Below, piece by piece: positions 1-64,000 of a DNA stretch of 64,000 nucleotides; within the stretch, counting starts at the first letter, position 1; every line of letters begins with the position of its first letter. The position numbers and the translations under genes are program-made. Source of the stretch: Salinilacihabitans rarus (GTDB lineage Archaea; Halobacteriota; Halobacteria; Halobacteriales; Natrialbaceae); assembly GCF_024296665.1 (NCBI RefSeq), contig NZ_CP100762.1:1612001-1676000 (forward strand). The letters run 5' to 3'. The notes below the pieces were generated by a model. That model saw only the letters and a program-made list of their open reading frames with translations, was not told the DNA's origin and made no database searches.

Positions 1-83
1 AGTTGTTCTACCCCGAGGCGCTCTCCGAGGATCCGAAGTTCCAGCAGTACGTCCCCGAGGGCTGGTCGAGCGACGAGGGGTGA
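1..83 (+). CDS. tupA: Tungstate ABC transporter substrate-binding protein, C-terminal fragment
   Basis: Only the last 26 codons are inside the window; they read [16 protein letters not shown] and end ...WSSDEG before a TGA at 81-83. The fragment is too short to assign by itself. It is called a solute-binding protein because it lies directly upstream, on the same strand, of a permease and an ATPase of the tungstate/molybdate class. It should be a lipoprotein that captures oxyanion outside the cell. The specificity (tungstate, molybdate or sulfate) is inferred from the neighbours. Confidence 0.55.
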
Positions 84-90
84 TCGGGCC

Positions 91-837
91 GTGTCCGCGA
101 CCCTCGACGCGGCCGCGCTCGTCGCCCTCGCCGACGCGGCACACGCGCCGCTGTTCGTCGAGTTCCCGTACGGCAGCGAGTACGTCACGAGCATCGTGCG
201 GGTCTCGCTGTACGTCAGCCTCGTCGCCGTCGGCCTGAGCACGCTCGTCGGGGTGCCGGTCGCGCTCGTCGTCGGCGTCGGGGAGTTTCGCGGCAAGCAC
301 CTGCTGACGTCGATCGTCACGACCGGAATGGGCTTTCCGAGCGTCGTCGTCGGTCTGGTCGTGCTGCTCGCGCTCTCGAACGAGGGGCCGTTCGGCCCGC
401 TCGAACTCCTCTACACCCCCGAGGCGATGATCGTCTCCCAGTTCGTCCTCGCGACCCCGGTCGTCACCGGCGTCAGCCTCGCGGCGGTTTCGGGCGTCGA
501 GGGAACCGTCCGCGACGCCGCGTTCGCCCTCGGCGGCACCCGCCTCGACGTCGCGCTCGTGACGATCAAGGAGGCCCGCTACGGCATCGCGACGGCCGTG
601 CTCGCGGGCTTCGGCCGGGCGATCAGCGAGGTCGGCTCCGTCCTGATCGTCGGCGGCAACATCGTCAGCCCCGGGGGGACCTCGAAGACCCGGACGCTCA
701 CGACGGCGATCCAGCGCGAGGCCCGGCAGGGCCGGTTCGAGACGGCGCTGGTCCTGGGCGCGATTCTCGTCGTCCTGGTACTCGTCGTCAACGCCGTCGT
801 CGTCCGGTGGGGCGACGGGGGAGGGCGGTACGGATGA
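91..837 (+). CDS. tupB: Tungstate-type ABC transporter permease
   Basis: A 248-residue integral membrane protein with about five or six hydrophobic segments. The cytoplasmic coupling loop, with EAA-like spacing, lies near residues 145-185 ([20 protein letters not shown] ... [18 protein letters not shown]). The short length and the loop sequence fit the TupB/ModB permease family. The start is GTG, 7 bases after the upstream stop. The 3' end overlaps the next gene by ATGA, so translation is probably coupled. It forms the membrane channel of the tungstate importer. Molybdate specificity cannot be excluded from sequence. Confidence 0.85.
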
Positions 838-1610
838 CGACCCGGACGGTCCGCGCCGTCGACGTCGGCCACGGCCACGGGAACGGCCGGCTCTTCGAGG
901 GCGTCTCGCTGGCGGTCGAACCCGGCGAGGTCGTCGCCGTCATCGGCCCCTCCGGCGTCGGCAAGACCACCCTGTTGCGCCTGCTCGCGCTGTTCGAGCC
1001 GCCCGAGGCGGGGACGGTCCGGTTCGACGGCGAGGACGTCTGGGCCGGCTCCGAACGCCGACGGCTCGCCTCCCGCCGCCGGATCGGGATGGTCTTCCAG
1101 GAGGCCAGCCTCTTCGACGCGAGCGTCCGCCGGAACGTCGAGTACGGCCTCCGGGTCCGCGAGCGCTGGCCCGAACGGCTCCGCCGGGCCGCCGCGGACC
1201 TCCTCGGGCGGTCGAACGGCGCCCGCCCCGCCCGGGAGGCGCTCGACGTCGTCGGCCTCGCGGACGAACTCGACCGCGACGCGGCCTCCCTCTCCGGCGG
1301 CGAGGCCCAGCGGGTCGCGTTCGCGCGGGCGGTGGCCTACGACCCGGACGTGCTGTTGCTCGACGAACCCACCTCGGATCTGGACCCGCGGAACACGGCG
1401 ATCATCGAGGACGCCGTCCGCGAGGCGAGCGCCCGCGGCATCGGCGTCGCCGTCGCCACCCACGACATGAACCAGGCCGAGCGGATCGCCGACCGCGTCG
1501 CGCTCCTGCTCGACGGCCGCATCGTCGAGGTCGGCCCCGCCGACGCCGTCTTCGAGGACCCGCGCGACGAACGCACCCGGAAGTTTATCGACGGGGAGTT
1601 GGTATACTGA
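834..1610 (+). CDS. tupC: Tungstate-type ABC transporter ATP-binding protein
   Basis: An ABC ATPase of 258 residues. Visible motifs are Walker [11 protein letters not shown]-loop FQEASLF, signature LSGGEAQR, Walker [13 protein letters not shown] and the switch histidine in [15 protein letters not shown]. The ATG at 834 overlaps the tupB stop (ATGA), which decides the start over an in-frame GTG further upstream. It lacks the extra C-terminal TOBE domain of ModC. A TOBE domain sits instead in the next gene, the likely regulator. It energises tungstate uptake at the cytoplasmic face. Confidence 0.88.
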
Positions 1611-1650
1611 TGCGACGAGAACCGGGACGGGCTTTCCCGTCCGACCCGCC

Positions 1651-2391
1651 ATGACAGTGGAGAAGGGCTTTCGGACCGAGCTATCGGTCGACGGCGTCAC
1701 CATCGACCGGCGGGACGTCGAGATGCTGGAGGCGATCGACCGCCACGGCTCGATGCACGCCGCCGCCGAGGAACTCGGCCGGTCGTACGCCCGCCTCCAG
1801 CGGCGGATCGTCGAGATCGAGGAGGCCGTCGGGCCGGTCACCGAGCGCCGCCGCGGCGGCAGCGGCGGCGGCGGGACCGAGCTCACCTCCGCGGCCGATC
1901 GGCTGCTGCGGCGGTTCAGCCGCCACCGGGCCGAACTCGACGGGGTCGCGACGGTCACCGAGTCGGTCCTCCCCGGGCGCGTCCGGGAGCGCGACGGCGA
2001 ACTCGCGACCGTCGACACGCCCGCGGGACCGGTGCTGGCGCTGGTGCCCGCGGGGGCGACCGCGGTCGAGGTCAGCGTCCGCTCGGACGCGGTCGTCCTC
2101 TCAGATCCCGCCGAGACGCCCGCGGAGGCGGGGACGAGCCTCCGCAACCGGTTCGAGGGCGTCGTGAGCGCGGTCGACGCCGGCGACGCGGTCGCTCGCG
2201 TCGGGATCGAACTGGACGGTGCCGGTGGCGATGGGCGAGACGACGACGGTGCCGCCGACGCGGACGCCGTCGAACTGGAGGCGCTGGTCACGACGCGAAG
2301 CCGGGAGACGCTCGCGCTCGACCCCGGCCGGCGGGTCGTCGCGTCGTTCAAGGCGACGGCCGCGCGGGCGATCGCCGTCGAGGACGGCTAG
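1651..2391 (+). CDS. ModE-like regulator, LysR-type HTH plus TOBE domain
   Basis: A protein of 246 residues. Residues about 20-95 form a ModE/LysR-type winged helix (DVEMLEAIDRHGSMHAAAEE, then a basic recognition segment SYARLQRRIVEIE). A Gly/Arg-rich turn follows. The C-terminal half (about 160-245) resembles a TOBE oxyanion-binding fold (SLRNRFEGVVSAVDAGDAVA, LEALVTTRSRETLALDPGRR), with a Gly/Asp-rich insertion near 190-205. It lies 40 bp after tupC on the same strand, so it probably senses tungstate or molybdate and controls the transporter operon. Binding of metal is inferred. The 3' end overlaps the convergent agmatinase gene by four bases. Confidence 0.8.
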   Translation: MTVEKGFRTELSVDGVTIDRRDVEMLEAIDRHGSMHAAAEELGRSYARLQRRIVEIEEAVGPVTERRRGGSGGGGTELTSAADRLLRRFSRHRAELDGVATVTESVLPGRVRERDGELATVDTPAGPVLALVPAGATAVEVSVRSDAVVLSDPAETPAEAGTSLRNRFEGVVSAVDAGDAVARVGIELDGAGGDGRDDDGAADADAVELEALVTTRSRETLALDPGRRVVASFKATAARAIAVEDG

Positions 2392-3278
2392 TCGTCGACG
2401 TCGATCGCGTTCGCGTTCGCGTTCGCGTTCGCGTCCGCGTGCGAGAAGACGAATTCGCGCAGCAACTTCCCCGCGAGCGCCGCGGCCTGCCCGTCGTCGC
2501 GGTCGTTGACCTCGACGACGTCGAAGCCGGTCGCGTGGGGCGCGACCGTACGGACGACGTCGCGGGTCTCGCGTGGGTGCAGGCCGAACGGCTCCATCGT
2601 CCCGGTGCCGGGCGCGTACGCCGGGTCGACGCCGTCGACGTCGACGCTGAGGTAGACCTCGCGGCCGTCGAGGCGGTCGCCGAACTCGAACGCGGCGACG
2701 TCCGCGGGCGGGACGACGGTCACGTCGTCGGCCGCGGCGCGCTCCCACTCCGCCTCGCTGCCGGTCCGGGCGCCGAGGACGATCGCCTCCTCGACGCCCG
2801 CGTCCTCGTCTTCGAGGATGCGCCGCGTCACGCAGGCGTGGCTGAGCGGGTTGCCGTCGTACGCCTCGCGCAGGTCGAGGTGGGCGTCCAGACAGACGAA
2901 GACGTCGGGTTCGACGGCCCGGGCGCCGGCCAGCGAGACCGTGTGCTCGCCGCCGAGCGCGAGCGGCACCGCCCCGTCCCGGACGACGTCCCGGAGGGAC
3001 CCTTCGAGCCACTCGAGGTACTCCGGGACGTCGTCCCACGCGCGGACGTCGCCGGCGTCGGCGACGCCGAGGTCGGTGAATCGCCGGCCCGTCCGGTGGT
3101 CGTAGTCGTCGTAGGTCTCCGCAAACGTTCGGATGCGACGGGGACCGAAGCGGGTCCCCGGCTGAAAGGTCGTCGAGGCGTCCAGGGGCGCACCGACGAC
3201 CACGAAGTTCGCGTCGCCGCGGTCCGTTCCGGCCGTGGCGGTCTCGTCCTCGCGGTAGGCGGTCGCCCCGGGGAACAT
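2388..3278 (-). CDS. speB: Agmatinase (arginase/ureohydrolase family)
   Basis: A ureohydrolase of 296 residues with the family's binuclear manganese motifs: GGEHTVSL, CLDAHLDLR and SVDVDGVDPAYAPGTGT. The ATG at 3278 overlaps the eIF5A stop (ATGA), so the two genes are translationally coupled. In haloarchaea this pairing is known: an agmatine-based route makes deoxyhypusine on eIF5A and the linked SpeB homologue removes the guanidino group as urea. The C-terminal tail contains an Ala-Asn/Asp repeat (HADANANANANA) encoded by a hexanucleotide tandem repeat. The function as eIF5A-agmatinase is inferred from linkage; the enzyme family is clear. Confidence 0.9.
   Translation of the reverse strand: MFPGATAYREDETATAGTDRGDANFVVVGAPLDASTTFQPGTRFGPRRIRTFAETYDDYDHRTGRRFTDLGVADAGDVRAWDDVPEYLEWLEGSLRDVVRDGAVPLALGGEHTVSLAGARAVEPDVFVCLDAHLDLREAYDGNPLSHACVTRRILEDEDAGVEEAIVLGARTGSEAEWERAAADDVTVVPPADVAAFEFGDRLDGREVYLSVDVDGVDPAYAPGTGTMEPFGLHPRETRDVVRTVAPHATGFDVVEVNDRDDGQAAALAGKLLREFVFSHADANANANANAIDVDD
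2407..2442. repeat. Hexanucleotide tandem repeat inside the agmatinase gene
   Basis: On the plus strand GCGTTC occurs four times in tandem (2407-2430), followed by the variants GCGTCC and GCGTGC. The repeat keeps the agmatinase reading frame and encodes the alternating Ala-Asn/Asp tail. It is a likely slippage site. Length changes in units of six would add or remove two residues without a frameshift. Confidence 0.85.
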
Positions 3279-3652
3279 CAGACGATCTTCCGCTGGCCTT
3301 CCATCTCGAGGTACTCTATGTTGTCGTCGGGCGAGACGTCGATGTCGTCGGGGATGCGCATGGTGATCGTCTCGTAGGTCTCGAGGTCCATGACCTGCAT
3401 GTCGTCGCCGTCGACGGAGACGACCTGTCCCTGCTTGCGTTCGATGATCGGGACCCAGATCTTCGCGTCGACCGGCTGGGAGAGCGAGCGCTTCTTGTCG
3501 TCGAAGACGCCGCGGGCCTCGATGCGGGCCTTGGCGCTGCCGTGCTTGCCCGGTTTCGCCGTCGAGTAGGAGTTGATCTTGCACGCCGCGTCGTCGATTA
3601 CGACGTAGCCGCCTTCCTGGAGGTCGCGAACTTCTTTCTGCTGTTTCGCCAT
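3278..3652 (-). CDS. eif5A: Translation initiation/elongation factor 5A
   Basis: A 124-residue protein with the archaeal/eukaryotic IF5A two-domain layout. The N-terminal SH3-like domain carries the modification loop [11 protein letters not shown], with K36 as the deoxyhypusine/hypusine site. The C-terminal OB fold follows ([20 protein letters not shown] and a second strand set with [12 protein letters not shown]-like text). It rescues ribosomes stalled on difficult motifs such as polyproline. The gene is immediately upstream of, and overlaps, the agmatinase gene. The upstream region (3653-3700) is the likely promoter of the pair. Confidence 0.97.
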
Positions 3653-3796
3653 AGGGGCCGGTAAACAACCGAGCGGTATAAACGGTTTGAAACCGACCGC
3701 CGCCGGGTGTCCCGCTCTCTCACCGCGTTCGAGGCGGTTCGCCGTTCCCGCGAGGGCGCGGGGTTCGGGAGCGGTTCGACCGGAGCGGCCGCGGGG

Positions 3797-4894
3797 TCAC
3801 TCCAGCACGCGCCCGACCCGTTCGAGTCCCTCCTCCAGTTCCTCGGTCGGGAGGCCGAACCCGATCCGGAAGTACTCCTCGTAGCCGAAGCACTCGCCGG
3901 GCGCGAGGACGACGCTCTCGGCCTCGACGACCGTCCGGCAGAACTCGCGGCCGGTCTCGAAGCCGTCGGGAACCGTCACGAAGCCGTTGACGCCGACGGG
4001 GTCGTGCCACGTCAGGCCGTGTTCGTCGAGGAACTCGCGTACCCGCTCGCGGTGGTCGGCGACGAGGGCGCGGTTCTCGGCGAGGATCTCGTCTTCCTGC
4101 TCTTCGAGGGCCTGCGCGGCGACGTGCTGGCCGAACAGCGGCGGCGAGATGGTCGTGTAGTCCTTCCAGTTCCACGCCTCGTCGACCACCTCGCGGTCGC
4201 CGACGAGCCAGCCGAACCGCGCCCCGGCGAGGCCGTAGGACTTCGTCACGCTCGTCGTCGACAGTCCGTGCGGGCCGAGGCTCGCGACCGGCGGGAGGGG
4301 CTCTTCCGCGAGCAGGCGGTAGACCTCGTCGCAGAGCAGGTAGGCGTCGTTGTCCGCGGCGAGGTCGTACAGCGCCTCGACCGTCTCGATCGGGTGGTAC
4401 CGTCCGGTCGGATTGTTCGGGTTGTTGAACACGATCACGCGCGTCTCCGGCCGGATCGCGTCGGCGACGGCGTCGACGTCGAGTTCCCACTCGGGCGGGT
4501 CGAGCGGGACGCGGGTCACCTCGCCGACCGCGTCGGGGACGGCGTGTAGCGCCTGATAGGTGGGCGTGACGGCGACGGCGTGTGCGTTCCGCCCCGCCGA
4601 ACGGGACGACGAGGCGCCGTCGCCGTCCCCCAGCAGCGAGAGGAACGCGAGGAAGTTCGCCTCCTGGGCGCCACACGTAAAGAGCACCTCGTCGGCCTCG
4701 CGGCCGTACCGCTCGCCGACGGCCGCCCGGAGGTCGGGGTCGCCGTTGGTCGGGATCACGTAGCCGAGGTCGCCGGGGTCGGTGTCGAACCGGCTCGCGG
4801 GGAGACTCCGGATGCCGCTCTCGGCGAGCATGAGGTCCGCCTCGTGTTCGTACTCCGCGAACCAGCGTTCGAGGGCGAATGGCTCGATCTGCAT
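3797..4894 (-). CDS. Fold-type I PLP-dependent aminotransferase
   Basis: A 365-residue class I/II aminotransferase. It shows NNPNNPTG (157-164), the PLP-ring aspartate in CDEVYR (189), and the Schiff-base lysine in SVTKSYGLAG (K218). The C-terminal arginine region is FRIGFGLPTEELEEGL. Residues about 90-104 are a low-complexity Gly/Ser/Asp insertion between the first helices, absent from typical relatives. The substrate is not evident; capreomycidine-synthase-like and aspartate/aromatic aminotransferase-like annotations are both common for this group. It stands alone with its own promoter region, and the next gene on the strand starts over 60 bp away. Confidence 0.85.
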   Translation of the reverse strand: MQIEPFALERWFAEYEHEADLMLAESGIRSLPASRFDTDPGDLGYVIPTNGDPDLRAAVGERYGREADEVLFTCGAQEANFLAFLSLLGDGDGASSSRSAGRNAHAVAVTPTYQALHAVPDAVGEVTRVPLDPPEWELDVDAVADAIRPETRVIVFNNPNNPTGRYHPIETVEALYDLAADNDAYLLCDEVYRLLAEEPLPPVASLGPHGLSTTSVTKSYGLAGARFGWLVGDREVVDEAWNWKDYTTISPPLFGQHVAAQALEEQEDEILAENRALVADHRERVREFLDEHGLTWHDPVGVNGFVTVPDGFETGREFCRTVVEAESVVLAPGECFGYEEYFRIGFGLPTEELEEGLERVGRVLE

Positions 4895-4955
4895 ACGCGG
4901 CCGTTGGCGGGCCCGGGAGAAATACCCGCGGGCGCCGGCAGGGAACCGGCGCCCG

Positions 4956-6020
4956 TTACCACCGAAAGCCGGTCGACTCCGCTGGCGGGTCGAGCGGGGG
5001 CCGGGGCAGTCCGTCCCCGAGTTCGGGGTCGTTGTACCGCCGCGGCGCGACGTCGTTCGGCCCGTCGGGGTAGAAAAGCGACGCGAGCGCCTGGATCTGT
5101 CCCCGGCCGACGCCGAGTTCGAACTGGCCGCCGCCGTACAGCCGGATGCCCCGCTCCCGGCAGTAGTCGAGCGTCTCGAACAGCGATTCGACCGAGCCGA
5201 ACCGCGAGGGCTTGATATTGAGCCACGACGGCTCCCACGGCAGGGCCTCGACGTCGTCGACGCCGTGGATCGGCGCGTCCCAGGAGACCCGCTCGCGGAC
5301 GGCGGGGTCGTCGAACAGGTTCCGCGTCCCGTCCTCCAGCGCGGGGTCCTCGATCACCGCGTCGGGGAACCCGTCGAGCACGAGTCGGTACAGGTCGGCG
5401 TCGGCCGCCACGTCGACCTCGGTGCCGTGGTACTGCCCTTTCAGGTCGAGGATGCGAACCGCGTCGGTCGCCGCGAGGGCCGCGACCAGCGCGTCGTCCC
5501 ACTCGGGGGTCGGGTCGAGTTTGAACTCGAGGCCGGGGACCGCCGCGCGCAGGTCGTCGACGCGGTCGGTCGTCGGCGGTTCGCCCAGTCGGGTGCTCGC
5601 GACGAACCGGACGGGATCGTACGCGCGGTCGAGCGCGCTCGCGAGGTCGGTCCCCGCCTGCCGGAGCGCGAGGTCGAGCGCCGCGCTCTCAAGCCCCCAG
5701 CGCCGGTAGTTCCGGAAGACCTCCCGGTCGGGGGCGCCGGCCGGGAAGAGATCGACCGAGCCGAGGTGTGCCGAGAACGAGTCCAGCGTGTACTCGCCGG
5801 TCAGGTCCGGGAGACCGGTCTCCGCCAGCGCGTCGTGGTCGTCGGCCTCGTAGGTGACGTCCTCGCCGCGGCCGGTCGCCGGGTCGCCGTCGGGCCCCGG
5901 CCCCGTCAGCGAGAACTCGGTCGTCACGCGCGTGAAGTCACTCGACGTCTCGCGTTCGAGTCGCTCCGTGGCCGCGTCGTCGATCGTCACTGACAGGGCG
6001 GCCAGCCGGTCGTACTCCAT
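4956..6020 (-). CDS. Enolase-superfamily protein (muconate-cycloisomerase-like)
   Basis: A 354-residue protein with an N-terminal capping region and a C-terminal (beta/alpha)-barrel. Enolase-superfamily features are an Asp at strand three (RILDLKGQYHG), a Glu at strand four (AVIEDPALEDG), and a late lysine (WLNIKPSRFGS) followed by GGGQFELGVGRGQIQALASL. It differs from standard o-succinylbenzoate or dipeptide epimerase sequences, so the reaction is unknown. Close relatives in haloarchaea are mostly annotated only as enolase-like. It is flanked by a separate aminotransferase gene and a UbiB-like gene on the same strand, with no clear pathway link. Confidence 0.65.
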   Translation of the reverse strand: MEYDRLAALSVTIDDAATERLERETSSDFTRVTTEFSLTGPGPDGDPATGRGEDVTYEADDHDALAETGLPDLTGEYTLDSFSAHLGSVDLFPAGAPDREVFRNYRRWGLESAALDLALRQAGTDLASALDRAYDPVRFVASTRLGEPPTTDRVDDLRAAVPGLEFKLDPTPEWDDALVAALAATDAVRILDLKGQYHGTEVDVAADADLYRLVLDGFPDAVIEDPALEDGTRNLFDDPAVRERVSWDAPIHGVDDVEALPWEPSWLNIKPSRFGSVESLFETLDYCRERGIRLYGGGQFELGVGRGQIQALASLFYPDGPNDVAPRRYNDPELGDGLPRPPLDPPAESTGFRW

Positions 6021-6069
6021 GGGGAGTGTGAACGGGCGCCAGCGGAAAAGGAGCGTCGTCTCGCTCGGT

Positions 6070-7590
6070 TCACTCCTCGCGTCGCCGCCGTTTGAGGTTC
6101 TGGCGGGTGAACTGCGGCGTCGCGCGGATGCCCCGGCGGCCCCGCTTGAACGAGCGGTAGAGGACGACGATCAGCAGCAGCGACAGCGCGCCGGAGACGA
6201 TCACGGCGAGGTCGGGGCCGCGGAACGCGTAGATGATCGCCGTCGAGATCAGCCCGACCGAGAGCAACAGCCCGTAGATGAGCCGCTTCGCGAGGCGGTC
6301 GAACACCCGGTTGGGATCTTCGAGTTCGATCTGGACCGTGAGGTCCTCGCGGTCGATCCGGTCGAGGGTGCGCTCGACCTTCGGGGGGACGCGCACGATC
6401 GACTCGGTCGACCGGCGCAGTTCGTCGCCGGTCTCGCGGACGTACTGGCGGACGGTCTCCTCGCGGTAGCCCTGTTCGGTGAGATACTCCGTCGCGGTCG
6501 CGATGAAGTCGAACTCCGGATCGAGCGTCACGCAGACCCCCTCGACGACGGTCGCCACCCGGAGGACGAGCGCGAGGTTCTTCGGCAGGCGGAACGGAAA
6601 CTCGTAGATCGAGTCCTCGATCTGGCCGACGATCTGCTGGACGCGGTACTGCTCGATGTCCTGACCGCGGGCGTTCTGGATCGCCAGTTCCATCACGTCG
6701 GCCATCACCGCGCGGTCGGCCTCCGGGCTGAGGGTACCGATCTCGATCAGCGCGTCGAGGATGGCGTCGATGTCCTGGTTCGCGACGGCGACGTAGAAGT
6801 CGACGATCTTCTCCTGGACGAACGCGTCGACCCGCCCGGACATCCCGAAGTCGTAGAAGATGATCTCGCCGTCGTCGGTCACCGAGAGGTTGCCCGGGTG
6901 CGGGTCGGCGTGGAACACCCCGTCGTCGATGATCATCTGCAGGTACGACCGTTCGAGGTTCTCCGCGATCCGGTTGCGGTCGATCCCCTTCGCTTCGAGT
7001 TCGTCGACGCGGGTGATCTTCGTCCCCGCGATGTACTCCATCGTGAGCACGCGCGGCCCGGAGTGGCTCTCGACGACGGCGGGGATGACGAACCGGTCGT
7101 CGCCGTCGAAGTTCCCGCGGATCTCGGTGAGCATGGTCGCCTCGCGCTCGTAGTCCATCTCCTCGCGGATCGTCCGGGCGAACTCGCCGGCCAGGTTCTC
7201 GAGCGAGAACGCCCGCGACTCGTCGACGAACCGCATCAGGATCGGCATCGACCACCTGATCACCCGCAGGTCGGCCTCGACGAGCGGTTCGATCCCCGGT
7301 CGGCGGACCTTCACCGCGACCTCGCGGTCGCCGGTCCGGGCCCGGTAGACCTGCCCGAGGCTCGCGCCGCTGATCGCGTCGGTGTCGAACTCGTCGAAGT
7401 GTTCCTCGACGGGCCCGAGTTCGTCCTCGATCACGGCCTTCGCGTCGGCCCAGTCGGCCGGGGGCACCTCGTCTTGCAGCGCCGAGAGGACGTCGATGTA
7501 CTCCGGGGGCAGGACGTCCGGGCGCGTCGACAGCAACTGGCCGAGTTTGATGAACGTCGGCCCCAGCGTCAGCAGCGAGTCGAGCAGCAC
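6070..7590 (-). CDS. ABC1/UbiB (AarF) family atypical kinase
   Basis: At least 506 residues. Family marks are KxGQ near the N-terminus (TFIKLGQLLSTRPD), the Ala-rich loop GASLGQVYRA, the lysine in VAVKVRRPG, and the catalytic HADPHPGN with FYDFGMSG. Two C-terminal membrane helices follow (residues about 425-485). UbiB proteins are membrane ATPases tied to isoprenoid quinone or lipid handling. The listed start is GTG 7590, but coding continues upstream in the same frame (LRAYRRF, then HFLPLLLAYARDRRRFLLFG) back to a TGA at 7749-7747, with no ATG, GTG or TTG there. A CTG start at 7740 or a one-base insertion near 7741 after a GTG at 7750 would explain this. Confidence 0.88.
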   Translation of the reverse strand: MLLDSLLTLGPTFIKLGQLLSTRPDVLPPEYIDVLSALQDEVPPADWADAKAVIEDELGPVEEHFDEFDTDAISGASLGQVYRARTGDREVAVKVRRPGIEPLVEADLRVIRWSMPILMRFVDESRAFSLENLAGEFARTIREEMDYEREATMLTEIRGNFDGDDRFVIPAVVESHSGPRVLTMEYIAGTKITRVDELEAKGIDRNRIAENLERSYLQMIIDDGVFHADPHPGNLSVTDDGEIIFYDFGMSGRVDAFVQEKIVDFYVAVANQDIDAILDALIEIGTLSPEADRAVMADVMELAIQNARGQDIEQYRVQQIVGQIEDSIYEFPFRLPKNLALVLRVATVVEGVCVTLDPEFDFIATATEYLTEQGYREETVRQYVRETGDELRRSTESIVRVPPKVERTLDRIDREDLTVQIELEDPNRVFDRLAKRLIYGLLLSVGLISTAIIYAFRGPDLAVIVSGALSLLLIVVLYRSFKRGRRGIRATPQFTRQNLKRRRREE

Positions 7591-7756
7591 CGTCGCGCGC
7601 CGGCGGTGGGTCTCGGGACCGACCCGCCGGCGGGAGCCGAACAGCAGGAACCGTCGCCTGTCGCGCGCGTACGCGAGCAGCAGCGGCAGGAAGTGCCACG
7701 CGACGACGACGAACCGTCTGTACGCGCGGAGGAGCGCCAGTCGTGGTCACCCCGCG

Positions 7757-8134
7757 TTAGGCGTCCTCGTCTTCGGTTTCGTCGTCGACGATGTCGATCG
7801 TGGTCTCGTCGGTCGCCTCGCGTTTTGGCAGGCGCAACTCGAGGACGCCGCGGTCGACCGCGGCCTCCGCGTCGCTCTCGGTCGCGTCGGCGGGCAAGGG
7901 GAGGTCGGCGTCGAAGAACAGCGACCGGTTCTCCTCTACGTACCGGAACCCGTCGGGGACGGCCTTCTCCCGGCGAGCCTCGATGGAGATGCGACCGTCC
8001 TCGACGACCACGTCGAGCGTATCGGCGGAGACGCCGGGGACGTCCAGTACGAGCAGGTACGCCTCCTCGCCCTCGAGCAGGTCGAAGAACGCGGCGTCCG
8101 AGAGGTCTCGCAACGCGTCGCGCAGCGCAGACAT
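7757..8134 (-). CDS. Hsp20/alpha-crystallin small heat shock protein
   Basis: A 125-residue protein. The alpha-crystallin domain covers about residues 20-105: strands AYLLVLDVPGV and RISIEARRE, and the conserved end GVLELRLPKRE. The C-terminal tail is acidic and lacks an obvious I-x-I anchor. Small heat shock proteins bind unfolding proteins without ATP. The gene ends just before the UbiB-like gene on the same strand (about a 10-20 base gap, depending on that start), so the two may be co-transcribed. Confidence 0.85.
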   Translation of the reverse strand: MSALRDALRDLSDAAFFDLLEGEEAYLLVLDVPGVSADTLDVVVEDGRISIEARREKAVPDGFRYVEENRSLFFDADLPLPADATESDAEAAVDRGVLELRLPKREATDETTIDIVDDETEDEDA

Positions 8135-8219
8135 AGCTATACGATTCGAACGGCGATACGAAAAAGGCCGCGGTCGCGGCGGGTTCCGACGGCCGCGCGA
8201 GCGGCGACGCCGCGGGGGC

Positions 8220-9056
8220 CTACAGGAGGACCAGCAACACGAAGCCGGCGGGGACCACGCCGAGTGCGAGCGCGCCCAGCCCGCGCGCCGCGACCCGCAG
8301 CGCCGTCCGCCGCTCGGAGGCGTCCGAGACGAGAAACGGCGGGCCGAACAGCCGGTGGCGGAGTCGTCCGGGAAGGCCCGCCTCGCGCGGCGGGTCGGCC
8401 GCGCCGATGACGGCGTTGACCTGACCGGACGCCCGGGCGGCGCTCGTGTCGAAGTGGGCGACGCCGAGGACGTGGGCCGTCTCGCCGACGTCGAGGCGCC
8501 GCTCGCGGTAGCGCCGGTCCCGTCCGGTGGCGAACTCCAGCGGGCCGATCCCGATCGACCGGTTCTCGTCCGGGACGTCCTCGTTCTCCCGGACGAACCG
8601 CGCGATCGGCTCCGGGGGCCGCTCGCCGCCGCGCACCCGGATCGCCCCCTCGCTCGAAAGCCGGAAGTCCGCCCCGGCGGGGTCGACCAGCGCGCTCCCG
8701 CTGCCGTCGTCGATCCGGAACGGAACCGCCGCCCGCCCCGAGTCGATCGTCTCCCACGTCGTACGCGTGGCGGCTCCGGTGCTCGTCGAACGCGTCTTCC
8801 GGCGCTTCTCCTCGACGGCGTACTCGTAGGCGACGCAGGCCGTCCCGGTGAACGGCGATTCGAGGGGCTCCCGGTCGGGTTCGACGGCCCCGCCGACCTC
8901 GACGGGGCCGCCCCGCGGGGTCTCCAGCACCGAGACCGGTTCGTTCGCGTAGATGCGGTAGGCGAGGCGGAGTTCGAACAGCCCCCACGCCGCGACCGCG
9001 ACGCCGCCGAGCGCCACGAGGCCGAACAGCAGGGGGACCAGAAGTTCGAGGGCCAT
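8220..9056 (-). CDS. GIDE-domain (MULAN/BAM-like) membrane protein
   Basis: A 278-residue protein. It has an N-terminal hydrophobic segment (residues about 5-27), an extended soluble middle, and a C-terminal hydrophobic segment (about 255-278). The middle includes TACVAYEYAVEEKRR and DETAHVLGVAHFD-like text, as in the BAM domain of GIDE/MULAN-type proteins, but there is no RING finger. The archaeal members have no established function. The ATG at 9056 is chosen because the hydrophobic segment begins right after it; longer forms add an Arg-rich, non-conserved stretch. It is divergent from moeA with about 95 bp between them. Confidence 0.7.
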   Translation of the reverse strand: MALELLVPLLFGLVALGGVAVAAWGLFELRLAYRIYANEPVSVLETPRGGPVEVGGAVEPDREPLESPFTGTACVAYEYAVEEKRRKTRSTSTGAATRTTWETIDSGRAAVPFRIDDGSGSALVDPAGADFRLSSEGAIRVRGGERPPEPIARFVRENEDVPDENRSIGIGPLEFATGRDRRYRERRLDVGETAHVLGVAHFDTSAARASGQVNAVIGAADPPREAGLPGRLRHRLFGPPFLVSDASERRTALRVAARGLGALALGVVPAGFVLLVLL

Positions 9057-9150
9057 GCACCGCCGATGCCGCTCGGCCGTCGAAAACCGCTCGGTTTCCC
9101 GCCGCCGTCGGCCCCGCACGCTTTTCACCTCCGCCCGCCCCACTTCGCGT

Positions 9151-10389
9151 ATGAACGGTGCCGACCGCGAGCGGAAGGCGTCGGGGTTCAAAGTGCGCAC
9201 GGGCGTCGACGAGGCGCGATCGATTCTCGGGGACGCGGTGGCCAGTCTCGACGCCGACTCCGAGCGGGTCCGACTGGAGGAGGCCGACGGACGGGTCCTC
9301 GCGGAGTCGATCGACGCGGCGCGTGACGTCCCCCACTACGAGCGAGCGGCGATGGACGGCTACGCCGTCCGCGCCGCGGACACGTTCGGGGCGTCGGCGC
9401 GCTCGCCCGCCGTCGTCCGGACGGACGAGGGCGACGCCCTCGAACCCGGAACCGCGATCCGCGTCCACACCGGCAGCGCCCTCCCCGAGGGGGCGGACGC
9501 CGTCGTGATGATCGAGCACGTCGAGGAGGTCGAGTCGACGGGCGAACTCGAAGTCGAGGACGCGGTCGCCGAGGGCGAGAACGTCGCGCCCGTCGGCGAA
9601 GACGTCGCGGCCGGCCAGCACCTCTACGAGGCGGGCCACCGGCTCCGGCCGTCGGACCTCGGGCTGTTGCGGTCGGTCGGCCGCGAGCGCGTGGCGGTCA
9701 CACGCCGCCCGACCGTCGGCGTGATCCCGACGGGCGAGGAACTCGTCCGCGAGGACCCCGGCCCCGGCGAGGTGATCGAGACGAACGGGCTGACGGTCTC
9801 GCGACTCGTCGAGCGCTGGGGCGGCCGGGCGACCTACCGCGACGTGGTGACCGACGACGCGGCGGCGCTGCGAGCGGCGATCGAGCGCGACCTCACGACG
9901 GACGTGATCGTGACGACCGGCGGGTCGTCGGTCGGCCAGCGCGACCTCCTGCCGGAGGTGCTCGACGACCGCGGCGAGGTGCTCGTCCACGGCGTCGGGC
10001 TCAAACCCGGCCACCCCGTCTGTCTCGGGATCGTCGAGGACACCCCCGTGCTCGCGCTACCGGGCTACCCCGTGGCGTGTATCGTCAACGCCGTGCAGTT
10101 CCTCCGGCCGACGCTCGCGTGGCTTCAGGGACGCGAACCGGCACCCATGCCGACGGTCGCGGCGCGCCTCGACCGCAAGATCGCGAGCGAGCCCGGCACC
10201 CGGACGTTCGCCCGGGTCTCCCTCGAAGCGCGCGACGGCGAGCGCGTGGCGACCCCGACGCGGGCCGGCGGATCGGGCGTCCTCTCGAGCGTCGCGCTCG
10301 CGGACGGCTGGGTGGTCGTCGCCGACGACCGCGAGGGCATCCCCGAGGGCGAGACGGTGCCCGTCGAGATCTGGGAGGCGAATCCGTAG
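9151..10389 (+). CDS. moeA: Molybdopterin molybdotransferase MoeA
   Basis: A 412-residue protein with the MoeA domains in order: I/II (AAMDGYAVRAADTFG, PEGADAVVMIEHVEE), the MogA-like domain III (GVIPTGEELV, VIVTTGGSSVGQRDLLPEVL, ALPGYPVACIVNAVQFLRP), and a C-terminal beta domain. MoeA inserts molybdate or tungstate into adenylated molybdopterin. The ATG at 9151 follows a TTTTCACC-like promoter element by about 28 bases, which suits a leaderless transcript. A second, longer MoeA lies nearby (11150-13003). The tungstate transporter at the left end supplies the matching metal. Confidence 0.93.
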   Translation: MNGADRERKASGFKVRTGVDEARSILGDAVASLDADSERVRLEEADGRVLAESIDAARDVPHYERAAMDGYAVRAADTFGASARSPAVVRTDEGDALEPGTAIRVHTGSALPEGADAVVMIEHVEEVESTGELEVEDAVAEGENVAPVGEDVAAGQHLYEAGHRLRPSDLGLLRSVGRERVAVTRRPTVGVIPTGEELVREDPGPGEVIETNGLTVSRLVERWGGRATYRDVVTDDAAALRAAIERDLTTDVIVTTGGSSVGQRDLLPEVLDDRGEVLVHGVGLKPGHPVCLGIVEDTPVLALPGYPVACIVNAVQFLRPTLAWLQGREPAPMPTVAARLDRKIASEPGTRTFARVSLEARDGERVATPTRAGGSGVLSSVALADGWVVVADDREGIPEGETVPVEIWEANP

Positions 10390-10397
10390 GGCCGCGA

Positions 10398-10925
10398 TCA
10401 GTGCAGCGTCCCCTCGCGGTGTTCGGCGTCGTAGGCGAACAGCGCGTAGCCGACCTCGGCCGGCGAGAAGCCGGTTCGGGCGGCGATCTCGCGGATCGGT
10501 CCGATCATCGCGACGTAGTCGGCGGCGTCGAACGACTCCTTGCGGCCGTCGAGGTAGTCGAACCGGTCGAGCGTCGCCCACACCCGCGTGTCGACGACGG
10601 CGTGGCGCGACGGGTCGAGCGCGGTCAGCACGCAGGAGGCCGTCGGCGCCTTGAACCCCCGCAACCCCGAGAGCAACTGGATCTTCGAGAAGTCGTCGTC
10701 GACGGCGAGGACGTTCCCGGTGACCGTCCGACACCGCTCCCCGGGGTTCGACTCGACGTGGTAGGCGCTGCGCGTCGAGGACTCGGAGGCGATCTCGTAC
10801 AGTTGCTCGCGGGTGAGATACCCCTGCTCGCGGTACCGCTCGCCGAAGGCGTCCAGTCGCTCGGGCAGCACGCCCTGCGTCTCGGCGTACCGGTCCAGAT
10901 ACTCCGCAACGAGGTCGCGGTCCAT
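10398..10925 (-). CDS. Conserved haloarchaeal protein of unknown function
   Basis: A 175-residue soluble acidic protein that I do not recognise with certainty. The segment GFKAPTASCVLTALDPSRHAV followed by VDTRVWATL looks like the helix-hairpin-helix/Asp region of HhH-GPD DNA glycosylases (a Lys-Ala-Pro-Thr helix followed by VDTR-V), but the rest of that fold is not obvious. It lies between the two moeA genes on the opposite strand. A DNA glycosylase-like role is a weak guess only; the coding call is firm from codon use. Confidence 0.7.
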   Translation of the reverse strand: MDRDLVAEYLDRYAETQGVLPERLDAFGERYREQGYLTREQLYEIASESSTRSAYHVESNPGERCRTVTGNVLAVDDDFSKIQLLSGLRGFKAPTASCVLTALDPSRHAVVDTRVWATLDRFDYLDGRKESFDAADYVAMIGPIREIAARTGFSPAEVGYALFAYDAEHREGTLH

Positions 10926-11149
10926 GCGTCGAGTAACCGGACCGACGGGTAGAGAAACTGTTCGTTTCGGCTCGTCGGCGGGCGCCCGTGGGTGGACGGG
11001 CAGGCGACACGCGGGACCGCGTGTCGCGCGACCGCGGCCCGCACCGTGGCCGTCGTCGGGGCACGCTCCGTCCGGCCGCGCTCGTATACGACCCCGCCGC
11101 CGACGGGACGGCGACGGACGTTTTTACTTCCCCGACGCCAACGGCCAGT

Positions 11150-13003
11150 ATGGACCGCAAGGAGTTTCGCGACCTCGCCTCGCCCGCCGACGCGCGCGAG
11201 GCGATCCGTGCGCTGTCGCTCGGGGCCGGGACCGAACGCGTCCCCCTCGCGGAGGCGCGCGGGCGGGTGCTCGCCGAACGGATCGACGCCGACCTCGACG
11301 TCCCCGGCTTCGACCGGGCGAGCCTCGACGGCTACGCGCTCCGGGCCCGGGACACGTTCGGCGCCGACGAGGCCGATCCGGCCGACCTCGCGGTCGTCGG
11401 CGAGGTACACGCCGGCGAGGAGCCGTCGCTCGACGTCGGCGATGGCGAGGCCGTCGAAATCTCGACCGGGGCGGTGATGCCGCCGGGCGCGGACGCGATG
11501 GTGCCCGTGGAGCGAACGGATCTCGACGACGGACGCGTCCGCGTGCGCACCTCGGTCGCCCCCGGCGACAACGTCATGTTCGCCGGCGCGGACGTCGCCG
11601 CGGGCGAGCGCGCGCTCGGCCCCGGCACGCGGCTCACCCCCCGCGAGGTCGGCCTGCTGTCCGCGCTCGGGGTCGAGGAGGTCCCCGTGCGGGCACGGCC
11701 GCGGGTCGGCATCGTCTCGACGGGCGACGAACTCGTCCGGCCCGGCGAGAAACTGCGCAGCGAGCGCGGGGAGATCTACGACGTCAACAGCTACAGCATC
11801 GCGGCGGGCGTCGAGGACGCCGGCGGCGAGGCCGTCCTCTACCCGCACGCGGGCGACGACCGCGAGGAGATGGAACGGCTCCTCCGGGAGGCCGCCGACG
11901 AGTGTGACCTCGTACTCTCGTCGGGGTCGACCAGCGCGAGCGCCGTCGACGTCATCTACCGCGTGATCGAGGAACGCGGCGAGTTGCTGCTCCACGGCGT
12001 GAGCGTCAAGCCGGGCAAGCCGATGCTCGTCGGCCGACTCGACGACTCCGCGTACGTCGGCCTCCCCGGCTACCCCGTCTCGGCGATGATGGTCTTCCGG
12101 ACGTTCGTCGCGCCCGCGATCCGCGGGGCCGCGGGGCTGCCCGAACCCGCCGCGGCGACCGTCGCGGGCCGGATGGCGATTCAGGCGCGCTCCGAGCAGG
12201 GCCGGCACCGACTGCTGCCGGTCGGCCTGCTGGCGGACGGCGACGGCGGGACGCTCGTCTACCCCGTCGACAAGGGCAGCGGCGCGACCACCACCCTCGC
12301 CGAGGCCGACGGCGTCGTCGAGGTCGACGCCGGCACCGACTACCTCGAAGCGGGCGAGTCGGTCGATGTCGCGCTGTTCTCGGCGGACGTCCGCCCGCCG
12401 ACGCTGTTCGGCGTCGGCGAGGACGACCCCACGTTGAACCGGCTGCTGGATCGCCTCGGGAACCCGCGGTACCTCCCGGTCGGCTCGCGGCCGGCGCTGC
12501 GACGGCTCCGCGAGGGCGTCCCCGACGTGGCGGTCGTCGCCGGCCCCCTCGACCGCGCGGTCGAGGGGGCGAAACTGGGCGGGTGGAGCCGCGAGTGGGG
12601 GCTGGTCGTCCCCGCGGACGACCCCGACGGGATCGGGGGGCTCGCGGACCTCGTCGAGCGCGACCTCCGGTTCGTCAACCGGACGACCGACTCCGGACTG
12701 CGGACGAGCCTCGGGAACGCCGTCGCGGAACTGGCGGACGAGCGCGACACCGAGCGCCGCGCGCTCGTGGCGGCGATCGACGGCTTCGACCTCGGCCTGC
12801 GCGCCCACGAGAGCCCCGCCCGGCGGGTGCTCGCCGGCGAGGCCGACGCGGGGCTGGGCCTGCGCGAGACGGCCGACCGCCTCGACCTCGGGTTCGTCCC
12901 GCTGGGCGAGCAGCGCGTCCGGGTTCTCGCGAACCCCGAGCGGCGCGAGAAACCGGGCGTCCGCGAACTCGCGGCGGCCCTCGACGAGGTAGGCGGAGCC
13001 TGA
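11150..13003 (+). CDS. MoeA fused to a C-terminal substrate-binding-type domain
   Basis: A 617-residue protein. Residues about 1-400 are MoeA (SLDGYALRARDTFG, MPPGADAMVPVERTD, GIVSTGDELVRPGEK, DLVLSSGSTSASAVDVIYR, GLPGYPVSAMMVF). Residues about 410-617 match the periplasmic-binding-protein-like module of the MoeA-PBP proteins (LFGVGEDDPTLNRLLDRLG, VAVVAGPLDRAVEG, GLGLRETADRLDLGFVPLG). This fusion is common in archaea. The appended domain may sense metal or pterin. Many species carry two MoeA types that may divide tungsten and molybdenum; that is inference here. A TTTTTACTT promoter element lies about 28 bases before the ATG. Confidence 0.92.
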   Translation: MDRKEFRDLASPADAREAIRALSLGAGTERVPLAEARGRVLAERIDADLDVPGFDRASLDGYALRARDTFGADEADPADLAVVGEVHAGEEPSLDVGDGEAVEISTGAVMPPGADAMVPVERTDLDDGRVRVRTSVAPGDNVMFAGADVAAGERALGPGTRLTPREVGLLSALGVEEVPVRARPRVGIVSTGDELVRPGEKLRSERGEIYDVNSYSIAAGVEDAGGEAVLYPHAGDDREEMERLLREAADECDLVLSSGSTSASAVDVIYRVIEERGELLLHGVSVKPGKPMLVGRLDDSAYVGLPGYPVSAMMVFRTFVAPAIRGAAGLPEPAAATVAGRMAIQARSEQGRHRLLPVGLLADGDGGTLVYPVDKGSGATTTLAEADGVVEVDAGTDYLEAGESVDVALFSADVRPPTLFGVGEDDPTLNRLLDRLGNPRYLPVGSRPALRRLREGVPDVAVVAGPLDRAVEGAKLGGWSREWGLVVPADDPDGIGGLADLVERDLRFVNRTTDSGLRTSLGNAVAELADERDTERRALVAAIDGFDLGLRAHESPARRVLAGEADAGLGLRETADRLDLGFVPLGEQRVRVLANPERREKPGVRELAAALDEVGGA

Positions 13004-13088
13004 ACGCGGCGCCGGCCGCGTATCACCGTCGACGACAGTCAGACGGCTCGAAGTAGCGGTTTTACCTGTTCGCGGTGTACGACCCTTG

Positions 13089-13742
13089 ATGTCGACGATC
13101 GCCGAGTTCCGTATCCCGGCGGCCGACAGCGTGATGTCGGCCACGTTCGAGCGCGCGCCGGAGGCTACGTTCGAGTTCGAGTCCTCCGTGTCGAAGTCGC
13201 TCCCGTCGCTGTGGGTCTCCGGCGTCGACCCGGGTACGATCGAACCGGCGTTCGAGGCCGACCCGTCGATCGAGTCGTCCGAACTGCTCGTCGAGACCGA
13301 CGACCGCCTGCTGTACGACGTCGAGTACGCCGACTCCGTCCATCTGTACGACGACCTGCTGGCCGACGGCGGGTCGCTGCTCGACGTCTACGGCGCCGAC
13401 GGCTGGTGGCGGATCAAGATGCGATTTCGGAACCGGGAGGAACTCGGCCGGACCCACGACCGCCTCGTCGAGCGTGGCGTGAACGCCGACCTCGCGCGCG
13501 TGACGAACGTCGAGCGGCTGACGACCGCCGACACGCAACTGACGGCCGAACAGCAGGAGGCGCTCGAAGCGGCCCTCGAGTACGGCTACTTCGAGATCCC
13601 GCGGGGCATCTCGATGGAGGACCTCGCGGCGGAACTCGGGATCTCCCACCAGGCGCTCTCCGAGCGCCTGCGACGGGCCTACGAGACGCTGGTCGACGCC
13701 GAGTTGCGGGTGCAAAACGAGCCGCCGAACACGGAGAGCTAG
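13089..13742 (+). CDS. Bacterio-opsin activator-type HTH regulator
   Basis: A 217-residue haloarchaeal regulator. The N-terminal part (about 1-150) is the diverged sensor-like region typical of Bat/HTH-10 proteins. The C-terminal HTH-10 domain covers about 155-210: LTAEQQEALEAALEYGYFEIPR, then ISMEDLAAELGISHQALSERLRR. The ATG at 13089 is preferred over a TTG three bases upstream. Target genes are unknown. The 3' end overlaps the convergent HAD gene by four bases. A TTTTACC element about 25 bases before the ATG suggests a leaderless mRNA. Confidence 0.88.
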   Translation: MSTIAEFRIPAADSVMSATFERAPEATFEFESSVSKSLPSLWVSGVDPGTIEPAFEADPSIESSELLVETDDRLLYDVEYADSVHLYDDLLADGGSLLDVYGADGWWRIKMRFRNREELGRTHDRLVERGVNADLARVTNVERLTTADTQLTAEQQEALEAALEYGYFEIPRGISMEDLAAELGISHQALSERLRRAYETLVDAELRVQNEPPNTES

Positions 13743-14368
13743 AACAGTTCGTCGAAGGAGGTGACGCGGTAGTCCCCGAGCACGCAGCGGCCGCGCCGTT
13801 CGTGGCCGACGCGCTCGACGTGGATGGCGTCCAGCCCGGCGTTCCAGGCGGCGCCGACGTCGCAGGAGCCGTCGCCGGCGAGGACGCCCGCGTGGCCGTT
13901 GTGGCCGACGCCGATGTCCGTCATCGCGCGCTCGACCGGCGTCGGGTCGGGCTTCCACCCCGTCTCCTCCGTACAGCAGACGGTCGTGTCGAACCAGTCG
14001 CGGATCCCCACGTGGTCGAGCACCGGGTCGGCGAGGAACTGCTGGCAGTGCGTGACGAGGCCGACGGGGACGTCGAGGTCGCCGACGAAGGCGGCGTCGT
14101 CGTGGAGGTAGGTCTGCTCGGCCCGGACCATCGGGTCCTCCTCGGCGTGAAACGCCGTCCAGAACGCCGCCGGGTCGATCCCCCACGCCTCCAGCTGGCG
14201 GTCCCGAGAGCCGGTCAGTCCGTTCCAGAGGACGTCGGCCTGCTGGTCGGTGAACTCGACGCCGAGACGGTCGCCGACGCGGTCGAACACCTCACGGGTG
14301 TAGGACCACTCGACGTCGACCAGCGTTCCGTCGAGGTCGAGCAACCAGAAGTCGTACTCGGAGACCAT
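13739..14368 (-). CDS. HAD-family hydrolase
   Basis: A 209-residue haloacid dehalogenase-type phosphatase. Motif I is LLDLDGTLVD (residues 10-19), motif II is in GLVTHCQQF, the lysine of motif III is in TGWKPDPTPVERAM, and motif IV is LAGDGSCDVGAAWNAGLDAI. The cap is of the small helical (subfamily I) type. Phosphoglycolate phosphatase-like substrates are usual but not provable here. It has a short upstream gap to the next block and overlaps the regulator gene tail to tail. Confidence 0.88.
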   Translation of the reverse strand: MVSEYDFWLLDLDGTLVDVEWSYTREVFDRVGDRLGVEFTDQQADVLWNGLTGSRDRQLEAWGIDPAAFWTAFHAEEDPMVRAEQTYLHDDAAFVGDLDVPVGLVTHCQQFLADPVLDHVGIRDWFDTTVCCTEETGWKPDPTPVERAMTDIGVGHNGHAGVLAGDGSCDVGAAWNAGLDAIHVERVGHERRGRCVLGDYRVTSFDELF

Positions 14369-14438
14369 CGGGACGGTGCAATAGCACCTTCCGGTGTAAG
14401 TGTTTATCGCCTGCGCCCGACGCGGCTGCCCCCGCTCG

Positions 14439-15437
14439 CTACCTCGCCCCGGTGTCCACGCGCGGGTCCAGCACCGAGTACGCCAGATCCTGCAGGACGT
14501 TCCCCACGACGCCGGTCGCGACGATCACCATCGTCCCGCCCATCAACACGGGGAGGTCGCGCGTCCACACCGCGTTGTAGAACAACAGCCCGAGGCCGTC
14601 GATGCCGAACAGCGCCTCCAGGACGAAGACCGCGATGGCGAGCAGCGCCAGCGTCTCGGCGAACGCGAGCGAGACCAGCGGGATCGCCGCGTTCCGCAGG
14701 ACGTGCCGGGCGACCGCGAGGCGGCCGCCGCCTTTCGCCCGGATCTGCTTTGCGCGGTCGGTCGAGACGTACTGCAGCGAGTACGCCCGCGAGTAGCTGA
14801 CCATCCCGGCCAGCAGCGTCGACGTCACGAGCAGCGTCGGGAGGACGTACTCGTAGGCGAACGGCAACTGGTAGCTCTCGATCGTCGGCGGGTCCCGGCG
14901 GATGCTGAACGCCGGCTCGTACCGGAGGAACACGGTGCCGATCGCGGCGACGACCATCACGCCGATCCAGAAGTTCGGCAGCCCGAACGTCAGGTACGTC
15001 GCGCCGCGGGTCGTCCGGTCGCCGATGGTCCGGTCGGTCGTCGCGACGGCGACGCCGACGAGCAGGCCGGCGAGCAGCGCCAGCCCGAGCGCCGGAATCA
15101 CGTACGACGCCGTCCGGAGCGTCGCCCGCATCACCGTGGGGAACGCCTCGGCGCCGGTGTGGTACGACTCGCCCCACTGCAGCGTGAACATGTTGGTCAT
15201 CCAGTCGACGTACTGCTCGTGGAGGGGCCGGTCCAGCCCGCGCTCGGCGAGGTACTGCTCGCGCACCTCGGCGACCGCCTCGGGGTCGTAGTCCGGCCCG
15301 CGGCTCGCGCTGGCGAGGAGCGACCCGAGGCGGTAGTCGCGGGTCATCGTGAACATAGCGAACACCAGCGAGAGCACGGCCCAGATGGCGACCACCCCGG
15401 CGACGATCCGCCGGAGGACGAGTCGCCGGAGGCTCAC
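14439..15437 (-). CDS. dppB: Dipeptide/oligopeptide ABC transporter permease, DppB type
   Basis: A 332-residue membrane protein starting at GTG 15437 with about six transmembrane segments. The N-terminal LVLRRIVAGVVAIWAVLSLVF is typical of DppB/OppB. The periplasmic loop after it includes RGLDRPLHEQYVDWMTN, and the EAA coupling loop is YVSTDRAKQIRAKGGGR. The C-terminal segment has FGIDGLGLLFYNAVWTRDLP. It is transcribed divergently from dppCDF although the proteins should form one transporter. No substrate-binding lipoprotein gene is in the neighbourhood. Confidence 0.9.
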   Translation of the reverse strand: MSLRRLVLRRIVAGVVAIWAVLSLVFAMFTMTRDYRLGSLLASASRGPDYDPEAVAEVREQYLAERGLDRPLHEQYVDWMTNMFTLQWGESYHTGAEAFPTVMRATLRTASYVIPALGLALLAGLLVGVAVATTDRTIGDRTTRGATYLTFGLPNFWIGVMVVAAIGTVFLRYEPAFSIRRDPPTIESYQLPFAYEYVLPTLLVTSTLLAGMVSYSRAYSLQYVSTDRAKQIRAKGGGRLAVARHVLRNAAIPLVSLAFAETLALLAIAVFVLEALFGIDGLGLLFYNAVWTRDLPVLMGGTMVIVATGVVGNVLQDLAYSVLDPRVDTGAR

Positions 15438-15509
15438 GGGCGATCACCCGGCCGGGCGGCCGACGGAGGGGACATGCGTCGGCGGGAACGTCCGCCGCCC
15501 GTGACATAA

Positions 15510-15541
15510 GTGTTGGTGCTGAAACACCCTCAATATTTATG
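15510..15541. promoter_or_regulatory. Divergent dppB/dppCDF promoter region with inverted repeat
   Basis: Between the divergent permease genes, GTGTT (15510-15514) and AACAC (15523-15527) form a short inverted repeat. An AT-rich TATA-like stretch, AATATTTATG, follows at 15531-15540, about 40 bases before the dppC ATG. This could be an operator next to the dppC promoter. Binding by any regulator is not shown. Confidence 0.35.
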
Positions 15542-15578
15542 CTGGTCGGCTCGCGAGTACCGACGACCTTCGCCCTCG

Positions 15579-16790
15579 ATGACCGACACGTCCCCAACCG
15601 ACGTCTCCCGAGAGCCCGACGTCGCCGAGTTCGAACGGATCGACTGGGAACGCCTCGACGGCCCGTCCCGCCTGCTCTCCGCCGAGCGAATCGCCCTCGT
15701 CGTCGGCCTGTTCGTCCTCGGCGCCGTCTACCTCGCCTACCGCGTCAGGGGCAACGCCTACCTCGTGTGGCGGTGGAACGTCGGCCCCGCCGACTGGCTG
15801 CTGTTGCTCTCGGTCGTCTTCCTGATCGCCTACGGCCTCGTCCCGCTCCGGCGGAACCGCCGGACGCTCCGACGGCTCCTCGGCCGACTGCGCGCCCGCC
15901 CGCTGACGGCGCTGGCGCTCGTCTACCTCGGGGTCGTCCTCGTCGTCGGCTTCTACGGCCTCGTCGCGTTCGCCGCCGGCGAGTTGACCGACCTCACGCT
16001 GGATCGGTTCCAGCCTCCGTTCTGGAGCACCGTTCCCTACCAGGTGACCCGGACCGACTGCGCCGGCTACGTCGCCGACGGCTGGGACCTCTCCCGGCCC
16101 TGTCACGGCTCCTTGCAGTACCCGCTCGGGACCGACCGCTGGGGGTACGACATGATCGACCTCCTGATCGCGGGCGCGCGACCGGTCGTGTACCTGACGG
16201 TCGTGACCGTCGGCCTGATCGTGCCGCTGGCGACCGTCGTCGGCCTCGTCGCCGGCTACTACGGCGGCACCGTCGACGACCTCCTGATGGCCTACGTCGA
16301 CGTGCAACTCAGCGTGCCGGCGATCGTCGTCTACCTGCTCGCGTTCATGTTCGTCGGCAACTCGATGTTCCTGCTGCTGGCGGCGTTCGGCCTGCTCTCG
16401 TGGGGCGGAGTCGCGAGACTCGTCCGCAGCGAGGCCCTCCAGCGCCGCGAGGAGGGGTTCGTCCTCGCCGCGCGCGCCGTCGGCGCCCCGTCGCGGTACG
16501 TCCTCCGCCGGCACCTCCTGCCGAACGTCGCCGACACCGTCGTCCCCGCCGCGGCCCACCTGCTCGCCGTCCTCGTGCTCACCGAGGCCGGCCTCTCCTT
16601 TCTTGGGTTCAACCCCTCCTTCCAGTCGTGGGGGATGACGGTCGCCGAGGGGCTATTCTACCTGCGTCCGCCGACCATCGTCTGGTGGACCTCGACGTTC
16701 CCCGCGCTCGCGCTGGCGACGACCGTCGCGGCGGTCAAACTCGCCGGCGACGGCCTCCGTGACGTCCTCGATCCGAGGTGGGAGCCGTGA
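15579..16790 (+). CDS. dppC: Dipeptide/oligopeptide ABC transporter permease, DppC type
   Basis: A 403-residue permease, longer than usual because of an N-terminal extension with additional hydrophobic segments (about residues 40-60, 68-85 and 110-130). The core has the EAA loop (LRREGFVLAARAVGAPSRYVLRRHLLPN-like; see residues 285-315) and the typical C-terminus TEAGLSFLGFNPSFQSWG. A soluble external stretch contains TRTDCAGYVADGWDLSRP and PLGTDRWGYDMID, normal for DppC. The ATG at 15579 begins an acidic N-terminus. It overlaps the next gene by GTGA (16787-16790). Confidence 0.9.
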   Translation: MTDTSPTDVSREPDVAEFERIDWERLDGPSRLLSAERIALVVGLFVLGAVYLAYRVRGNAYLVWRWNVGPADWLLLLSVVFLIAYGLVPLRRNRRTLRRLLGRLRARPLTALALVYLGVVLVVGFYGLVAFAAGELTDLTLDRFQPPFWSTVPYQVTRTDCAGYVADGWDLSRPCHGSLQYPLGTDRWGYDMIDLLIAGARPVVYLTVVTVGLIVPLATVVGLVAGYYGGTVDDLLMAYVDVQLSVPAIVVYLLAFMFVGNSMFLLLAAFGLLSWGGVARLVRSEALQRREEGFVLAARAVGAPSRYVLRRHLLPNVADTVVPAAAHLLAVLVLTEAGLSFLGFNPSFQSWGMTVAEGLFYLRPPTIVWWTSTFPALALATTVAAVKLAGDGLRDVLDPRWEP

Positions 16791-17794
16791 GCGACCCGCT
16801 GTTGACCGTCGACGACCTCCGCGTGCGGGTCGACGCCGACGACGGCCCCGTCCAGGCCGTCGACGGGGTGGGCTTCCGGGTCGACCGCGGCGAGACCGTC
16901 TGCCTCGTCGGCGACAGCGGGAGCGGCAAGACCGTCACCTGCGAGTCGATCACGGGGCTGCGATCCGGCGCCGCGGTCGACGTCTCGGGCGAGGTCCGCT
17001 TCGACGGCCGCGACCTCCTCGCGCTCGACGAGGGGGCGCGCCGGCGGCTCCGCGGCGACCGGATCGCCTACGCCTTCCAGAACCCGCGGAGCGCGCTCGA
17101 CCCGGTCTACACCGTCGGCGACCAGATCGTCGAGGCGGTCGCCTTCCACCGCGACGTAAGCGACGCGGTGGCCCGCGAGCGCGCCGTCGACCTGCTCCGG
17201 CAGGTGGGCATCTCGCGGGCGCGAGAGCGCGTCGACCGGTATCCACACGAGTTCTCCGACGGGATGTGCCAGCGGGTCGGGATCGCCATCGCGCTCGCGG
17301 CCGAACCCGAGTTGCTGATCGCCGACGAGCCGACGTCGGCGCTCGACGTGACGATCCAGGCCCGGCTGATCGAACTGCTCGACGACCTCCGGCGCGAGCG
17401 CGCGCTGTCGATGCTGCTCGTGACCCACGACCTCCGGGTCGTCGCCGCGCTGGCCGACCGCGTCGTCGTGCTGTACGAGGGGGCGGTCGTCGAGCGCGGC
17501 CCCGTCGAGCGCGTGTTCGACCGGCCGGCCCACCCGTACACGCGGGCGCTGTTCCGGAGCTTCGCGGGCGAGCCGACCGACGGCCCGCCGGCGTCGCCCC
17601 CCGACGACGGCTGTCGTTTCCGGGCGGAGTGTCCACACGCGATTCCGGCCTGCGAGGACGGGCAGCCCCCGCTCGAACCGGTCGAGGGTGACGACGCGCA
17701 CCGCGCCGCCTGCGTCTACCACGGCCCCGGTCGCGACGCCGCGACGGTGCTGGGAGACGACGCGACGGCGAGGTGGGAGGGAAACCGTGACTGA
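16787..17794 (+). CDS. dppD: Dipeptide/oligopeptide ABC transporter ATPase, DppD type
   Basis: A 335-residue ABC ATPase. It shows Walker A GDSGSGKT, Q-loop FQNPRSALDP, signature FSDGMCQRVGIA (a D-for-G form common in DppD), Walker B LLIADEPTSALDVT and the switch His in VTHDLRVV. The C-terminal oligopeptide/dipeptide domain has cysteines in FRAECPHAIPAC and AACVYHGPG that can bind an Fe-S cluster or metal, as in related transporters. The GTG at 16787 overlapping the dppC stop is taken as start. The 3' end overlaps dppF by eight bases. Confidence 0.92.
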   Translation: MSDPLLTVDDLRVRVDADDGPVQAVDGVGFRVDRGETVCLVGDSGSGKTVTCESITGLRSGAAVDVSGEVRFDGRDLLALDEGARRRLRGDRIAYAFQNPRSALDPVYTVGDQIVEAVAFHRDVSDAVARERAVDLLRQVGISRARERVDRYPHEFSDGMCQRVGIAIALAAEPELLIADEPTSALDVTIQARLIELLDDLRRERALSMLLVTHDLRVVAALADRVVVLYEGAVVERGPVERVFDRPAHPYTRALFRSFAGEPTDGPPASPPDDGCRFRAECPHAIPACEDGQPPLEPVEGDDAHRAACVYHGPGRDAATVLGDDATARWEGNRD

Positions 17795-19082
17795 CTCCGA
17801 GCCGCTGCTCTCGGTTCGAAACCTCGAAAAGCACTACCCGATCACCGAGGGGCTGCTCCGCCGGGAGGTCGGCACGGTCCGCGCCGTCGACGGGGTGAGC
17901 TTCGACGTCCGCCCGGGCGAGGCGGTCGGCCTCGTCGGCGAGTCGGGCTGTGGCAAGTCGACGACGGCGCGGGCTTCCCTCCGGCTGGAAGAGCCCACCG
18001 GCGGCGAGATCCGGTTCGACGGGGCGGACGTCCGGGCCTACGACGACGCCCAGTTGCGACGCTTCCGGCGCCGGGCTCAACTCGTCTTGCAGGACCCGGA
18101 CTCGGCGTTTAACCCCCGGCTGACCGTCGGCGAGGCCGTCGCCGAGCCGCTTTCCGTCCACGGACTGTCCGACCGCGACCGGCGCCGCCGCGTCGTCGAG
18201 GACGCCCTGGAGCGGGTCGGGCTGTCCGCCGACGACGCCGACGGCTACCCCCACGAGTTCTCCGGCGGGGAGAAACAGCGGATCGCGCTGGCGCGCGCGC
18301 TGGTCCTGAACCCGGACCTGATCGTCGCCGACGAGCCGGTGAGCGCCCTCGACGGCCGCGCGAAGGGCGACGTGCTCGGCCTGCTTGCGGACCTCCGCCG
18401 GGAGTTCGACGTCGCCGTCCTGCTCATCAGTCACGACGTCGACGTCGTCCGCCGGTTCTGCGACCGCGTCGCGGTGATGTACCTCGGGCGGATCGTCGAG
18501 CGCGGCCCCGTCGAGCGCGTGTTCGACGACCCGCGACACCCCTACACGCGGGTGCTGCTGTCGTCGGTGCCGTCGCTCGACCCGAACGACCCGATCGGAC
18601 GGACGGGACCGGAGGCCCCGACCGACGAGCCCCCCGACGCCTCCGACCTGCCCGCCTGCTGCCGGTTCCACCCGCGGTGTCCGGCGATCGTTCCGCCCGA
18701 CGAGGTCGACCTCCCGCGCGAGCAGTGGCTGGGCGTCGTCTCCCTCCGACTCCACCTCGACCCGGCGGCCGACGCCGACGCGTTCCGGGCGTCGCTGCCC
18801 GCGGCGGGCGAGGCCGGCCTGCGAGCGCGGTTCGACCTCCCGGAGCGGCTGGCGGACCCGGCGGTCGACGAGGCGGTCTCGGCCGCGGCCGCGGCCGTCG
18901 AGGCGGGCGACCTCGCGGCGGCCCGAGAGCGACTCGCCGAGGCGACGACGTCGGTCTGCGAGCGCGAGTCGCCCGCGCTGACCGACGCGCACGCCGACCG
19001 CCCCGTCGCCTGTCACCGGTTCGATCCCTCGGTCCCCGGGGAGCCGGAGACGGGCGTCCCGGTGCGGTCGCTCGAGGACTGA
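17787..19082 (+). CDS. dppF: Dipeptide/oligopeptide ABC transporter ATPase, DppF type
   Basis: A 431-residue ABC ATPase with Walker [11 protein letters not shown]-loop [10 protein letters not shown], signature [12 protein letters not shown], Walker [13 protein letters not shown] and switch SHDVDVV. The usual C-terminal oligopeptide domain begins with CCRFHPRCP, but an insertion of about 100 acidic residues separates these cysteines from the final VACHRFDP. The insertion may be a helical bundle. The start is GTG 17787 inside the end of dppD. It is the last gene of the dppCDF operon. Confidence 0.9.
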
Positions 19083-19087
19083 GTCGG

Positions 19088-19459
19088 TTACCGCTCCATC
19101 TGGACGCTCGACCCGAGGTACTTCGAGAGCACCTCGGTCACGTCGTCGGCCTTGAACGCCTCGAGGTCGGCCGCGATCGCCTCCTTCAGCGCCGCGACGT
19201 ACGCCTCGTCGGCGTGCAGGCCCGCGAACTCGACGGACTCGACCGGGACGCCGATCCTCTCGGCGAACACCTCCCGGGCGTAGGCCCGGTCGTTGACCTC
19301 GCCACGCCAGAGGAAGTCACGGAAGAACAGCCACCCCTCCTCGCCGGGTTCGGCCGCGTCGAGGTAACAGCGCGTCTCGAAGGTCGCCGGCTCGAGCGAG
19401 ACGTCGGCGGCCGCGGGCTCGATTCGCAGACGCACCCGGAAGGCGTACCGCGCGTCCAT
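19088..19459 (-). CDS. LWR-salt protein (haloarchaeal family)
   Basis: A 123-residue protein with the namesake Leu-Trp-Arg motif in FLWRGEVNDRAYAREVF. It belongs to a small family found in halophilic archaea whose function is unknown. It begins exactly where the pterin dehydratase gene ends (no gap), so the two are surely one transcript. There is no signal peptide or membrane segment. Confidence 0.75.
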   Translation of the reverse strand: MDARYAFRVRLRIEPAAADVSLEPATFETRCYLDAAEPGEEGWLFFRDFLWRGEVNDRAYAREVFAERIGVPVESVEFAGLHADEAYVAALKEAIAADLEAFKADDVTEVLSKYLGSSVQMER

Positions 19460-19738
19460 CTAGGTGCGCTCTGTCTCGATCAACTCCGCCATCTCGATGT
19501 CGTCGTCGGTGATGCCGCCGGCCTCGTGGCTCGTCAGACGGATCTCGAGTTCCTCGTAGCGGACGATCATCTCGGGGTGGTGGTACTGCGCCTCGGCGAT
19601 CTCGCCGATCATCTGCGCGAAGTTGACCCCGCGCATGTAGTCGTCGAACTCGTAGACGCGAACGATCTCGTCGCCGTCGCGCTCCCATCCCTCGGGGAGC
19701 CGTTCGGCGACTTCGTCGTCCGAAAGCACGTCGGCCAT
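19460..19738 (-). CDS. 4a-hydroxytetrahydrobiopterin dehydratase (PCD/DCoH)
   Basis: A 92-residue protein covering the whole PCD fold. The active-site histidines are in AQYHHPEMIV, and a later conserved histidine is in RLTSHEAGGITDDD. The N-terminal LPEGWERDGDEIVRVYEFDD is typical. It recycles 4a-carbinolamine pterins, usually for aromatic amino acid hydroxylases, though in archaea without such enzymes it may serve pterin cofactor metabolism, perhaps linked to molybdopterin. It is the first gene of a pair with the LWR-salt gene. Confidence 0.9.
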   Translation of the reverse strand: MADVLSDDEVAERLPEGWERDGDEIVRVYEFDDYMRGVNFAQMIGEIAEAQYHHPEMIVRYEELEIRLTSHEAGGITDDDIEMAELIETERT

Positions 19739-19824
19739 GATCGGCCGAACGCGAGCCAGTCAAATAACGATTGTGCCCACGGCGAACGGACGAACAAACT
19801 AGCCGAGGCGGCGGCGATGGCCGC

Positions 19825-21135
19825 TCAGTCGTCCTCGGCCGCGCTGACCGGCACGTCGCCGGCGGCGGCCAGCAGCGCCGCGGCCGGCTCGGACTCGGAG
19901 CCGAACTCGGGGTCGAACAGCTGGAGGGCGGTGTTGATCGTCCGCCAGTCGTCGTCGGCGGCGGCCTCGCGCAGGCTCTGGGTCGGCGGCGCGAGCAGCT
20001 GGTTGACGAGCGCGTCGGCCATCGAGGCGACGACCTCGCGTTGCTCCTCGGAGAACGAGTCGTCGTCCAGCCGGGCGAGTGCGGTCTCGAGTTCGCGGCG
20101 CTTGATCCGCTCGGCGGACTCGTACATCGTGGCGATGGCCTCGTCCGCGCGGGTGCGCTTGAACTGCTCGACGAGCAGGTCGTACTCCTCGTCGATCATC
20201 GCCTCGACCTCGCGGGCCGCGTCGGCGCGCTGCTCGCGGGTCTCGGCGGTGAGTTCCTCGAGGTCGTCGAGGTCGTAGACGGTCACCTCGGGGAGGGCGG
20301 CCGCGCTCGGGCAGACGTCCCGCGGCTGGCCGAGGTCGACGACGACCTGCTCGCGGTCGCCGAGGTGGGCGGGTTCGAGCAGCGGGTCGTCGCTGTCGGT
20401 GGCGGCGACGACGACCGTCGCGCGCTCGGCCGCCCCTTCGAGCGCCGAGAGCGGAATCGCGCGTCCGTCGGCGTCGAGGTCCTCGACGACGTGTTCGGCG
20501 TGCGGGACGGTCCGGTTCGCGACGACCACCTCCTCGACGCCCGCGTCGGCGAGGCTGCGGGCGGCGAGCCGTCCCATCTCGCCGGCGCCGACGACGAGCG
20601 CGGTCGCCCCGTCGAGGGCGACGTCCGCGGCGGCGAGGCGGGTCGCGGCCGACCCGAGCGAGACGACGCCCTCGTTGATCGTCGTCTCGGTGCGGGCGCG
20701 TTCGCCGACGTGGATGGCCTTCGTGACCGCAAGCTCCAGCAGCGGGCCGATCCCGCCGGCCGTGCGGGCGTCCTCGTAGGCGTCGCGCACCTGGCCGATG
20801 ATCTGGTCCTCGCCGAGGACGACCGACTCCAGGCCCGCGGCCACCCGCAGGAGGTGACGCAGGCTCGCGTCGTGGCCGCTGTGGACGACGGCGTCGTCGT
20901 CGACGCCCGCGAAGAACTCCCCGAGGACGCCCTCGCCGCCGGCGGCCTCGGGGGTGACGACGTACGCCTCGACCCGGTTGCACGTCGAGAGGACGAACGC
21001 CTCCTCGACTGCCGGCCGGGAGAGCAGGTCGGCGACGCCGGCACGGTGGCTCTCCGGACTGGCGGCCGAGAGGTCGTCGACGCTCCCGCTGTCGTGGGTG
21101 ACCCGGGCACCAGAGACGACGCCCGCGGGGGTCAC
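19825..21135 (-). CDS. hemA: Glutamyl-tRNA reductase
   Basis: A 436-residue protein with the catalytic cysteine in LSTCNRVEAY (C52), the region GLESVVLGEDQIIGQVRDAY, the NADPH-binding GAGEMGRLAARSL, and a C-terminal helical dimerisation domain ending in an acidic Ala-rich tail. It makes glutamate-1-semialdehyde from glutamyl-tRNA, the first committed tetrapyrrole step. The GTG at 21135 overlaps the stop of the upstream Met8-like gene (GTGA). It forms a tetrapyrrole operon with the two genes before it. Confidence 0.95.
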   Translation of the reverse strand: MTPAGVVSGARVTHDSGSVDDLSAASPESHRAGVADLLSRPAVEEAFVLSTCNRVEAYVVTPEAAGGEGVLGEFFAGVDDDAVVHSGHDASLRHLLRVAAGLESVVLGEDQIIGQVRDAYEDARTAGGIGPLLELAVTKAIHVGERARTETTINEGVVSLGSAATRLAAADVALDGATALVVGAGEMGRLAARSLADAGVEEVVVANRTVPHAEHVVEDLDADGRAIPLSALEGAAERATVVVAATDSDDPLLEPAHLGDREQVVVDLGQPRDVCPSAAALPEVTVYDLDDLEELTAETREQRADAAREVEAMIDEEYDLLVEQFKRTRADEAIATMYESAERIKRRELETALARLDDDSFSEEQREVVASMADALVNQLLAPPTQSLREAAADDDWRTINTALQLFDPEFGSESEPAAALLAAAGDVPVSAAEDD

Positions 21136-21788
21136 GTCGGCTCACCTCCGGTAGCGCGTTCGTCGGCCAGCACGTCCGCTATCACTTGTTGGCTCTTGGC
21201 GGTACCCGTACGTAAAGCTGTCCAAACGGCCGACGAATTGACGACCTCGGTAACCAGTTCGCGCCGCCGTTCCGGGGGCACGTCCCGCGCTTCGAGTTCG
21301 GACCGAAGCTCCGCCAGTAGCGTCGCCATCTCGCCGGCGCCCGCGAGGCGCTCCTCGAAGTCCTCCCGGAGGTACCGGCTCAGGGCGGGTGCCTGCCCGC
21401 CGGTGGCGACGGCGACGACCACGGGGTCCTCGCGGACCGTGGCCGGGACGACGACGCTCCCCGGGTCGCGCTCGCCGGCCCGGTCCGCGCGGTTGACGAG
21501 GATGCCCCGCTCGCGCGCGGCCGCGGCGACGGCGTCGTTGACGCCCTCGTCGTCGGTCGCGGCGACGACCAGCGCCGGGTCGGCGCTGTCGAGCCACGCC
21601 GGCACGTCGTCGGGGCCGGGGGCGGCGCGGACGAACGCCGCGTCGCCGAAGTCGGCGTCGGCGAACGTCGGGCTGACGACGACGACGCGCGCCTCGCGGG
21701 CGAACCGCCGGGCCTTCCGCGCGCCGACGGGGCCGCCGCCGAAGACGAGCACCGTGGCACCGCCGAAGTCGTGGAGCAGCGGGATCAT
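21132..21788 (-). CDS. Precorrin-2 dehydrogenase / Met8-like siroheme synthase subunit
   Basis: A 218-residue protein with an N-terminal NAD-binding Rossmann fold (GATVLVFGGGPVGARKARRF) and the Met8 middle (VVAATDDEGVNDAVAAAARE, ILVNRADRAGERDPGSVVVP, APALSRYLREDFEERL). It oxidises precorrin-2 to sirohydrochlorin and may also insert iron. It lies between the siroheme decarboxylase gene and hemA, all on the minus strand with 7-base or overlapping junctions. This matches the siroheme-dependent heme route. Confidence 0.9.
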   Translation of the reverse strand: MIPLLHDFGGATVLVFGGGPVGARKARRFAREARVVVVSPTFADADFGDAAFVRAAPGPDDVPAWLDSADPALVVAATDDEGVNDAVAAAARERGILVNRADRAGERDPGSVVVPATVREDPVVVAVATGGQAPALSRYLREDFEERLAGAGEMATLLAELRSELEARDVPPERRRELVTEVVNSSAVWTALRTGTAKSQQVIADVLADERATGGEPT

Positions 21789-21795
21789 GGTCTCG

Positions 21796-22875
21796 TTAGC
21801 GGGCGCGCGTGTTCGCGTCCGCGCGCTCGGCCAGTCGGATGCCGGTCTTCTTCAGGATCCGCGTCGAGAACAGGGTGTCCCAGTCGTCCTCGCCGACGTC
21901 CCAGTACTCGGCCATCGTCTCGCGGACCTGCTCGACGCGCCGGCGGCTCTCGGCCTCGGTGCGGCCGTGGGTCATCGCGAAGACGTTGTACGGCCAGACG
22001 CCCTCGTGGCGCGGCCGCTCGTAGCAGTGGGTGACGAACGGGAGCGCGGCGACCGCCGGGCCGACCTCGCCGACGACGTCGTCGGGGACGTTCCAGACGG
22101 TCATCCCGTTTTCCGTGTAGCCGAGCGCGTAGTGGTTCGGCACGACGCCGATGCGGCGGATCTTCCCTTCGGCCTCGAAGCGCTTGAGGGTCGCGAGGAC
22201 CCACTCGCGGTCGCGGCCGACCGCCTCGGCGACGTCGGCGTACGGCGTCTCGGTGAGCGGGAGGCCGTCCTGTACTTCGAGGACGAGGTCCCGTTCGGCC
22301 GGCGAGAGCGTCCGGTCGTCGGTCGGTGCGACCTCCGGGCCGAGCTGCGAGAGGTCGATCCCGGCCTCGCCCGGTTCGTCGCCGGCGAGCGGGCCGTCGA
22401 CGTAGAACTTGGCCTCGACGCGGAACTCGCGCTGTTTGGGCAGGTCGTAGGTCTCCTGGCCCGTCTCGGCTTCGATCTCGGCGAGCACCTCCTCGATCCG
22501 TTCGTCCTCGGCGACGCTCACCACGAACCAGACGTTGAGGTGGGGGTGCTCGCGCTCGTAGTTGTGCGCGACCTCGCGGCGGGCGTTGATCGCCTCGACG
22601 ACCTCGTCGAAGCGGTCCGCGGGCGCGTGGGTGGCGACGAGCGTCGCCGCGCCGCCGATCTCGCTCGCGTTCACGAGCGGCCCGAACCGCGAGAGGACGC
22701 CCCGCTCGTCGAGGTCGCGGATCGTCTCGAGCAGTTCCGCGGCAGTGACGTCGACCCCGCGCTCGCGCATCGCCGCCGCGGCGGGTTCGAACGGCGCGGC
22801 GACGACGGGAAAGCCCCCCTGAAAGGCGTTGACGACGGCCCGCTCGCGCTCGGTGAGGTCGGCGTCGGAGTCCAT
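21796..22875 (-). CDS. Siroheme decarboxylase, fused AhbA-AhbB (Lrp/AsnC-like)
   Basis: A 359-residue protein built from two Lrp/AsnC-like halves. The first half is about residues 1-165 (HTH-like LTERERAVVNAFQGGFPV, then HPHLNVWFVVSVAEDE). The second half is about 190-359 (LSPAERDLVLEVQDGLPLTE, YALGYTENGMTVWNVPDD, CYERPRHEGVWPYNVFAMTHG). AhbA and AhbB act together to convert siroheme to 12,18-didecarboxysiroheme. A single fused chain is usual in haloarchaea. Met8-like and HemA follow in the same operon. It could be misread as a transcription regulator, but the tetrapyrrole context argues against that. Confidence 0.88.
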   Translation of the reverse strand: MDSDADLTERERAVVNAFQGGFPVVAAPFEPAAAAMRERGVDVTAAELLETIRDLDERGVLSRFGPLVNASEIGGAATLVATHAPADRFDEVVEAINARREVAHNYEREHPHLNVWFVVSVAEDERIEEVLAEIEAETGQETYDLPKQREFRVEAKFYVDGPLAGDEPGEAGIDLSQLGPEVAPTDDRTLSPAERDLVLEVQDGLPLTETPYADVAEAVGRDREWVLATLKRFEAEGKIRRIGVVPNHYALGYTENGMTVWNVPDDVVGEVGPAVAALPFVTHCYERPRHEGVWPYNVFAMTHGRTEAESRRRVEQVRETMAEYWDVGEDDWDTLFSTRILKKTGIRLAERADANTRAR

Positions 22876-22937
22876 ACGCGTTCGTCGGGACCGCCGCGGC
22901 ATAAGAGCCTCGGGACCGTCCCGCCGGGGGCCGCGAC

Positions 22938-23342
22938 TCAGTCGCCGCGGACGCCGGTGACCTCGAAGCCCATCTCCCGGACGTCTTCGAGGATCGCCTC
23001 GTGGTCGGCGCTCGCCTCGTAGTAGATCACGACGTCGAACGTGCCCTCGCGCAGCAGTTGCTGGCACTCCCAGACGAACGCCTCGTCCTCCAGAGTCAGC
23101 CCCTGGTGCTGGTTCGAGGAGAAGTCCGGGTCGTCGTTGCCGGAGTAGACGTAACAGTCCCGCGGGTCGTGGCCCGCGTGCTCGGCGATGACGTCGCCGA
23201 CGTCGATCGTCGCCTGCATCATCTGTACGTCCTCCTGGGAGCCGAAGTCGGTGTGAACGATCGCCCCGTTGAGTTCGATCTCGCCGGGTTCGAGCAGCGC
23301 CCTGGTCCGCTCGTAGAGGTCGTCGTCGATTGCGTCTGCCAT
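22938..23342 (-). CDS. DUF5778-like haloarchaeal protein
   Basis: A 134-residue soluble acidic protein of unknown function, found here as a single gene. Conserved-looking stretches are LNGAIVHTDFGSQEDVQMM and YVYSGNDDPDFSSNQHQGLT. I match it to DUF5778 from memory of the family's N-terminus, so the family name is tentative. The ATG at 23342 leaves a 62-base gap to the next gene. It has no membrane segment and no cysteine cluster. Confidence 0.65.
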   Translation of the reverse strand: MADAIDDDLYERTRALLEPGEIELNGAIVHTDFGSQEDVQMMQATIDVGDVIAEHAGHDPRDCYVYSGNDDPDFSSNQHQGLTLEDEAFVWECQQLLREGTFDVVIYYEASADHEAILEDVREMGFEVTGVRGD

Positions 23343-23502
23343 CGGTGGACCTCGACCCCCGGACGCCAAAGCGGTCACGATTCCCGCGTCGTCCGGCCCG
23401 ACCACGTTCGGCCTCGGACACGGGTGCTACGTCTTCACGTACCAGTCGACGGCGACGACGGACACACAAAAGACATAGTGTTCCGTCCACTCACGTCGTG
23501 TG

Positions 23503-24435
23503 ATGAGCGGGTGGCTCCGGCGCCGCGCCCGGACGGCCTACGAGCGGTTGCTCACGCGTGAGATCACCGGCGCGCCGACACACGTCGCGGTGATCCAGGA
23601 CGGCAACCGGCGCTACGCCAGACGGAACGGACGGGAGGCGCCGGACGGCCACCGTGCCGGCGCCGAGACGACCGAGCGCGTCCTCGAGTGGTGTCAGGAC
23701 GTCGGCGTCGAGGAACTCACCCTGTACGCGTTCTCGACGGAGAACTTCGAGCGCCCGCCCGACGAGCGCGAGGCGCTGTTCGACCTCCTCGAGGAGAAAC
23801 TCCGCGAGTTCGCCGACGCCGACCGCGTCCACGAGAACGAGGTCTGCATCCGCGTCATCGGCGACGTCGACCGCCTCCCCGGCCGGGTTCGGGCGGCCGT
23901 CGACTACGCCGAGCGGCGCACCCGCGAGTACGACCGGTTCGTCCTCAACGTGGCGCTCGCCTACGGCGGACGCAACGAGTTGCTCGAGGCCGCCCGCAGC
24001 GTCGCCCGTGACGTCGAGGCCGGCGACCTCGACCCCGAGGACGTCGACGTCCGGACGATCGAGCGCCGGATCTACGACCGCCCCGTCCGCGACGTCGATC
24101 TGATCATCCGCACCGGGGGCGACGAGCGCACCTCGAACTTCCTGCCGTGGCACGCAAACGGCAACGAGGCCGCCGTCTTCTTCTGTACCCCCTACTGGCC
24201 GGAGTTCTCGAAGGCCGACTTCCTGCGCGGGATCCGCACCTACGAGTCGCGCGCGGAGTCCTGGCGGCGCACCCGCGCGCGCCGTGCGCTCGCGCTCTTG
24301 CGGGCGGTCAGCGAGACCGAACTCGCCGAGGCGCGGGCGGTCGTCGACCGGTTTCGCGACTCCCTCCCGAGCGGCGAGCGCCCCGACGACGACGAACTCG
24401 AAGGTCTCGACGCGGAGCGGCGGACCGCCGACTGA
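23503..24435 (+). CDS. uppS: Polyprenyl diphosphate synthase (cis-prenyltransferase)
   Basis: A 310-residue enzyme with all catalytic marks of cis-prenyltransferases: VIQDGNRRYARR (catalytic Asp33), HRAGAETTERV, YAFSTENFERP and the substrate-binding RTGGDERTSNFLPW. It elongates isoprenoid diphosphates to long-chain polyprenyl diphosphate, the precursor of the dolichol-type lipid carriers used for archaeal glycosylation. The ATG at 23503 is chosen over a GTG three bases upstream. A C-terminal acidic extension follows the core. A degenerate paralogue lies at 24738-25343. Confidence 0.95.
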   Translation: MSGWLRRRARTAYERLLTREITGAPTHVAVIQDGNRRYARRNGREAPDGHRAGAETTERVLEWCQDVGVEELTLYAFSTENFERPPDEREALFDLLEEKLREFADADRVHENEVCIRVIGDVDRLPGRVRAAVDYAERRTREYDRFVLNVALAYGGRNELLEAARSVARDVEAGDLDPEDVDVRTIERRIYDRPVRDVDLIIRTGGDERTSNFLPWHANGNEAAVFFCTPYWPEFSKADFLRGIRTYESRAESWRRTRARRALALLRAVSETELAEARAVVDRFRDSLPSGERPDDDELEGLDAERRTAD

Positions 24436-24484
24436 GGCCCGCACCTCCGCAGTCGTTATGACAGCGCGCGAGTAACTCGAACGC

Positions 24485-24736
24485 ATGCCGCTTTTCCCTC
24501 CGATCGCCTCCCGCCGGTCGGCGCTTGACGGGGCCGTCCGCGACCTGTTCGAGCAGTCGTACGACCACGCGGTCGTCTACGGCGACCGCGACGGCGAGGA
24601 CGTCCTCCACGAGGGCCCCGTCCGCGTCCGCGCGAACGGCTGGCTCGAACTCGACGGCGGGCGACTGCTCTCGCCGGCCGCCGTCGACCACGTGGACGTC
24701 TACGACCGCGACGCGCCGGGGCCGGGCGAGGGCTGA
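24485..24736 (+). CDS. Small conserved haloarchaeal protein
   Basis: An 83-residue protein I do not recognise. It begins MPLFPPIASRRSALDGAVRD, has a beta-rich middle (DHAVVYGDRDGEDVLHEGPV, RVRANGWLELDGGRLLSP), and has no membrane segment. It lies 49 bases after uppS on the same strand and ends one base from the 3' end of the second, convergent cis-prenyltransferase gene. Its place between the two prenyltransferases hints at a shared role, but that is inference only. Confidence 0.65.
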   Translation: MPLFPPIASRRSALDGAVRDLFEQSYDHAVVYGDRDGEDVLHEGPVRVRANGWLELDGGRLLSPAAVDHVDVYDRDAPGPGEG

Positions 24737-24737
24737 C

Positions 24738-25343
24738 CTACCGGCCGAACCGCCGCGAGCGGTTGCAGAACTCGAGGACCGCCCGCAGGAAGTCCCGCTC
24801 GCGGAAGTCCCGCCAGTTGACGTCGGTGAAGTAGAGTTCCGAGTAGACCGACTGCCAGATCATGAAGTCCGAGAGGCGCTCGGCGCCGGTCTTGATCACG
24901 AGGTCGGGTTCGGCGGGGAAGACGAGGTGTTCCTCGACGCGCTCGGCGTCGATCTCCGCGGGCGCGAGGTCGCCCGCGTCGACGCCCTCGGCGAGCGTTC
25001 GGACGGCGCTCGTGAACTCGTGTTTGCCGCCGAGGCCGATGCCGACCTGGATCGGCGCGTCCGCGCGCGCGTCGTCGTCCGGACCGCGAACCGCCACCTC
25101 GCGGGGGGCCTCGACCGCCTCTAGCTGTCGCCGCAGCGTCGGCACCGCGGCCGCGTCGAGGACGCTCACGTAGACGGTCACGCGGCTGGCGTACTCCAGC
25201 GCCCACTCGAAGAAGGCCGTCAGCGTATCGTAGGCGCCGCGTTCGAGCAGGTCGCGCTCGGTGATGACGAGCGCGACGTGGTCCGGCGGCTCGCCGGCGT
25301 GTCGGCGGATCCGGAGGGCGAGGTACCGTTCGTACAGTCCCAC
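24738..25343 (-). CDS. Degenerate cis-prenyltransferase homologue
   Basis: A 201-residue protein clearly related to UppS in its C-terminal half (VEEHLVFPAEPDLVIKTGAE, SDFMIWQSVYSELYFTDVNW). The N-terminal P-loop-like signature with the catalytic Asp (DGNRR) is replaced by HVALVITERDLLERG, and the RTGG segment reads KTGA. It is about a third shorter than the active enzyme nearby. It may be a non-catalytic partner subunit, as Nus1/NgBR is for the eukaryotic enzyme, or an independent activity. It starts at ATG 25343 and converges on the small gene. Confidence 0.8.
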   Translation of the reverse strand: MGLYERYLALRIRRHAGEPPDHVALVITERDLLERGAYDTLTAFFEWALEYASRVTVYVSVLDAAAVPTLRRQLEAVEAPREVAVRGPDDDARADAPIQVGIGLGGKHEFTSAVRTLAEGVDAGDLAPAEIDAERVEEHLVFPAEPDLVIKTGAERLSDFMIWQSVYSELYFTDVNWRDFRERDFLRAVLEFCNRSRRFGR

Positions 25344-25447
25344 GGGGGAGCGGTTCCCGGCCGGCGACCAAACCCGTTACGGTCGAGCGGGCGTCGGCCC
25401 GCCCTTCGAGAACCTTAAAGTAACCCCCACAGAAAGGATCGGATATC

Positions 25448-26776
25448 GTGACAGCGTCCGTCCGGCGTGCGGGAGCGTTCGCCGCGCTCTCGACACTCTC
25501 GCTCGCCGCCCCCCTCTTCGGGCCGGTGCCAGCGGCGACGGTAGCCGCCGCCGCGTTGCTCGTCGCGCTCGCCGTCACCGACGGGCCGCTGTTCGACCTC
25601 TTCGCGTTCCCCTCCGACTACGAGGACGGCCGCCTCTACGGGCTGCTCACCTTCGTCCTCGCGGCGGCCACGCTCGGCCTCGTCGCGACGCGCTGGCCGA
25701 CGATGGATCTCGGCATCTTCGTCGGCACCGTTTTACTGATCGGGTACGGCGTCCTCGCCGAGCGGGTCGTCGCCGGCCGCACCGACGCGGACGTCCCGCC
25801 GGTCGCGGCGTTTACGGTCGTCGGCCTGCTGGCGGCGGTCGGCGGGCAGGCGGCCTCGCGCGCGCTCGTGGGAGCGCCGATCGAGTCGGCGCTCCCGGAG
25901 ATCGTCTTCCTCGCGGCCAGCGGCGCGTTGCTGGCCGCGCTGTTGCGGGACGTGCTGATCAGCTACGACGACCCGATCGTCATGCTCGCGGTCGGCCTCG
26001 TGCTGTGGCTGCTCGCGGCGCTGGAGCCGGCGATCGGGACGACCGGCATCGCGCTCGCGCTCGCGGTCACCGTCGCGATGGGGTCGATCTCCTACGTGCT
26101 CGGGGCCGCCTCGGTCACCGGGATGCTGACGGGCACCCTGCTCGCGCTGCTGACGATCGTCCTCGGCGGCTACGACTGGTTCGCGGTCCTCATCTCCTTT
26201 TTCGCGATCGGGAGCCTCTCGACGAAGATCCGCTACGAGGAGAAAGCCGACCGCGGCGTCGCCGAGGACAACGACGGCGCCCGCGGGGGCGGGAACGTCC
26301 TCGGGAACTCCGCGGTCGCGCTCGCGGCCGTCGTGGGGTACGCGGCGAGTTCGGCGGGGTTCGTCCCCGGCGCGGCCGACCTCTTCCTGTTCGCGTTCGC
26401 CGGCTCCGTGGCGACCGCGATGAGCGACACCCTCTCGAGCGAGATCGGCGGCATCTTCGACTCGCCGCGGCTGATCACCACGCTCGAACCGGTCGAGCCG
26501 GGGACCGACGGCGGCGTCACCTGGCAGGGCGAACTCGCCGGACTCGCCGGGGCGAGCGTCGTCGCCGCCATCTGCTACGCCTTCTTCCCGGAGGTCGACG
26601 CCGCGGCCGCGGCGGTCGTCGTCGCCGCCGGCGTCGTCGGCATGACGGTCGACAGCATCCTCGGGGCGACCCTCGAAGGGTCGGTGCTCGGTAATCAGGG
26701 CGTGAACTTCCTCGCGACGCTCGCGGGGGCGTTCGCGTGCGCGCTGCTCGTCCTCTCGGCGGCGATGCTCGGCTAG
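25448..26776 (+). CDS. DUF92 family integral membrane protein
   Basis: A 442-residue protein with about twelve hydrophobic segments, starting at GTG 25448. The DUF92 core is in the second half: YVLGAASVTGMLTGTLLALL, FAIGSLSTKIRYEEK, AGSVATAMSDTLSSEIGGIF and a C-terminal GMTVDSILGATLEG with QGVNFLATLAGA. The family includes plant VTE6 phytyl-phosphate kinase, so an isoprenoid-phosphate kinase role is possible, fitting the neighbouring prenyltransferases. The archaeal extra N-terminal half is less conserved. The stop overlaps the convergent dnaG by four bases. Confidence 0.88.
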   Translation: MTASVRRAGAFAALSTLSLAAPLFGPVPAATVAAAALLVALAVTDGPLFDLFAFPSDYEDGRLYGLLTFVLAAATLGLVATRWPTMDLGIFVGTVLLIGYGVLAERVVAGRTDADVPPVAAFTVVGLLAAVGGQAASRALVGAPIESALPEIVFLAASGALLAALLRDVLISYDDPIVMLAVGLVLWLLAALEPAIGTTGIALALAVTVAMGSISYVLGAASVTGMLTGTLLALLTIVLGGYDWFAVLISFFAIGSLSTKIRYEEKADRGVAEDNDGARGGGNVLGNSAVALAAVVGYAASSAGFVPGAADLFLFAFAGSVATAMSDTLSSEIGGIFDSPRLITTLEPVEPGTDGGVTWQGELAGLAGASVVAAICYAFFPEVDAAAAAVVVAAGVVGMTVDSILGATLEGSVLGNQGVNFLATLAGAFACALLVLSAAMLG

Positions 26777-28062
26777 TCGGGCGGGCGCTCGGCGACGTCG
26801 TCGATCGCGTGGATCCGGACGCCGACGGGCCGCTTCGTGAACTGGCCGAGCGAGCGGGCGACGATCCGCTCGACGCCGCGGTCGGCCGCCAGATCGAGCA
26901 GGCGCTGGCCGAGGATCGCGTCGAGCAGGACCGTCGTCGGAACCTCGTCGAGGTCTTCGAGGACGTCGTAGGCCTCGCCGGCGTCGGCCTCCTCGAGTAT
27001 CTCGCCTGCCCCGTCGAGGAACCGGACGCGGTCGGTCCCCTCGCGGACGACCGCGCTCGCGTGCTCGTAGACGGTCTCGGGGGCGGGTTCGGCCTCGCTC
27101 TCGCTCTCTTCGTCGGCGTCGGCGTCGTCGCTGGTGCAGGTCGGTGCCGCGTCGGGGACGACGGGGCGGCTGGCGGGCGCGGCGGGCGCGTCGTCGACCG
27201 CCGGGGCGGGCGTCGCGCTGCCGTCGGTGGCGGCGACGGCGTCCCGCGGGGTGTTCGTCTCGGCGACGGCGTCGTACGGCACCTTGTTCCGGAGGGCGGC
27301 GAACAGCTGGTGGTGGTCGAGGTCCTCGACGGAGGTGCCGGCGGGGGCGAACGCGACGAAGTCGACGTCGCCGACCTGCGAGAGTTCCTCGAGGATGAGT
27401 TCGCCGCCGCGGTCGCCGTCGAGGAAGGCGGTGACGGTCCGCTCGCGGGTGAGGTCGGCGACGGCGTCGGGGACGTTCGTCCCCTCGACCGCGATGGCGT
27501 TTTTGATGCCGTACTTGAGGAGCGTGAGCACGTCGGCCCGCCCCTCGACGACGACGATCGCGTCGCTGTCGGCGACGCGCGGGCCGGCCGGCAACCCCCC
27601 GTACTCGGTGATGTCCTCGACGCGGACGTACTGGCGCACCTCCGCGAGGATCTCCTCGGAGGACATCACGGAGTCGTCGAAGCCGGTCCGCAGGAGTTCC
27701 TTCGCCCGGTCGACGACCGCCCTGCGCTTGGCCGCCCGGACGTCCTCGATCTCGGTGACTTCGAGGTCCGCCCGGCAGGGGCCGACCCGGGTGATCGTCT
27801 CGAGCGACGCCGCGAGCGTGGCGGTCTCGACCTTGTCGAGTCCCGTCGCGATCGTCAGGTGGCCGTGAGAGGTACCGTTCGAACTGGAGATTTCGACGTC
27901 GATGCGGCCGACTTTGCCGGACTGGCGCAGGTCGCGGAGGTCGAGTTCGTCGCCGAGCAGACCTTCGGTCTGGCCGAAGATCGCGCCGACGACGTCACTC
28001 CGTTCGACCACCCCGTCGGCCGTGACGTCCGCGTGAATGAGGTATTTCGCAGTGTCTTCCAT
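26773..28062 (-). CDS. dnaG: Archaeal DnaG primase (Toprim)
   Basis: A 429-residue protein. Its N-terminal archaeal domain starts MEDTAKYLIHADVTADGVVE. The Toprim domain spans about 168-250, with EGRAD at 173-177 and DGDRGG at 215-220. An acidic, Pro/Ala-rich haloarchaeal linker covers about 290-350, and the C-terminal part ends VGVRIHAIDDVAERP. Archaeal DnaG associates with the exosome and has primase activity in vitro. The ATG at 28062 is supported by the conserved N-terminus. It stands alone, with a 137-base gap on its 5' side. Confidence 0.95.
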   Translation of the reverse strand: MEDTAKYLIHADVTADGVVERSDVVGAIFGQTEGLLGDELDLRDLRQSGKVGRIDVEISSSNGTSHGHLTIATGLDKVETATLAASLETITRVGPCRADLEVTEIEDVRAAKRRAVVDRAKELLRTGFDDSVMSSEEILAEVRQYVRVEDITEYGGLPAGPRVADSDAIVVVEGRADVLTLLKYGIKNAIAVEGTNVPDAVADLTRERTVTAFLDGDRGGELILEELSQVGDVDFVAFAPAGTSVEDLDHHQLFAALRNKVPYDAVAETNTPRDAVAATDGSATPAPAVDDAPAAPASRPVVPDAAPTCTSDDADADEESESEAEPAPETVYEHASAVVREGTDRVRFLDGAGEILEEADAGEAYDVLEDLDEVPTTVLLDAILGQRLLDLAADRGVERIVARSLGQFTKRPVGVRIHAIDDVAERPPD

Positions 28063-28199
28063 GTGAGATCTGCCCCGACGTGGGGCGCGGTGACGCGTGA
28101 ACCGCGTACATGACCGTTCTGTGTGAAATTGGTTCGTGAGCGGCAAATATGTGTTGACACGCGGGAGCCGGGGGGCCGACCCGCGGGTCGCGGCCGCGG

Positions 28200-29024
28200 T
28201 CAGTACGAGCGGCCGTACCAGTAGGCCGTCAGGGCGATCAGGATCACGAGGCCGATCAGGAAGAACAGCGCTCCCGGCGGGATCATCGAGACGACCGCGT
28301 CCGCCGTTTCGAGCGCGCCGTCGAGGGTCACGCCGCCGTCGTCGGCGAAGATGGGGTCGGGCTCGCCGCCGTCGGCCGTGAAGTTGTCGGCCGACACGTC
28401 GACGTCCGTGCCGGCGTCGGCCGAGTCCTCGGTCACGTCGTACGTGTCCACGTCGTCGGTCGACTCGGCGGCGTCCTCCTCGGCGTCGGCCGTGCCCGCC
28501 CAGTCGCCGCCGCTGTCTCCCCCGCCCCCGCCCCCGTCGTCGCCCCCCGCGGGGGCGGCCTCGTCGTCCGCGCCCATCGTCGGCGAGAGGAAGCGTCCGA
28601 GGCCGTACTGGACGAGCAGGCTGCCGCCGGCGAGCGCGACGACGCCGCCGATGAACCGCGAGAGGGCGTCTTTCAGCTTCTCCGCGGTCGAGCGGTCGCT
28701 GGTGACGATCAGTGGCCCGTCGGCGGTCGCGTAGACGCTCATCTCGTTGCCCCGCGAGGAGTACCACGTGTCGACGACCTCCACGAGGCCCGCCTCCTCG
28801 AGTTTCTCGAGGTGGTACCGGACGTTCTGGATCGAGGAGTCGATGGCGTCGGCGACGTCGCTCGGCGTCCCGGGTTCGTCGTTCAGCGTCGTGTAGATCT
28901 GGCGGGCCGTTCCCGAGGAGAGCGCGCCGAACACCGCGTCGGCGTCCTCGTCCCCGAGGTCGACGACCCGTGGCTGTCTCTCCCGGTTCGGGGTCTCCGA
29001 GCGGAGAGGAAACAGGCGGGCCAT
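28200..29024 (-). CDS. ArsR-type winged-helix regulator with C-terminal membrane anchor
   Basis: A 274-residue protein. The N-terminal winged helix (about 30-105) reads VFGALSSGTARQIYTTLNDE, PSDVADAIDSSIQNVRYHLE, KLEEAGLVEVVDTWYSSRGN. A hydrophobic segment near 140-160, a long Asp/Gly/Ser linker (about 170-230) and a final hydrophobic segment (about 248-270) follow. The layout suggests a membrane-bound transcription factor with an acidic surface linker. The ligand is unknown. A TATA-like element is likely in the AT-rich stretch 29040-29070 upstream. Confidence 0.85.
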   Translation of the reverse strand: MARLFPLRSETPNRERQPRVVDLGDEDADAVFGALSSGTARQIYTTLNDEPGTPSDVADAIDSSIQNVRYHLEKLEEAGLVEVVDTWYSSRGNEMSVYATADGPLIVTSDRSTAEKLKDALSRFIGGVVALAGGSLLVQYGLGRFLSPTMGADDEAAPAGGDDGGGGGGDSGGDWAGTADAEEDAAESTDDVDTYDVTEDSADAGTDVDVSADNFTADGGEPDPIFADDGGVTLDGALETADAVVSMIPPGALFFLIGLVILIALTAYWYGRSY

Positions 29025-29208
29025 ATCGGTTCTCTTCTAGTTCTCTCACCGACACATATACTCCTTTCCATACGTGAAAGAGCCGTTTTACCTTGGGGAA
29101 TCGGGCGAGGGCGTGGGGGTAGCGGCGAACGCGTGTTGATGAAGATCAGTCTTCAACCGCGCGGTCCGAACAGAAACAGTTACCAACGACGGTCCGTGAG
29201 CTACCCCC

Positions 29209-29451
29209 ATGCGACACGCCGAACTGGTCGGATGGATCGCTGCCGCGATCGTCCTCGCCGCGCTCGCGGTCCCCTGGTTCCTGTGGGGGTCGACGACGGT
29301 CGTCGCGGGCCTGCCGCTGTGGCTGTGGTGGCACGTCGGCTGGATGCTGCTCGCGGCGGGCGTCTTCTGGCTGTTCGCCGAGCGAGCCTGGGGGATCGGC
29401 GTCGAACCCGAGCGCGACGGTCCCGGTCCGTCGGGGGGTGAGCTCCGGTGA
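29209..29451 (+). CDS. DUF3311 small membrane protein
   Basis: An 80-residue protein with two hydrophobic helices (residues about 5-27 and 33-58), including FLWGSTTVVAGLPLWLWWHV-like text. DUF3311 proteins are typically encoded directly before a sodium:solute symporter and may be an accessory subunit. Here the symporter follows with a four-base overlap (29448-29451, GTGA), which supports a common complex. Confidence 0.85.
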   Translation: MRHAELVGWIAAAIVLAALAVPWFLWGSTTVVAGLPLWLWWHVGWMLLAAGVFWLFAERAWGIGVEPERDGPGPSGGELR

Positions 29452-31040
29452 CGGTCGGCGTCCAGCTCGGGATCGTCGTCGGCTACCTCCTGCTGGCGCT
29501 CGCGGTCGGCCTCGTCGCCTACCGGCTGGCCGACCGCACCGCCGAGGACTTCTACCTCGCGGGGCGGACCCTCGGGACCGTCGTCCTGCTGTTCACGACG
29601 TTCGCGACGCTGCTGTCGGCCTTTACCTTCTTCGCCGGGCCGAACCTCGCGTACGCGTACGGCCCGGAGTGGATCCTCGTCATGGGGCTCATGGACGGGA
29701 TCATCTTCGCGATCCTCTGGTACGCGATCGGCTACAAGCAGTGGCTACTCGGCCGCCAGCGCGGCTACGTCACCCTCGGAGAGATGCTCGGCGACCGCTT
29801 CGGCTCGCGGGGACTGCGCGGGTTCGTCGCCGGCGTCAGCCTCCTCTGGCTGTTCCCGTACGTGATGCTCCAGCAGGCCGGCGCGGGGACCGCCCTCGAA
29901 GCGCTGACCGAGGGCGCGATCCCCTACGCCGCCGGCGCCGCGCTCATCACCCTGTTCATGATCCTCTACGTGGTCGTCGCCGGGATGCGCGGGATCGCCT
30001 GGACCGACACCCTCCAGGGGGCGTTCATGCTCGTAACGACGTGGGCCGCCGCCGCGTGGGTGCTCGCGTCCGTCGGCGGCCCCGGCGCCGCGACGGACGC
30101 GCTCGCGGCGTCCGAGGTGGGAAGCGAGTTCCTCGCGCTCGGGACCGACTACTACACGCCCCAGTGGATGCTCTCGACGGCGATCACGATCGGCTTCGGC
30201 GTCGCGATGTTTCCGCAGGTGAACCAGCGCTTCTTCGCCGCGGGCTCGAAGACCGTCCTCAAGCGGTCGTTCGCCCTCTGGCCGATCCTCTGTGTGTTGC
30301 TGTTCGTCCCCGCGTTCATGCTGGGGGCGTGGGGCCGCGGACTCGGCGTCCCGGTGCCCGACGGCGGCAACGTCCTGCCGGTGATCCTCGGCGAGTACAC
30401 GCCCGCCTGGTTCGCCGCGCTCGTCGTCGCCGGCGCGATGGCCGCGATGATGTCCTCCTCGGACTCGATGCTGCTGTCGGGGTCGTCGTACTTCACGCGC
30501 GACCTCTACCGGCCGCTCGTCGCGTCCCTCGGCCGGGACCTCTCTACGCGCCGCGAGGACCTGCTCGCCCGCGCCGGCGTCGTCTGTTTCGCGCTCGCGA
30601 CGTTCGTCGCCAGCCTCTACAACCCCGCGACGCTGTTCGAACTCGGCAACGCCGCCTTCTCCGGCTTCGCTCAACTCGCGTTGCCCGTGCTGGTCGCGCT
30701 CTACTGGCGCGGGACGACTCGCGCGGGCATCGTCGCCGGCGTGGCCGGCAGTCAGGCGTTCTACCTCGCGACGCTGTTCCGCTGGGTGATCGTCTGGACG
30801 ATCGGCGCCGTCGACGCCGCGGTGCAGGCCGTCCCGATCCTCGGCCCCGTCCTCGGCGGCTTCTCGCCGGCGCTCGTGACCGTCGTGACGACGGTCGTCC
30901 GGGACTCGTACCTCGGGTGGACGCCGGGGATCGTCGGCATGCTGCTCGGCCTCGTGCTCACCGTCGGCGTCTCGGTGCTGACAAGCCCCGCCGCCGCCGA
31001 GGAGCGGACGCTCTACTTCGAGAGGCTGCGCGCCGACTGA
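29448..31040 (+). CDS. Sodium:solute symporter family transporter
   Basis: A 530-residue transporter with about thirteen membrane helices, starting at GTG 29448. SSS-family features are the first-helix region TAEDFYLAGRTLGTVVLLFT, YVTLGEMLGDRFGSRGLRGF, GMRGIAWTDTLQGAFML, and the conserved AALVVAGAMAAMMSSSDSML with LLSGSSYFTRDLY. It is probably a sodium-coupled importer of an organic solute such as an organic acid or vitamin. The substrate is not evident. It is co-translated with the DUF3311 protein before it. Confidence 0.92.
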   Translation: MTVGVQLGIVVGYLLLALAVGLVAYRLADRTAEDFYLAGRTLGTVVLLFTTFATLLSAFTFFAGPNLAYAYGPEWILVMGLMDGIIFAILWYAIGYKQWLLGRQRGYVTLGEMLGDRFGSRGLRGFVAGVSLLWLFPYVMLQQAGAGTALEALTEGAIPYAAGAALITLFMILYVVVAGMRGIAWTDTLQGAFMLVTTWAAAAWVLASVGGPGAATDALAASEVGSEFLALGTDYYTPQWMLSTAITIGFGVAMFPQVNQRFFAAGSKTVLKRSFALWPILCVLLFVPAFMLGAWGRGLGVPVPDGGNVLPVILGEYTPAWFAALVVAGAMAAMMSSSDSMLLSGSSYFTRDLYRPLVASLGRDLSTRREDLLARAGVVCFALATFVASLYNPATLFELGNAAFSGFAQLALPVLVALYWRGTTRAGIVAGVAGSQAFYLATLFRWVIVWTIGAVDAAVQAVPILGPVLGGFSPALVTVVTTVVRDSYLGWTPGIVGMLLGLVLTVGVSVLTSPAAAEERTLYFERLRAD

Positions 31041-31084
31041 CCACATCGTCACACCGAAAGGGGCCGGCCGCGTAGCCGGTCCCG

Positions 31085-31738
31085 ATGGCCGAACTCGTCT
31101 TGCCGGCGTCGATCCGCGACGCGTGGCGCCCGCTGGGGACCCGGACCGACGAGCGCCGGATCGCGCTGGCCGCCATCGTCGCCGAGACCACCCTGTACGA
31201 GCACGTCGCGACGGCGACGGCCCTCGACGACGTCCGGGGGAGCGACGTGCCGGTCCGCTCGCTGTTCGCGATCGACCTCTCCTTTCGCCCGTCGCTGTCG
31301 TCGCTCGGCGTCTCGCCGGCGGCCGTCCTCTCGATGGCGGCCCCGCAGGCCAAACGCCAGTTCGTCGACAGCGTCGAGGACGACGGCCTCGTCGTCGACG
31401 GGGAGCGGTCGTCGGGGCGGTTCGAGCGTGCCGACGGCACCGCGGGTCGGCGGTACGTCCTCGACGTCTCGTACCCGCTCGACCCCGCCGACGGCGGGGA
31501 AACCGCGTGGATCGACGCCGAGACCCACGTCGCCGTCTGGCCGACCGACCGCGCCTACCGGATGGCCGGCGGGACGTTCCCGCTCGCGGACGCCGACGGG
31601 GTCGCCGGCGCCGAGGGTCTCGTCGCCGACCCCGAGCGGGACCGCGAGACGGTTCTCGACGTGGTCCGGACCGTCGAACTCGCGGACGACGGGGACGTGG
31701 CCGACGAAGACGAAAACGAGGTCGACAGCGGTCAGTAA
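31085..31738 (+). CDS. Conserved haloarchaeal protein of unknown function
   Basis: A 217-residue acidic soluble protein I do not recognise. It begins MAELVLPASIRDAWRPLG. The middle has SVPVRSLFAIDLSFRPSLSS-like text, and the C-terminal 25 residues are almost all acidic. There are no cysteines, membrane segments or known motifs. It starts 44 bases after the symporter stop and overlaps the next, convergent gene by seven bases. It could be the last gene of the symporter transcript, but functional linkage is not shown. Confidence 0.65.
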   Translation: MAELVLPASIRDAWRPLGTRTDERRIALAAIVAETTLYEHVATATALDDVRGSDVPVRSLFAIDLSFRPSLSSLGVSPAAVLSMAAPQAKRQFVDSVEDDGLVVDGERSSGRFERADGTAGRRYVLDVSYPLDPADGGETAWIDAETHVAVWPTDRAYRMAGGTFPLADADGVAGAEGLVADPERDRETVLDVVRTVELADDGDVADEDENEVDSGQ

Positions 31739-32127
31739 CCGTCCGCCGTCGGGCTGTAGTCGACGACTTCGACCGCGCCGAGGGTGAGCGCGTCGGGATA
31801 GAACTCGCCGTCGGGGGAGTGGTAGCCGGTCGGTTCGAGGACCGCTTCGAGGACGACCTGCTCCTCGGCGCGGACGGACATCGTCTCGGCGACGCGCTCG
31901 ACGGCGTGACGGGGACAGCGAACGTCGGCGAACTCCCAGCTGTGGCCCTCGTAGCAGGTGGCCGCCGCGACGACCGGGTCGCCGGCCTCGAGGACCGTCG
32001 GCTCGTCTCCCTCCTCCCGGGCGCAGGCCGTACAGGTGACGGTGCCGCCGACGACGTCGGGTTCGACGGCGAGGCTGGCGACGACCATCCCGGTAAACTC
32101 CCGGCGCAACGCGGCCTCTTCGAGCAT
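31732..32127 (-). CDS. Small protein with putative zinc-binding cysteines
   Basis: A 131-residue protein. Cysteines and histidines occur as VTCTACARE, CYEGHSW and RCPRHAVERV, a possible zinc-knuckle or ribbon. I chose the ATG at 32127 because longer starts add residues not typical of the acidic haloarchaeal style. No function is known. It is the last chromosomal gene before the mobile element and is divergent from the original promoter of the gene the element entered. Confidence 0.65.
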   Translation of the reverse strand: MLEEAALRREFTGMVVASLAVEPDVVGGTVTCTACAREEGDEPTVLEAGDPVVAAATCYEGHSWEFADVRCPRHAVERVAETMSVRAEEQVVLEAVLEPTGYHSPDGEFYPDALTLGAVEVVDYSPTADGY

Positions 32128-32202
32128 TCGAGCGTACTGAGACGGGAGTCGGCTTGAGCCTGTCGCCAAACTGCAGGGCACGATGCCCGGCGGACGAATG
32201 CC

Positions 32203-32208
32203 TTTAGG
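32203..32208 (+). promoter_or_regulatory. Original host promoter (TATA-like) of the interrupted gene
   Basis: TTTAGG at 32203-32208 is centred 26 bases before the ATG at 32232, the spacing expected for a leaderless haloarchaeal transcript. Before integration it should have driven the DUF6293 gene. Now it reads into the 50-codon remnant and then the integrase gene. The assignment rests on spacing and sequence only. Confidence 0.5.
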
Positions 32209-32229
32209 CTCGATCCTCCCAACGCGGAG

Positions 32230-32287
32230 GTATGCAGACCCACATCGTCCCGGTCGGCTTCGACTACGACCGGCTCATCGCGCCGCT
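32230..32287. repeat. attL direct repeat (5' end of DUF6293 gene)
   Basis: Bases 32230-32275 are identical to 53144-53189. There is one C/G mismatch (32276 against 53190), then 11 more identical bases (to 32287 and 53201), after which the copies diverge. The repeat covers the start codon and the first 18-19 codons of the host regulator gene (MQTHIVPVGFDYDRLIAPL). The mismatch is synonymous (CTC/CTG, Leu). The left copy carries host DNA on its left and element DNA on its right. Confidence 0.95.
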
Positions 32288-32384
32288 CGCGGCCTCTGTC
32301 GGGCTTTCAGAGATGTTCACCAATGCCCGAAACCACGCTCGAACCCATCGCTCCGAACGAGGCAGTTCGCCTCTACCTGCGTGA
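32232..32384 (+). pseudogene. 5' remnant of the DUF6293 regulator gene at attL
   Basis: The first 19 codons match the intact gene at 53146. The frame then runs into element sequence and stops at TGA 32382-32384, giving a 50-residue chimeric peptide. It retains the original host promoter. It overlaps the start of the integrase gene in another frame, so its translation could affect integrase expression. It is a by-product of integration, not a functional regulator. Confidence 0.85.
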
Positions 32385-33339
32385 CCGTCAGAACGAATTA
32401 GCCGACGCAACCATCGACTCCTACCGGTATAAGCTCGAAAAGTTCGTGGAGTGGTGCGAGACGGAAGACCTAGAGAACCTGAACTCGCTTTCAGGGCGTG
32501 ACCTACTCCGATTCAAGCAGTACCGTGCCCAAGACCTGAACAGCGTTTCGCTCAAGGGCCAACTCGACGCCCTGCGAGCGTTCGTGAAATGGTGCGAGTC
32601 CATCGACGCCGTCGAGCAAGACCTTCACAACAAGGTTCTCTCGCCCTCACTGAACGATGGCGACCGAGAGCGCGACGTGTTGCTCGACTCTGACGCCGCG
32701 ACAGACATACTCGACCACCTCGCACGTTTCGAGTACGCGTCCCTTCAGCACGCGCTCTTGACCCTACTGTGGCGCTGTGGAGCGCGGTCGGGGACTGTCC
32801 GGTCGTTCGACCTGCAGGACTATGACCGAGAGAACCAGTGGCTCCGTGCAAAGCACCGGCCCGAGACGCCGCTGAAGAACAAGGAGAAGGGCGAGCGTCT
32901 AATCGCCTTGAGTTCCGACGTGTGCCAAGTCCTGAACGACTACATCGACCACAACCGCGAGGACGTGACCGACGAACGGGGACGGAAGCCACTACTCACC
33001 ACGCAGTTCGGGCGCGTCTCGAAATCGACCATTCGGGAAACCTGCTACCGGTGGACGCACCCCTGCCAGTACAATGGTGGTCACTGTCCCCACGGTCGGG
33101 ACACCGACACCTGCCAAGCGCTGAATCCACCAGAAAAGGCACCGTCGGTTTGTCCCTCGTCTCGGAGTCCGCACGCGTGGCGACGAGGGGCAATCACCCA
33201 TCACCTCACCGAAGACGTGCCTGTAGATGTGGTGTCGGATAGGATGAATGTCTCTCGTGAGGTGCTTGAGGCCCACTACGACCGACGCGACGAAGAGGTC
33301 AAAGTCGAACAGCGTCGTGGCTACCTCGAAGGAGTGTAA
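32323..33339 (+). CDS. int: Tyrosine recombinase/integrase
   Basis: A 338-residue protein. The N-terminal SAM-like core-binding domain is residues about 10-100 (AVRLYLRDRQNELADATIDS, LDALRAFVKWCESIDAV). The catalytic domain has the first Arg in RCGARSGTVRSFDL (R155 or R160), the H-x-x-R box in SPHAWRRGAITHHL (H284, R287) and the nucleophile Tyr in LEAHYDRRDEE (Y319). A four-cysteine insertion (C248, C255, C264, C277) could bind zinc. It has no clear promoter of its own and lies just downstream of the displaced host promoter. It should catalyse att recombination. Confidence 0.95.
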   Translation: MPETTLEPIAPNEAVRLYLRDRQNELADATIDSYRYKLEKFVEWCETEDLENLNSLSGRDLLRFKQYRAQDLNSVSLKGQLDALRAFVKWCESIDAVEQDLHNKVLSPSLNDGDRERDVLLDSDAATDILDHLARFEYASLQHALLTLLWRCGARSGTVRSFDLQDYDRENQWLRAKHRPETPLKNKEKGERLIALSSDVCQVLNDYIDHNREDVTDERGRKPLLTTQFGRVSKSTIRETCYRWTHPCQYNGGHCPHGRDTDTCQALNPPEKAPSVCPSSRSPHAWRRGAITHHLTEDVPVDVVSDRMNVSREVLEAHYDRRDEEVKVEQRRGYLEGV

Positions 33340-33346
33340 CAGACTC

Positions 33347-33499
33347 ATGCCCCTCGCTCGACGCGTAGACGCGACCTGCCCGGACTGCGGCGATGACAGC
33401 GACGTGTGGATGTTCGAAAAGGACGAACCGACCATCATCAAGGAACACTACACCTGCGAGTCCTGCGGGTGCGAGTGGACGGAGAAAGTGTCTCAATAG
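33347..33499 (+). CDS. Small zinc-ribbon protein
   Basis: A 50-residue protein with two CxxC-type knuckles: ATCPDCGDDSDVWMFEKDEP, then YTCESCGCEWTEK. The fold resembles transcription-factor zinc ribbons or rubredoxin-like knuckles. It starts seven bases after the integrase stop, so it is probably co-transcribed with it. It may be a recombination directionality or regulatory factor, but that is speculation. Small one-domain zinc proteins are common in haloarchaeal elements. Confidence 0.75.
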   Translation: MPLARRVDATCPDCGDDSDVWMFEKDEPTIIKEHYTCESCGCEWTEKVSQ

Positions 33500-33544
33500 T
33501 CGCTGTCCGGAGATTCTTTCTATTAGGGGTTTGTTTTTGTGAAT

Positions 33545-33958
33545 ATGCCTGACCCTCGACAAGACGATATGCCTACGACCACGGTTGGATGGGAAGACGA
33601 TGAATTTGATGTTCGAATCTCCTATTCAGTGTTTGAAGGCGATATGGGAAACTATGACACTCTAATCTCAAGCACGCGGCAGATTGAAGCCGAAATCACC
33701 AATGAAGACGACGATTCCTTCGAGGTTAATCTAAAAGTGACAGACAACACTAATCGAGGTGTGTTCGCTCTTGGTGGCGTTGCTACCAATCATCCGGGCG
33801 GGGAACACGCAGAATACGAATCAACCGAGACGTTCGACAAATCGGATATTCCCTACTATCAGGACGATTTCCCTAATGTTCAGTCGCACATTCCGAAAGG
33901 CGAGAGAATCGTCCCCGTGATTAAGGAATGGAGCGACTCACAGCCGTTCCAAGCCTGA
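33545..33958 (+). CDS. Element-encoded hypothetical protein
   Basis: A 137-residue acidic protein of unknown function with codon use less GC-biased than the chromosome. It appears all-beta (FDVRISYSVFEGDMGNYDTL, FEVNLKVTDNTNRGVFALGG). No cysteine, signal or membrane segment is present. I take ATG 33545, though a GTG two codons upstream is possible. It is preceded by an AT-rich promoter-like stretch (33520-33540) and overlaps nothing. The next gene starts 24 bases after its stop. Confidence 0.6.
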   Translation: MPDPRQDDMPTTTVGWEDDEFDVRISYSVFEGDMGNYDTLISSTRQIEAEITNEDDDSFEVNLKVTDNTNRGVFALGGVATNHPGGEHAEYESTETFDKSDIPYYQDDFPNVQSHIPKGERIVPVIKEWSDSQPFQA

Positions 33959-33981
33959 TTAGAATAGATTTAGACAGCCCA

Positions 33982-34203
33982 ATGCAACGGTTCTCCGAGG
34001 GCGACCGCGTTCGAATGGACATTCCCGACGAGACTGACCCCGACCACGAGCGCTACCACAGGATTCGCGGGACGGTCGTCGCTGTCCTCGAAGACGACGC
34101 TGGTCAGGCTACTGGTGACGAACGCGATTCACTGCTATTTCGTGTTGAACTCGAAGACGGCAACGTAGAGGACTTTCGCTGGCGAGACTTGAGGCCACGA
34201 TAA
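33982..34203 (+). CDS. Small SH3-like hypothetical protein
   Basis: A 73-residue protein. FSEGDRVRMDIPDETDPDHE followed by RIRGTVVAVLEDD and FRVELEDGNVEDFRWRDLRP has the look of a KOW/SH3-like barrel, as in small YodC or DUF2158-type proteins. The ATG at 33982 is preferred; an in-frame ATG at 33928 would overlap the preceding gene. The function is unknown. Confidence 0.6.
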   Translation: MQRFSEGDRVRMDIPDETDPDHERYHRIRGTVVAVLEDDAGQATGDERDSLLFRVELEDGNVEDFRWRDLRPR

Positions 34204-34271
34204 GAAGGACAGTAGCACGAGATGGCAGGTATGTCGAAATTAGTTAACCGACGGAAGTTGGTTCCCTGATT

Positions 34272-34766
34272 ATGAGTGTCAATACCGTTCTGACCCTGTT
34301 AGAATACGTAATGCTCGCTGTCCCTGCGATTGCTATCTATATGCAGATTCAGTACGATATTGGTAAACCAAATCCCGATGATGATATTCAACTGAACCAC
34401 GGACAATCCCGGATGGGATACCAATTGGGGAAAGCGAGTATCATCCCACATCTGGTGGCCGGCGGGTTTCTCGTCGCATGGCTACTGGCAAAGCAACCAC
34501 CAACCGTGTTACCTTCTTGGGCCAGCAGTCTCTTACTGACTGCCCTTATTTACGGGGCTATCCTCTCGATAGGGGTTGGAATATATCTCTTTGGGAGTGC
34601 CGCAATGTACGGCAATGTGATTGCTCCGCAGACCAGCACAAAGCAAGCAGTTCTGATTCATCTCGATAACCGGATACCGTGGGTCAACCTGTACGAGCGT
34701 CAACCCACCAACGCGGCACATCCTGCCCATCCATCGAATCAGGATAGGGGCAACGAACAGAACTGA
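34272..34766 (+). CDS. Element-encoded membrane protein
   Basis: A 164-residue protein with three or four hydrophobic segments (about residues 5-25, 57-78, 86-105 and 108-122), followed by a polar C-terminal tail. It contains YMQIQYDIGKPNPDDDIQLN between the first two segments. No family is recognised. It is preceded by an AT-rich stretch at 34235-34265 that may hold its promoter. Confidence 0.6.
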   Translation: MSVNTVLTLLEYVMLAVPAIAIYMQIQYDIGKPNPDDDIQLNHGQSRMGYQLGKASIIPHLVAGGFLVAWLLAKQPPTVLPSWASSLLLTALIYGAILSIGVGIYLFGSAAMYGNVIAPQTSTKQAVLIHLDNRIPWVNLYERQPTNAAHPAHPSNQDRGNEQN

Positions 34767-34902
34767 ACCGGCATAGACCCTATCGGCTATCAGATTAGTA
34801 CAACTTGACTGGCTTGCGTTGGCGCTATCTGCGTCCACAGTGGATGTAGCCTGTCAGAGACGTGGCGAAAGAAGTTCACGTATCCCGGCTGATAGCACTG
34901 GT

Positions 34903-35040
34903 ATGAGCGACGAACAGAAGAAGAACCCCGAGGTACGCCTACCCGCTGACGAGGACGAGGTAATCGACATGGCGGGCGCAGAGACAGACAAGGAACAGTA
35001 CCTCGCAGTGACGCAGGCGAAATTGATTGGCGACCTGTGA
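34903..35040 (+). CDS. Small acidic hypothetical protein
   Basis: A 45-residue Glu/Asp/Lys-rich peptide beginning MSDEQKKNPEVRLPADEDEV. Its composition is typical of haloarchaeal proteins and the codon use is coding-like. The ATG at 34903 is chosen; upstream codons in the frame are not protein-like. There is no known domain. It stands alone between the membrane protein gene and a low-GC gene. Confidence 0.45.
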   Translation: MSDEQKKNPEVRLPADEDEVIDMAGAETDKEQYLAVTQAKLIGDL

Positions 35041-35122
35041 AACCCCATCTGTCAAAAGCGACGCTCTTTCGTCGGTTTCTGGTTACGAATGATTAAGTGA
35101 CAGCTAGTCGTTACCCGTTCTA

Positions 35123-35734
35123 ATGGCCGCAGATGAATATTACGACGCAATCGGAGAAGTACTATCATATGTACTGAGCGCCGAGGATTTTGTAGTTGGA
35201 CAAGAAAGAGCGAAGAATGGTACATATTTCTTAATTAATAGAGATAATACCAATTTGGAGTTTTACGCGGCCCCGAATGAGAGATATTTCACTCTTATTC
35301 GCCAACATTCGTTGAGGCGGCGGGTTTCTCAGGCATACAGGGAAAATAATCAGTTGTTGAGCAAACACATGGAAGAGTATGAGATGGATGAGTCCACCAT
35401 TCGAGACGAAAATCTACATGAAAGGGTAGCCGCAGAGAGGATTCGAGACGTGAGCGAGGAACAGGCAGAAAGAGTTGTTAATGATGTGGAATCATTCATG
35501 ATTCATTCGGACTGTCGGATTCGGAATCGAACGATTAGTGACCCGGAGAGCAGTGGTGAAGACGAAATTTGGGACGGTGTACAGATTATTGGGCTTCTTT
35601 ATCCCTATGAAGACAACTTCAGTCCAAGAGACTACGAGCAGGCGGCTCAAGAGGTAATTAGCGTCGGAAGTCAAATTGAAGAAGCGATGAACAAGATGGA
35701 TGTATTGCAAGAGATTGAGAGCGCGAGGACGTAG
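35123..35734 (+). CDS. Low-GC hypothetical protein
   Basis: A 203-residue mainly helical protein of unknown function. It starts MAADEYYDAIGEVLSYVLSA and has a charged middle (RRRVSQAYRENNQLLSKHME). The coding sequence is much more AT-rich than the chromosome and even than several element neighbours, which suggests separate acquisition. No membrane segment is seen. It is a single gene with its own upstream gap. Confidence 0.65.
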   Translation: MAADEYYDAIGEVLSYVLSAEDFVVGQERAKNGTYFLINRDNTNLEFYAAPNERYFTLIRQHSLRRRVSQAYRENNQLLSKHMEEYEMDESTIRDENLHERVAAERIRDVSEEQAERVVNDVESFMIHSDCRIRNRTISDPESSGEDEIWDGVQIIGLLYPYEDNFSPRDYEQAAQEVISVGSQIEEAMNKMDVLQEIESART

Positions 35735-35774
35735 ATATATTCTGGCATTCTAACTATCTCTGTACCTTACAGCC

Positions 35775-35903
35775 ATGGCTATCAATCTCCTCAACAACCT
35801 CACCCCTGAAACAGTGCTGAGGGTCAACAGTGAGTCCGACAACACCGGTCGGACAGCAGAGTCAAGTATTCTCCCTTGTGTATCTCGGTCAAGACACCGC
35901 TAA
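35775..35903 (+). CDS. Possible 42-residue leader ORF coupled to the TRAM gene
   Basis: A short frame, MAINLLNNLTPETVLRVNSE onward, ends at TAA 35901-35903, overlapping the ATG of the TRAM gene (TAATG). That overlap is the main reason to list it, since it would allow translational coupling. The C-terminal half (SSILPCVSRSRHR) is not typical of haloarchaeal proteins, so it may be non-coding. Confidence 0.28.
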   Translation: MAINLLNNLTPETVLRVNSESDNTGRTAESSILPCVSRSRHR

Positions 35904-36316
35904 TGGAAATTTCCGACCAACTTCGCTGTCTGTTCTCTGCCACTATCGAAGAGCGAGGCGACTCCTATGTGGTCGAAGTCCCCAAGCAAGAGATTCGCCT
36001 TGGCGACATTCGGGAAGGCGAGACGTATCGCGTGGCTGTTCTCCCTTCATCGTCCAATGACGACACCAGCGACATTGAAACCAAACCAGAACGCGAACGT
36101 AGCCCACCGAAGCCACCGGTCGAAGAGGGAGAACAGCGCACCGTCGAAATCGAGGACATAGGCGAACAGGGAGACGGTATCACTCGTGTCGAGCGTGGCT
36201 TCGTCGTCATTGTTCCCGACACTGAACAGGGCGAGCGCGTTACCGTCGAGATTACTGATGTGCGAGAAAACGTCGCCTTCGCTGAAGTGGTTGAGCGGCT
36301 AAGTTATTACGAATAG
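35903..36316 (+). CDS. TRAM-domain protein
   Basis: A 137-residue protein. The N-terminal part (about 1-50, MEISDQLRCLFSATIEERGD, YVVEVPKQEIRLGDIREGET) and the C-terminal TRAM domain (about 78-137, VEIEDIGEQGDGITRVERGF, VTVEITDVRENVAFAEVVE) match the stand-alone TRAM proteins of haloarchaea. A Pro/Glu/Ser linker joins them. TRAM proteins bind RNA and may act as RNA chaperones. It is probably a chromosomal-type gene captured by the element. The 3' end overlaps the next, convergent gene by ten bases. Confidence 0.85.
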   Translation: MEISDQLRCLFSATIEERGDSYVVEVPKQEIRLGDIREGETYRVAVLPSSSNDDTSDIETKPERERSPPKPPVEEGEQRTVEIEDIGEQGDGITRVERGFVVIVPDTEQGERVTVEITDVRENVAFAEVVERLSYYE

Positions 36317-37242
36317 TCCGAGGTATTTTCTTTCCGCTTTCTAATTTCAGCTTCACTGATATTGTACTGTTCTTTGAGCTTGGCCTTTGCCTCTGAACTT
36401 TGTTCCTGAATTTCCCTATTCTTCGTAATTAGGTCCTCTTGGAGTGTCTCTAACTGCTCAAATTCGTCCGAAAATTCTTCTAAAGACCGTAACTCAATCA
36501 ATGTATCTCGGATGTCGCTTATGTTGTCAGAAATCCACCCTTTAGTGACGTCTGGTCGTTCCCCCCTCAAAGTCACATATGCTAAATCGTCTGAATACTC
36601 CGAAAGTCTCTGATAGAACGAATCTCCTTCTTTATGCGGACGTGTTGATTCCAAACTTGAGCCAGTGGCATTCAGTAACTCGTCTAACCGGTCTTCCGTC
36701 AGGCCATCGGGTATATACTGGATAAGCTTTTCTTTGAGTTCTTCTCTCTGTTTCGCATACTCATTCCGGTATCTGAAGTACTCTCGAAAGTCCGCTGTTA
36801 TCTCCGGATATACTGGTGAAAGGTCCTGAAGCAATTCTTCTTCTGGCTCTTCCGCAGTCTTGAGGACGGGATATGTCACTGGAGCCTCTTGGGCCTGCTT
36901 CAATCGGATTTCGTCGATTTGTAACTGGTCATTGGTAGTCTCTATCAGTCTAACAATCGTCTCGATAATTCCGTCCTTCCGATACTCGGCAAGTGTTTGA
37001 CGAGTCAGTCGTCGTTCCTTCCTCGCTTCGAGGAAACCTAACCCGCTCAGACCGATATTGATGAGCGTAACCAATACCAATAGGAAAGGTCCGGATTCTA
37101 CGAGTGTACGAGGTATATTCTGACCAGTGGCCCACGCGTATCCCACCCAAGCCACACCGACAATACCCGCGATAACAAAGGAGACGAGAATAGTAGCCCA
37201 AAACGAATCCCGTGTCAGGTCGATACTCTTAGACCCGTCCAT
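36307..37242 (-). CDS. Membrane-anchored coiled-coil protein
   Basis: A 311-residue protein with two N-terminal transmembrane helices (about residues 16-38 and 50-70) and a long helical cytoplasmic part. Coiled-coil-like stretches include RLKQAQEAPVTYPVLKT flanks and the C-terminal SEAKAKLKEQYNISEAEIRK. It is AT-richer than the chromosome. There is no recognised effector domain. The layout is seen in many defence- or element-encoded membrane proteins, but a function cannot be named. It converges on the TRAM gene. Confidence 0.7.
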   Translation of the reverse strand: MDGSKSIDLTRDSFWATILVSFVIAGIVGVAWVGYAWATGQNIPRTLVESGPFLLVLVTLINIGLSGLGFLEARKERRLTRQTLAEYRKDGIIETIVRLIETTNDQLQIDEIRLKQAQEAPVTYPVLKTAEEPEEELLQDLSPVYPEITADFREYFRYRNEYAKQREELKEKLIQYIPDGLTEDRLDELLNATGSSLESTRPHKEGDSFYQRLSEYSDDLAYVTLRGERPDVTKGWISDNISDIRDTLIELRSLEEFSDEFEQLETLQEDLITKNREIQEQSSEAKAKLKEQYNISEAEIRKRKENTSDYS

Positions 37243-37336
37243 CTGTTTCTGTATTCTTGTTCCTGCTGGTGCATTATGAAAATGGTCGGTGAGCGGTGGT
37301 TTCTTGATTCAAGTGAGTCAATCGGCAGGTGGTAAA

Positions 37337-37687
37337 ATGGCTATTCATCCTGTCTTCGACCGAGGGGACTTGCTTATCCATACGAAAGACCGGAATCTCG
37401 AAAACGAGATATTTGAGGATTCTGACAGCGTGAGTCCGGGCGGCGAAGTCACGTTACAGAACAACGGGACGTACATCAAGAAAGACGCTATCTCCCCGTC
37501 TACGGTCATGGTTCTCGTTGATTTCGGTCGGGACGTGGGTACCGGAATCGCCGCCGCTTGGCTCTATGACAAACTGAAAGATAAGGAAGTCAGCATTGAG
37601 ACAGCGAAAGGCTCCTACGACAAGACGAAAGATGGGATTCAGCAGGCCCTCAAAGATATTGCCGAAGAGAAGAAAGAAGACGAGTAG
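37337..37687 (+). CDS. Element-encoded hypothetical protein
   Basis: A 116-residue protein from ATG 37337; an in-frame GTG at 37289 would add 16 residues. The N-terminal half is beta-like (AIHPVFDRGDLLIHTKDRNL). A short hydrophobic stretch (VMVLVDFGRDVGTGIAAAWL) precedes a Lys/Glu-rich helical tail. It is divergent from the coiled-coil membrane gene, and the short gap between them could hold a shared promoter. The function is unknown. Confidence 0.55.
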   Translation: MAIHPVFDRGDLLIHTKDRNLENEIFEDSDSVSPGGEVTLQNNGTYIKKDAISPSTVMVLVDFGRDVGTGIAAAWLYDKLKDKEVSIETAKGSYDKTKDGIQQALKDIAEEKKEDE

Positions 37688-37743
37688 GGTTGAGGACGCC
37701 GCTACCCGTTGGATACACCTACGGAGCCTGCGTATTTCTGGCA

Positions 37744-38130
37744 ATGACCTTCCGCCTTCCTGAAGAGCGCGTTCCCGAATCCGAGCCGTGGCGCGACCGC
37801 GACTTCCTTGAATGGGCGATTCACGAACGCGGACTGTCGCCCCGAACTATCGCATTTGAGTTGGGGACTGAAGTGAGTCGTGTCACCGTTCACGCCGAAC
37901 GCCTCGGCGTCCTTCGGCCTTGGCGGCATGAACCGACACTGCGCCGTCTCTACGCGGAAGAGGAACTGTCGCCCGAGGAAATCGTGGCCCGTGACGAGTT
38001 CGACTGTTCCGCAACGACCGTCCGGAAGTACCTCGCAGAGTACGAGCTGACTCACGAGGACCCCGACGAAGTAACCTACGGTCGGTTGGACGAACTCGGT
38101 GAGACAGAACCAGAACAGACGAAGGCGTAG
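37744..38130 (+). CDS. HTH-containing DNA-binding protein
   Basis: A 128-residue protein with two helix-turn-helix-like units: LEWAIHERGLSPRTIAFELG with VSRVTVHAERLG, and LRRLYAEEELSPEEIVARDE with CSATTVRKYLAEYEL. This tandem HTH arrangement is typical of small haloarchaeal element proteins related to transposase or homing-type HTH modules. The ATG at 37744 gives a compact N-terminus. The target is unknown. Confidence 0.7.
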   Translation: MTFRLPEERVPESEPWRDRDFLEWAIHERGLSPRTIAFELGTEVSRVTVHAERLGVLRPWRHEPTLRRLYAEEELSPEEIVARDEFDCSATTVRKYLAEYELTHEDPDEVTYGRLDELGETEPEQTKA

Positions 38131-38267
38131 GTACGTGGTTTCCGAATCGTTACTCCCAACTCTTCCCGCAGTCCTTGCAACTCTTCATACCGCGCGTTCG
38201 GGTCACGTTGAAACTGCCACAACAGGGTATTTCGGATTTCTTGCCATGTTATCCGAAACATGGTCAC
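38076..38267 (-). CDS. Possible small ORF opposite the HTH gene end
   Basis: A 63-residue frame, MTMFRITWQEIRNTLLWQFQ onward, is open from 38267 and overlaps the 3' end of the HTH gene by 55 bases. The non-overlapping 45 residues look protein-like and amphipathic, but there is no homologue I recognise. It may be chance. Confidence 0.2.
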   Translation of the reverse strand: MTMFRITWQEIRNTLLWQFQRDPNARYEELQGLREELGVTIRKPRTYAFVCSGSVSPSSSNRP

Positions 38268-38367
38268 AGGCTATAATAAATCCACACGGCGGCTAACTTC
38301 TACGAGCCAACCTGCTGGTCGCTTGGACGAAACGGTGTAGCAGAAGAGTACCTTGCTCGGTGTTCCC

Positions 38368-38757
38368 CTATGCTACAGTGTGTATGAGTTCAGGATTCGC
38401 TATCAGGACGACACCAAGTCCGTAGATAGGAAGGGACTTAATGTCGAAGAAGTTCCACTCCGCCGCTTTGTTGACCCCGAGCATACCGAGGACGAGAATC
38501 GTTCCGAGTAGTTGTCCGGGCGGAATGTGTGGAAGAGCCTGTTCCCACAGGTTGCCCACCATCGGGGTTATGAGAGACGCACCGAAGAGCGTCCCCACGA
38601 ATATCAGCAACGCACCGTACTTCCCTCGGAAGTCTCCATTGAACAGGAAGAATCCGTCTCTTGCTTCGTAGACACTGATTCCAACCACTGCCATAGTCAG
38701 GCCAGTCATGATGGTGTCGAGGTGATTCGACACGTATTGAAGGGCTTCTGCTACCAT
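38368..38757 (-). CDS. Element-encoded four-helix membrane protein
   Basis: A 129-residue protein with four hydrophobic segments (about residues 15-33, 48-68, 82-97 and 108-124). It starts MVAEALQYVSNHLDTIMTGL. The ATG at 38757 is used because upstream residues in the frame are not conserved-looking. A second small multi-helix protein, at 40815-41231, has similar size and layout. No family is recognised; holin-like or channel-like roles are possible but unsupported. Confidence 0.6.
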   Translation of the reverse strand: MVAEALQYVSNHLDTIMTGLTMAVVGISVYEARDGFFLFNGDFRGKYGALLIFVGTLFGASLITPMVGNLWEQALPHIPPGQLLGTILVLGMLGVNKAAEWNFFDIKSLPIYGLGVVLIANPELIHTVA

Positions 38758-39091
38758 GTCCGTATCTGACGAGCCACTGGCAAATAAGTGTTCGACAACC
38801 AAGGTGAAAGTGGAACCAAGTGTATCCGGAGTCTCGGAGCCGAGCCTGAAAAACCACTTAACCGCCACCACACTCGAACTGCGCGAAGAGGCCGTTCCTG
38901 AAGGACGCCACCAGCATACTCTCGGCCCGTAGTCCGCCGCTTCCGCCCTCAAAGTTCGACGCCGACGAGTGGGCCATGCTGTCGAAGGCGACTGTCATGA
39001 CCGGTACACGGCCAGCAGGGTAGCACGAACGCGGTCAATCACCCCGCGAAATCACGTATCGAGAGAGCCAGAGAGCGCTTGAGAAAAAATC

Positions 39092-39227
39092 GCCCCCTCT
39101 CGAACCCCCACCCTGCCCCCGGCTGTCCCGGCCTGACCCGGACTACCCCCGCCCCCACCGGGCCAGTCCCCTCGGCCTCTCGTACCCCCTACCAGCCCAC
39201 CCGGCCTACGAGGTGCCCCCACCCCTG
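39092..39227. repeat. C-rich, strand-asymmetric tract
   Basis: Many runs of three to five C occur on the plus strand (for example 39092-39096, 39116-39120, 39146-39150, 39152-39156), with few G runs. The minus strand thus carries repeated G-runs that could form a G-quadruplex. It is not a tandem repeat and not protein-like in any frame. Confidence 0.6.
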
Positions 39228-39621
39228 CCTCTCTGTGCGCTCTACTGGTGTCTGTCTCTGCTGCATGAGTGTGTGGGCAGTGTAGGGCGGGCAGACACCC
39301 CCGGAGAGACGGCCCCACAGGGCCGTAGCGTCCTGCTATGACCTTCTCCAACGCTCCCTAAACACGCATTAGAGTGCCTGAAGAGCCGGTTTTCCCCATA
39401 TATTATTTTCTTGATATACTCAAAACGCTTCACAGAGCCGACGACCTCTAAAATACCATTCCACCCCCCTCATTCCGATATAGGGGATGAACAAGGAGAC
39501 GCCCCGGTGTCGAATCGAGAGCGTCGGTAGTAGTCACACCCCCAACACTCTGAAAACCGGCTTCGAAATTAGTCATTCCGAAATAAGGAATGAAGAAGAA
39601 CACCAGATTCAGCCGGTTGTC

Positions 39622-39702
39622 CTACGGCTCGTCCAGCGGCGAGTTCTGTTCGAGTTCGTCTTTGACTTGCCCCGGCACCACCGCAAAACTACCACTATAC
39701 AT
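39622..39702 (-). CDS. Possible 26-residue peptide downstream of an operator-like site
   Basis: A short frame, MYSGSFAVVPGQVKDELEQN onward, ends at 39622. Its acidic tail looks haloarchaeal. AT-rich TATA-like DNA (39704-39718) and the paired TTGGCCAA palindromes lie just upstream. It may be a small regulatory peptide or the remnant of a longer gene. Confidence 0.22.
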   Translation of the reverse strand: MYSGSFAVVPGQVKDELEQNSPLDEP

Positions 39703-39725
39703 AGTATATAGATATTATTATGTAT

Positions 39726-39755
39726 TTGGCCAAGTTCCAAGTCTGAATTGGCCAA
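39726..39755. promoter_or_regulatory. Paired TTGGCCAA palindromes
   Basis: Two exact copies of the 8-base palindrome TTGGCCAA lie at 39726-39733 and 39748-39755, 22 bases apart (about two helical turns, so on the same face). They sit next to TATA-like DNA at 39704-39718. This is the geometry of a cooperative operator, perhaps for one of the element's HTH proteins. Confidence 0.45.
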
Positions 39756-40272
39756 GCCAGTAACTCATCCTGATACCCCTATCAGAATAGCGTCTCACGC
39801 TATCTTATAGCGTTATAACTTCTTAACTCGATTCCAAGGCAGTCTATGAGTGGCATTGTAAGCGCCTTCGATACTATACGAACCCAACGCACTCGGTCAC
39901 GAAAGCAGTCGCTTGTGACCTCGCTCACGCCGCTCTGAACGGCACTGACTTCCACGATGCGCCTACAAATCCGGATAGAACCATCAATCAGCGCTCTATA
40001 AAATTATAAAACTTCTTATGGCTTGTGAGCGAGCCATAGAGCGCGTTCAGATTTACGTGACCCATACCACTTGGAGCGGAACGAAGTGGCTCACAACCCA
40101 TCTCACGCTCGTCAGAACGGCCTGAGGCGTAGGCGGGGCAGTTCGCCATTTCTTTAGCGGTATATTGGCTTTACTTGTCGTTTCGAGGTTGGGAATGAGC
40201 GGGAAACTGGTGCTGAAGCCGCGACCGTTTCGGCGGTGGCTACGGTGCTGGTTGCCTTTGTCGTAGTAGTTG

Positions 40273-40650
40273 GTCTACTATGGTAGTACTATGTATTATA
40301 TAATATAAATTATGTTAGAATAGTATAGAGTATGAGAAGAGAAAGGGGACTATAGGGGATAGAGTAGAGAGCGCTGTTGTAGTATAGTAGTACTGTAGAT
40401 AGTATACCTATAGAACGAAAAAACCTACTGTACAGTCTATAGTAGACGAAGAACGAGTGGTATAGTGGTGTACGAACGAACCGTAACAGTCTACACTATC
40501 TACCAGTACCACGAACGAACCATCACCACGTAGTACACTGCTATACGGTGTTGTCCGACGAAACTACGTGGTCACTTGCCCGTAGTTGTCCGTGTTGTCC
40601 ATGAATCCCACTTGTCTCTGTAGGCCCTGTTGTCCGGATTGTCCGACGAA
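40273..40650. other. Candidate replication/maintenance locus: AT-rich core with repeats
   Basis: An AT-rich core (about 40280-40330) sits next to an inverted pair GTCTACTAT (40273-40281) and ATAGTAGAC (40439-40447). Then ACGAACGAACC occurs at 40472 and 40511. TTGTCC occurs at 40551, 40586, 40595, 40630 and 40639, with spacings 35, 9, 35, 9, meaning a 44-base period. An unwinding-prone core beside direct iterons is typical of replication origins or partition sites. No Orc/Cdc6 or Rep gene is recognised nearby, so the role is uncertain. Confidence 0.45.
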
Positions 40651-40814
40651 GTTCACAAGCAATCTGGCTCCGATATCACACGCTATGAGGTTGCAGAAAG
40701 TGATGAAAATATACTACTAATACCATATACCATAAATTCTGATAAGATGGTCACCGAGCTGTGCGTCTCATTATCTAAACACCTCGAAAACCTCGCGCTC
40801 GTCGGTTGAGTTGA

Positions 40815-41231
40815 TTAGTATCGTCCACCAGAGTCAAGAATCGCTTCCAATACCTTCCCCCAAGGGATTGGCGCACCGACCGTCACCAGTCCTGCTCCGA
40901 AAACAATCATCCAAAAGCCCGCCTCGCTCTGGTGATAGAGTAACTGTGTAGCCCCTACTGTTTCAAGTAACGCACCGAGAAATCCGAGCGGCCCTGCGAG
41001 AATTGTCGCGCCAATAATCCCGGCAAGAGAAACGAGGCCCGGAAGCGAAGTGATGAGTCCTACAGTTAGGTCGATAGACAATGACGTAGCGGGTTCAGTT
41101 GTCGGAGTGGCTTCCCGAGCGGAGCGAATAACAACGCCCCCAACGGTCGCCATCAGAGTCAGAATCATCGCACCGAAGGCTTCAGCGACGCGAGTACGGA
41201 AGCGGTCAACATGGTTCATGAGAGGCGACAT
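40815..41231 (-). CDS. Element-encoded small membrane protein
   Basis: A 138-residue protein with three to four hydrophobic segments (about residues 18-36, 55-78, 80-95 and 103-122), including LVSLAGIIGATILAGPLGFL. The start is ATG 41231; a second ATG four codons later is possible. No family is recognised. It borders the origin-like region and is similar in size and topology to the protein at 38368-38757. Confidence 0.6.
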   Translation of the reverse strand: MSPLMNHVDRFRTRVAEAFGAMILTLMATVGGVVIRSAREATPTTEPATSLSIDLTVGLITSLPGLVSLAGIIGATILAGPLGFLGALLETVGATQLLYHQSEAGFWMIVFGAGLVTVGAPIPWGKVLEAILDSGGRY

Positions 41232-41302
41232 GTTGTGAACACAAATAATCCCTTCCGGTAGACACGACTAGCTCAGATGACGGTAATCGCGGGGATTGAA
41301 GA

Positions 41303-42076
41303 ATGTCTACCGAGGTATGTAACTCAATGGGTAATGAGATTGTATCTCGTGTAACTCGCGGTCTTGTAGAGCGCTATAATCGCGGACGGGAACGTATTGG
41401 CTTGAACAAAATCGGGCCACGAAAACAACGGCACTACCGTAGACTCCTTGTATATCTTGGAACTGGCGGCATATTGATTCTAACTTTGACCGCTATCTTC
41501 GCGTTCTTTCCATCCCCTGTACTTTCTCTCGTGAGCCTCACACTGGCGATTTTATCGATTTCTCTGGCAATTTTCTCGTTCACCCAACCCGAATACTGGT
41601 ACCCCCGTGATGTGGAACACCTGATTAAGTCCACGGAACCCGATGAATGGGAGTACCAAGAAATAGATGAGGAAAGCCGGACTCAATTCGTCTACAAGAA
41701 TAATAGAGATATAGTGCTGAAATTTCAACCATATAGTGAACGTGAAGATTTCCACGAAGAGTGGGTAGAGAACTATATGGATGAAACAGCGTACAAACGG
41801 CAACTCGAAGTAACCCATAGAGGGCGTCGTTTGGATAATGTGTACATAGTATCAGTTGATGGCGGGAGTGATGATATTCCAATCCCTTCCCGCTTTGACT
41901 TAACTATCTCTGAATACGAGTATGAGTTGGGACGCATACTCAATTGCGCTCAAGCGGAACACCTCGCACGAGATTTAGAGGATTATGACCGAGAGTACCA
42001 CCAAGCGCTCAAGCATGGTGGAATATCGGCTGAAAACGATTCGTTCGAGATTAATTGGAATAAGACAACATACTGA
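41303..42076 (+). CDS. Element-encoded membrane protein with soluble C-terminal domain
   Basis: A 257-residue protein. A basic N-terminus (YNRGRERIGLNKIGPRKQRH) precedes two hydrophobic segments (about 48-68 and 71-93). A soluble acidic domain of about 160 residues follows, starting FTQPEYWYPRDVEHLIKSTE. No known domain is visible. The gene is AT-rich compared with the chromosome. It converges on the first TBP-like gene with a 55-base gap. Confidence 0.65.
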   Translation: MSTEVCNSMGNEIVSRVTRGLVERYNRGRERIGLNKIGPRKQRHYRRLLVYLGTGGILILTLTAIFAFFPSPVLSLVSLTLAILSISLAIFSFTQPEYWYPRDVEHLIKSTEPDEWEYQEIDEESRTQFVYKNNRDIVLKFQPYSEREDFHEEWVENYMDETAYKRQLEVTHRGRRLDNVYIVSVDGGSDDIPIPSRFDLTISEYEYELGRILNCAQAEHLARDLEDYDREYHQALKHGGISAENDSFEINWNKTTY

Positions 42077-42131
42077 CAATTTTCAGAAAGGGTTAGAATA
42101 GGATTCTCCGACTTCCAATCCCGCGCTGAAT

Positions 42132-42662
42132 TCAAGCACTATCCAACACAGCGAGTTCGTCTTTCAACTGTTTAACAGCAGATTTCGCCTCGCTCCTATC
42201 GGTCGTTCCACCGACGATGATTTTCCCGCTAGCGAAGACCAGTAGAGCCACTTCGTGTTCGGGCGGTCGGTAAATGAGGCCGGGGAATTGCTCGGGTCCG
42301 TACTCGGTGTCTTCCATCCCGAGCGCGATAGTGAGCGCTTCCAAGTTCACCTCTCGCCCGAGGTCTTCCATGAAGACCGAGGTAACGTGCCTGAACTCGT
42401 AGTCGGGAACCTCGACGCCGATTTCGGATAACACCTCTCGGAATCGGTCAGCCGCTTCGGTCAGATGGTCTTCGTCCGTCGCGCCCCGAATCTGAAACGT
42501 TCCTGTCCGATAGAGAGTGTACGCGGGACCGTCTTCTTCCAACCGAACCGTAGCCATGCCGTTGCTCGTGAAATTAGCGTCTACAGAACCGCCAAGATGG
42601 TTCTCAAGCTCGGAGACGAAGGTGTCTAAATCTAATTCTCGACCGAGAGAGCCGCTCCCCAT
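42132..42662 (-). CDS. TATA-binding-protein homologue, divergent (TBP-like 1)
   Basis: A 176-residue protein with the two-repeat TBP layout. Repeat 2 is canonical: VNLEALTIALGMEDTEYGPE, EQFPGL (124-129) and LVFASGKIIVGG with FASGK at 143-147. Repeat 1 is strongly changed: the stirrup reads TLYRTGTFQIRG and the EQFP loop is lost. Upstream in-frame codons (LEIVST) look like the missing first strand, so a CTG start at 42680 is possible. TBP recruits TFB and RNA polymerase to TATA boxes. The gene is divergent from hsdM and may control it or other element promoters. Confidence 0.85.
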   Translation of the reverse strand: MGSGSLGRELDLDTFVSELENHLGGSVDANFTSNGMATVRLEEDGPAYTLYRTGTFQIRGATDEDHLTEAADRFREVLSEIGVEVPDYEFRHVTSVFMEDLGREVNLEALTIALGMEDTEYGPEQFPGLIYRPPEHEVALLVFASGKIIVGGTTDRSEAKSAVKQLKDELAVLDSA

Positions 42663-42718
42663 CGTACTGACGATTTCCAGATTGGGCTGTTATGATAGAC
42701 TGTAGAACCCAAGTGCTG

Positions 42719-42725
42719 TATATAT
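42719..42725. promoter_or_regulatory. Symmetric TATA-like site between TBP-like 1 and hsdM
   Basis: TATATAT at 42719-42725 is the clearest TATA-like sequence in the 126-base divergent gap. It is nearly palindromic, so it could serve either direction, leaving about 40 bases of leader for hsdM or about 30 for the TBP-like gene. It is a natural place for the element's own TBP to act. No experimental start site is known. Confidence 0.4.
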
Positions 42726-42788
42726 CCCCATCTCTCGGTGTCGAAATCCATCGGAGCAAATATCACGCTCGCGTGAAAGCAGACGAGT

Positions 42789-44294
42789 ATGCCCATCTCC
42801 TTGGACGAACTCGAAAACCATCTCTTCAAGTGTGCAGATATTATCCGAGACGCTGTCGACCCGACCGACTACAAGGAATACATTCTGCCGCTCGTCTATT
42901 ACAAGTCCATATCCGACGAGTTCGAGAAGCAGTACGAACAGAATCTCGAAGAGTACGGTGAGGACTTCGCCCGGCGGAAGAACCTCTACGACATTCCTGT
43001 GGTCCCCGAGGGCTACCTGTGGGACGACCTTCGTGCAGTGAACGACAACGTTGACGAGGCGCTGAATAACGCGTTCGACGCCTTGGCAGACGAGAATCCC
43101 GAGCTAAAGGGCCTGTTCCGAGCCAACTACATCGACGCGGACGCGCTCGACGACGACCGTCTTGGGAGGCTGGTCGAACACCTCTCGAAGTATGATTTCG
43201 ACCGAGACAGCATTCCCCCGGACATGCTCGGAGAGGCCTATATGGACCTCGTTCGCCACTTCGCGGAAGAAGAGGGGAAGTCTGGCGGTCAGTTCTTCAC
43301 CCCGCCCCACATCGTCCGTCTCTGCGTTCGTCTCGTGGACGAGTTCGAGGACGGCTATACGTTCCACGACCCGACCGTCGGCTCCGGTGGCATGCTCGTT
43401 GAGGCCGCCCACTACTACCGTGAGGAACAGAGTGGCGACCCCTCGAAGCTGAAGTTCACTGGTCAGGAAATCAACCCCGACATTGCGGCGATAGCGAAAA
43501 TGAACCTCTCGATTCACGGGCTTGATGGAACTATCGAGCGCGAGGATTCGCTGTCAAGTCCGGAGTTCACCGACGACGAAGCGAACGAACTCACTCGCTT
43601 CGACCGTGTGCTGGCAAATTTCCCCTTCTCGGCTGATTGGGCCAAGGACGAGCTTCAGGACGACCCGTGGGGTCGCTTCGATTGGCACGAGAAACTCCCC
43701 CGCGCCGACCGAGGCGACTACGCCTTCATCATGCACATGGCCGAGCAACTGAAGGACCCCGACAGAGGTGACGAGCGAGGTGGGAAGGCCGCTATCGTGA
43801 TTCCTCACGGTGTGCTGTTCCGAAAGCACGAATCCCGGTATCGGGAACACATGCTCGAAGAGGATATGGTCGAGGCAATCGTCGGCCTTCCCGAGAACCT
43901 CTTTCAGAACAATTCCATCCCGAGCGCCATTCTCGTCTTGAACACGGACAAGGCTGACGAGCGTGAAGACGAGGTACAGTTCATCCACGCCGCCGACGAA
44001 GCGTTCTACCGCGAACTCTCGAATCAGAACGAGCTGACCGACGAAGGGCTTGACCACATTGTCGAGAACTTCCGAGAGTGGGCAACCGAAGAGCGTGTCA
44101 GTCGAACGGTTCCGCTTGACGAGATTCGAGAGAACGACTACAACCTCAATATTGCGCTTTACGTTGATACGACCGAGCCTGAAGAAGACATTGACGTAGA
44201 GACTGAGCTGGCTAAATTGCGAGAATTACAGGCAGAACAGGACAAGCTTGAGAGTAAAATAAGCAACCACATGGAGGAACTGAATTATGAGTGA
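42789..44294 (+). CDS. hsdM: Type I restriction-modification DNA methyltransferase subunit
   Basis: A 501-residue N6-adenine methyltransferase. The N-terminal HsdM helical domain (1-130) begins ISLDELENHLFKCADIIRDA. GGQFFTPPHIV (166-176) precedes the SAM-binding motif I DPTVGSGG (194-201). Catalytic motif IV is NFPF (277-280), a variant of the common NPPF/Y. The C-terminal helices carry a coiled-coil tail that should pair with HsdS. The ATG at 42789 gives the conserved start. It overlaps hsdS by eight bases (ATGAGTGA). Confidence 0.96.
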   Translation: MPISLDELENHLFKCADIIRDAVDPTDYKEYILPLVYYKSISDEFEKQYEQNLEEYGEDFARRKNLYDIPVVPEGYLWDDLRAVNDNVDEALNNAFDALADENPELKGLFRANYIDADALDDDRLGRLVEHLSKYDFDRDSIPPDMLGEAYMDLVRHFAEEEGKSGGQFFTPPHIVRLCVRLVDEFEDGYTFHDPTVGSGGMLVEAAHYYREEQSGDPSKLKFTGQEINPDIAAIAKMNLSIHGLDGTIEREDSLSSPEFTDDEANELTRFDRVLANFPFSADWAKDELQDDPWGRFDWHEKLPRADRGDYAFIMHMAEQLKDPDRGDERGGKAAIVIPHGVLFRKHESRYREHMLEEDMVEAIVGLPENLFQNNSIPSAILVLNTDKADEREDEVQFIHAADEAFYRELSNQNELTDEGLDHIVENFREWATEERVSRTVPLDEIRENDYNLNIALYVDTTEPEEDIDVETELAKLRELQAEQDKLESKISNHMEELNYE

Positions 44295-45675
44295 AGACGC
44301 AAGTTTAGACCAGTTCATTGGAGAGGAAGATGATGAAGACTCTGTGCAGGAATCGAGAGGATTAGAACAAGAGCAGTTTGGACCATTTACGCTATCAACA
44401 CCTGGAGAGTGGACAGCAAAGCGGCTCGGTGATATTAAGAATCTGATTACGAGAGGGAAACAGCCTACATATGCTGATGAGGGAGTCCCCGTTATCAATC
44501 AGGAATGTATCTACTGGGATGGATGGCATTTTGAGAATCTACGATTTTTAGAGCCTGAGGTTGCAGAAGATTGGAAGGAAAAATATTTCCCAAATCCCGG
44601 AGATGTAATTCTGAACTCTACGGGTCAGGGTACTCTTGGCCGGGCACAGGTTTATCCCGATAATGAGCGTCGAGCGATTGATTCTCACGTAACCCTCATT
44701 AGGACTGAAAGAGAGCTGAATCCATATTTCCACAGGTATTTCTTAGAGAGCCACCTTGGTCAGGCCCTTCTCTATTCCATGTGTGTAAACGGGTCAACTG
44801 GACAAATTGAACTCTCAAAAACTCGACTGGACTTACTTCCTACTCCACTGCCCCCTCTCGAAGAACAGAACAAAATTGCAACTGTACTTGACAATCTTGA
44901 CCAAGCAATTTTGAAAATAGATGAGCTACTTGACCAAGTTTTACGGTTGAAGAAAGCAGTCGCTCAGGACCTATTCCATGAAGGCCTGAGGTCATCTGAA
45001 ACCAAAAGTACCTGGCTTGGTGAACTCCCTGAGGAATGGGATACTGTCAAATTTTCTGAGTTAATTCAGTCGAGTCGAAATGGTGTATATAAAAAACAAG
45101 ACGCGTATGGTAGTGGAGTCCCCATATTAAAAATGGGCGACATGTTTGGGGAAATAACGTTTGGCGGGGCCGATATGGAGCGGGTTGAAATGGAGAACGA
45201 TGAGATTGACAAATATAGATTGAAACAGGGAGACTTGTTGTTTGCAAGGCGGTCGCTCAATGTTGAAGGAGCTGGGGAGTGTACATTGATTGGCGAGTTA
45301 GATGAACCAACTGTATTCGAATCTTCTCTCATAAGAGTGCGTCTAAATAACGAAGTGGACCCTATGTTCCTCGCTCAATATTTCGAAGGACCAGTTGGCT
45401 CCAAATCCATAGAAAGAATTGTTACTACTACTACTGCTTCAGGAATTGCAGGAAGTGATTTGAAGAAATTACCAGTTCCTCACCCACCTAAAGAGGTGCA
45501 AAAAGAGATTGCGTCAAAACTGACGGTTTACGATAAGAAGACTACTGTCTTGGAAAGAAGGAAGAAGAATCTACAGCGTCTGAAGCAAGGGCTCATGCAA
45601 GACCTACTTTCAGGAACAGTCCGTACAACCAACACCAATATAGAGATACCTGACAAAATCGCACAGGATGGTTAG
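44287..45675 (+). CDS. hsdS: Type I restriction-modification specificity subunit
   Basis: A 462-residue protein with two target-recognition domains (about 40-190 and 245-410). Each is followed by a conserved helical region: PPLEEQNKIATVLDNLDQAI (central), and HPPKEVQKEIASKLTVYDKK with QGLMQDLLSGTVR (C-terminal). Each domain should read half of a bipartite DNA site, and the helices set the spacer. The gene is clearly more AT-rich than hsdM and hsdR, which suggests domain exchange or separate origin. It overlaps both neighbours by eight bases. Confidence 0.95.
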   Translation: MSEDASLDQFIGEEDDEDSVQESRGLEQEQFGPFTLSTPGEWTAKRLGDIKNLITRGKQPTYADEGVPVINQECIYWDGWHFENLRFLEPEVAEDWKEKYFPNPGDVILNSTGQGTLGRAQVYPDNERRAIDSHVTLIRTERELNPYFHRYFLESHLGQALLYSMCVNGSTGQIELSKTRLDLLPTPLPPLEEQNKIATVLDNLDQAILKIDELLDQVLRLKKAVAQDLFHEGLRSSETKSTWLGELPEEWDTVKFSELIQSSRNGVYKKQDAYGSGVPILKMGDMFGEITFGGADMERVEMENDEIDKYRLKQGDLLFARRSLNVEGAGECTLIGELDEPTVFESSLIRVRLNNEVDPMFLAQYFEGPVGSKSIERIVTTTTASGIAGSDLKKLPVPHPPKEVQKEIASKLTVYDKKTTVLERRKKNLQRLKQGLMQDLLSGTVRTTNTNIEIPDKIAQDG

Positions 45676-48643
45676 TATTCCGTCTGAAGGTGGTGTTGAA
45701 CGCTCTCTCCTATCGTGGCTCGATGGAGTGGGATGGGAAACCCACGGGCAGGACGGGGACCGAGGTGCGAATACTCTCGATGAGGCCTACAACCGGCATA
45801 GCCACGAGGTAATCTATTGGGACCTTCTGGCCGAGCAAATTGTTGCGCTCAATGACGATGTGACCGAGGAAAACGTCGAGAAATTCACCTCGTCGCTAAA
45901 GCGCGACCTCGACGCCGAGAGCCTGATGGACGGAAATCGGGCATTCTACCAACTGCTAACTAAGGGTAAGAGCTTCTCCGTACAAGGTGACGACGGCTCC
46001 ACAGAATCGGTCTACGTAGACCTTATCGACTACGAAAACCCCGAAAACAATCGTTTCCACGCAGTCAATCAGTTCTCCGTTTCCCGCGAGACGACTATCC
46101 GCCCGGACGTGAATCTCTTCGTGAACGGGATTCCGCTGGTCACGATGGAACTCAAGAGCCAGGCACAGGACAACGACTGGCACGACGCTGTGCGTGACCT
46201 ACGGGCCTACGAGGACGACGTACCCTGGCTGTTCATTCCCGGTCTGTTCAACATCGCCGCCGATACGTTCGAGCTTCGCTACGGTGCTGTCGGCGCACCA
46301 AAGGAGTTCTACGAACCGTGGAACGACGCCCCCGAAGAGTTCGAGGACAGCAACGACGTGAGACAGGCAATCAAGGCCCTCTGCAATCCCGAATCTATCC
46401 TTGACCTGCTGAAGAACTTTGTCTTCTACGAGCGTCGAGCCGGTGGAGACGCGAAAATCGTCCCACGCTACATGCAGTACTACGCGGTGAACGCGATTCT
46501 TGACCGCGTTCGTGAGGGCGTCCACAAGCGCGGCCTCATCTGGCACACCCAAGGCTCGGGCAAGTCGTTCACCATGCTCTACGCCGCCGAGAACCTGCTG
46601 TCACGCGATGTAGCCCGCAACCCGCAGGTGTTCATCATCGTCGATACGGACAAGCTCAACTCCCAAATGCGGGACCAACTGGCGAATCTCTCCCTCGAAC
46701 AGTGGACCGAGGCCGAGAGTATTGCCCACCTCGAAGAACTCATTGAACAAGGCCAAAGCGAACTCGTCCTCACGACCATTCAGAAGTTCGAGGACGTTGA
46801 CCCCGACGAACAGGGCAACGACGAGGTAGTGGTCATGAGCGACGAGGCCCACCGGTTCATGGAAGCAGACCTCGGGAGTCGCCTCGACGCCGCCCTTCCT
46901 GACTGCTACCACTTCGGTTTCACCGGGACGCCCGTCCGTGAAGGCGAGCGCCATGAAGACCGGAACACGTTCCGCGAGTTCTCCCCCGAGGACGAGGACT
47001 ACCTACACCGCTACTCGGTCAAGCAGGGTATCGAGGACGGCCTGATTCTCCCCGTCTATTTCACGCTCCGTCATGAGATGGAGTGGGAGATAGACGAAGC
47101 GGGCCTTGACGAAGAGTTCGAGCGCGAGTTCCGGGGGCTGAGTACGGACGAGAAACGTGAGTTCATCCGGAAGAACGTCACCGCGACCACGCTCGCAGAA
47201 ATCGAGCCTCGGGTGGACAAAGCGGTCGAAGAAATCGACCAGCACTACAACGAACACGTCGCGCCGAACGGGTGGAAGGGAATGGTCGTCACGCCGAGTC
47301 GCCGGTCAGCCGCCATGTACGGCGAGCGGCTCATTGAGCGTCGTGGCGAGGACGAAATAGAAGTCCTCTACACGGCGACTAACGACGACCCCGACCTGAT
47401 TCAGCAGTTCCATACTGACTCCGAAGAGCGCGACAGTATCATCAAGGCGTTCAAGCAGACCGACGAGGAAGCCGAGGAAGTGACGCCGAAACTGCTGGTC
47501 GTCCACAACATGCTTCTGACGGGCTTCGACGCACCGATTCTGAAGACGATGTATCTCGACCGCAACCTCAAGAACCACAATCTCATGCAGGCTATCGCCC
47601 GGACGAATCGACCTGCCGAGGGGAAGGAGAACGGTGAGATTGTGGACTTCCAAGGTGTTTTCGAGAACATAGACGACGCCCTTGACTACGACGCCGAGAC
47701 GAAGGCCTACGCCGCCCGCGATAAGGACGAACTCTTCGAGGACCTGAAAGACCAGTTGGAAACGGTCATGGGTATCTTCGATGGTATATCCAAGGACGAC
47801 ACCCAAGAGGCCGCCTACGAGGCAGTAGAGCGCATTAGCACCCATCCGGAACGCCGCGAGTTCAAACAGGGCTTCCGCCGTCTACAGAATCTCTATGAAG
47901 CCGTCGCTCCGGACAAACGGCTAATCAACGAGGGTATCGAGCGCGACTACAAGTGGTTGAGCCGGATTCACGTCGCATTCAAGCGCACAACCGGGGGCGA
48001 GGATGACCCCGAAGACGACATGCGCGAGAAGACGCGCGAGATAATCAACGAGAACGTCGAAATCACGGAAATCAAGGACGACTTCCCGACCTACAAACTC
48101 GGGGAAGAGTACCTCGAAGACGTAGAAGGGTTGGACAACCCCGGCGTCAAGGCCTCGCAGATTGCCCACGCGACCCGCGAACACCTACACCCTCGGGAAA
48201 ACCAGAACCCTCGATACAAGCGATTGAGTGAGCGCGTGACCGACATAGTGGAACGCTGGCAGGGAGATGAAATCAGCGACCCCGACGCCGTCGAGGCACT
48301 GAAGTCGGTCGAAGAAGAGGTGCTGAACGTCGAGAAAGAAGCCGAAGAGCAGGGGATGGATGACGCCGAGTTCGCAATCTACACGCACCTCACCGAGCAG
48401 ACGCCCGAGGCTATCGAGTCTGAAGAACAGGCCGAGGAAGTGGCCGAAGAAATCGTCTCACAGTTCCGCGAGCGCGTTGACCGAGGATATTACGGGTGGA
48501 AGACGAACCAGCAGACCATCGCAGAAATCGAGCGTATCCTATTGGACGTACTGGTGAAGGAAAACGAACTCGGACACCTGATTCGAGACGACGATGGGTT
48601 CGTAGACTCGATACGGAACTACCTTATCGAGAATCATGGCTAA
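45668..48643 (+). CDS. hsdR: Type I restriction endonuclease subunit
   Basis: A 991-residue motor nuclease. The N-terminal PD-(D/E)xK nuclease has TIRPDVNLFVNGIPLVTMEL (D147) and ELK (161-163). The SF2 translocase has Walker A TQGSGKS (to residue 300), SDEAH (392-395), FTGTPVREGERHEDRNTF and the later motif LLTGFDAPILKTMYLDRNL with AIARTNRP. A C-terminal helical region binds the methylase core. No truncation or frameshift is seen, so the enzyme looks intact. It is translated from ATGGTTAG overlapping hsdS and overlaps the peptidase gene. Confidence 0.96.
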   Translation: MVSIPSEGGVERSLLSWLDGVGWETHGQDGDRGANTLDEAYNRHSHEVIYWDLLAEQIVALNDDVTEENVEKFTSSLKRDLDAESLMDGNRAFYQLLTKGKSFSVQGDDGSTESVYVDLIDYENPENNRFHAVNQFSVSRETTIRPDVNLFVNGIPLVTMELKSQAQDNDWHDAVRDLRAYEDDVPWLFIPGLFNIAADTFELRYGAVGAPKEFYEPWNDAPEEFEDSNDVRQAIKALCNPESILDLLKNFVFYERRAGGDAKIVPRYMQYYAVNAILDRVREGVHKRGLIWHTQGSGKSFTMLYAAENLLSRDVARNPQVFIIVDTDKLNSQMRDQLANLSLEQWTEAESIAHLEELIEQGQSELVLTTIQKFEDVDPDEQGNDEVVVMSDEAHRFMEADLGSRLDAALPDCYHFGFTGTPVREGERHEDRNTFREFSPEDEDYLHRYSVKQGIEDGLILPVYFTLRHEMEWEIDEAGLDEEFEREFRGLSTDEKREFIRKNVTATTLAEIEPRVDKAVEEIDQHYNEHVAPNGWKGMVVTPSRRSAAMYGERLIERRGEDEIEVLYTATNDDPDLIQQFHTDSEERDSIIKAFKQTDEEAEEVTPKLLVVHNMLLTGFDAPILKTMYLDRNLKNHNLMQAIARTNRPAEGKENGEIVDFQGVFENIDDALDYDAETKAYAARDKDELFEDLKDQLETVMGIFDGISKDDTQEAAYEAVERISTHPERREFKQGFRRLQNLYEAVAPDKRLINEGIERDYKWLSRIHVAFKRTTGGEDDPEDDMREKTREIINENVEITEIKDDFPTYKLGEEYLEDVEGLDNPGVKASQIAHATREHLHPRENQNPRYKRLSERVTDIVERWQGDEISDPDAVEALKSVEEEVLNVEKEAEEQGMDDAEFAIYTHLTEQTPEAIESEEQAEEVAEEIVSQFRERVDRGYYGWKTNQQTIAEIERILLDVLVKENELGHLIRDDDGFVDSIRNYLIENHG

Positions 48644-49358
48644 AGCCCACAGTCGGAACATCGACCTGTTGGGGAACCCCGTCGAGTACGAGGTACGCCA
48701 TAGCGCCGACGCCAGTGAACCGCGTATCGACGTTGACATTCACGGCGTGACTGTCGTCGTTCCCGAAGACGACAACGTTCAGCCCACAGAACTACTCAAG
48801 GAGAACGCGGCGTGGGTGGTAGACCAGCAACGGAAGTACGACGCCTATCGAGAGCAAGTCCCCGACCGAACGTTTGAGGCTGGCGAGCGCTTCCCATTCC
48901 TCGGTGAAGACCGGGAACTCGTTATTGAGCCACTACAGAAACACGAGGTAGACGAGGATTCGATTCGGCTCCGAAAGAGTGCTGTCGAGCAATCGTCGGT
49001 CAAGCAAGTTCTCGAAAACTTCTATCGGAGCCGGGCGCGGAGCTATCTCACCGACCGCATCGACCACTACGCCGAGCGTATGGGTGTCGAGTACGAAAAA
49101 CTCGAACTCCGAAACCAGCGCACACGGTGGGGTAGTTGTTCGACTGGTGGAACGATTAGCCTGAACTGGCGGCTCATTATGGCCCCGCCCGACGTTGTTG
49201 ATTACCTCGTCGTCCACGAACTCGCTCACCTGACCGAACAGCACCACGGACGAGAGTTCTGGCAGTTGGTCGGAGAACACATCCCTGACTACAAGGAGAA
49301 GGCTGAGTGGTTAGAACAGAACAGCGCCAAGTTGGTGTTTAGCGAAGAAGACGTGTAA
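48636..49358 (+). CDS. YgjP-like (DUF45/M48-type) zinc metallopeptidase
   Basis: A 240-residue protein with RTRWGSC (162-168), typical of DUF45/YgjP, and the zinc motif HELAH (194-198) followed by EQHHGREFW. The N-terminal half is beta-rich. Such peptidases are often encoded after type I restriction genes. Here the gene overlaps hsdR by eight bases (ATGGCTAA), so it is part of the operon. It may degrade or process a restriction subunit, comparable in purpose to restriction alleviation by ClpXP in enteric bacteria; this is inference. Confidence 0.9.
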   Translation: MAKAHSRNIDLLGNPVEYEVRHSADASEPRIDVDIHGVTVVVPEDDNVQPTELLKENAAWVVDQQRKYDAYREQVPDRTFEAGERFPFLGEDRELVIEPLQKHEVDEDSIRLRKSAVEQSSVKQVLENFYRSRARSYLTDRIDHYAERMGVEYEKLELRNQRTRWGSCSTGGTISLNWRLIMAPPDVVDYLVVHELAHLTEQHHGREFWQLVGEHIPDYKEKAEWLEQNSAKLVFSEEDV

Positions 49359-49907
49359 CTACACAACTACCCGTAGTCGGGATTCCATCTGTTCAATCGC
49401 GTCGGTCACATCTGCCACATCGGTCAGTCCGGTGCAAAGCAGTTTCCCGCTGGCAAAGACCAGCATGACGTAATCCTCTTCTCGGTACATGAGCGCCGGG
49501 AATTGTTCGGGTTCGTATTCGGTGTGTTCCATTCCGAGTTCGAGCGTCAGGGCTTCCAACGGGATTGATGTGCCAATATCCGCTGTAGTGACGATGTTGC
49601 TGATTTCTACGGTCGGCTCGTACTCGAACTGTAGAATGTCCCGCATGAGGGTATTAACTCGGTCTGCTACCTCGTGAAAATGTTCGACTGAATTGCCGCC
49701 TGCTATTGAACAGCGACCGCTCCGATAGAATGCGACGTAGGTGTCATCGGGCGCGAACCGAGTCTGTAGCCAGTGATTCTCGGCAGGTTCATAGGTTACG
49801 TCAGAAATCTCACCACGGCGAGTGAATGTGTCTGCCAACGCGTCTAATGCAATCTCTTGCTGGTAGGTGATTGTCCCGACGACGTTGACGACCGTTGGCT
49901 CTACCAC
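49359..49907 (-). CDS. TATA-binding-protein homologue, divergent (TBP-like 2)
   Basis: A 182-residue protein with both TBP repeats. Repeat 1 is TVVNVVGTITYQQEIALDAL, with a degenerate loop (YEPAENHWLQTRF) and stirrup VAFYRSGRCSIAGG. Repeat 2 is near canonical: ISNIVTTADIGTSIPLEALT, EQFP at 134-137 and LVFASGKLLCTG with FASGK at 151-155. Its repeat 2 resembles that of TBP-like 1, so the two are related. The stop touches the metallopeptidase stop with no gap. It may act as an alternative or antagonistic promoter factor for the element. Confidence 0.88.
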   Translation of the reverse strand: MVEPTVVNVVGTITYQQEIALDALADTFTRRGEISDVTYEPAENHWLQTRFAPDDTYVAFYRSGRCSIAGGNSVEHFHEVADRVNTLMRDILQFEYEPTVEISNIVTTADIGTSIPLEALTLELGMEHTEYEPEQFPALMYREEDYVMLVFASGKLLCTGLTDVADVTDAIEQMESRLRVVV

Positions 49908-49953
49908 TATTCCGAGAAAGGTAGTTGTCGGGTATAAGTCCGGTTGGTATTGG

Positions 49954-50229
49954 TCAAGGCCGACTGCGGTCTACCGTGGTCACACCAACGAGCCGTCCCG
50001 ACCAGTACACGGCCTTGACCAGTACTTCGTCGGCCCCGTCGGTCGTCAGACCGATATTCGTGCTTCCGCAGTCCGCGCACATCACGCGCCGGACGACCCA
50101 CCCGTCGGCATCGTAGTACGTGCCGTACACGACGGCTTTATCTCCGGTTCGGATACCCCTATTGCACCGGTCGCAGATGTGACCTGTCTCTGCGCCGTTC
50201 AGGGCCGCCGCCGGAGATGGTCGAGTCAT
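49954..50229 (-). CDS. Small zinc-finger protein
   Basis: A 91-residue protein with CDRCNRGIRTGDKAVVYG and MCADCGSTNIGLTTDG, giving a four-cysteine zinc site with a 30-residue spacer. The ATG at 50229 overlaps the stop of the SWIM-protein gene (ATGA), so the two are co-translated. Small proteins of this kind are frequent in haloarchaeal plasmids and proviruses. The role is unknown, probably nucleic-acid or protein binding. Confidence 0.7.
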   Translation of the reverse strand: MTRPSPAAALNGAETGHICDRCNRGIRTGDKAVVYGTYYDADGWVVRRVMCADCGSTNIGLTTDGADEVLVKAVYWSGRLVGVTTVDRSRP

Positions 50230-50702
50230 TCGCTATCACCCGGTAGGTCGCGCTGACCTTCGAGGTAGCACTCGAAGCAGGGGAAGTCCGAGTCGTCGCA
50301 CCAGCACCCGTCTTCGTCGGTGTCCTTGGTAGCGAACTCTTCGAGGGTGACACCACCGTCGGTCGCGGCGACCTTTGGCGTCTCTTCGAGGTGTTCCCCG
50401 AGTTGAGCGTCTACCTCGTCGGCGTCAACCCGCGCGGGAATCGGTCGCTCACCAGTGGCGAAGGCGACACGACGGATGTGTTTGCACCGGGCTTCTCGGT
50501 ACTGGTGGTCGGGGCAGGTACAGCGGGCTTCACGAGCGTCCACACGGTACTCTGACCCGCTCTGTGTAGTCACAGAGTACACGTCGCCCCCGAGCGGTAG
50601 AACGGTCATGTACTCCGTAAGGGCACGTACATCGCGCTGTTCGAGGTCGGTACAACCAGCCGTGACGGAAGATTCACCTTCCGCTGTCTCGAATTGGCTC
50701 AT
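50226..50702 (-). CDS. SWIM zinc-finger protein
   Basis: A 158-residue protein with the SWIM motif CTCPDHQYREARCKH (C61, C63, C73, H75), preceded by YSVTTQSGSEYRVDAREAR as in haloarchaeal SWIM proteins. A second Cys cluster near the C-terminus (CWCDDSDFPCFEC) may bind another metal. SWIM domains bind DNA or proteins and often occur with recombination factors. The ATG at 50702 is followed by an acidic N-terminus. It forms a two-gene operon with the zinc-finger gene. Confidence 0.82.
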   Translation of the reverse strand: MSQFETAEGESSVTAGCTDLEQRDVRALTEYMTVLPLGGDVYSVTTQSGSEYRVDAREARCTCPDHQYREARCKHIRRVAFATGERPIPARVDADEVDAQLGEHLEETPKVAATDGGVTLEEFATKDTDEDGCWCDDSDFPCFECYLEGQRDLPGDSE

Positions 50703-50833
50703 GCCTTCTTGGCACCTACGAGAAGGCCTCGTCCGGTGTTGGCGCACCGGGCGTTTTCGCGTGAATCACGCCCCAAGAGACGAATCCTTCCCTATCTATA
50801 CCTTGGACGGCACGGATATTAAGTGTACTGCCT

Positions 50834-50872
50834 TAGACGGTATAGTTAACTGATTACGGGCAATAGACGGTA
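50834..50872. promoter_or_regulatory. Direct repeats before the wHTH gene
   Basis: TAGACGGTA occurs at 50834-50842 and 50864-50872, 30 bases apart, and the second copy ends three bases before the ATG at 50875. The repeats lie between the divergent SWIM and wHTH genes and could be operator sites for autoregulation by the wHTH protein. Confidence 0.4.
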
Positions 50873-50874
50873 GT

Positions 50875-51135
50875 ATGGGCGAAGAATCTAAACCGGGTCC
50901 GACACCGAGGGTGAGTGACGACGAAATCATCGGCTTGTTTCGAGACACGGACGACCCTGTGCTTTCGACTGCGGAAGTGACAGAACAAGTACCGCTGAAA
51001 CGGCGTGCAACCTACAACCGACTCCGGTCGTTGGCCGACGAGGGTCGATTAGAGAGTAAGCAGATTGGTGGCCGGAACACGGTATGGTGGCTTGCCGAGT
51101 CCGAGAAGCCGGGGCCGCGCTCGTTCTTGGAATAG
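50875..51135 (+). CDS. Winged-helix DNA-binding protein
   Basis: An 86-residue protein with VSDDEIIGLFRDTDDPVLST, AEVTEQVPLKRRATYNRLRS and LADEGRLESKQIGGRNTVWW, a typical small winged helix whose recognition helix is the second. It is probably a repressor of the element. It faces a PhiH1-type wHTH gene with only 15 bases between stops. Confidence 0.78.
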   Translation: MGEESKPGPTPRVSDDEIIGLFRDTDDPVLSTAEVTEQVPLKRRATYNRLRSLADEGRLESKQIGGRNTVWWLAESEKPGPRSFLE

Positions 51136-51150
51136 GACTTCCGGCTGTGG

Positions 51151-51417
51151 TCAGTTTTCATCCGACTCAAGTTCAGCCGCGTCAAGTTCGCCATCGAGAT
51201 ACTGCTGACCTTCGTCCGTGATAATGTAGACGCCGTTTCCGAGGTGGCGAATCAGACCAAAGTCGAGTAACTTCTTGCACCGTTGCGTGATGTATGAACG
51301 ACTGAACCGGACATTCCCACTGTCCGCCATCTGTTTTGGTGTCCCTGTCTCGTTCTCTGCAAGATATTCGAGAATGCGGTCGTCAGCCGAAACCATCCAT
51401 TCCGCCGATAATCGCAT
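51151..51417 (-). CDS. PhiH1 repressor-like winged-helix protein
   Basis: An 88-residue protein with WMVSADDRILEYLAENETGT, PKQMADSGNVRFSRSYITQR and CKKLLDFGLIRHLGNGVYII, matching the PhiH1-type repressor fold of haloarchaeal phages and many haloarchaeal regulators. The ATG at 51417 is chosen over a start five codons upstream. It could keep the element quiescent. It is divergent from the PH-domain gene. Confidence 0.8.
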   Translation of the reverse strand: MRLSAEWMVSADDRILEYLAENETGTPKQMADSGNVRFSRSYITQRCKKLLDFGLIRHLGNGVYIITDEGQQYLDGELDAAELESDEN

Positions 51418-51486
51418 TAGCGGTGAAAACACGCCTTAGAGTGGTGACTACGCCGAATAGTGGAATATCAAACTTAGAGTTTAGTA

Positions 51487-51536
51487 ACCAACTCTTATTT
51501 GATACCACTTACTAACGATTACCTATCGGAGTTGGT
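51487..51536. promoter_or_regulatory. Inverted repeat in the divergent promoter of the PhiH1-like and PH-domain genes
   Basis: ACCAACTC (51487-51494) and GAGTTGGT (51529-51536) are exact reverse complements, 34 bases apart, in the AT-rich gap between the divergent genes. The right arm ends ten bases before the PH-domain ATG (51546). This is a reasonable candidate operator for the PhiH1-like regulator. Confidence 0.4.
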
Positions 51537-51545
51537 GATTCAGAA

Positions 51546-52265
51546 ATGCCTCAAGGAAGCTACGTCACGAGCGATACTCTCGGCAAGGTAGACGACGAAG
51601 TCCGAAGCGACGAAACGGTTCAGTACATCGCTAAAGGAAACAGTCTCGACGCGAAGTACCAAGGCTCTACGACCAGCTACAACAACACGAAAGGCTGGCC
51701 CCGGATGGTGGCGACCGACCAGCGGGTCTTCTACAAGGTTCCCAAGGTCTTCAACACGAAGGTCGAATCAGTCGAGTACAGCAACCTAAGCGCGGCTGAC
51801 CTTGGGTCAAGTGGCCTGAGTGGTACGGAAATCAAACTCCGAACCGTTCGAGGCAAGACGTACACGTTCAAAGCAGACGAGCCGGGGGACGTCGAACTCG
51901 AAGAGATGGTTGAGTTCATCCGAGAACAGATTAGCAGTCAGACGGAACCCGAGACGCAGTCTGCTTCGTCTGATACTGCCTCACTCTCGTCTACCACCAC
52001 TTCCCAATCGACAACGTCGCCTTCCGACAGAGCTGACCTACACAAGACCGAGTCCTGTGTCGAGTGTGGAGAAAGCGTTTCAGAAGGCGTCGAGCGGTGT
52101 CCGAACTGTGGATACAACCCCGACGCCCATAACAAGTGGCGAGCGATTCACTCGGTGCTTGCTGGCGTCTCCTTTATCACTATCATCGGAATCCCGCTTG
52201 CGGTGTGGTTCTACTTCAAGGCGAAAGGTCACCGCAAGAAGGTGAAAGCAGGCGTCACCGGGTAG
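51546..52265 (+). CDS. PH-like domain protein with zinc ribbon and membrane segment
   Basis: A 239-residue protein in four parts. A bacterial PH-like domain (about 1-130) contains ATDQRVFYKVPKVFNTKVES and GTEIKLRTVRGKTYTFKADE. A Ser/Thr-rich linker (about 132-165) and a zinc ribbon (CVECGESVSEGVERCPNCGY) follow. A hydrophobic helix (about 205-225) precedes a Lys-rich tail. This looks like a membrane-associated sensor or anchor. The function is unknown. Confidence 0.75.
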   Translation: MPQGSYVTSDTLGKVDDEVRSDETVQYIAKGNSLDAKYQGSTTSYNNTKGWPRMVATDQRVFYKVPKVFNTKVESVEYSNLSAADLGSSGLSGTEIKLRTVRGKTYTFKADEPGDVELEEMVEFIREQISSQTEPETQSASSDTASLSSTTTSQSTTSPSDRADLHKTESCVECGESVSEGVERCPNCGYNPDAHNKWRAIHSVLAGVSFITIIGIPLAVWFYFKAKGHRKKVKAGVTG

Positions 52266-52327
52266 GATGAATCGTCTCGCTACCGTGTCAGACGAACTCT
52301 TTTCAGCTACCCCTTCGGCGTAGGAGT

Positions 52328-52909
52328 ATGACTGAACAACCCGAATCAGGGGAACTTCTCGTCGGCTCGTACCTTCGACTCGTAGAGGGTTGCGAGTTGG
52401 TGATGTACAACCAGCGCTCGCAAGAACAAGGGAACCAACTCGAAATCGACGTGATAGGAGTAGACAGCACCGAACAGGGCGAACGGGTCGTTTACACCTG
52501 CGAGGTCGTGACCCACATCGACGGCCTTCACTACTCGGGAACACCCGACAACGACCGATGGGTAGAGTACGGGAACGAAGACTACCAGCACACCCTCGAA
52601 CGTCTATGGCGGAAATTCAATTCGGACAAGGAGTACGTCACCGACCTCTTCGACGCTGATGACTATTCCTTCGTCTTCCAATTCTGGTCGCCCGTCGTGC
52701 GTGGGAACCGTGACGAGAAGTATCTACTGACGGGCCTCTACGACATGGCCGACGAGTTTGAAGAGGAAACCGGTACGGAACTCGAACTCGTAATCAACGA
52801 ACAGTACACCGAGCGCATAGAAGCACTGCGCGAGAAAGCGGGACAGACCGAGAAGGACTACGGCGAACTTGGCTTTCGTATTCTCCAAATCCTCGAACAT
52901 CTGCGGTGA
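52328..52909 (+). CDS. Possible PD-(D/E)xK nuclease-like protein
   Basis: A 193-residue soluble protein. GELLVGSYLRLVEGCELVMY, NQLEIDVIGVDSTEQGE and VVYTCEVVTHIDG follow the alpha-beta-beta order of restriction-endonuclease-like folds: E20, then D41, then E59 in the EVVT strand. The usual lysine two residues after the Glu is a valine here, so catalysis is doubtful unless the lysine has migrated. The helical C-terminus is unassigned. It is the last gene of the element before attR. Confidence 0.6.
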   Translation: MTEQPESGELLVGSYLRLVEGCELVMYNQRSQEQGNQLEIDVIGVDSTEQGERVVYTCEVVTHIDGLHYSGTPDNDRWVEYGNEDYQHTLERLWRKFNSDKEYVTDLFDADDYSFVFQFWSPVVRGNRDEKYLLTGLYDMADEFEEETGTELELVINEQYTERIEALREKAGQTEKDYGELGFRILQILEHLR

Positions 52910-53114
52910 GCGAGCGCAGTTAGCCTCGGGGCAGACTACGACCATTGAAATCCTAATCCCTCGAATACGTCACGCACAGCAGTCAAATCTATACAATTCA
53001 TTCCGAAAGAGGGGAAGACTGAAAGGGCCAAAGCCCCTACGTATGTATGAAAGCCCACGAGGGCGCGGCGACAAACATCGTCGATGTGCATAACAACGGT
53101 CGGAAGACTGGTGC

Positions 53115-53124
53115 TTTATATAAA
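53115..53124 (+). promoter_or_regulatory. Element-borne TATA box for the DUF6293 gene
   Basis: TTTATATAAA (53115-53124) is centred about 26 bases before the ATG at 53146, as expected for a leaderless transcript. It is element DNA and a better TATA match than the original host element (TTTAGG). Integration therefore replaces the promoter of the host regulator. Confidence 0.6.
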
Positions 53125-53143
53125 CGCCAGCCCGTTGTCCCCC

Positions 53144-53201
53144 GTATGCAGACCCACATCGTCCCGGTCGGCTTCGACTACGACCGGCTGATCGCGCCGC
53201 T
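53144..53201. repeat. attR direct repeat (5' end of DUF6293 gene)
   Basis: This is the right copy of the 58-base repeat, identical to 32230-32287 except for one base (53190 G, 32276 C). On its left is element DNA with the new TATA box; on its right the host gene continues. Because the repeat contains the start codon, recombination rebuilds an intact reading frame. Confidence 0.95.
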
Positions 53202-54066
53202 GGTGCGCGATCAGTTCGACGTCGACCGCGTCGTCCTGCTGGAGGGGGCGGTCGGCAGCGAGGCCAACGTCGAGTACTCCCGGCACCTCTCGCGCAAACT
53301 CGAGACGGACTTCGAGAACCTGCTCGGCGCTCGTACCGAACGGTTCGTCCTCGAGGACGTCTACGACTACGACGAGGCGTTCGAGCAGGCCTACGACCTG
53401 ATCAACGCCGAACTCGACGAGGGCAACGAGGTCTGGGTCAACGTCGCCGCGATGCCCCGTACCGTCAGCTTCGCGTTCGCCACCGCCGCCCACTCGCTGA
53501 TGGTCGAGCGACAGGAGGACCGCGAGGGGATCCACACCTACTACACGGCCCCCGAGAAGTACCTCGAGACGGAACTCGCCGAGGAACTGCGCGAGGGAAT
53601 CGACCTGCTCGAGGACCTCCACGGCGCCGCGGCCGACGGCGGTTCGGTCGCCGAGGGCGTCGATCCCGCCCGGATCGAGCGGCGCCTGGAGAGCGCCCGC
53701 GACCTGCTCGCGGAGTTCGACGAGCGCGGGACGACCATCGGCGCCAAGGAGATAGACGGCGCCCACGTCGTCGAACTCCCGGTGGCGTCGTTCTCGAACG
53801 TCAAGCCGTTCGAGGAGCTCATCCTCTACAAACTCGGGGAGGACGGCGAGTTCGAGTCGGTCTCCGAACTCGCGGAGGCGCTCGCCCGCGAACTCAACGA
53901 GGAGTACACCGACAGCTTCCGCTCGAAGGTGATCTACAACGTCGACCGCCTCGGCCCCGGCGGGAAAGGCTACATCGAACGCGAGGAACACGGCAAGTCC
54001 TACCGGACGCGGCTCTCGCGGATCGGCGAACTGTGGGTGCGGGCCCACTCGGACGACCCGGAGTGA
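53146..54066 (+). CDS. HFX_2341/DUF6293 family regulator (CARF-like Rossmann plus wHTH)
   Basis: A 306-residue protein. Residues about 1-150 form a CARF-like Rossmann domain (MQTHIVPVGFDYDRLIAPLV, VNVAAMPRTVSFAFATAAHS). A linker (about 175-215) follows, and the C-terminal winged helix covers about 220-300 (FEELILYKLGEDGEFESVSE, YTDSFRSKVIYNVDRLGPGG). The family is annotated as transcriptional regulators in haloarchaea. The ligand is unknown, perhaps a nucleotide. The gene is intact but its promoter and first codons are supplied by the element. Confidence 0.85.
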   Translation: MQTHIVPVGFDYDRLIAPLVRDQFDVDRVVLLEGAVGSEANVEYSRHLSRKLETDFENLLGARTERFVLEDVYDYDEAFEQAYDLINAELDEGNEVWVNVAAMPRTVSFAFATAAHSLMVERQEDREGIHTYYTAPEKYLETELAEELREGIDLLEDLHGAAADGGSVAEGVDPARIERRLESARDLLAEFDERGTTIGAKEIDGAHVVELPVASFSNVKPFEELILYKLGEDGEFESVSELAEALARELNEEYTDSFRSKVIYNVDRLGPGGKGYIEREEHGKSYRTRLSRIGELWVRAHSDDPE

Positions 54067-54096
54067 CCGCGGACGGGGTGTCGATCGGGACCGCGT

Positions 54097-54906
54097 CTAG
54101 CCGGGCGGCCCCGCGTCGTCGGGCGGACCGGCGTCGTCGGGCGGACCGGCGTCGTCGGGCGGCCCGGCGTCGTCAGGGGGTCCCGCGTCGTCGGGCGGCC
54201 CCGCGTCGTCGGGCGGACCGGCGTTATCCGGCGGCCCTGCATCGTCCGGCGGCCCCGCGTCGTCGGGCGGCCCCGAATCGTCCGATTCACCGTCCCCCTC
54301 GTCGCCGCCGGTGACGTCGCCCACTACGTTCTCGGCGTCCGACGCCGCCTCGTCGACTACGTCGAACGGTACGCTCGCGTCGTCGTCCGACTCGTCGCTC
54401 TCGCCCTCCCGATCGGTCGAGGTCTCGGTCTCCGTCGACGTCCACTCGCTCTCCACCGAGGCCACCTCTCGTTCGGCGGTCCCGTCGTCCGCCGTCGCTC
54501 GACGCTCCTCCCGACCCGCGCCGTCGCTTCGCTCACCGTCTCCCGCGTCCGCCTCGTCCTCGCCGGCCGGTGACTCGCCGTCGAGAGCGCCGTCGTTCTC
54601 CGCGTCGTCGGCGCTCGGTTCGCCGGACTCGCCGCTGGTCAGGTCGACCGCGGGCACCGACTCGGTCGCGTCGCCGTCGCTTCGCTGGCGCTCGCCCGTC
54701 GCGTCGCCGTCGGTTGCGTCTTCGGCCGCCGCGTCCACCGCGTCACCCGGCGCCGCGGTCGACTCCGCGGACGGCTCCGGCGCCAGCCCCGGCGCGACGA
54801 ACGCCACGGTCGCGCCGAAGACGAGCAACACGAGACAGAGGGTAACGACGAGCGCGGCGCCCGACGGTTCCGAAGCGCTGGCCATCGGCTCTCGGTCGGC
54901 CACCAC
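54097..54906 (-). CDS. Membrane-anchored acidic protein with C-terminal hexapeptide repeats
   Basis: A 269-residue protein. An N-terminal hydrophobic helix (about residues 18-42, ALVVTLCLVLLVFGATVAFV) is followed by a very acidic, Ser/Thr/Gly-rich region and nine tandem GPPDDA units (one reads GPPDNA), ending GPPG. It is probably exposed at the cell surface, held by the N-terminal anchor. The start could also be an ATG seven codons downstream. No enzyme domain is visible. It lies convergent to the DUF6293 gene. Confidence 0.7.
   Translation of the reverse strand: MVADREPMASASEPSGAALVVTLCLVLLVFGATVAFVAPGLAPEPSAESTAAPGDAVDAAAEDATDGDATGERQRSDGDATESVPAVDLTSGESGEPSADDAENDGALDGESPAGEDEADAGDGERSDGAGREERRATADDGTAEREVASVESEWTSTETETSTDREGESDESDDDASVPFDVVDEAASDAENVVGDVTGGDEGDGESDDSGPPDDAGPPDDAGPPDNAGPPDDAGPPDDAGPPDDAGPPDDAGPPDDAGPPDDAGPPG
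54112..54273. repeat. Nine 18-bp tandem repeats encoding GPPDDA
   Basis: Nine units of 18 bases encode Gly-Pro-Pro-Asp-Asp-Ala on the minus strand, with small variations (the unit at 54220-54237 region encodes Asn instead of Asp). The unit length keeps the frame, so copy-number change would lengthen or shorten the repetitive tail without disrupting it. Confidence 0.85.
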
Positions 54907-54972
54907 CTCGGCCAGCGGCTTTGTTACGCGTGACCGACGGGGAGTAGGGGATCGGTACGCGCCCGTCGCCGC

Positions 54973-57555
54973 TCAGGCTGCCCGTGCCAGCAGCCGTTCG
55001 CGGACCACCAGCAGCGACGGCAGGACCGTCGTACAGGCGACGAACGCGAGGACGATGCTCAGGCCCGTCACGAGGCCGAACCGCTGCAGCGACGGGGCGA
55101 GCGCCAGCGCGAGGACGCCGAAGCCGGCCGCGGTGGTCGCCGCGCTGCCCAGCAACGCCCCGCCGGTCCCCGTCATCGTCGCGGTGAGCGCCGCGTCGAG
55201 CGTCTCCCGTCGCTCCTTCTCGGCCACGAACCGCTCGCCGACGTGGATGCTGTAGTCGACCCCGAGGCCGATCGCGAGGCTCGTGATCACCGCGGTCTCG
55301 CTGTTGAACGGGAGGTCGAGCGCGGCCATCGCCCCGAGCAGCCACGAAAGCGCCGCGACCACGGGCGCGAGCGTGACGGCCCCGAGCGTGAGCGACCGGT
55401 GGCGCACCCAGTACAGCGCGGTCAGGAACAGGAAGATGACGACGAGGGTCGCGGCGAACGCCTGCACGAGCGTCTCGAGGAGGGCGTCCTGCACCACGGC
55501 CGTCGTCACCGGCCCGCCCGTCGCGATCGCGGTCGCCGGGGCCCCGGCCTCGATATCGTCGGCGACGGCGCGCACGTCGGTGGCGACGTCCTGTGCCGAC
55601 GCGTCGCCGCGAACCGAGACGAGCAGGCGGGCGGACTCGTACTCGCCGTCCTCGGTCCGGTAGAGCACCGTCGACGCCGCCTCCTCGTCGGCCGCGAAGA
55701 GGACGTCGTACAGCCCCGCGAGGTCCTCGTCGGGGAGGCCGTCGCCGTCCGCATCCCGCTCGTCGAGCGCGGCGGCGACGGTCTCGTTCTCGCTCGCGAG
55801 CGCCGCGAGGGTCGCGGTCGGCCCCTCGATCGCCGCGGTTCCGTCCGCGCGCACGTCGACGGTGCCGCCCTCGTCCACCGCGCCCGTCGCGCGGTCGATC
55901 GCCGCGAGGGTCGCGGGGTCGGTCACGTCGCCGCGTATCAACACCTGTGCCCGCGAGTTCGGCCCGCGGTCCTGGAAGTTCTCGCCGAGGTAGGTCGCGT
56001 CGTCGGCCACGGTGTACGTCCCGGTCGCCAGCGGCCCCGGCAGCGACTTCGCCCAGTCGGGGGCGTCCTCGGGCAGGAAGTCGGCCTCGTTGAACTCGGT
56101 GTCGATGCCGGTCGCGCCGTAGGCGCCGGCCGTCGCGAGCAGGAACGCCACCAGCACCACCGCCAGCGGCGCCCGCCGGGCGAGCGCCACGCCGCCCGAG
56201 AGCGCGCGGGTGACGGCCCCGCCGCCGACGCCGAACGGCGATTTCGCCCGGTCGCGGCCGAACCGCCGTTCGAGCAGGTCGTCGACCTCGACCTTCAGCG
56301 CCGGCACGAACGCGGCGAACGCGACGAACGTCGCGAGGATGCCGCCGGCGCTGAGGACCGCGAAGTCGCGGATCGCCGGCAGCGGGCTGACGACGTTCGA
56401 GAGGAAGCCGACGCCGGTCGAGAACGTCGCCGCGGCGAGCGCGAGGGTCACGCCGGCGAGGCCGAGAGCCATGGCCGCCGCCGACGCCCGCGGACCGCCG
56501 TCGGCCGTCGCCGAACGGGCCGACGGCGACCGCGGCGTTTCGAGGGTCCCCGCGCGGGCCTCGCGGTAGCGCATCACGACGTGCAGCGCGTAGTCGATCG
56601 AGAGGCCGATCAGCAGGAACGGGACGGCGATCAGCAGTTGGCTGCTCGGGATTTCGAGCCAGCCCTGAATCCCGGCGAGCCAGGCCATCACGACGGTGAT
56701 GCCGACGAAGCCGAGCAGGACGTCGACGGCGTCGCGGTAGGTCACCCCGAGGACGACGCCGACGAGCAGGAGGGCGACCGGCGTGATGATCGCGAAGCTG
56801 TCGCCGACGGCGCTGGCCGCGGCCGCGTCGGTGATCCCCTGACCGAAGACGAAGCCGTCGTCGAACCGCTCCTCGAACAGGCTCCGGAGGACGATCTGGG
56901 CCTCGTAGGCCGCCTCGGGGTCCTCGTCGGGGCCGCTATCGTCCTCCTGGAAGACGAACGTGATCCGCGCGTCGGCGTCGGTCTCGCCCTGCTCGTAGTC
57001 GCTCGGGAGGAACGCCGTCGGACTCTCCCCGCCGCGGTCGGCCTCGGGGTCGAGCACGTCCGCGAGCAGGGCCTCGACCTCCTCGTCCGACCGCGATTCG
57101 AGGGCCTCGATCCCCTCGTCGAGCGTCGGCTCGCTCGTATCCGGCGGCCCCTGTGCGGCCGCGGCGCGGTCCTCGAAGACTGCGGCGGTCGCGACGACGT
57201 TCTCGAGGCCGACGAACCCCTCGTCGGTCAGCGTGGCGTTTACCGTCTCGTTCGCGCGGGCCTCGCGCTGGAGGCGGAGGCTCTCGAGCAGCGAGTCCCG
57301 GCTCAGGACGTCGCCGCCCTCCTCGCGGACGACCACCTGCGCGACGACGCGGTCGTCGGTGTCGTAGGTCGCCTCGATCTCTTCGAGCGCGTCGGTCTCG
57401 GGGGAGTCGGTCTCGAACTGCCCGATCCCGCCGTCCTCGGGGTCGTTCACGACCGCCCCCGCGGCGACCACCAGCGTGAGGACGAGCAGGCAGGCGACGA
57501 CCAGCCTGCTCCGGGTAGCGACGAACTCGGCGTACCGGTCGGCGAGCGAACTCAT
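54973..57555 (-). CDS. RND/MMPL superfamily exporter
   Basis: An 860-residue protein made of two related halves. Each half has one membrane helix, a large extracellular domain and about five further helices. RND/MMPL marks are LSIDYALHVVMRYREARAG in the first half and LGVDYSIHVGERFVAEKERR in the second, both in the helix-4 region. These proteins export lipids or hydrophobic compounds driven by ion gradients. The ATG at 57555 precedes the first helix (LVVACLLVLTLVVAAGAVV). The substrate is unknown. Confidence 0.92.
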   Translation of the reverse strand: MSSLADRYAEFVATRSRLVVACLLVLTLVVAAGAVVNDPEDGGIGQFETDSPETDALEEIEATYDTDDRVVAQVVVREEGGDVLSRDSLLESLRLQREARANETVNATLTDEGFVGLENVVATAAVFEDRAAAAQGPPDTSEPTLDEGIEALESRSDEEVEALLADVLDPEADRGGESPTAFLPSDYEQGETDADARITFVFQEDDSGPDEDPEAAYEAQIVLRSLFEERFDDGFVFGQGITDAAAASAVGDSFAIITPVALLLVGVVLGVTYRDAVDVLLGFVGITVVMAWLAGIQGWLEIPSSQLLIAVPFLLIGLSIDYALHVVMRYREARAGTLETPRSPSARSATADGGPRASAAAMALGLAGVTLALAAATFSTGVGFLSNVVSPLPAIRDFAVLSAGGILATFVAFAAFVPALKVEVDDLLERRFGRDRAKSPFGVGGGAVTRALSGGVALARRAPLAVVLVAFLLATAGAYGATGIDTEFNEADFLPEDAPDWAKSLPGPLATGTYTVADDATYLGENFQDRGPNSRAQVLIRGDVTDPATLAAIDRATGAVDEGGTVDVRADGTAAIEGPTATLAALASENETVAAALDERDADGDGLPDEDLAGLYDVLFAADEEAASTVLYRTEDGEYESARLLVSVRGDASAQDVATDVRAVADDIEAGAPATAIATGGPVTTAVVQDALLETLVQAFAATLVVIFLFLTALYWVRHRSLTLGAVTLAPVVAALSWLLGAMAALDLPFNSETAVITSLAIGLGVDYSIHVGERFVAEKERRETLDAALTATMTGTGGALLGSAATTAAGFGVLALALAPSLQRFGLVTGLSIVLAFVACTTVLPSLLVVRERLLARAA

Positions 57556-57665
57556 CGGTCGGGACCACCTCGGACGGGCGCGTCGGCGTGCATCGTCGTC
57601 CCGTGGAACCCGAGCGTTCATATGCGTTCGGATGGAAATCGGTGTCGTATAATCCGAAACCGATT

Positions 57666-58334
57666 ATGAACACGGAGATCGACCGCGACCGCGGCGTGCT
57701 CAGCCCCGCCGACCGCGAGTTCCTGCTCGGCGAGCGGGAACTCGGCCACGAGCAGTCGCGGCGCAACGCCGAGGCGCGCGTTCGTCGGCGCGTCGAGAAC
57801 GCCATCCTCGACTTCGACCTGCTGTTGCACACGCTCCCGGAGAAGGACCGGCGGCAGGTGTTCGAGGGGGTTCCGGCCGACCAGGACCTGCTCGACGGGC
57901 TCAGGGCCGCGATCGCGTTCGCCTACGTCGGCACCAGAGAACGGGGGGTGGACTTCGAGCGGGTGCTCGTCCCCGCGGTCCGGAGCGCCGAGGAGGCCGT
58001 CGCGGCCAAGGAAGCGGGGACGAACGTGGCCGTCGACGTCACGTTCGAGGTCGAGACGACGGTCCGGGCGACGCTCGACGGGATCGCGGCCCGACTCGAC
58101 GCCGGCGAGCCGGTGACCCCCCGCGAACTGTTCTCGCTCGTGATGCAAGGCGAGTACGACCCGGCCCGCCACGACCGCATCGCGCTCGTCCGCGCCGACG
58201 ACGACGGCGTCGACGACGAGTTCCTCGATCGGCTGGCGTCGTACCTCGGCGGCGACGTCCGGCGACTGACCCGCTCGCGGGCGGTGATCGACCTGCGGGA
58301 CGACGGCGACGGCGGCGACGGATGTGCGCCCTGA
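57666..58334 (+). CDS. Conserved haloarchaeal protein of unknown function
   Basis: A 222-residue soluble protein, mostly helical. It begins MNTEIDRDRGVLSPADREFL and includes RNAEARVRRRVENAILDFDL and TPRELFSLVMQGEYDPARHD. I recognise no domain. The ATG at 57666 is preferred because the upstream in-frame stretch looks non-coding, and AT-rich TATA-like DNA (57640-57665) precedes it. It is divergent from the RND exporter. Haloarchaea carry related proteins, which supports a real gene. Confidence 0.7.
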   Translation: MNTEIDRDRGVLSPADREFLLGERELGHEQSRRNAEARVRRRVENAILDFDLLLHTLPEKDRRQVFEGVPADQDLLDGLRAAIAFAYVGTRERGVDFERVLVPAVRSAEEAVAAKEAGTNVAVDVTFEVETTVRATLDGIAARLDAGEPVTPRELFSLVMQGEYDPARHDRIALVRADDDGVDDEFLDRLASYLGGDVRRLTRSRAVIDLRDDGDGGDGCAP

Positions 58335-58619
58335 CCGGCACGAGCCACGCGAGGATCGGGTCAGACGCGAAACACCTAACAGGGATGGGCGGTGAAAGGG
58401 TAGGTATGGCCGAGTCCGTCACCGGCGCGTTCGACCGCCTCGACGGGCCCCGCGGCGACGTTTTCGTAGGGGCCTCCTAGCCCCGCATCCCAACCCCGTA
58501 TCGACGGATGTATTGTAGCCGACCGGCATTCACCGAGCAACGACCAGTATACAGATGTACGACCGACGTCCGCGACCCACGACGACGCAGCGCCGACGCC
58601 CGATCCGGGCGGTGAGAGC

Positions 58620-61283
58620 ATGAGCACGGACGCCGAAGCCCGCGAGCGCGACGACGACGGCCTCGACGGCGGCTACGACCCCGACGAGGTCGAGCCGAAG
58701 TGGCAGCAGCGGTGGGTCGACGCCGATACCTACCGCTACGAGGGCGACCCGGGACAGGACCCGAACACCGTCTACTCGATCGACACGCCGCCGCCGACGG
58801 TCTCGGGGAGCCTGCACATGGGCCACCTCTACGGCCACACCCTCCAGGACTTCGCCGCGCGCTTCCAGCGGATGGCCGACGGCGACGTGCTGTTCCCGTT
58901 CGGCTACGACGACAACGGGATCGCCTCCGAGCGACTGACCGAGAAGGAACTCGACATCCGCCACCAGGAGTACGAGCGCCGCGAGTTCCAGCAGCTCTGC
59001 CGGGAGGTCTGCCAGGAGTACGAGGCCGAGTTCACCGAGAAGATGCAGGGGCTGGGCTGCTCGATCGACTGGAACAACACGTACAAGACGATCGAGCCCC
59101 GCGTCCAGCGCATCTCGCAACTCTCCTTCCTCGACCTCTACGAGAAGGGCCGCGAGTACCGCAAGAAGGCGCCGGCGATCTGGTGTCCCGAGTGCGAGAC
59201 CGCCATCTCGCAGGTCGAGATGGAGGACATGGAGCGGGGTTCGCACTTCAACGACATCGCGTTCGACCTCGTCGGCGAGGACGCCCCGCGCGAGGAGTTC
59301 GTCATCTCGACGACCCGTCCCGAACTGCTGCCGGCGTGTGTCTCGGTGTTCGTCCACCCCGACGACGAGGAGAATCAGGACCTCGTCGGCGAGACGGCCC
59401 GCATCCCGATCTTCGGCCACGAGGTGCCGATCATCGCGGACGACCGCGTCGACATGGAGAAAGGCAGCGGGGTCGTCATGTGCTGTACCTTCGGCGACCA
59501 GAAGGACATCGAGTGGTACCAGGCCCACGACCTCCCGCTTCGCGTCGCGATCGACGAGTCCGCGACGATGACCGACCTCGCCGGCGAGTACGAGGGGCTG
59601 TCGACCGAGGCGGCCCGCGAGGCCATCGTCGAGGACCTCGACGCGGCGGGCTACCTCCGGGACCGCCGCGAGATCAGCCACACGGTGCAGGTCCACGAGC
59701 GCTGTGACACGCCCGTCGAGTTCCGCGTCTCCAAGCAGTGGTACGTCGAAATCTTAGACCACAAGGAGGAGTACCTCGAGGCCGGCCGGGAGATGGACTG
59801 GTACCCGGAGAAGATGTTCACCCGGTACAAACACTGGATCGAGGGACTGGAGTGGGACTGGCTGATCTCCCGCCAGCGCGACTCGGGCATCCCGTTCCCC
59901 GTCTGGTACTGCGCCGACTGCGACCACGAGGTCGTGGCCGAGAAGGCGGACCTCCCGGTCGACCCGCTGTCGGACGACCCGCCCGTGGACACGTGTCCGG
60001 AGTGCGGCCACGACGAGTTCGTCCCCGAGGACGACGTCTTCGACACGTGGGCCACGTCGTCGCTCACCCCCCTCATCAACGCCGGCTGGGACTGGGACGC
60101 CGAGGCCGAGGCGTTCCGGATGGAGCACCCGGAACTGTACCCGTTCGACCTGCGCCCGCAGGGTCACGACATCATCTCGTTCTGGCTGTTCCACACCATC
60201 GTCAAGTGCTACGAACACACCGGCGAGGTGCCGTTCGACGCGACGATGATAAACGGCCACGTCTTGGACGAGAACCGCGAGAAGATGTCCAAATCGCGGG
60301 GCAACGTCGTCGAACCCAGCGAGGTGCTCGCGGAGTACCCGGTCGACGCCGTCCGGTTCTGGGCGGCCAGCGCCGCCGTCGGCGACGACTTCCCGTTCAG
60401 CGAGAAGGACATCGTCGCCGGCGAGAAGCTGCTGCGAAAGCTCTGGAACGCCTCGAAGCTGGTCGACTCGCTCGCGCCGCGCGAGCCCGACGAACCCGCG
60501 GAACTCGAGGCGATCGACCGCTGGCTGCTCGCGGAACTCGACGCCGCGGTCGAGGAACTGACCGACCACTTCGCCGAGTACGAGTTCGCCAAGGCGCGCA
60601 ACCGCCTGCGGACGTTCTTCTGGAACACGTTCTGTGACGACTACCTCGAAATCGCCAAGACCAGGGAGGACGAGTCCTCGACGGCGTACGCGCTGCGGAC
60701 GGCCCACCGGGCGTTCCTGAAGCTGTGGGCGCCGTTCCTCCCGCACGTCACGGAGGAGATCTGGCAGGCGCTGTACGCCGGCGAGGGGAGCCTCGACGAG
60801 ACGAGCGTCCACACCTACGAGTGGCCCGACCCGCGCGGCTACGAGGCCGACCTCGAGGCCGGCGAGACGGCGATGGAAGTCATCTCCGCGCTGCGGCGGT
60901 ACAAGTCCGAGCGCCAGCTTCCGCTCAACGCCGACCTCGGGTCCGTCTCGGTCTTCGGCCCGATCGAGGGCTTCGAGGCGGCGATCAGCGACGTGATGCA
61001 CGTCGCGGCGCTCGAAGCGCTCGACGAGCCGCCGGAGATCACGACCGAGGTGGCCGCGATCGACCTCGACTACGCCACCATCGGGCCGAAGTTCGGATCG
61101 AAGGTCGGCGAGATCGACGCCGCCATCGAGGCCGGCGAGTACGAACTCGACGAGGAGACGGGCGTGCTTCGCGTCGCCGGCGAGGAACTCGACGAGGACC
61201 TCTTCGAGGTGGAACTCGAACGGACCTACTCCGGCGACGGCGAGATGCTCGAAACCGAGTCGGCGGTCGTCGTCGTCGAGTAA
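58620..61283 (+). CDS. valS: Valyl-tRNA synthetase
   Basis: An 887-residue class I aminoacyl-tRNA synthetase. The HIGH-type box is HMGH (66-69) in SGSLHMGHLYGHTLQDFAAR. The editing (CP1) domain includes FVISTTRPELLPACVSVFVH and EKGSGVVMCCTFGDQKDIEW. A zinc-like site lies in WYCADCDHEVVAEKADLPVD with DTCPECGHDEF. KMSKS lies in NREKMSKSRGNVVEPSEV. The C-terminal anticodon-binding helices are complete. It charges tRNA-Val and edits Thr. The ATG at 58620 fits the acidic archaeal N-terminus. Confidence 0.97.
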   Translation: MSTDAEARERDDDGLDGGYDPDEVEPKWQQRWVDADTYRYEGDPGQDPNTVYSIDTPPPTVSGSLHMGHLYGHTLQDFAARFQRMADGDVLFPFGYDDNGIASERLTEKELDIRHQEYERREFQQLCREVCQEYEAEFTEKMQGLGCSIDWNNTYKTIEPRVQRISQLSFLDLYEKGREYRKKAPAIWCPECETAISQVEMEDMERGSHFNDIAFDLVGEDAPREEFVISTTRPELLPACVSVFVHPDDEENQDLVGETARIPIFGHEVPIIADDRVDMEKGSGVVMCCTFGDQKDIEWYQAHDLPLRVAIDESATMTDLAGEYEGLSTEAAREAIVEDLDAAGYLRDRREISHTVQVHERCDTPVEFRVSKQWYVEILDHKEEYLEAGREMDWYPEKMFTRYKHWIEGLEWDWLISRQRDSGIPFPVWYCADCDHEVVAEKADLPVDPLSDDPPVDTCPECGHDEFVPEDDVFDTWATSSLTPLINAGWDWDAEAEAFRMEHPELYPFDLRPQGHDIISFWLFHTIVKCYEHTGEVPFDATMINGHVLDENREKMSKSRGNVVEPSEVLAEYPVDAVRFWAASAAVGDDFPFSEKDIVAGEKLLRKLWNASKLVDSLAPREPDEPAELEAIDRWLLAELDAAVEELTDHFAEYEFAKARNRLRTFFWNTFCDDYLEIAKTREDESSTAYALRTAHRAFLKLWAPFLPHVTEEIWQALYAGEGSLDETSVHTYEWPDPRGYEADLEAGETAMEVISALRRYKSERQLPLNADLGSVSVFGPIEGFEAAISDVMHVAALEALDEPPEITTEVAAIDLDYATIGPKFGSKVGEIDAAIEAGEYELDEETGVLRVAGEELDEDLFEVELERTYSGDGEMLETESAVVVVE

Positions 61284-61367
61284 CGTCGCGGGTCCTGCGT
61301 TCCTCGGCGCCCGGATCGACGTTTTACCGTCCGGACGATTGATAGGTGCCCCCGCCCATCCTCGGGT

Positions 61368-61748
61368 ATGCGACGACGCGTCCTGCGCGCGCTCGTCGCG
61401 GCCGCGGCCGGCTGTTCCGCGCGCGGGTCGACCGGCCGGACCGGGAGCCGTACGGGCTGGGCGGCGCCGAACCGGTCGCCGACCCGCCGGCCGAGGTGGC
61501 GATGGGCGGCGCCTGCCCGCCCCGCGGCGAGGACGTGGCGCGCGTGGTCTGCGACGACGAGATCGATCCCGACGAGACGGCGACGTTCCTCGAACCGTCG
61601 GCCGAGACCGTCGGCGGCGAGCCTCGACCCGTACCTCGACCTCGCTCCCGGCAGTCGAGACCGGCCGGTCACCCTCTCGTTCGATTCGCCCGGCTTTCAC
61701 ACGTTTTCGCCCGCGTGGCCAGCGCCAGAAACAGCGCGAGCAGCGTGA
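61368..61748 (+). pseudogene. Frameshifted lipoprotein gene remnant
   Basis: It begins MRRRVLRALVAAAAGCSARG, a lipoprotein signal with a lipobox cysteine, in frame from 61368. Protein-like coding then moves to a second frame (REPYGLGGAEPVADPPAEVA, VVCDDEIDPDETATFLEPSA; about 61440-61615). It returns to the first frame at about 61620 (LDPYLDLAPGSRDRPVTLSF). Two compensating frameshifts thus break one ancestral gene. The end overlaps the convergent DUF1405 gene. A TTTTACC promoter element lies at 61322-61328. Confidence 0.6.
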
Positions 61749-62367
61749 ACGTCACCTCGCCGACGGCGACGGTGCCGAGGGCGTCAGCCCCGAGGAACGT
61801 CGGGGCGTCGCGGGCGACGGGGATCACGGTGTGGTGGGGGGCGTCGCCGACGACCGGGACGAAGTAGTCGACGACGAGGTTCGACCAGTACCACAGCAGC
61901 GCGACGGCGACCGCCCACACGGGGAAGTCGGTGATGCGGTGGAGGACCAGCGCCTGGACGACCATCGCGAGGTGGCTCCAGAAGAGGAACTGGTACATCG
62001 CGGGGTGGAGGTAGTCGTAGGCGTCGGCGAACGCCAGCAGCGTGTACGGCGTCCACAGCCCGAGGATCACGTTCCCGAAGAACGCGAGCGCGGTGAGCCA
62101 CGGCCGCTCGCGGCCCAGTTTCCACGAGGCGATCGCCAGCGCGATCAGCAGCGTCGCGAACGGGCTGTCGGGCACCCACGGCCACATGATCGCCGGCGTC
62201 GTGGCGAACTGCGAGGAGTAGTACCAGAACCCGAACGCGGTGCCGGCGAGGTTGACGGCGACGACGAGCCACGCGTACCGTAGCCCGAGGTCCTCCACCC
62301 GCTTCGGCACCGGCGCGAGGTAGCGGGGCAGCGGCGCTCGCTCCGGCAACCGTGTCGGCTCGGTCAT
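61669..62367 (-). CDS. DUF1405 family membrane protein
   Basis: A 232-residue protein with about six hydrophobic segments. DUF1405 text includes LVVAVNLAGTAFGFWYYSSQ, MWPWVPDSPFATLLIALAIA, and AVALLWYWSNLVVDYFVPVV. The family has no known function. The start at ATG 62367 fits the conserved first helix. The C-terminus ends in a short Arg-rich tail that overlaps the frameshifted gene on the other strand. Confidence 0.88.
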   Translation of the reverse strand: MTEPTRLPERAPLPRYLAPVPKRVEDLGLRYAWLVVAVNLAGTAFGFWYYSSQFATTPAIMWPWVPDSPFATLLIALAIASWKLGRERPWLTALAFFGNVILGLWTPYTLLAFADAYDYLHPAMYQFLFWSHLAMVVQALVLHRITDFPVWAVAVALLWYWSNLVVDYFVPVVGDAPHHTVIPVARDAPTFLGADALGTVAVGEVTFTLLALFLALATRAKTCESRANRTRG

Positions 62368-62493
62368 CGTCCGCCGTCACGGGGGGGGAACGCAAAACGG
62401 TACCGATCGGCGACAGGTCGACCGGCGAATCGCCGGCGGCGGCGTCGGGGGGTAACAGACACGCACAAGTGGGGCGCGCGCTAACCCCGGCGT

Positions 62494-63402
62494 ATGCCGA
62501 CCACGACCGACCTCGAGGATCTGCGGCGCGGAACCGACCTCGTCAAGCGGGGCTTCGCTCGAATGCAGAAAGGCGGCGTCATCATGGACGTCGTGAACCC
62601 CGAACAGGCGCGCATCGCCGAGGAGGCCGGTGCCGTGGCCGTGATGGCTCTGGAGGCCGTCCCGGCGGACATCAGAAAGCGCGGCGGCGTCGCCCGGATG
62701 GCCGACCCCGCGGAGGTCGAGGCGATCATCGACGCCGTCTCCATCCCCGTGATGGGCAAGGCCCGCATCGGCCACACGAAGGAGGCGGAGATCCTCGAGG
62801 CCGTCGGCGTCGACATGATCGACGAGTCCGAGGTGCTGACGCCGGCCGACGACGCCTACCACATCGACAAGCGCGAGTTCACCGCGCCGTTCGTCTGTGG
62901 CGCCCGCGACCTCGGCGAGGCGCTGCGCCGGATCGGCGAGGGCGCGGCGATGATCCGCACCAAGGGCGAAGCCGGCACCGGCGACGTCAACCAGGCGGTC
63001 CACCACCAGCGCACCATCAAAGGCGAGATCCGCAAACTCGAGGGGATGAGCCACGAGGAACGGGAGGCTTACGCCCGCGAGATCAGGGCGCCCGCCGACC
63101 TCGTCCACGAGACTGCCGAGATGGGACGGCTCCCCGTGGTCAACTTCGCCGCCGGCGGCATCGCGACCCCCGCCGACGCCGCGCTCATGATGCACCACGA
63201 GTGCGACGGCATCTTCGTCGGCAGCGGCATCTTCGGTGCCGAGAACCCCGAGGCGATGGCCGACGCCATCGTCCGGGCGGTCAACGACTGGGACGACCCC
63301 GAGGCGCTGGCCGAAATCTCGAAAAACATCGGCGCGGGGATGAGAGGCGACGCCAACGTCGACCTTCCCGACGAGGAGAAGTTGCAGGGTCGGGGCGTCT
63401 AG
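62494..63402 (+). CDS. pdxS: Pyridoxal 5'-phosphate synthase lyase subunit
   Basis: A 302-residue PdxS of standard length. Conserved text includes [40 protein letters not shown] (catalytic lysine region), [20 protein letters not shown] (second lysine) and [20 protein letters not shown]. With glutaminase partner PdxT (not in the window) it makes PLP from ribose 5-phosphate, glyceraldehyde 3-phosphate and ammonia. The gene is monocistronic here, divergent from DUF1405. Confidence 0.97.
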
Positions 63403-63499
63403 GGGCGCTCACCGACACACCGCCGAACCGACGCTGAACGGCTAAAAACCCGGTATATCGCGGAGTATCGCTTTCCCGTCCGGAGGACGAGGGTACCGT

Positions 63500-64000
63500 A
63501 TGGACCACCCGCGTTCGCGCGACGGATCCGCGAGTGACGGCGACGGGAACGGCGGCCACGAACACGACCACGGCCACCCCGGCCCCGGACCGGACTACGA
63601 CCGGACGCCGCTCGTGGTCACCTGGGAGGTGACACAGGCCTGCGCGCTCGCCTGCGACCACTGTCGTGCCGAGGCGACGCCGGAGCGCCACCCGGACGAA
63701 CTCACGACCGAGGAGGGTCTCGCGCTCTTCGATCAGGTCGCGTCGTTCGACGGCCGGCAGCCGTTTCTCGTCCTCTCGGGCGGCGACCCGCTCGAACGAC
63801 CGGACCTGTTCGACCTGATCGAGGGGGCCCGCGACCGCGGCCTGCGGCCGTCGGTCACGCCGGCGACGACGCCGGCGCTCGACCGCGAGACCGTCGAGCG
63901 ACTCGCCGACGCCGGCGTCGAACGGCTGGCGGTCAGCCTCGACGGCGCGACCCCCGAGCGCCACGACGCCTTCCGCGGCGAGGCCGGCACGTTCGAGGCG
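63500..64000 (+). CDS. Radical SAM protein, N-terminal part (cut by window end)
   Basis: The frame is open to the window end, 167 codons. The N-terminal His/Asp/Gly-rich stretch (GGHEHDHGHPGPGPDYDR) precedes the radical SAM start PLVVTWEVTQACALACDHCR with the CxxxCxxC cluster motif. VLSGGDPLERPDLF and RLAVSLDGATPERHDAFRG follow. It resembles the haloarchaeal SPASM-type family related to heme-forming AhbD (TIGR04053-like). Given the heme genes at 19825-22875, a link to tetrapyrroles is possible but unproved. Confidence 0.85.
   Translation, partial: MDHPRSRDGSASDGDGNGGHEHDHGHPGPGPDYDRTPLVVTWEVTQACALACDHCRAEATPERHPDELTTEEGLALFDQVASFDGRQPFLVLSGGDPLERPDLFDLIEGARDRGLRPSVTPATTPALDRETVERLADAGVERLAVSLDGATPERHDAFRGEAGTFEA

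Follow-up and report, generated by a model that had tools for sequence, protein, structure and literature searches.

The window analysed here, a stretch of 64,000 nucleotides of the Salinilacihabitans rarus genome, holds a Type I restriction operon enclosed by two genes for TbpC-like TATA-binding proteins (TBPs). TBP1 (42132..42662, minus strand; 176 amino acids as called; PF00352, 7.2e-27) is divergent from hsdM (42789..44294, plus strand), which encodes the Type I N6-adenine methyltransferase subunit (HsdM_N, 7e-26; N6_Mtase, 4e-81; PADLOC MTase_I, 1e-100). There follow on the plus strand hsdS (44287..45675) for the specificity subunit with two target-recognition domains (two Methylase_S matches; PADLOC Specificity_I, 9e-104), hsdR (45668..48643) for the restriction subunit (HSDR_N, SWI2_SNF2 and T1R_D3; PADLOC REase_I, 5e-126) and, as final gene of the hsd operon, ygjP for a YgjP-like metallopeptidase (48636..49358; PF01863, 3e-59), with an overlap of 8 bases between each gene and its successor. 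TBP2 (49359..49907, minus strand; PF00352, 3.5e-33) lies tail to tail with ygjP. Each TBP shows two repeats, matched by PF00352 over two stretches with 93.5 bits for TBP1 and 113.8 bits for TBP2 against a curated cut-off of 22.9. Open reading frames, coordinates and Pfam agree on the gene order given by the first-pass annotation, as they do on its gap of 126 bases between TBP1 and hsdM (42663..42788) and on the lack of any spare base between TBP2 and the metallopeptidase gene.

By Pfam, PADLOC and motifs, the Type I set is complete: HsdM, HsdS with both recognition domains, and HsdR with nuclease and translocase motifs (PD...ELK, GSGKS and DEAH are kept), while the HExxH-type motif of the YgjP-like protein reads HELAH. 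Motif IV of the window HsdM (42789-44294) is NFPF, where NPPF/Y is usual. The true start of TBP1 is probably a CTG at 42680, 18 bases upstream of the called start, since two relatives from the TBP1 clade (L188 and L225) have an ATG at the aligned position, in a start region that reads ATG GAA AT. GT. AG.; other homologues carry EIVSTMGSG.

The divergent intergenic region contains a TATA-box candidate, TATATAT (42719..42725), which occurs once in the window against 0.19 copies expected by chance. It had been described as symmetric; the element is there, but since its length is odd it is near-symmetric at most. Another stretch, AAATATC (42758-42764), lies 28 nt upstream of hsdM and is weakly TATA-like. 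It is possible that a single symmetric TATA box serves both TBP1 and hsdM; because the hsdM region has this weak stretch of its own, a shared divergent promoter is not established.

The module sits in a low-GC island (about 0.53 versus 0.72), inside an integrative element of 20.9 kb (32230-53189). A left attachment repeat of 46 bp (32230..32275) is copied exactly at 53144..53189, and a tyrosine integrase gene (32323..33339, plus strand; Phage_int_SAM_1 and Phage_integrase) lies just inside it. The right repeat comprises the first 44 coding bases of an HFX_2341-like gene (start ATG at 53146) and the two bases before this ATG. From the exact repeats and the adjoining integrase we conclude that the element has inserted at the 5' end of this gene. 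In the window at 53115-53145, the end of the element carries TTTATATAAACG, some 30 nt ahead of the displaced gene's ATG, as if it supplied its target with a replacement (leaderless) promoter.

Both TBPs are unusual in their first repeat. At the phenylalanine positions, alignment gives N and Y in the first repeat and F and F in the second, for TBP1 and TBP2 alike, which bears out the earlier reading of a canonical second and a degenerate first repeat; of the two pairs of DNA-intercalating phenylalanines, the second alone is present. This pattern is shared by the divergent TBPs we collected, 87 of 96 having lost both repeat-1 phenylalanines and kept both in repeat 2, whereas all four are present in 21 of 21 ordinary TBPs. 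The replacements are mainly tyrosine (66/96 and 84/96 at the two positions) and lie inside a conserved local consensus, YDPxxYxGLYxR...YRTGKYII. On the TFB side, the E, Q, F and P of repeat 2 are about 96-98% conserved among divergent TBPs, the corresponding residues of repeat 1 being scattered. This EQFP is presumably the stirrup that contacts TFB, by homology with solved TBP-TFB complexes, and in TBP1 and TBP2 it is conserved as EPEQFPG. An AF2 model of TBP1 (pLDDT 90.9) folds as a TBP saddle and has 1ais, the Pyrococcus woesei TBP/TFB/TATA complex, as its top PDB match; the 44 PDB matches with E <= 0.001 consist of TBP chains and of complexes that contain a TBP, with TM-scores (query) of 0.62-0.78. 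We infer from these sequence features that TBP1 and TBP2 bind TATA DNA and TFB.

Purifying selection acts on the divergent TBP genes, which show a pairwise dN/dS of 0.05-0.18 over 24 pairs, with a median of 0.12. TBP2 is 95% identical to its Natrinema gari counterpart with a dN/dS of 0.09. Decay, which we considered for this group, was rejected on these ratios together with intact reading frames. Loss of the N-terminal phenylalanine pair with retention of the C-terminal one is also how tbpC-like haloarchaeal TBPs are characterized in the part of Becker et al. 2014 (PMC4230888) that deals with them, and TBP1 and TBP2 both show it; the same part considers the group maybe non-functional or very specialised.

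How general is the linkage with restriction genes? We searched a profile of the divergent TBPs against 391 genomes of the class and retrieved 80 of the best matches in other genomes, together with flanks of about 8 kb wherever the contig was long enough. Loci were chosen by TBP sequence alone, and restriction or methylation genes were scored with local profiles. Such a gene lies within 300 bp of the divergent TBP in 58 of the 80 sampled loci and within 3 kb in 70. Controls drawn from the same genome sample gave 0/20 for ordinary TBPs, 0/40 for TFB genes and 1/20 for random places 60-100 kb away. Fisher tests of the sample against controls return p of about 1e-23 and 8e-33, values that overstate independence because the local profiles were iterated on test-set data and some loci are close relatives. 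As an independent check we took every TBP and every N6_Mtase domain in 17 genomes by Pfam only: 38 of 47 divergent TBPs are within 7 kb of an N6_Mtase, versus none of 27 ordinary TBPs (p = 8e-13). The 17 genomes had been picked for holding divergent TBPs, a choice that leaves this contrast of TBP classes inside them unbiased.

Ten of the sampled loci had no local-profile match. Pfam and PADLOC place other restriction, nuclease or BREX genes near six of them: a NotI-like enzyme (L203), MjaI (L214), an N4/N6 methylase (L222), BrxC with PglZ (L226), a DUF1156 methylase (L230) and a UvrD/PD-ExK nuclease (L219). Gene sizes at L212 and L217 resemble those at L226; at L229 no restriction gene was seen near the TBP, and L169 is a short contig. 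A genome scan seeded with TBP sequences alone gave some 30 loci in haloarchaea, and in almost every one restriction genes adjoin the TBP. No restriction genes were found beside the non-haloarchaeal TBPs it returned (mostly Methanobrevibacter), so that the class looks haloarchaeal, in a search seeded with haloarchaeal sequences. The linked systems include Type I, Type IIG with a helicase, BREX and simple Type II. TbpC-like TBPs are associated with restriction/BREX systems class-wide. The functional tie to the restriction operon that the first-pass annotation had proposed is strongly supported: divergent TBPs are hardly ever seen apart from restriction or BREX genes, ordinary TBPs and TFBs are absent from the surroundings of such genes in the samples, and the widespread occurrence without such linkage that would have spoken against the idea was looked for and not seen among the sampled loci.

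A general tie of transcription factors to defence islands was also considered, and was rejected on the counts for TFB genes (0/40) and ordinary TBPs (0/27). Of note, 46 of 74 N6_Mtase loci in the 17 genomes are without a TBP, and a TBP is not obligatory for restriction systems, since many in the same genomes have none. A second strong, HsdM-like N6_Mtase is found in the S. rarus genome at G000:C1:3495691-3496653, with no TBP nearby.

The TBP gene is most often the last of the operon. We classed 64 divergent TBPs that lie no more than 1 kb from a restriction gene: 42 follow it on the same strand as the last gene, 14 are divergent from it, 4 are convergent with it and 4 lie upstream. The gap between the two genes has a median of 18 bp, and 22 pairs overlap. 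Two or more TBPs are present in 13 of the 80 sampled loci, in forms such as methylase-TBP-helicase-TBP and TBP-hsdM-hsdS-hsdR-TBP (the latter at L208 and L210). The TBP pair of the window is not unique. In Natrinema gari a TBP2-clade gene stands beside the same Type I family, and in Halorussus marinus TBP2 and an interrupted TBP1 are in tandem, convergent with hsdR-ygjP. At L184, what look by eye like the remains of a further, TBP1-like gene lie in the gap of about 323 bases between TBP and hsdM.

The S. rarus genome encodes four TBPs. The housekeeping TBP (C1:2300675) is away from restriction genes. A third divergent TBP (C1:779171; locus L009, 8833-17096, corresponding to G000:C1:778832-787095) is flanked by a small winged-helix-like gene and by an operon for a Type IIG methylase and an HKD/SNF2 helicase, so that all three extra TBPs of the genome are in restriction loci. 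In two IMG/VR contigs classed as viral (L311, 3582-8004; L312, 7887-10307), a TBP adjoins a DNA methylase gene, of Eco57I type in one and of N4/N6 type in the other; a ribonucleotide reductase gene is near, and the neighbours are related.

In a phylogenetic tree, ordinary TBPs form one clade with 100% support and the divergent TBPs fall outside it. TBP1 and TBP2 are on branches of their own, separate from the cluster of the third TBP, in a tree whose deep branches are weak, in which the position of long branches, that of TBP2 included, is uncertain, and which took in no NRC-1 tbpC. The type of linked system clusters on the tree yet often switches, with 28 changes versus 68.8 when labels are shuffled. 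Two TBPs that are 91% identical accompany a Type I system in one case (L185) and an HKD-helicase system in the other (L180), and, more broadly, TBPs of 85-91% identity stand beside unrelated enzymes, Type I versus IIG with an HKD/SNF2 helicase.

Several well-known strains carry the linkage. In public records the founding tbpC, that of Halobacterium NRC-1, is last in a methylase-helicase-TBP run, and an intact-looking copy of this arrangement is found on pHLAC01 of Halorubrum lacusprofundi. In Halobacterium sp. DL1 the linked system is of Type I, and in Halococcus dombrowskii a "TATA-box-binding protein C" gene is divergent from BREX-5 pglX. On NRC-1 pNRC100 (L318, 484-9540), an ISH27 transposase gene lies between two methylase reading frames upstream of tbpC, and the methylase gene appears to have been split by ISH27. 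Deletion of tbpC in NRC-1 gave no apparent phenotype, according to the relevant section of PMC2121645, and this split may be a reason. The gene neighbourhood of tbpC is unreported in those sections of PMC4230888 and PMC2121645 that concern the gene, the main text of a survey of archaeal restriction-modification systems (PMC10609329) makes no mention of TBPs, and PADLOC has no model matching these proteins; we found no earlier description of the linkage in the open-licence papers that the literature check covered.

Across haloarchaea, genes for TbpC-like TBPs are most likely accessory to restriction and BREX systems whose enzymes belong to many unrelated types. Near-identical TBPs beside unrelated enzymes, a TFB-contact patch that is the best conserved part of the protein and tight coupling within operons together favour a transcription factor over an enzyme subunit. 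Our proposal, built on these three facts, is that TBP1 and TBP2 join TFB in promoter complexes that set restriction expression. The intact second repeat of each TBP would grip the TATA region, the altered first repeat may change promoter choice or stability, and the conserved EPEQFPG stirrup would recruit host TFB and RNA polymerase. Complexes of TBP1 and TBP2 with host TFB would then assemble on the element that encodes the two TBPs, the probable sites being 42663-42788 and the region upstream of TBP2. In this way each TBP may govern how its own restriction operon is transcribed, as an archaeal analogue of the bacterial C proteins. The promoter that is targeted and the sign of regulation are ones that we infer rather than observe. 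We lean, on balance, towards TBP1 and TBP2 being system-dedicated TBPs that control their own restriction operon with host TFB. Several findings weigh against this: the TBP is co-directional and last in 42 of 64 loci, which is less typical of a regulator of timing, the NRC-1 delta-tbpC strain is inconspicuous, many restriction systems have no TBP, and our search for a promoter motif common to TBP-linked operons found none, in part because start codons are uncertain. A combination of CGGAAG and TATA, picked by eye in several divergent intergenic regions as a candidate for such a motif, was dropped, as it shows no clear enrichment near TBPs and most matches are kilobases away.

Other roles must be weighed against dedicated control of the operon. 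The TBPs might be antiviral effectors or decoys that, when triggered, compete for TATA boxes or titrate TFB and so block viral (or host) transcription. A TBP deprived of its repeat-1 phenylalanine pair and still in possession of its TFB-side motif does look like a possible dominant-negative form, and the linkage extends to many types of defence; however, repeat 1 keeps a family consensus under purifying selection, and the presence of such a TBP beside a methylase in virus contigs (L311 and L312) would be surprising if such TBPs blocked viral transcription in general. We hold this role to be unlikely. Somewhat less probable again, in our estimate, is that the TBPs are physical subunits of the restriction or BREX machinery, DNA-binding or -bending modules with no part in transcription, a role that the TBP domains of TOTE conflict systems may also have. 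The frequent stop/start overlaps with helicase or methylase genes would suit such subunits, as would the TBP genes described, in the portion of PMC12458937 devoted to them, in TOTE/TALON conflict systems, but TBPs that are 85-91% identical serve unrelated enzymes, the patch conserved best is the stirrup facing TFB, and by Pfam the module in the window has no TPR or OB partner.

There is finally the view that spare TBPs simply pile up in mobile defence islands, with no link to restriction, and that the TbpC-like group consists of relics without function, as Becker et al. 2014 (PMC4230888) had considered possible. The mobile element around our module, the interrupted TBP1 relative of Halorussus marinus and the lack of an apparent phenotype of NRC-1 delta-tbpC (PMC2121645) fit such hitch-hiking. 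Immediate adjacency and overlapping genes speak against it, as does the absence of TFB genes (0/40) and of ordinary TBPs, other paralogues included, from the vicinity of restriction genes in the same genomes; with a dN/dS of about 0.12 as well, this reading is already disfavoured, and we give it very little credence.

Returning to dedicated control of the operon, we may ask what it would imply. Every such system would come with one or sometimes two general transcription factors of its own, able to work its promoter in whatever host it enters. This would account for the way in which a mobile restriction operon could govern its expression after arrival in a new archaeal host, and a general transcription factor would join the known components of prokaryotic restriction systems. 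Whether a dedicated TBP class, apart from the housekeeping TBPs, forms a control layer of haloarchaeal restriction/BREX immunity, with promoter recognition travelling in the mobile cassette and in some viruses, is a broader proposition, for which we see the chances as evenly balanced. It has long been asked why haloarchaea have several TBPs, and those of the tbpC-like group were suspected of being dead. The class-wide linkage suggests a job for a group once thought possibly useless, and its near-exclusiveness for restriction and BREX systems makes that role concrete and testable. Model strains exist, with Halobacterium NRC-1, in which delta-tbpC has been made, and Halorubrum lacusprofundi with pHLAC01, a species whose strains vary in their sensitivity to virus between carriers and non-carriers of the plasmid (PMC10544981).

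Compared with known systems, the operon has the three subunits of a Type I hsdMSR set accompanied by a YgjP-like metallopeptidase, with the expected domains, and differs in motif IV of its HsdM and in its two flanking TBP genes. The TBPs have the two-repeat architecture and the phenylalanine loss of the TbpC-like group, to which we add, with respect to the account of that group in the relevant part of Becker et al. 2014 (PMC4230888), a tie to restriction/BREX systems and purifying selection. The nearest precedent for a TBP gene inside a defence operon is the TPR-OB-TBP-effector organization of TOTE/TALON conflict systems; as outlined in the portion of PMC12458937 on TALON, these are largely confined to Chloroflexota and carry TPR-CSD and nuclease genes, and by Pfam no TPR-CSD, OB or effector domain is present in the neighbouring proteins of the window module. 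A different parallel is offered by regulators of restriction in bacteria. The C (control) proteins of bacterial Type II systems are helix-turn-helix repressor-activators, and resemble TBP1 and TBP2 in being encoded, as small transcription-factor genes, with a restriction operon to which they are probably dedicated. Unlike C proteins, however, TBP1 and TBP2 have a TBP fold rather than a helix-turn-helix, and the TBP linkage extends beyond Type II to Type I, IIG and BREX.
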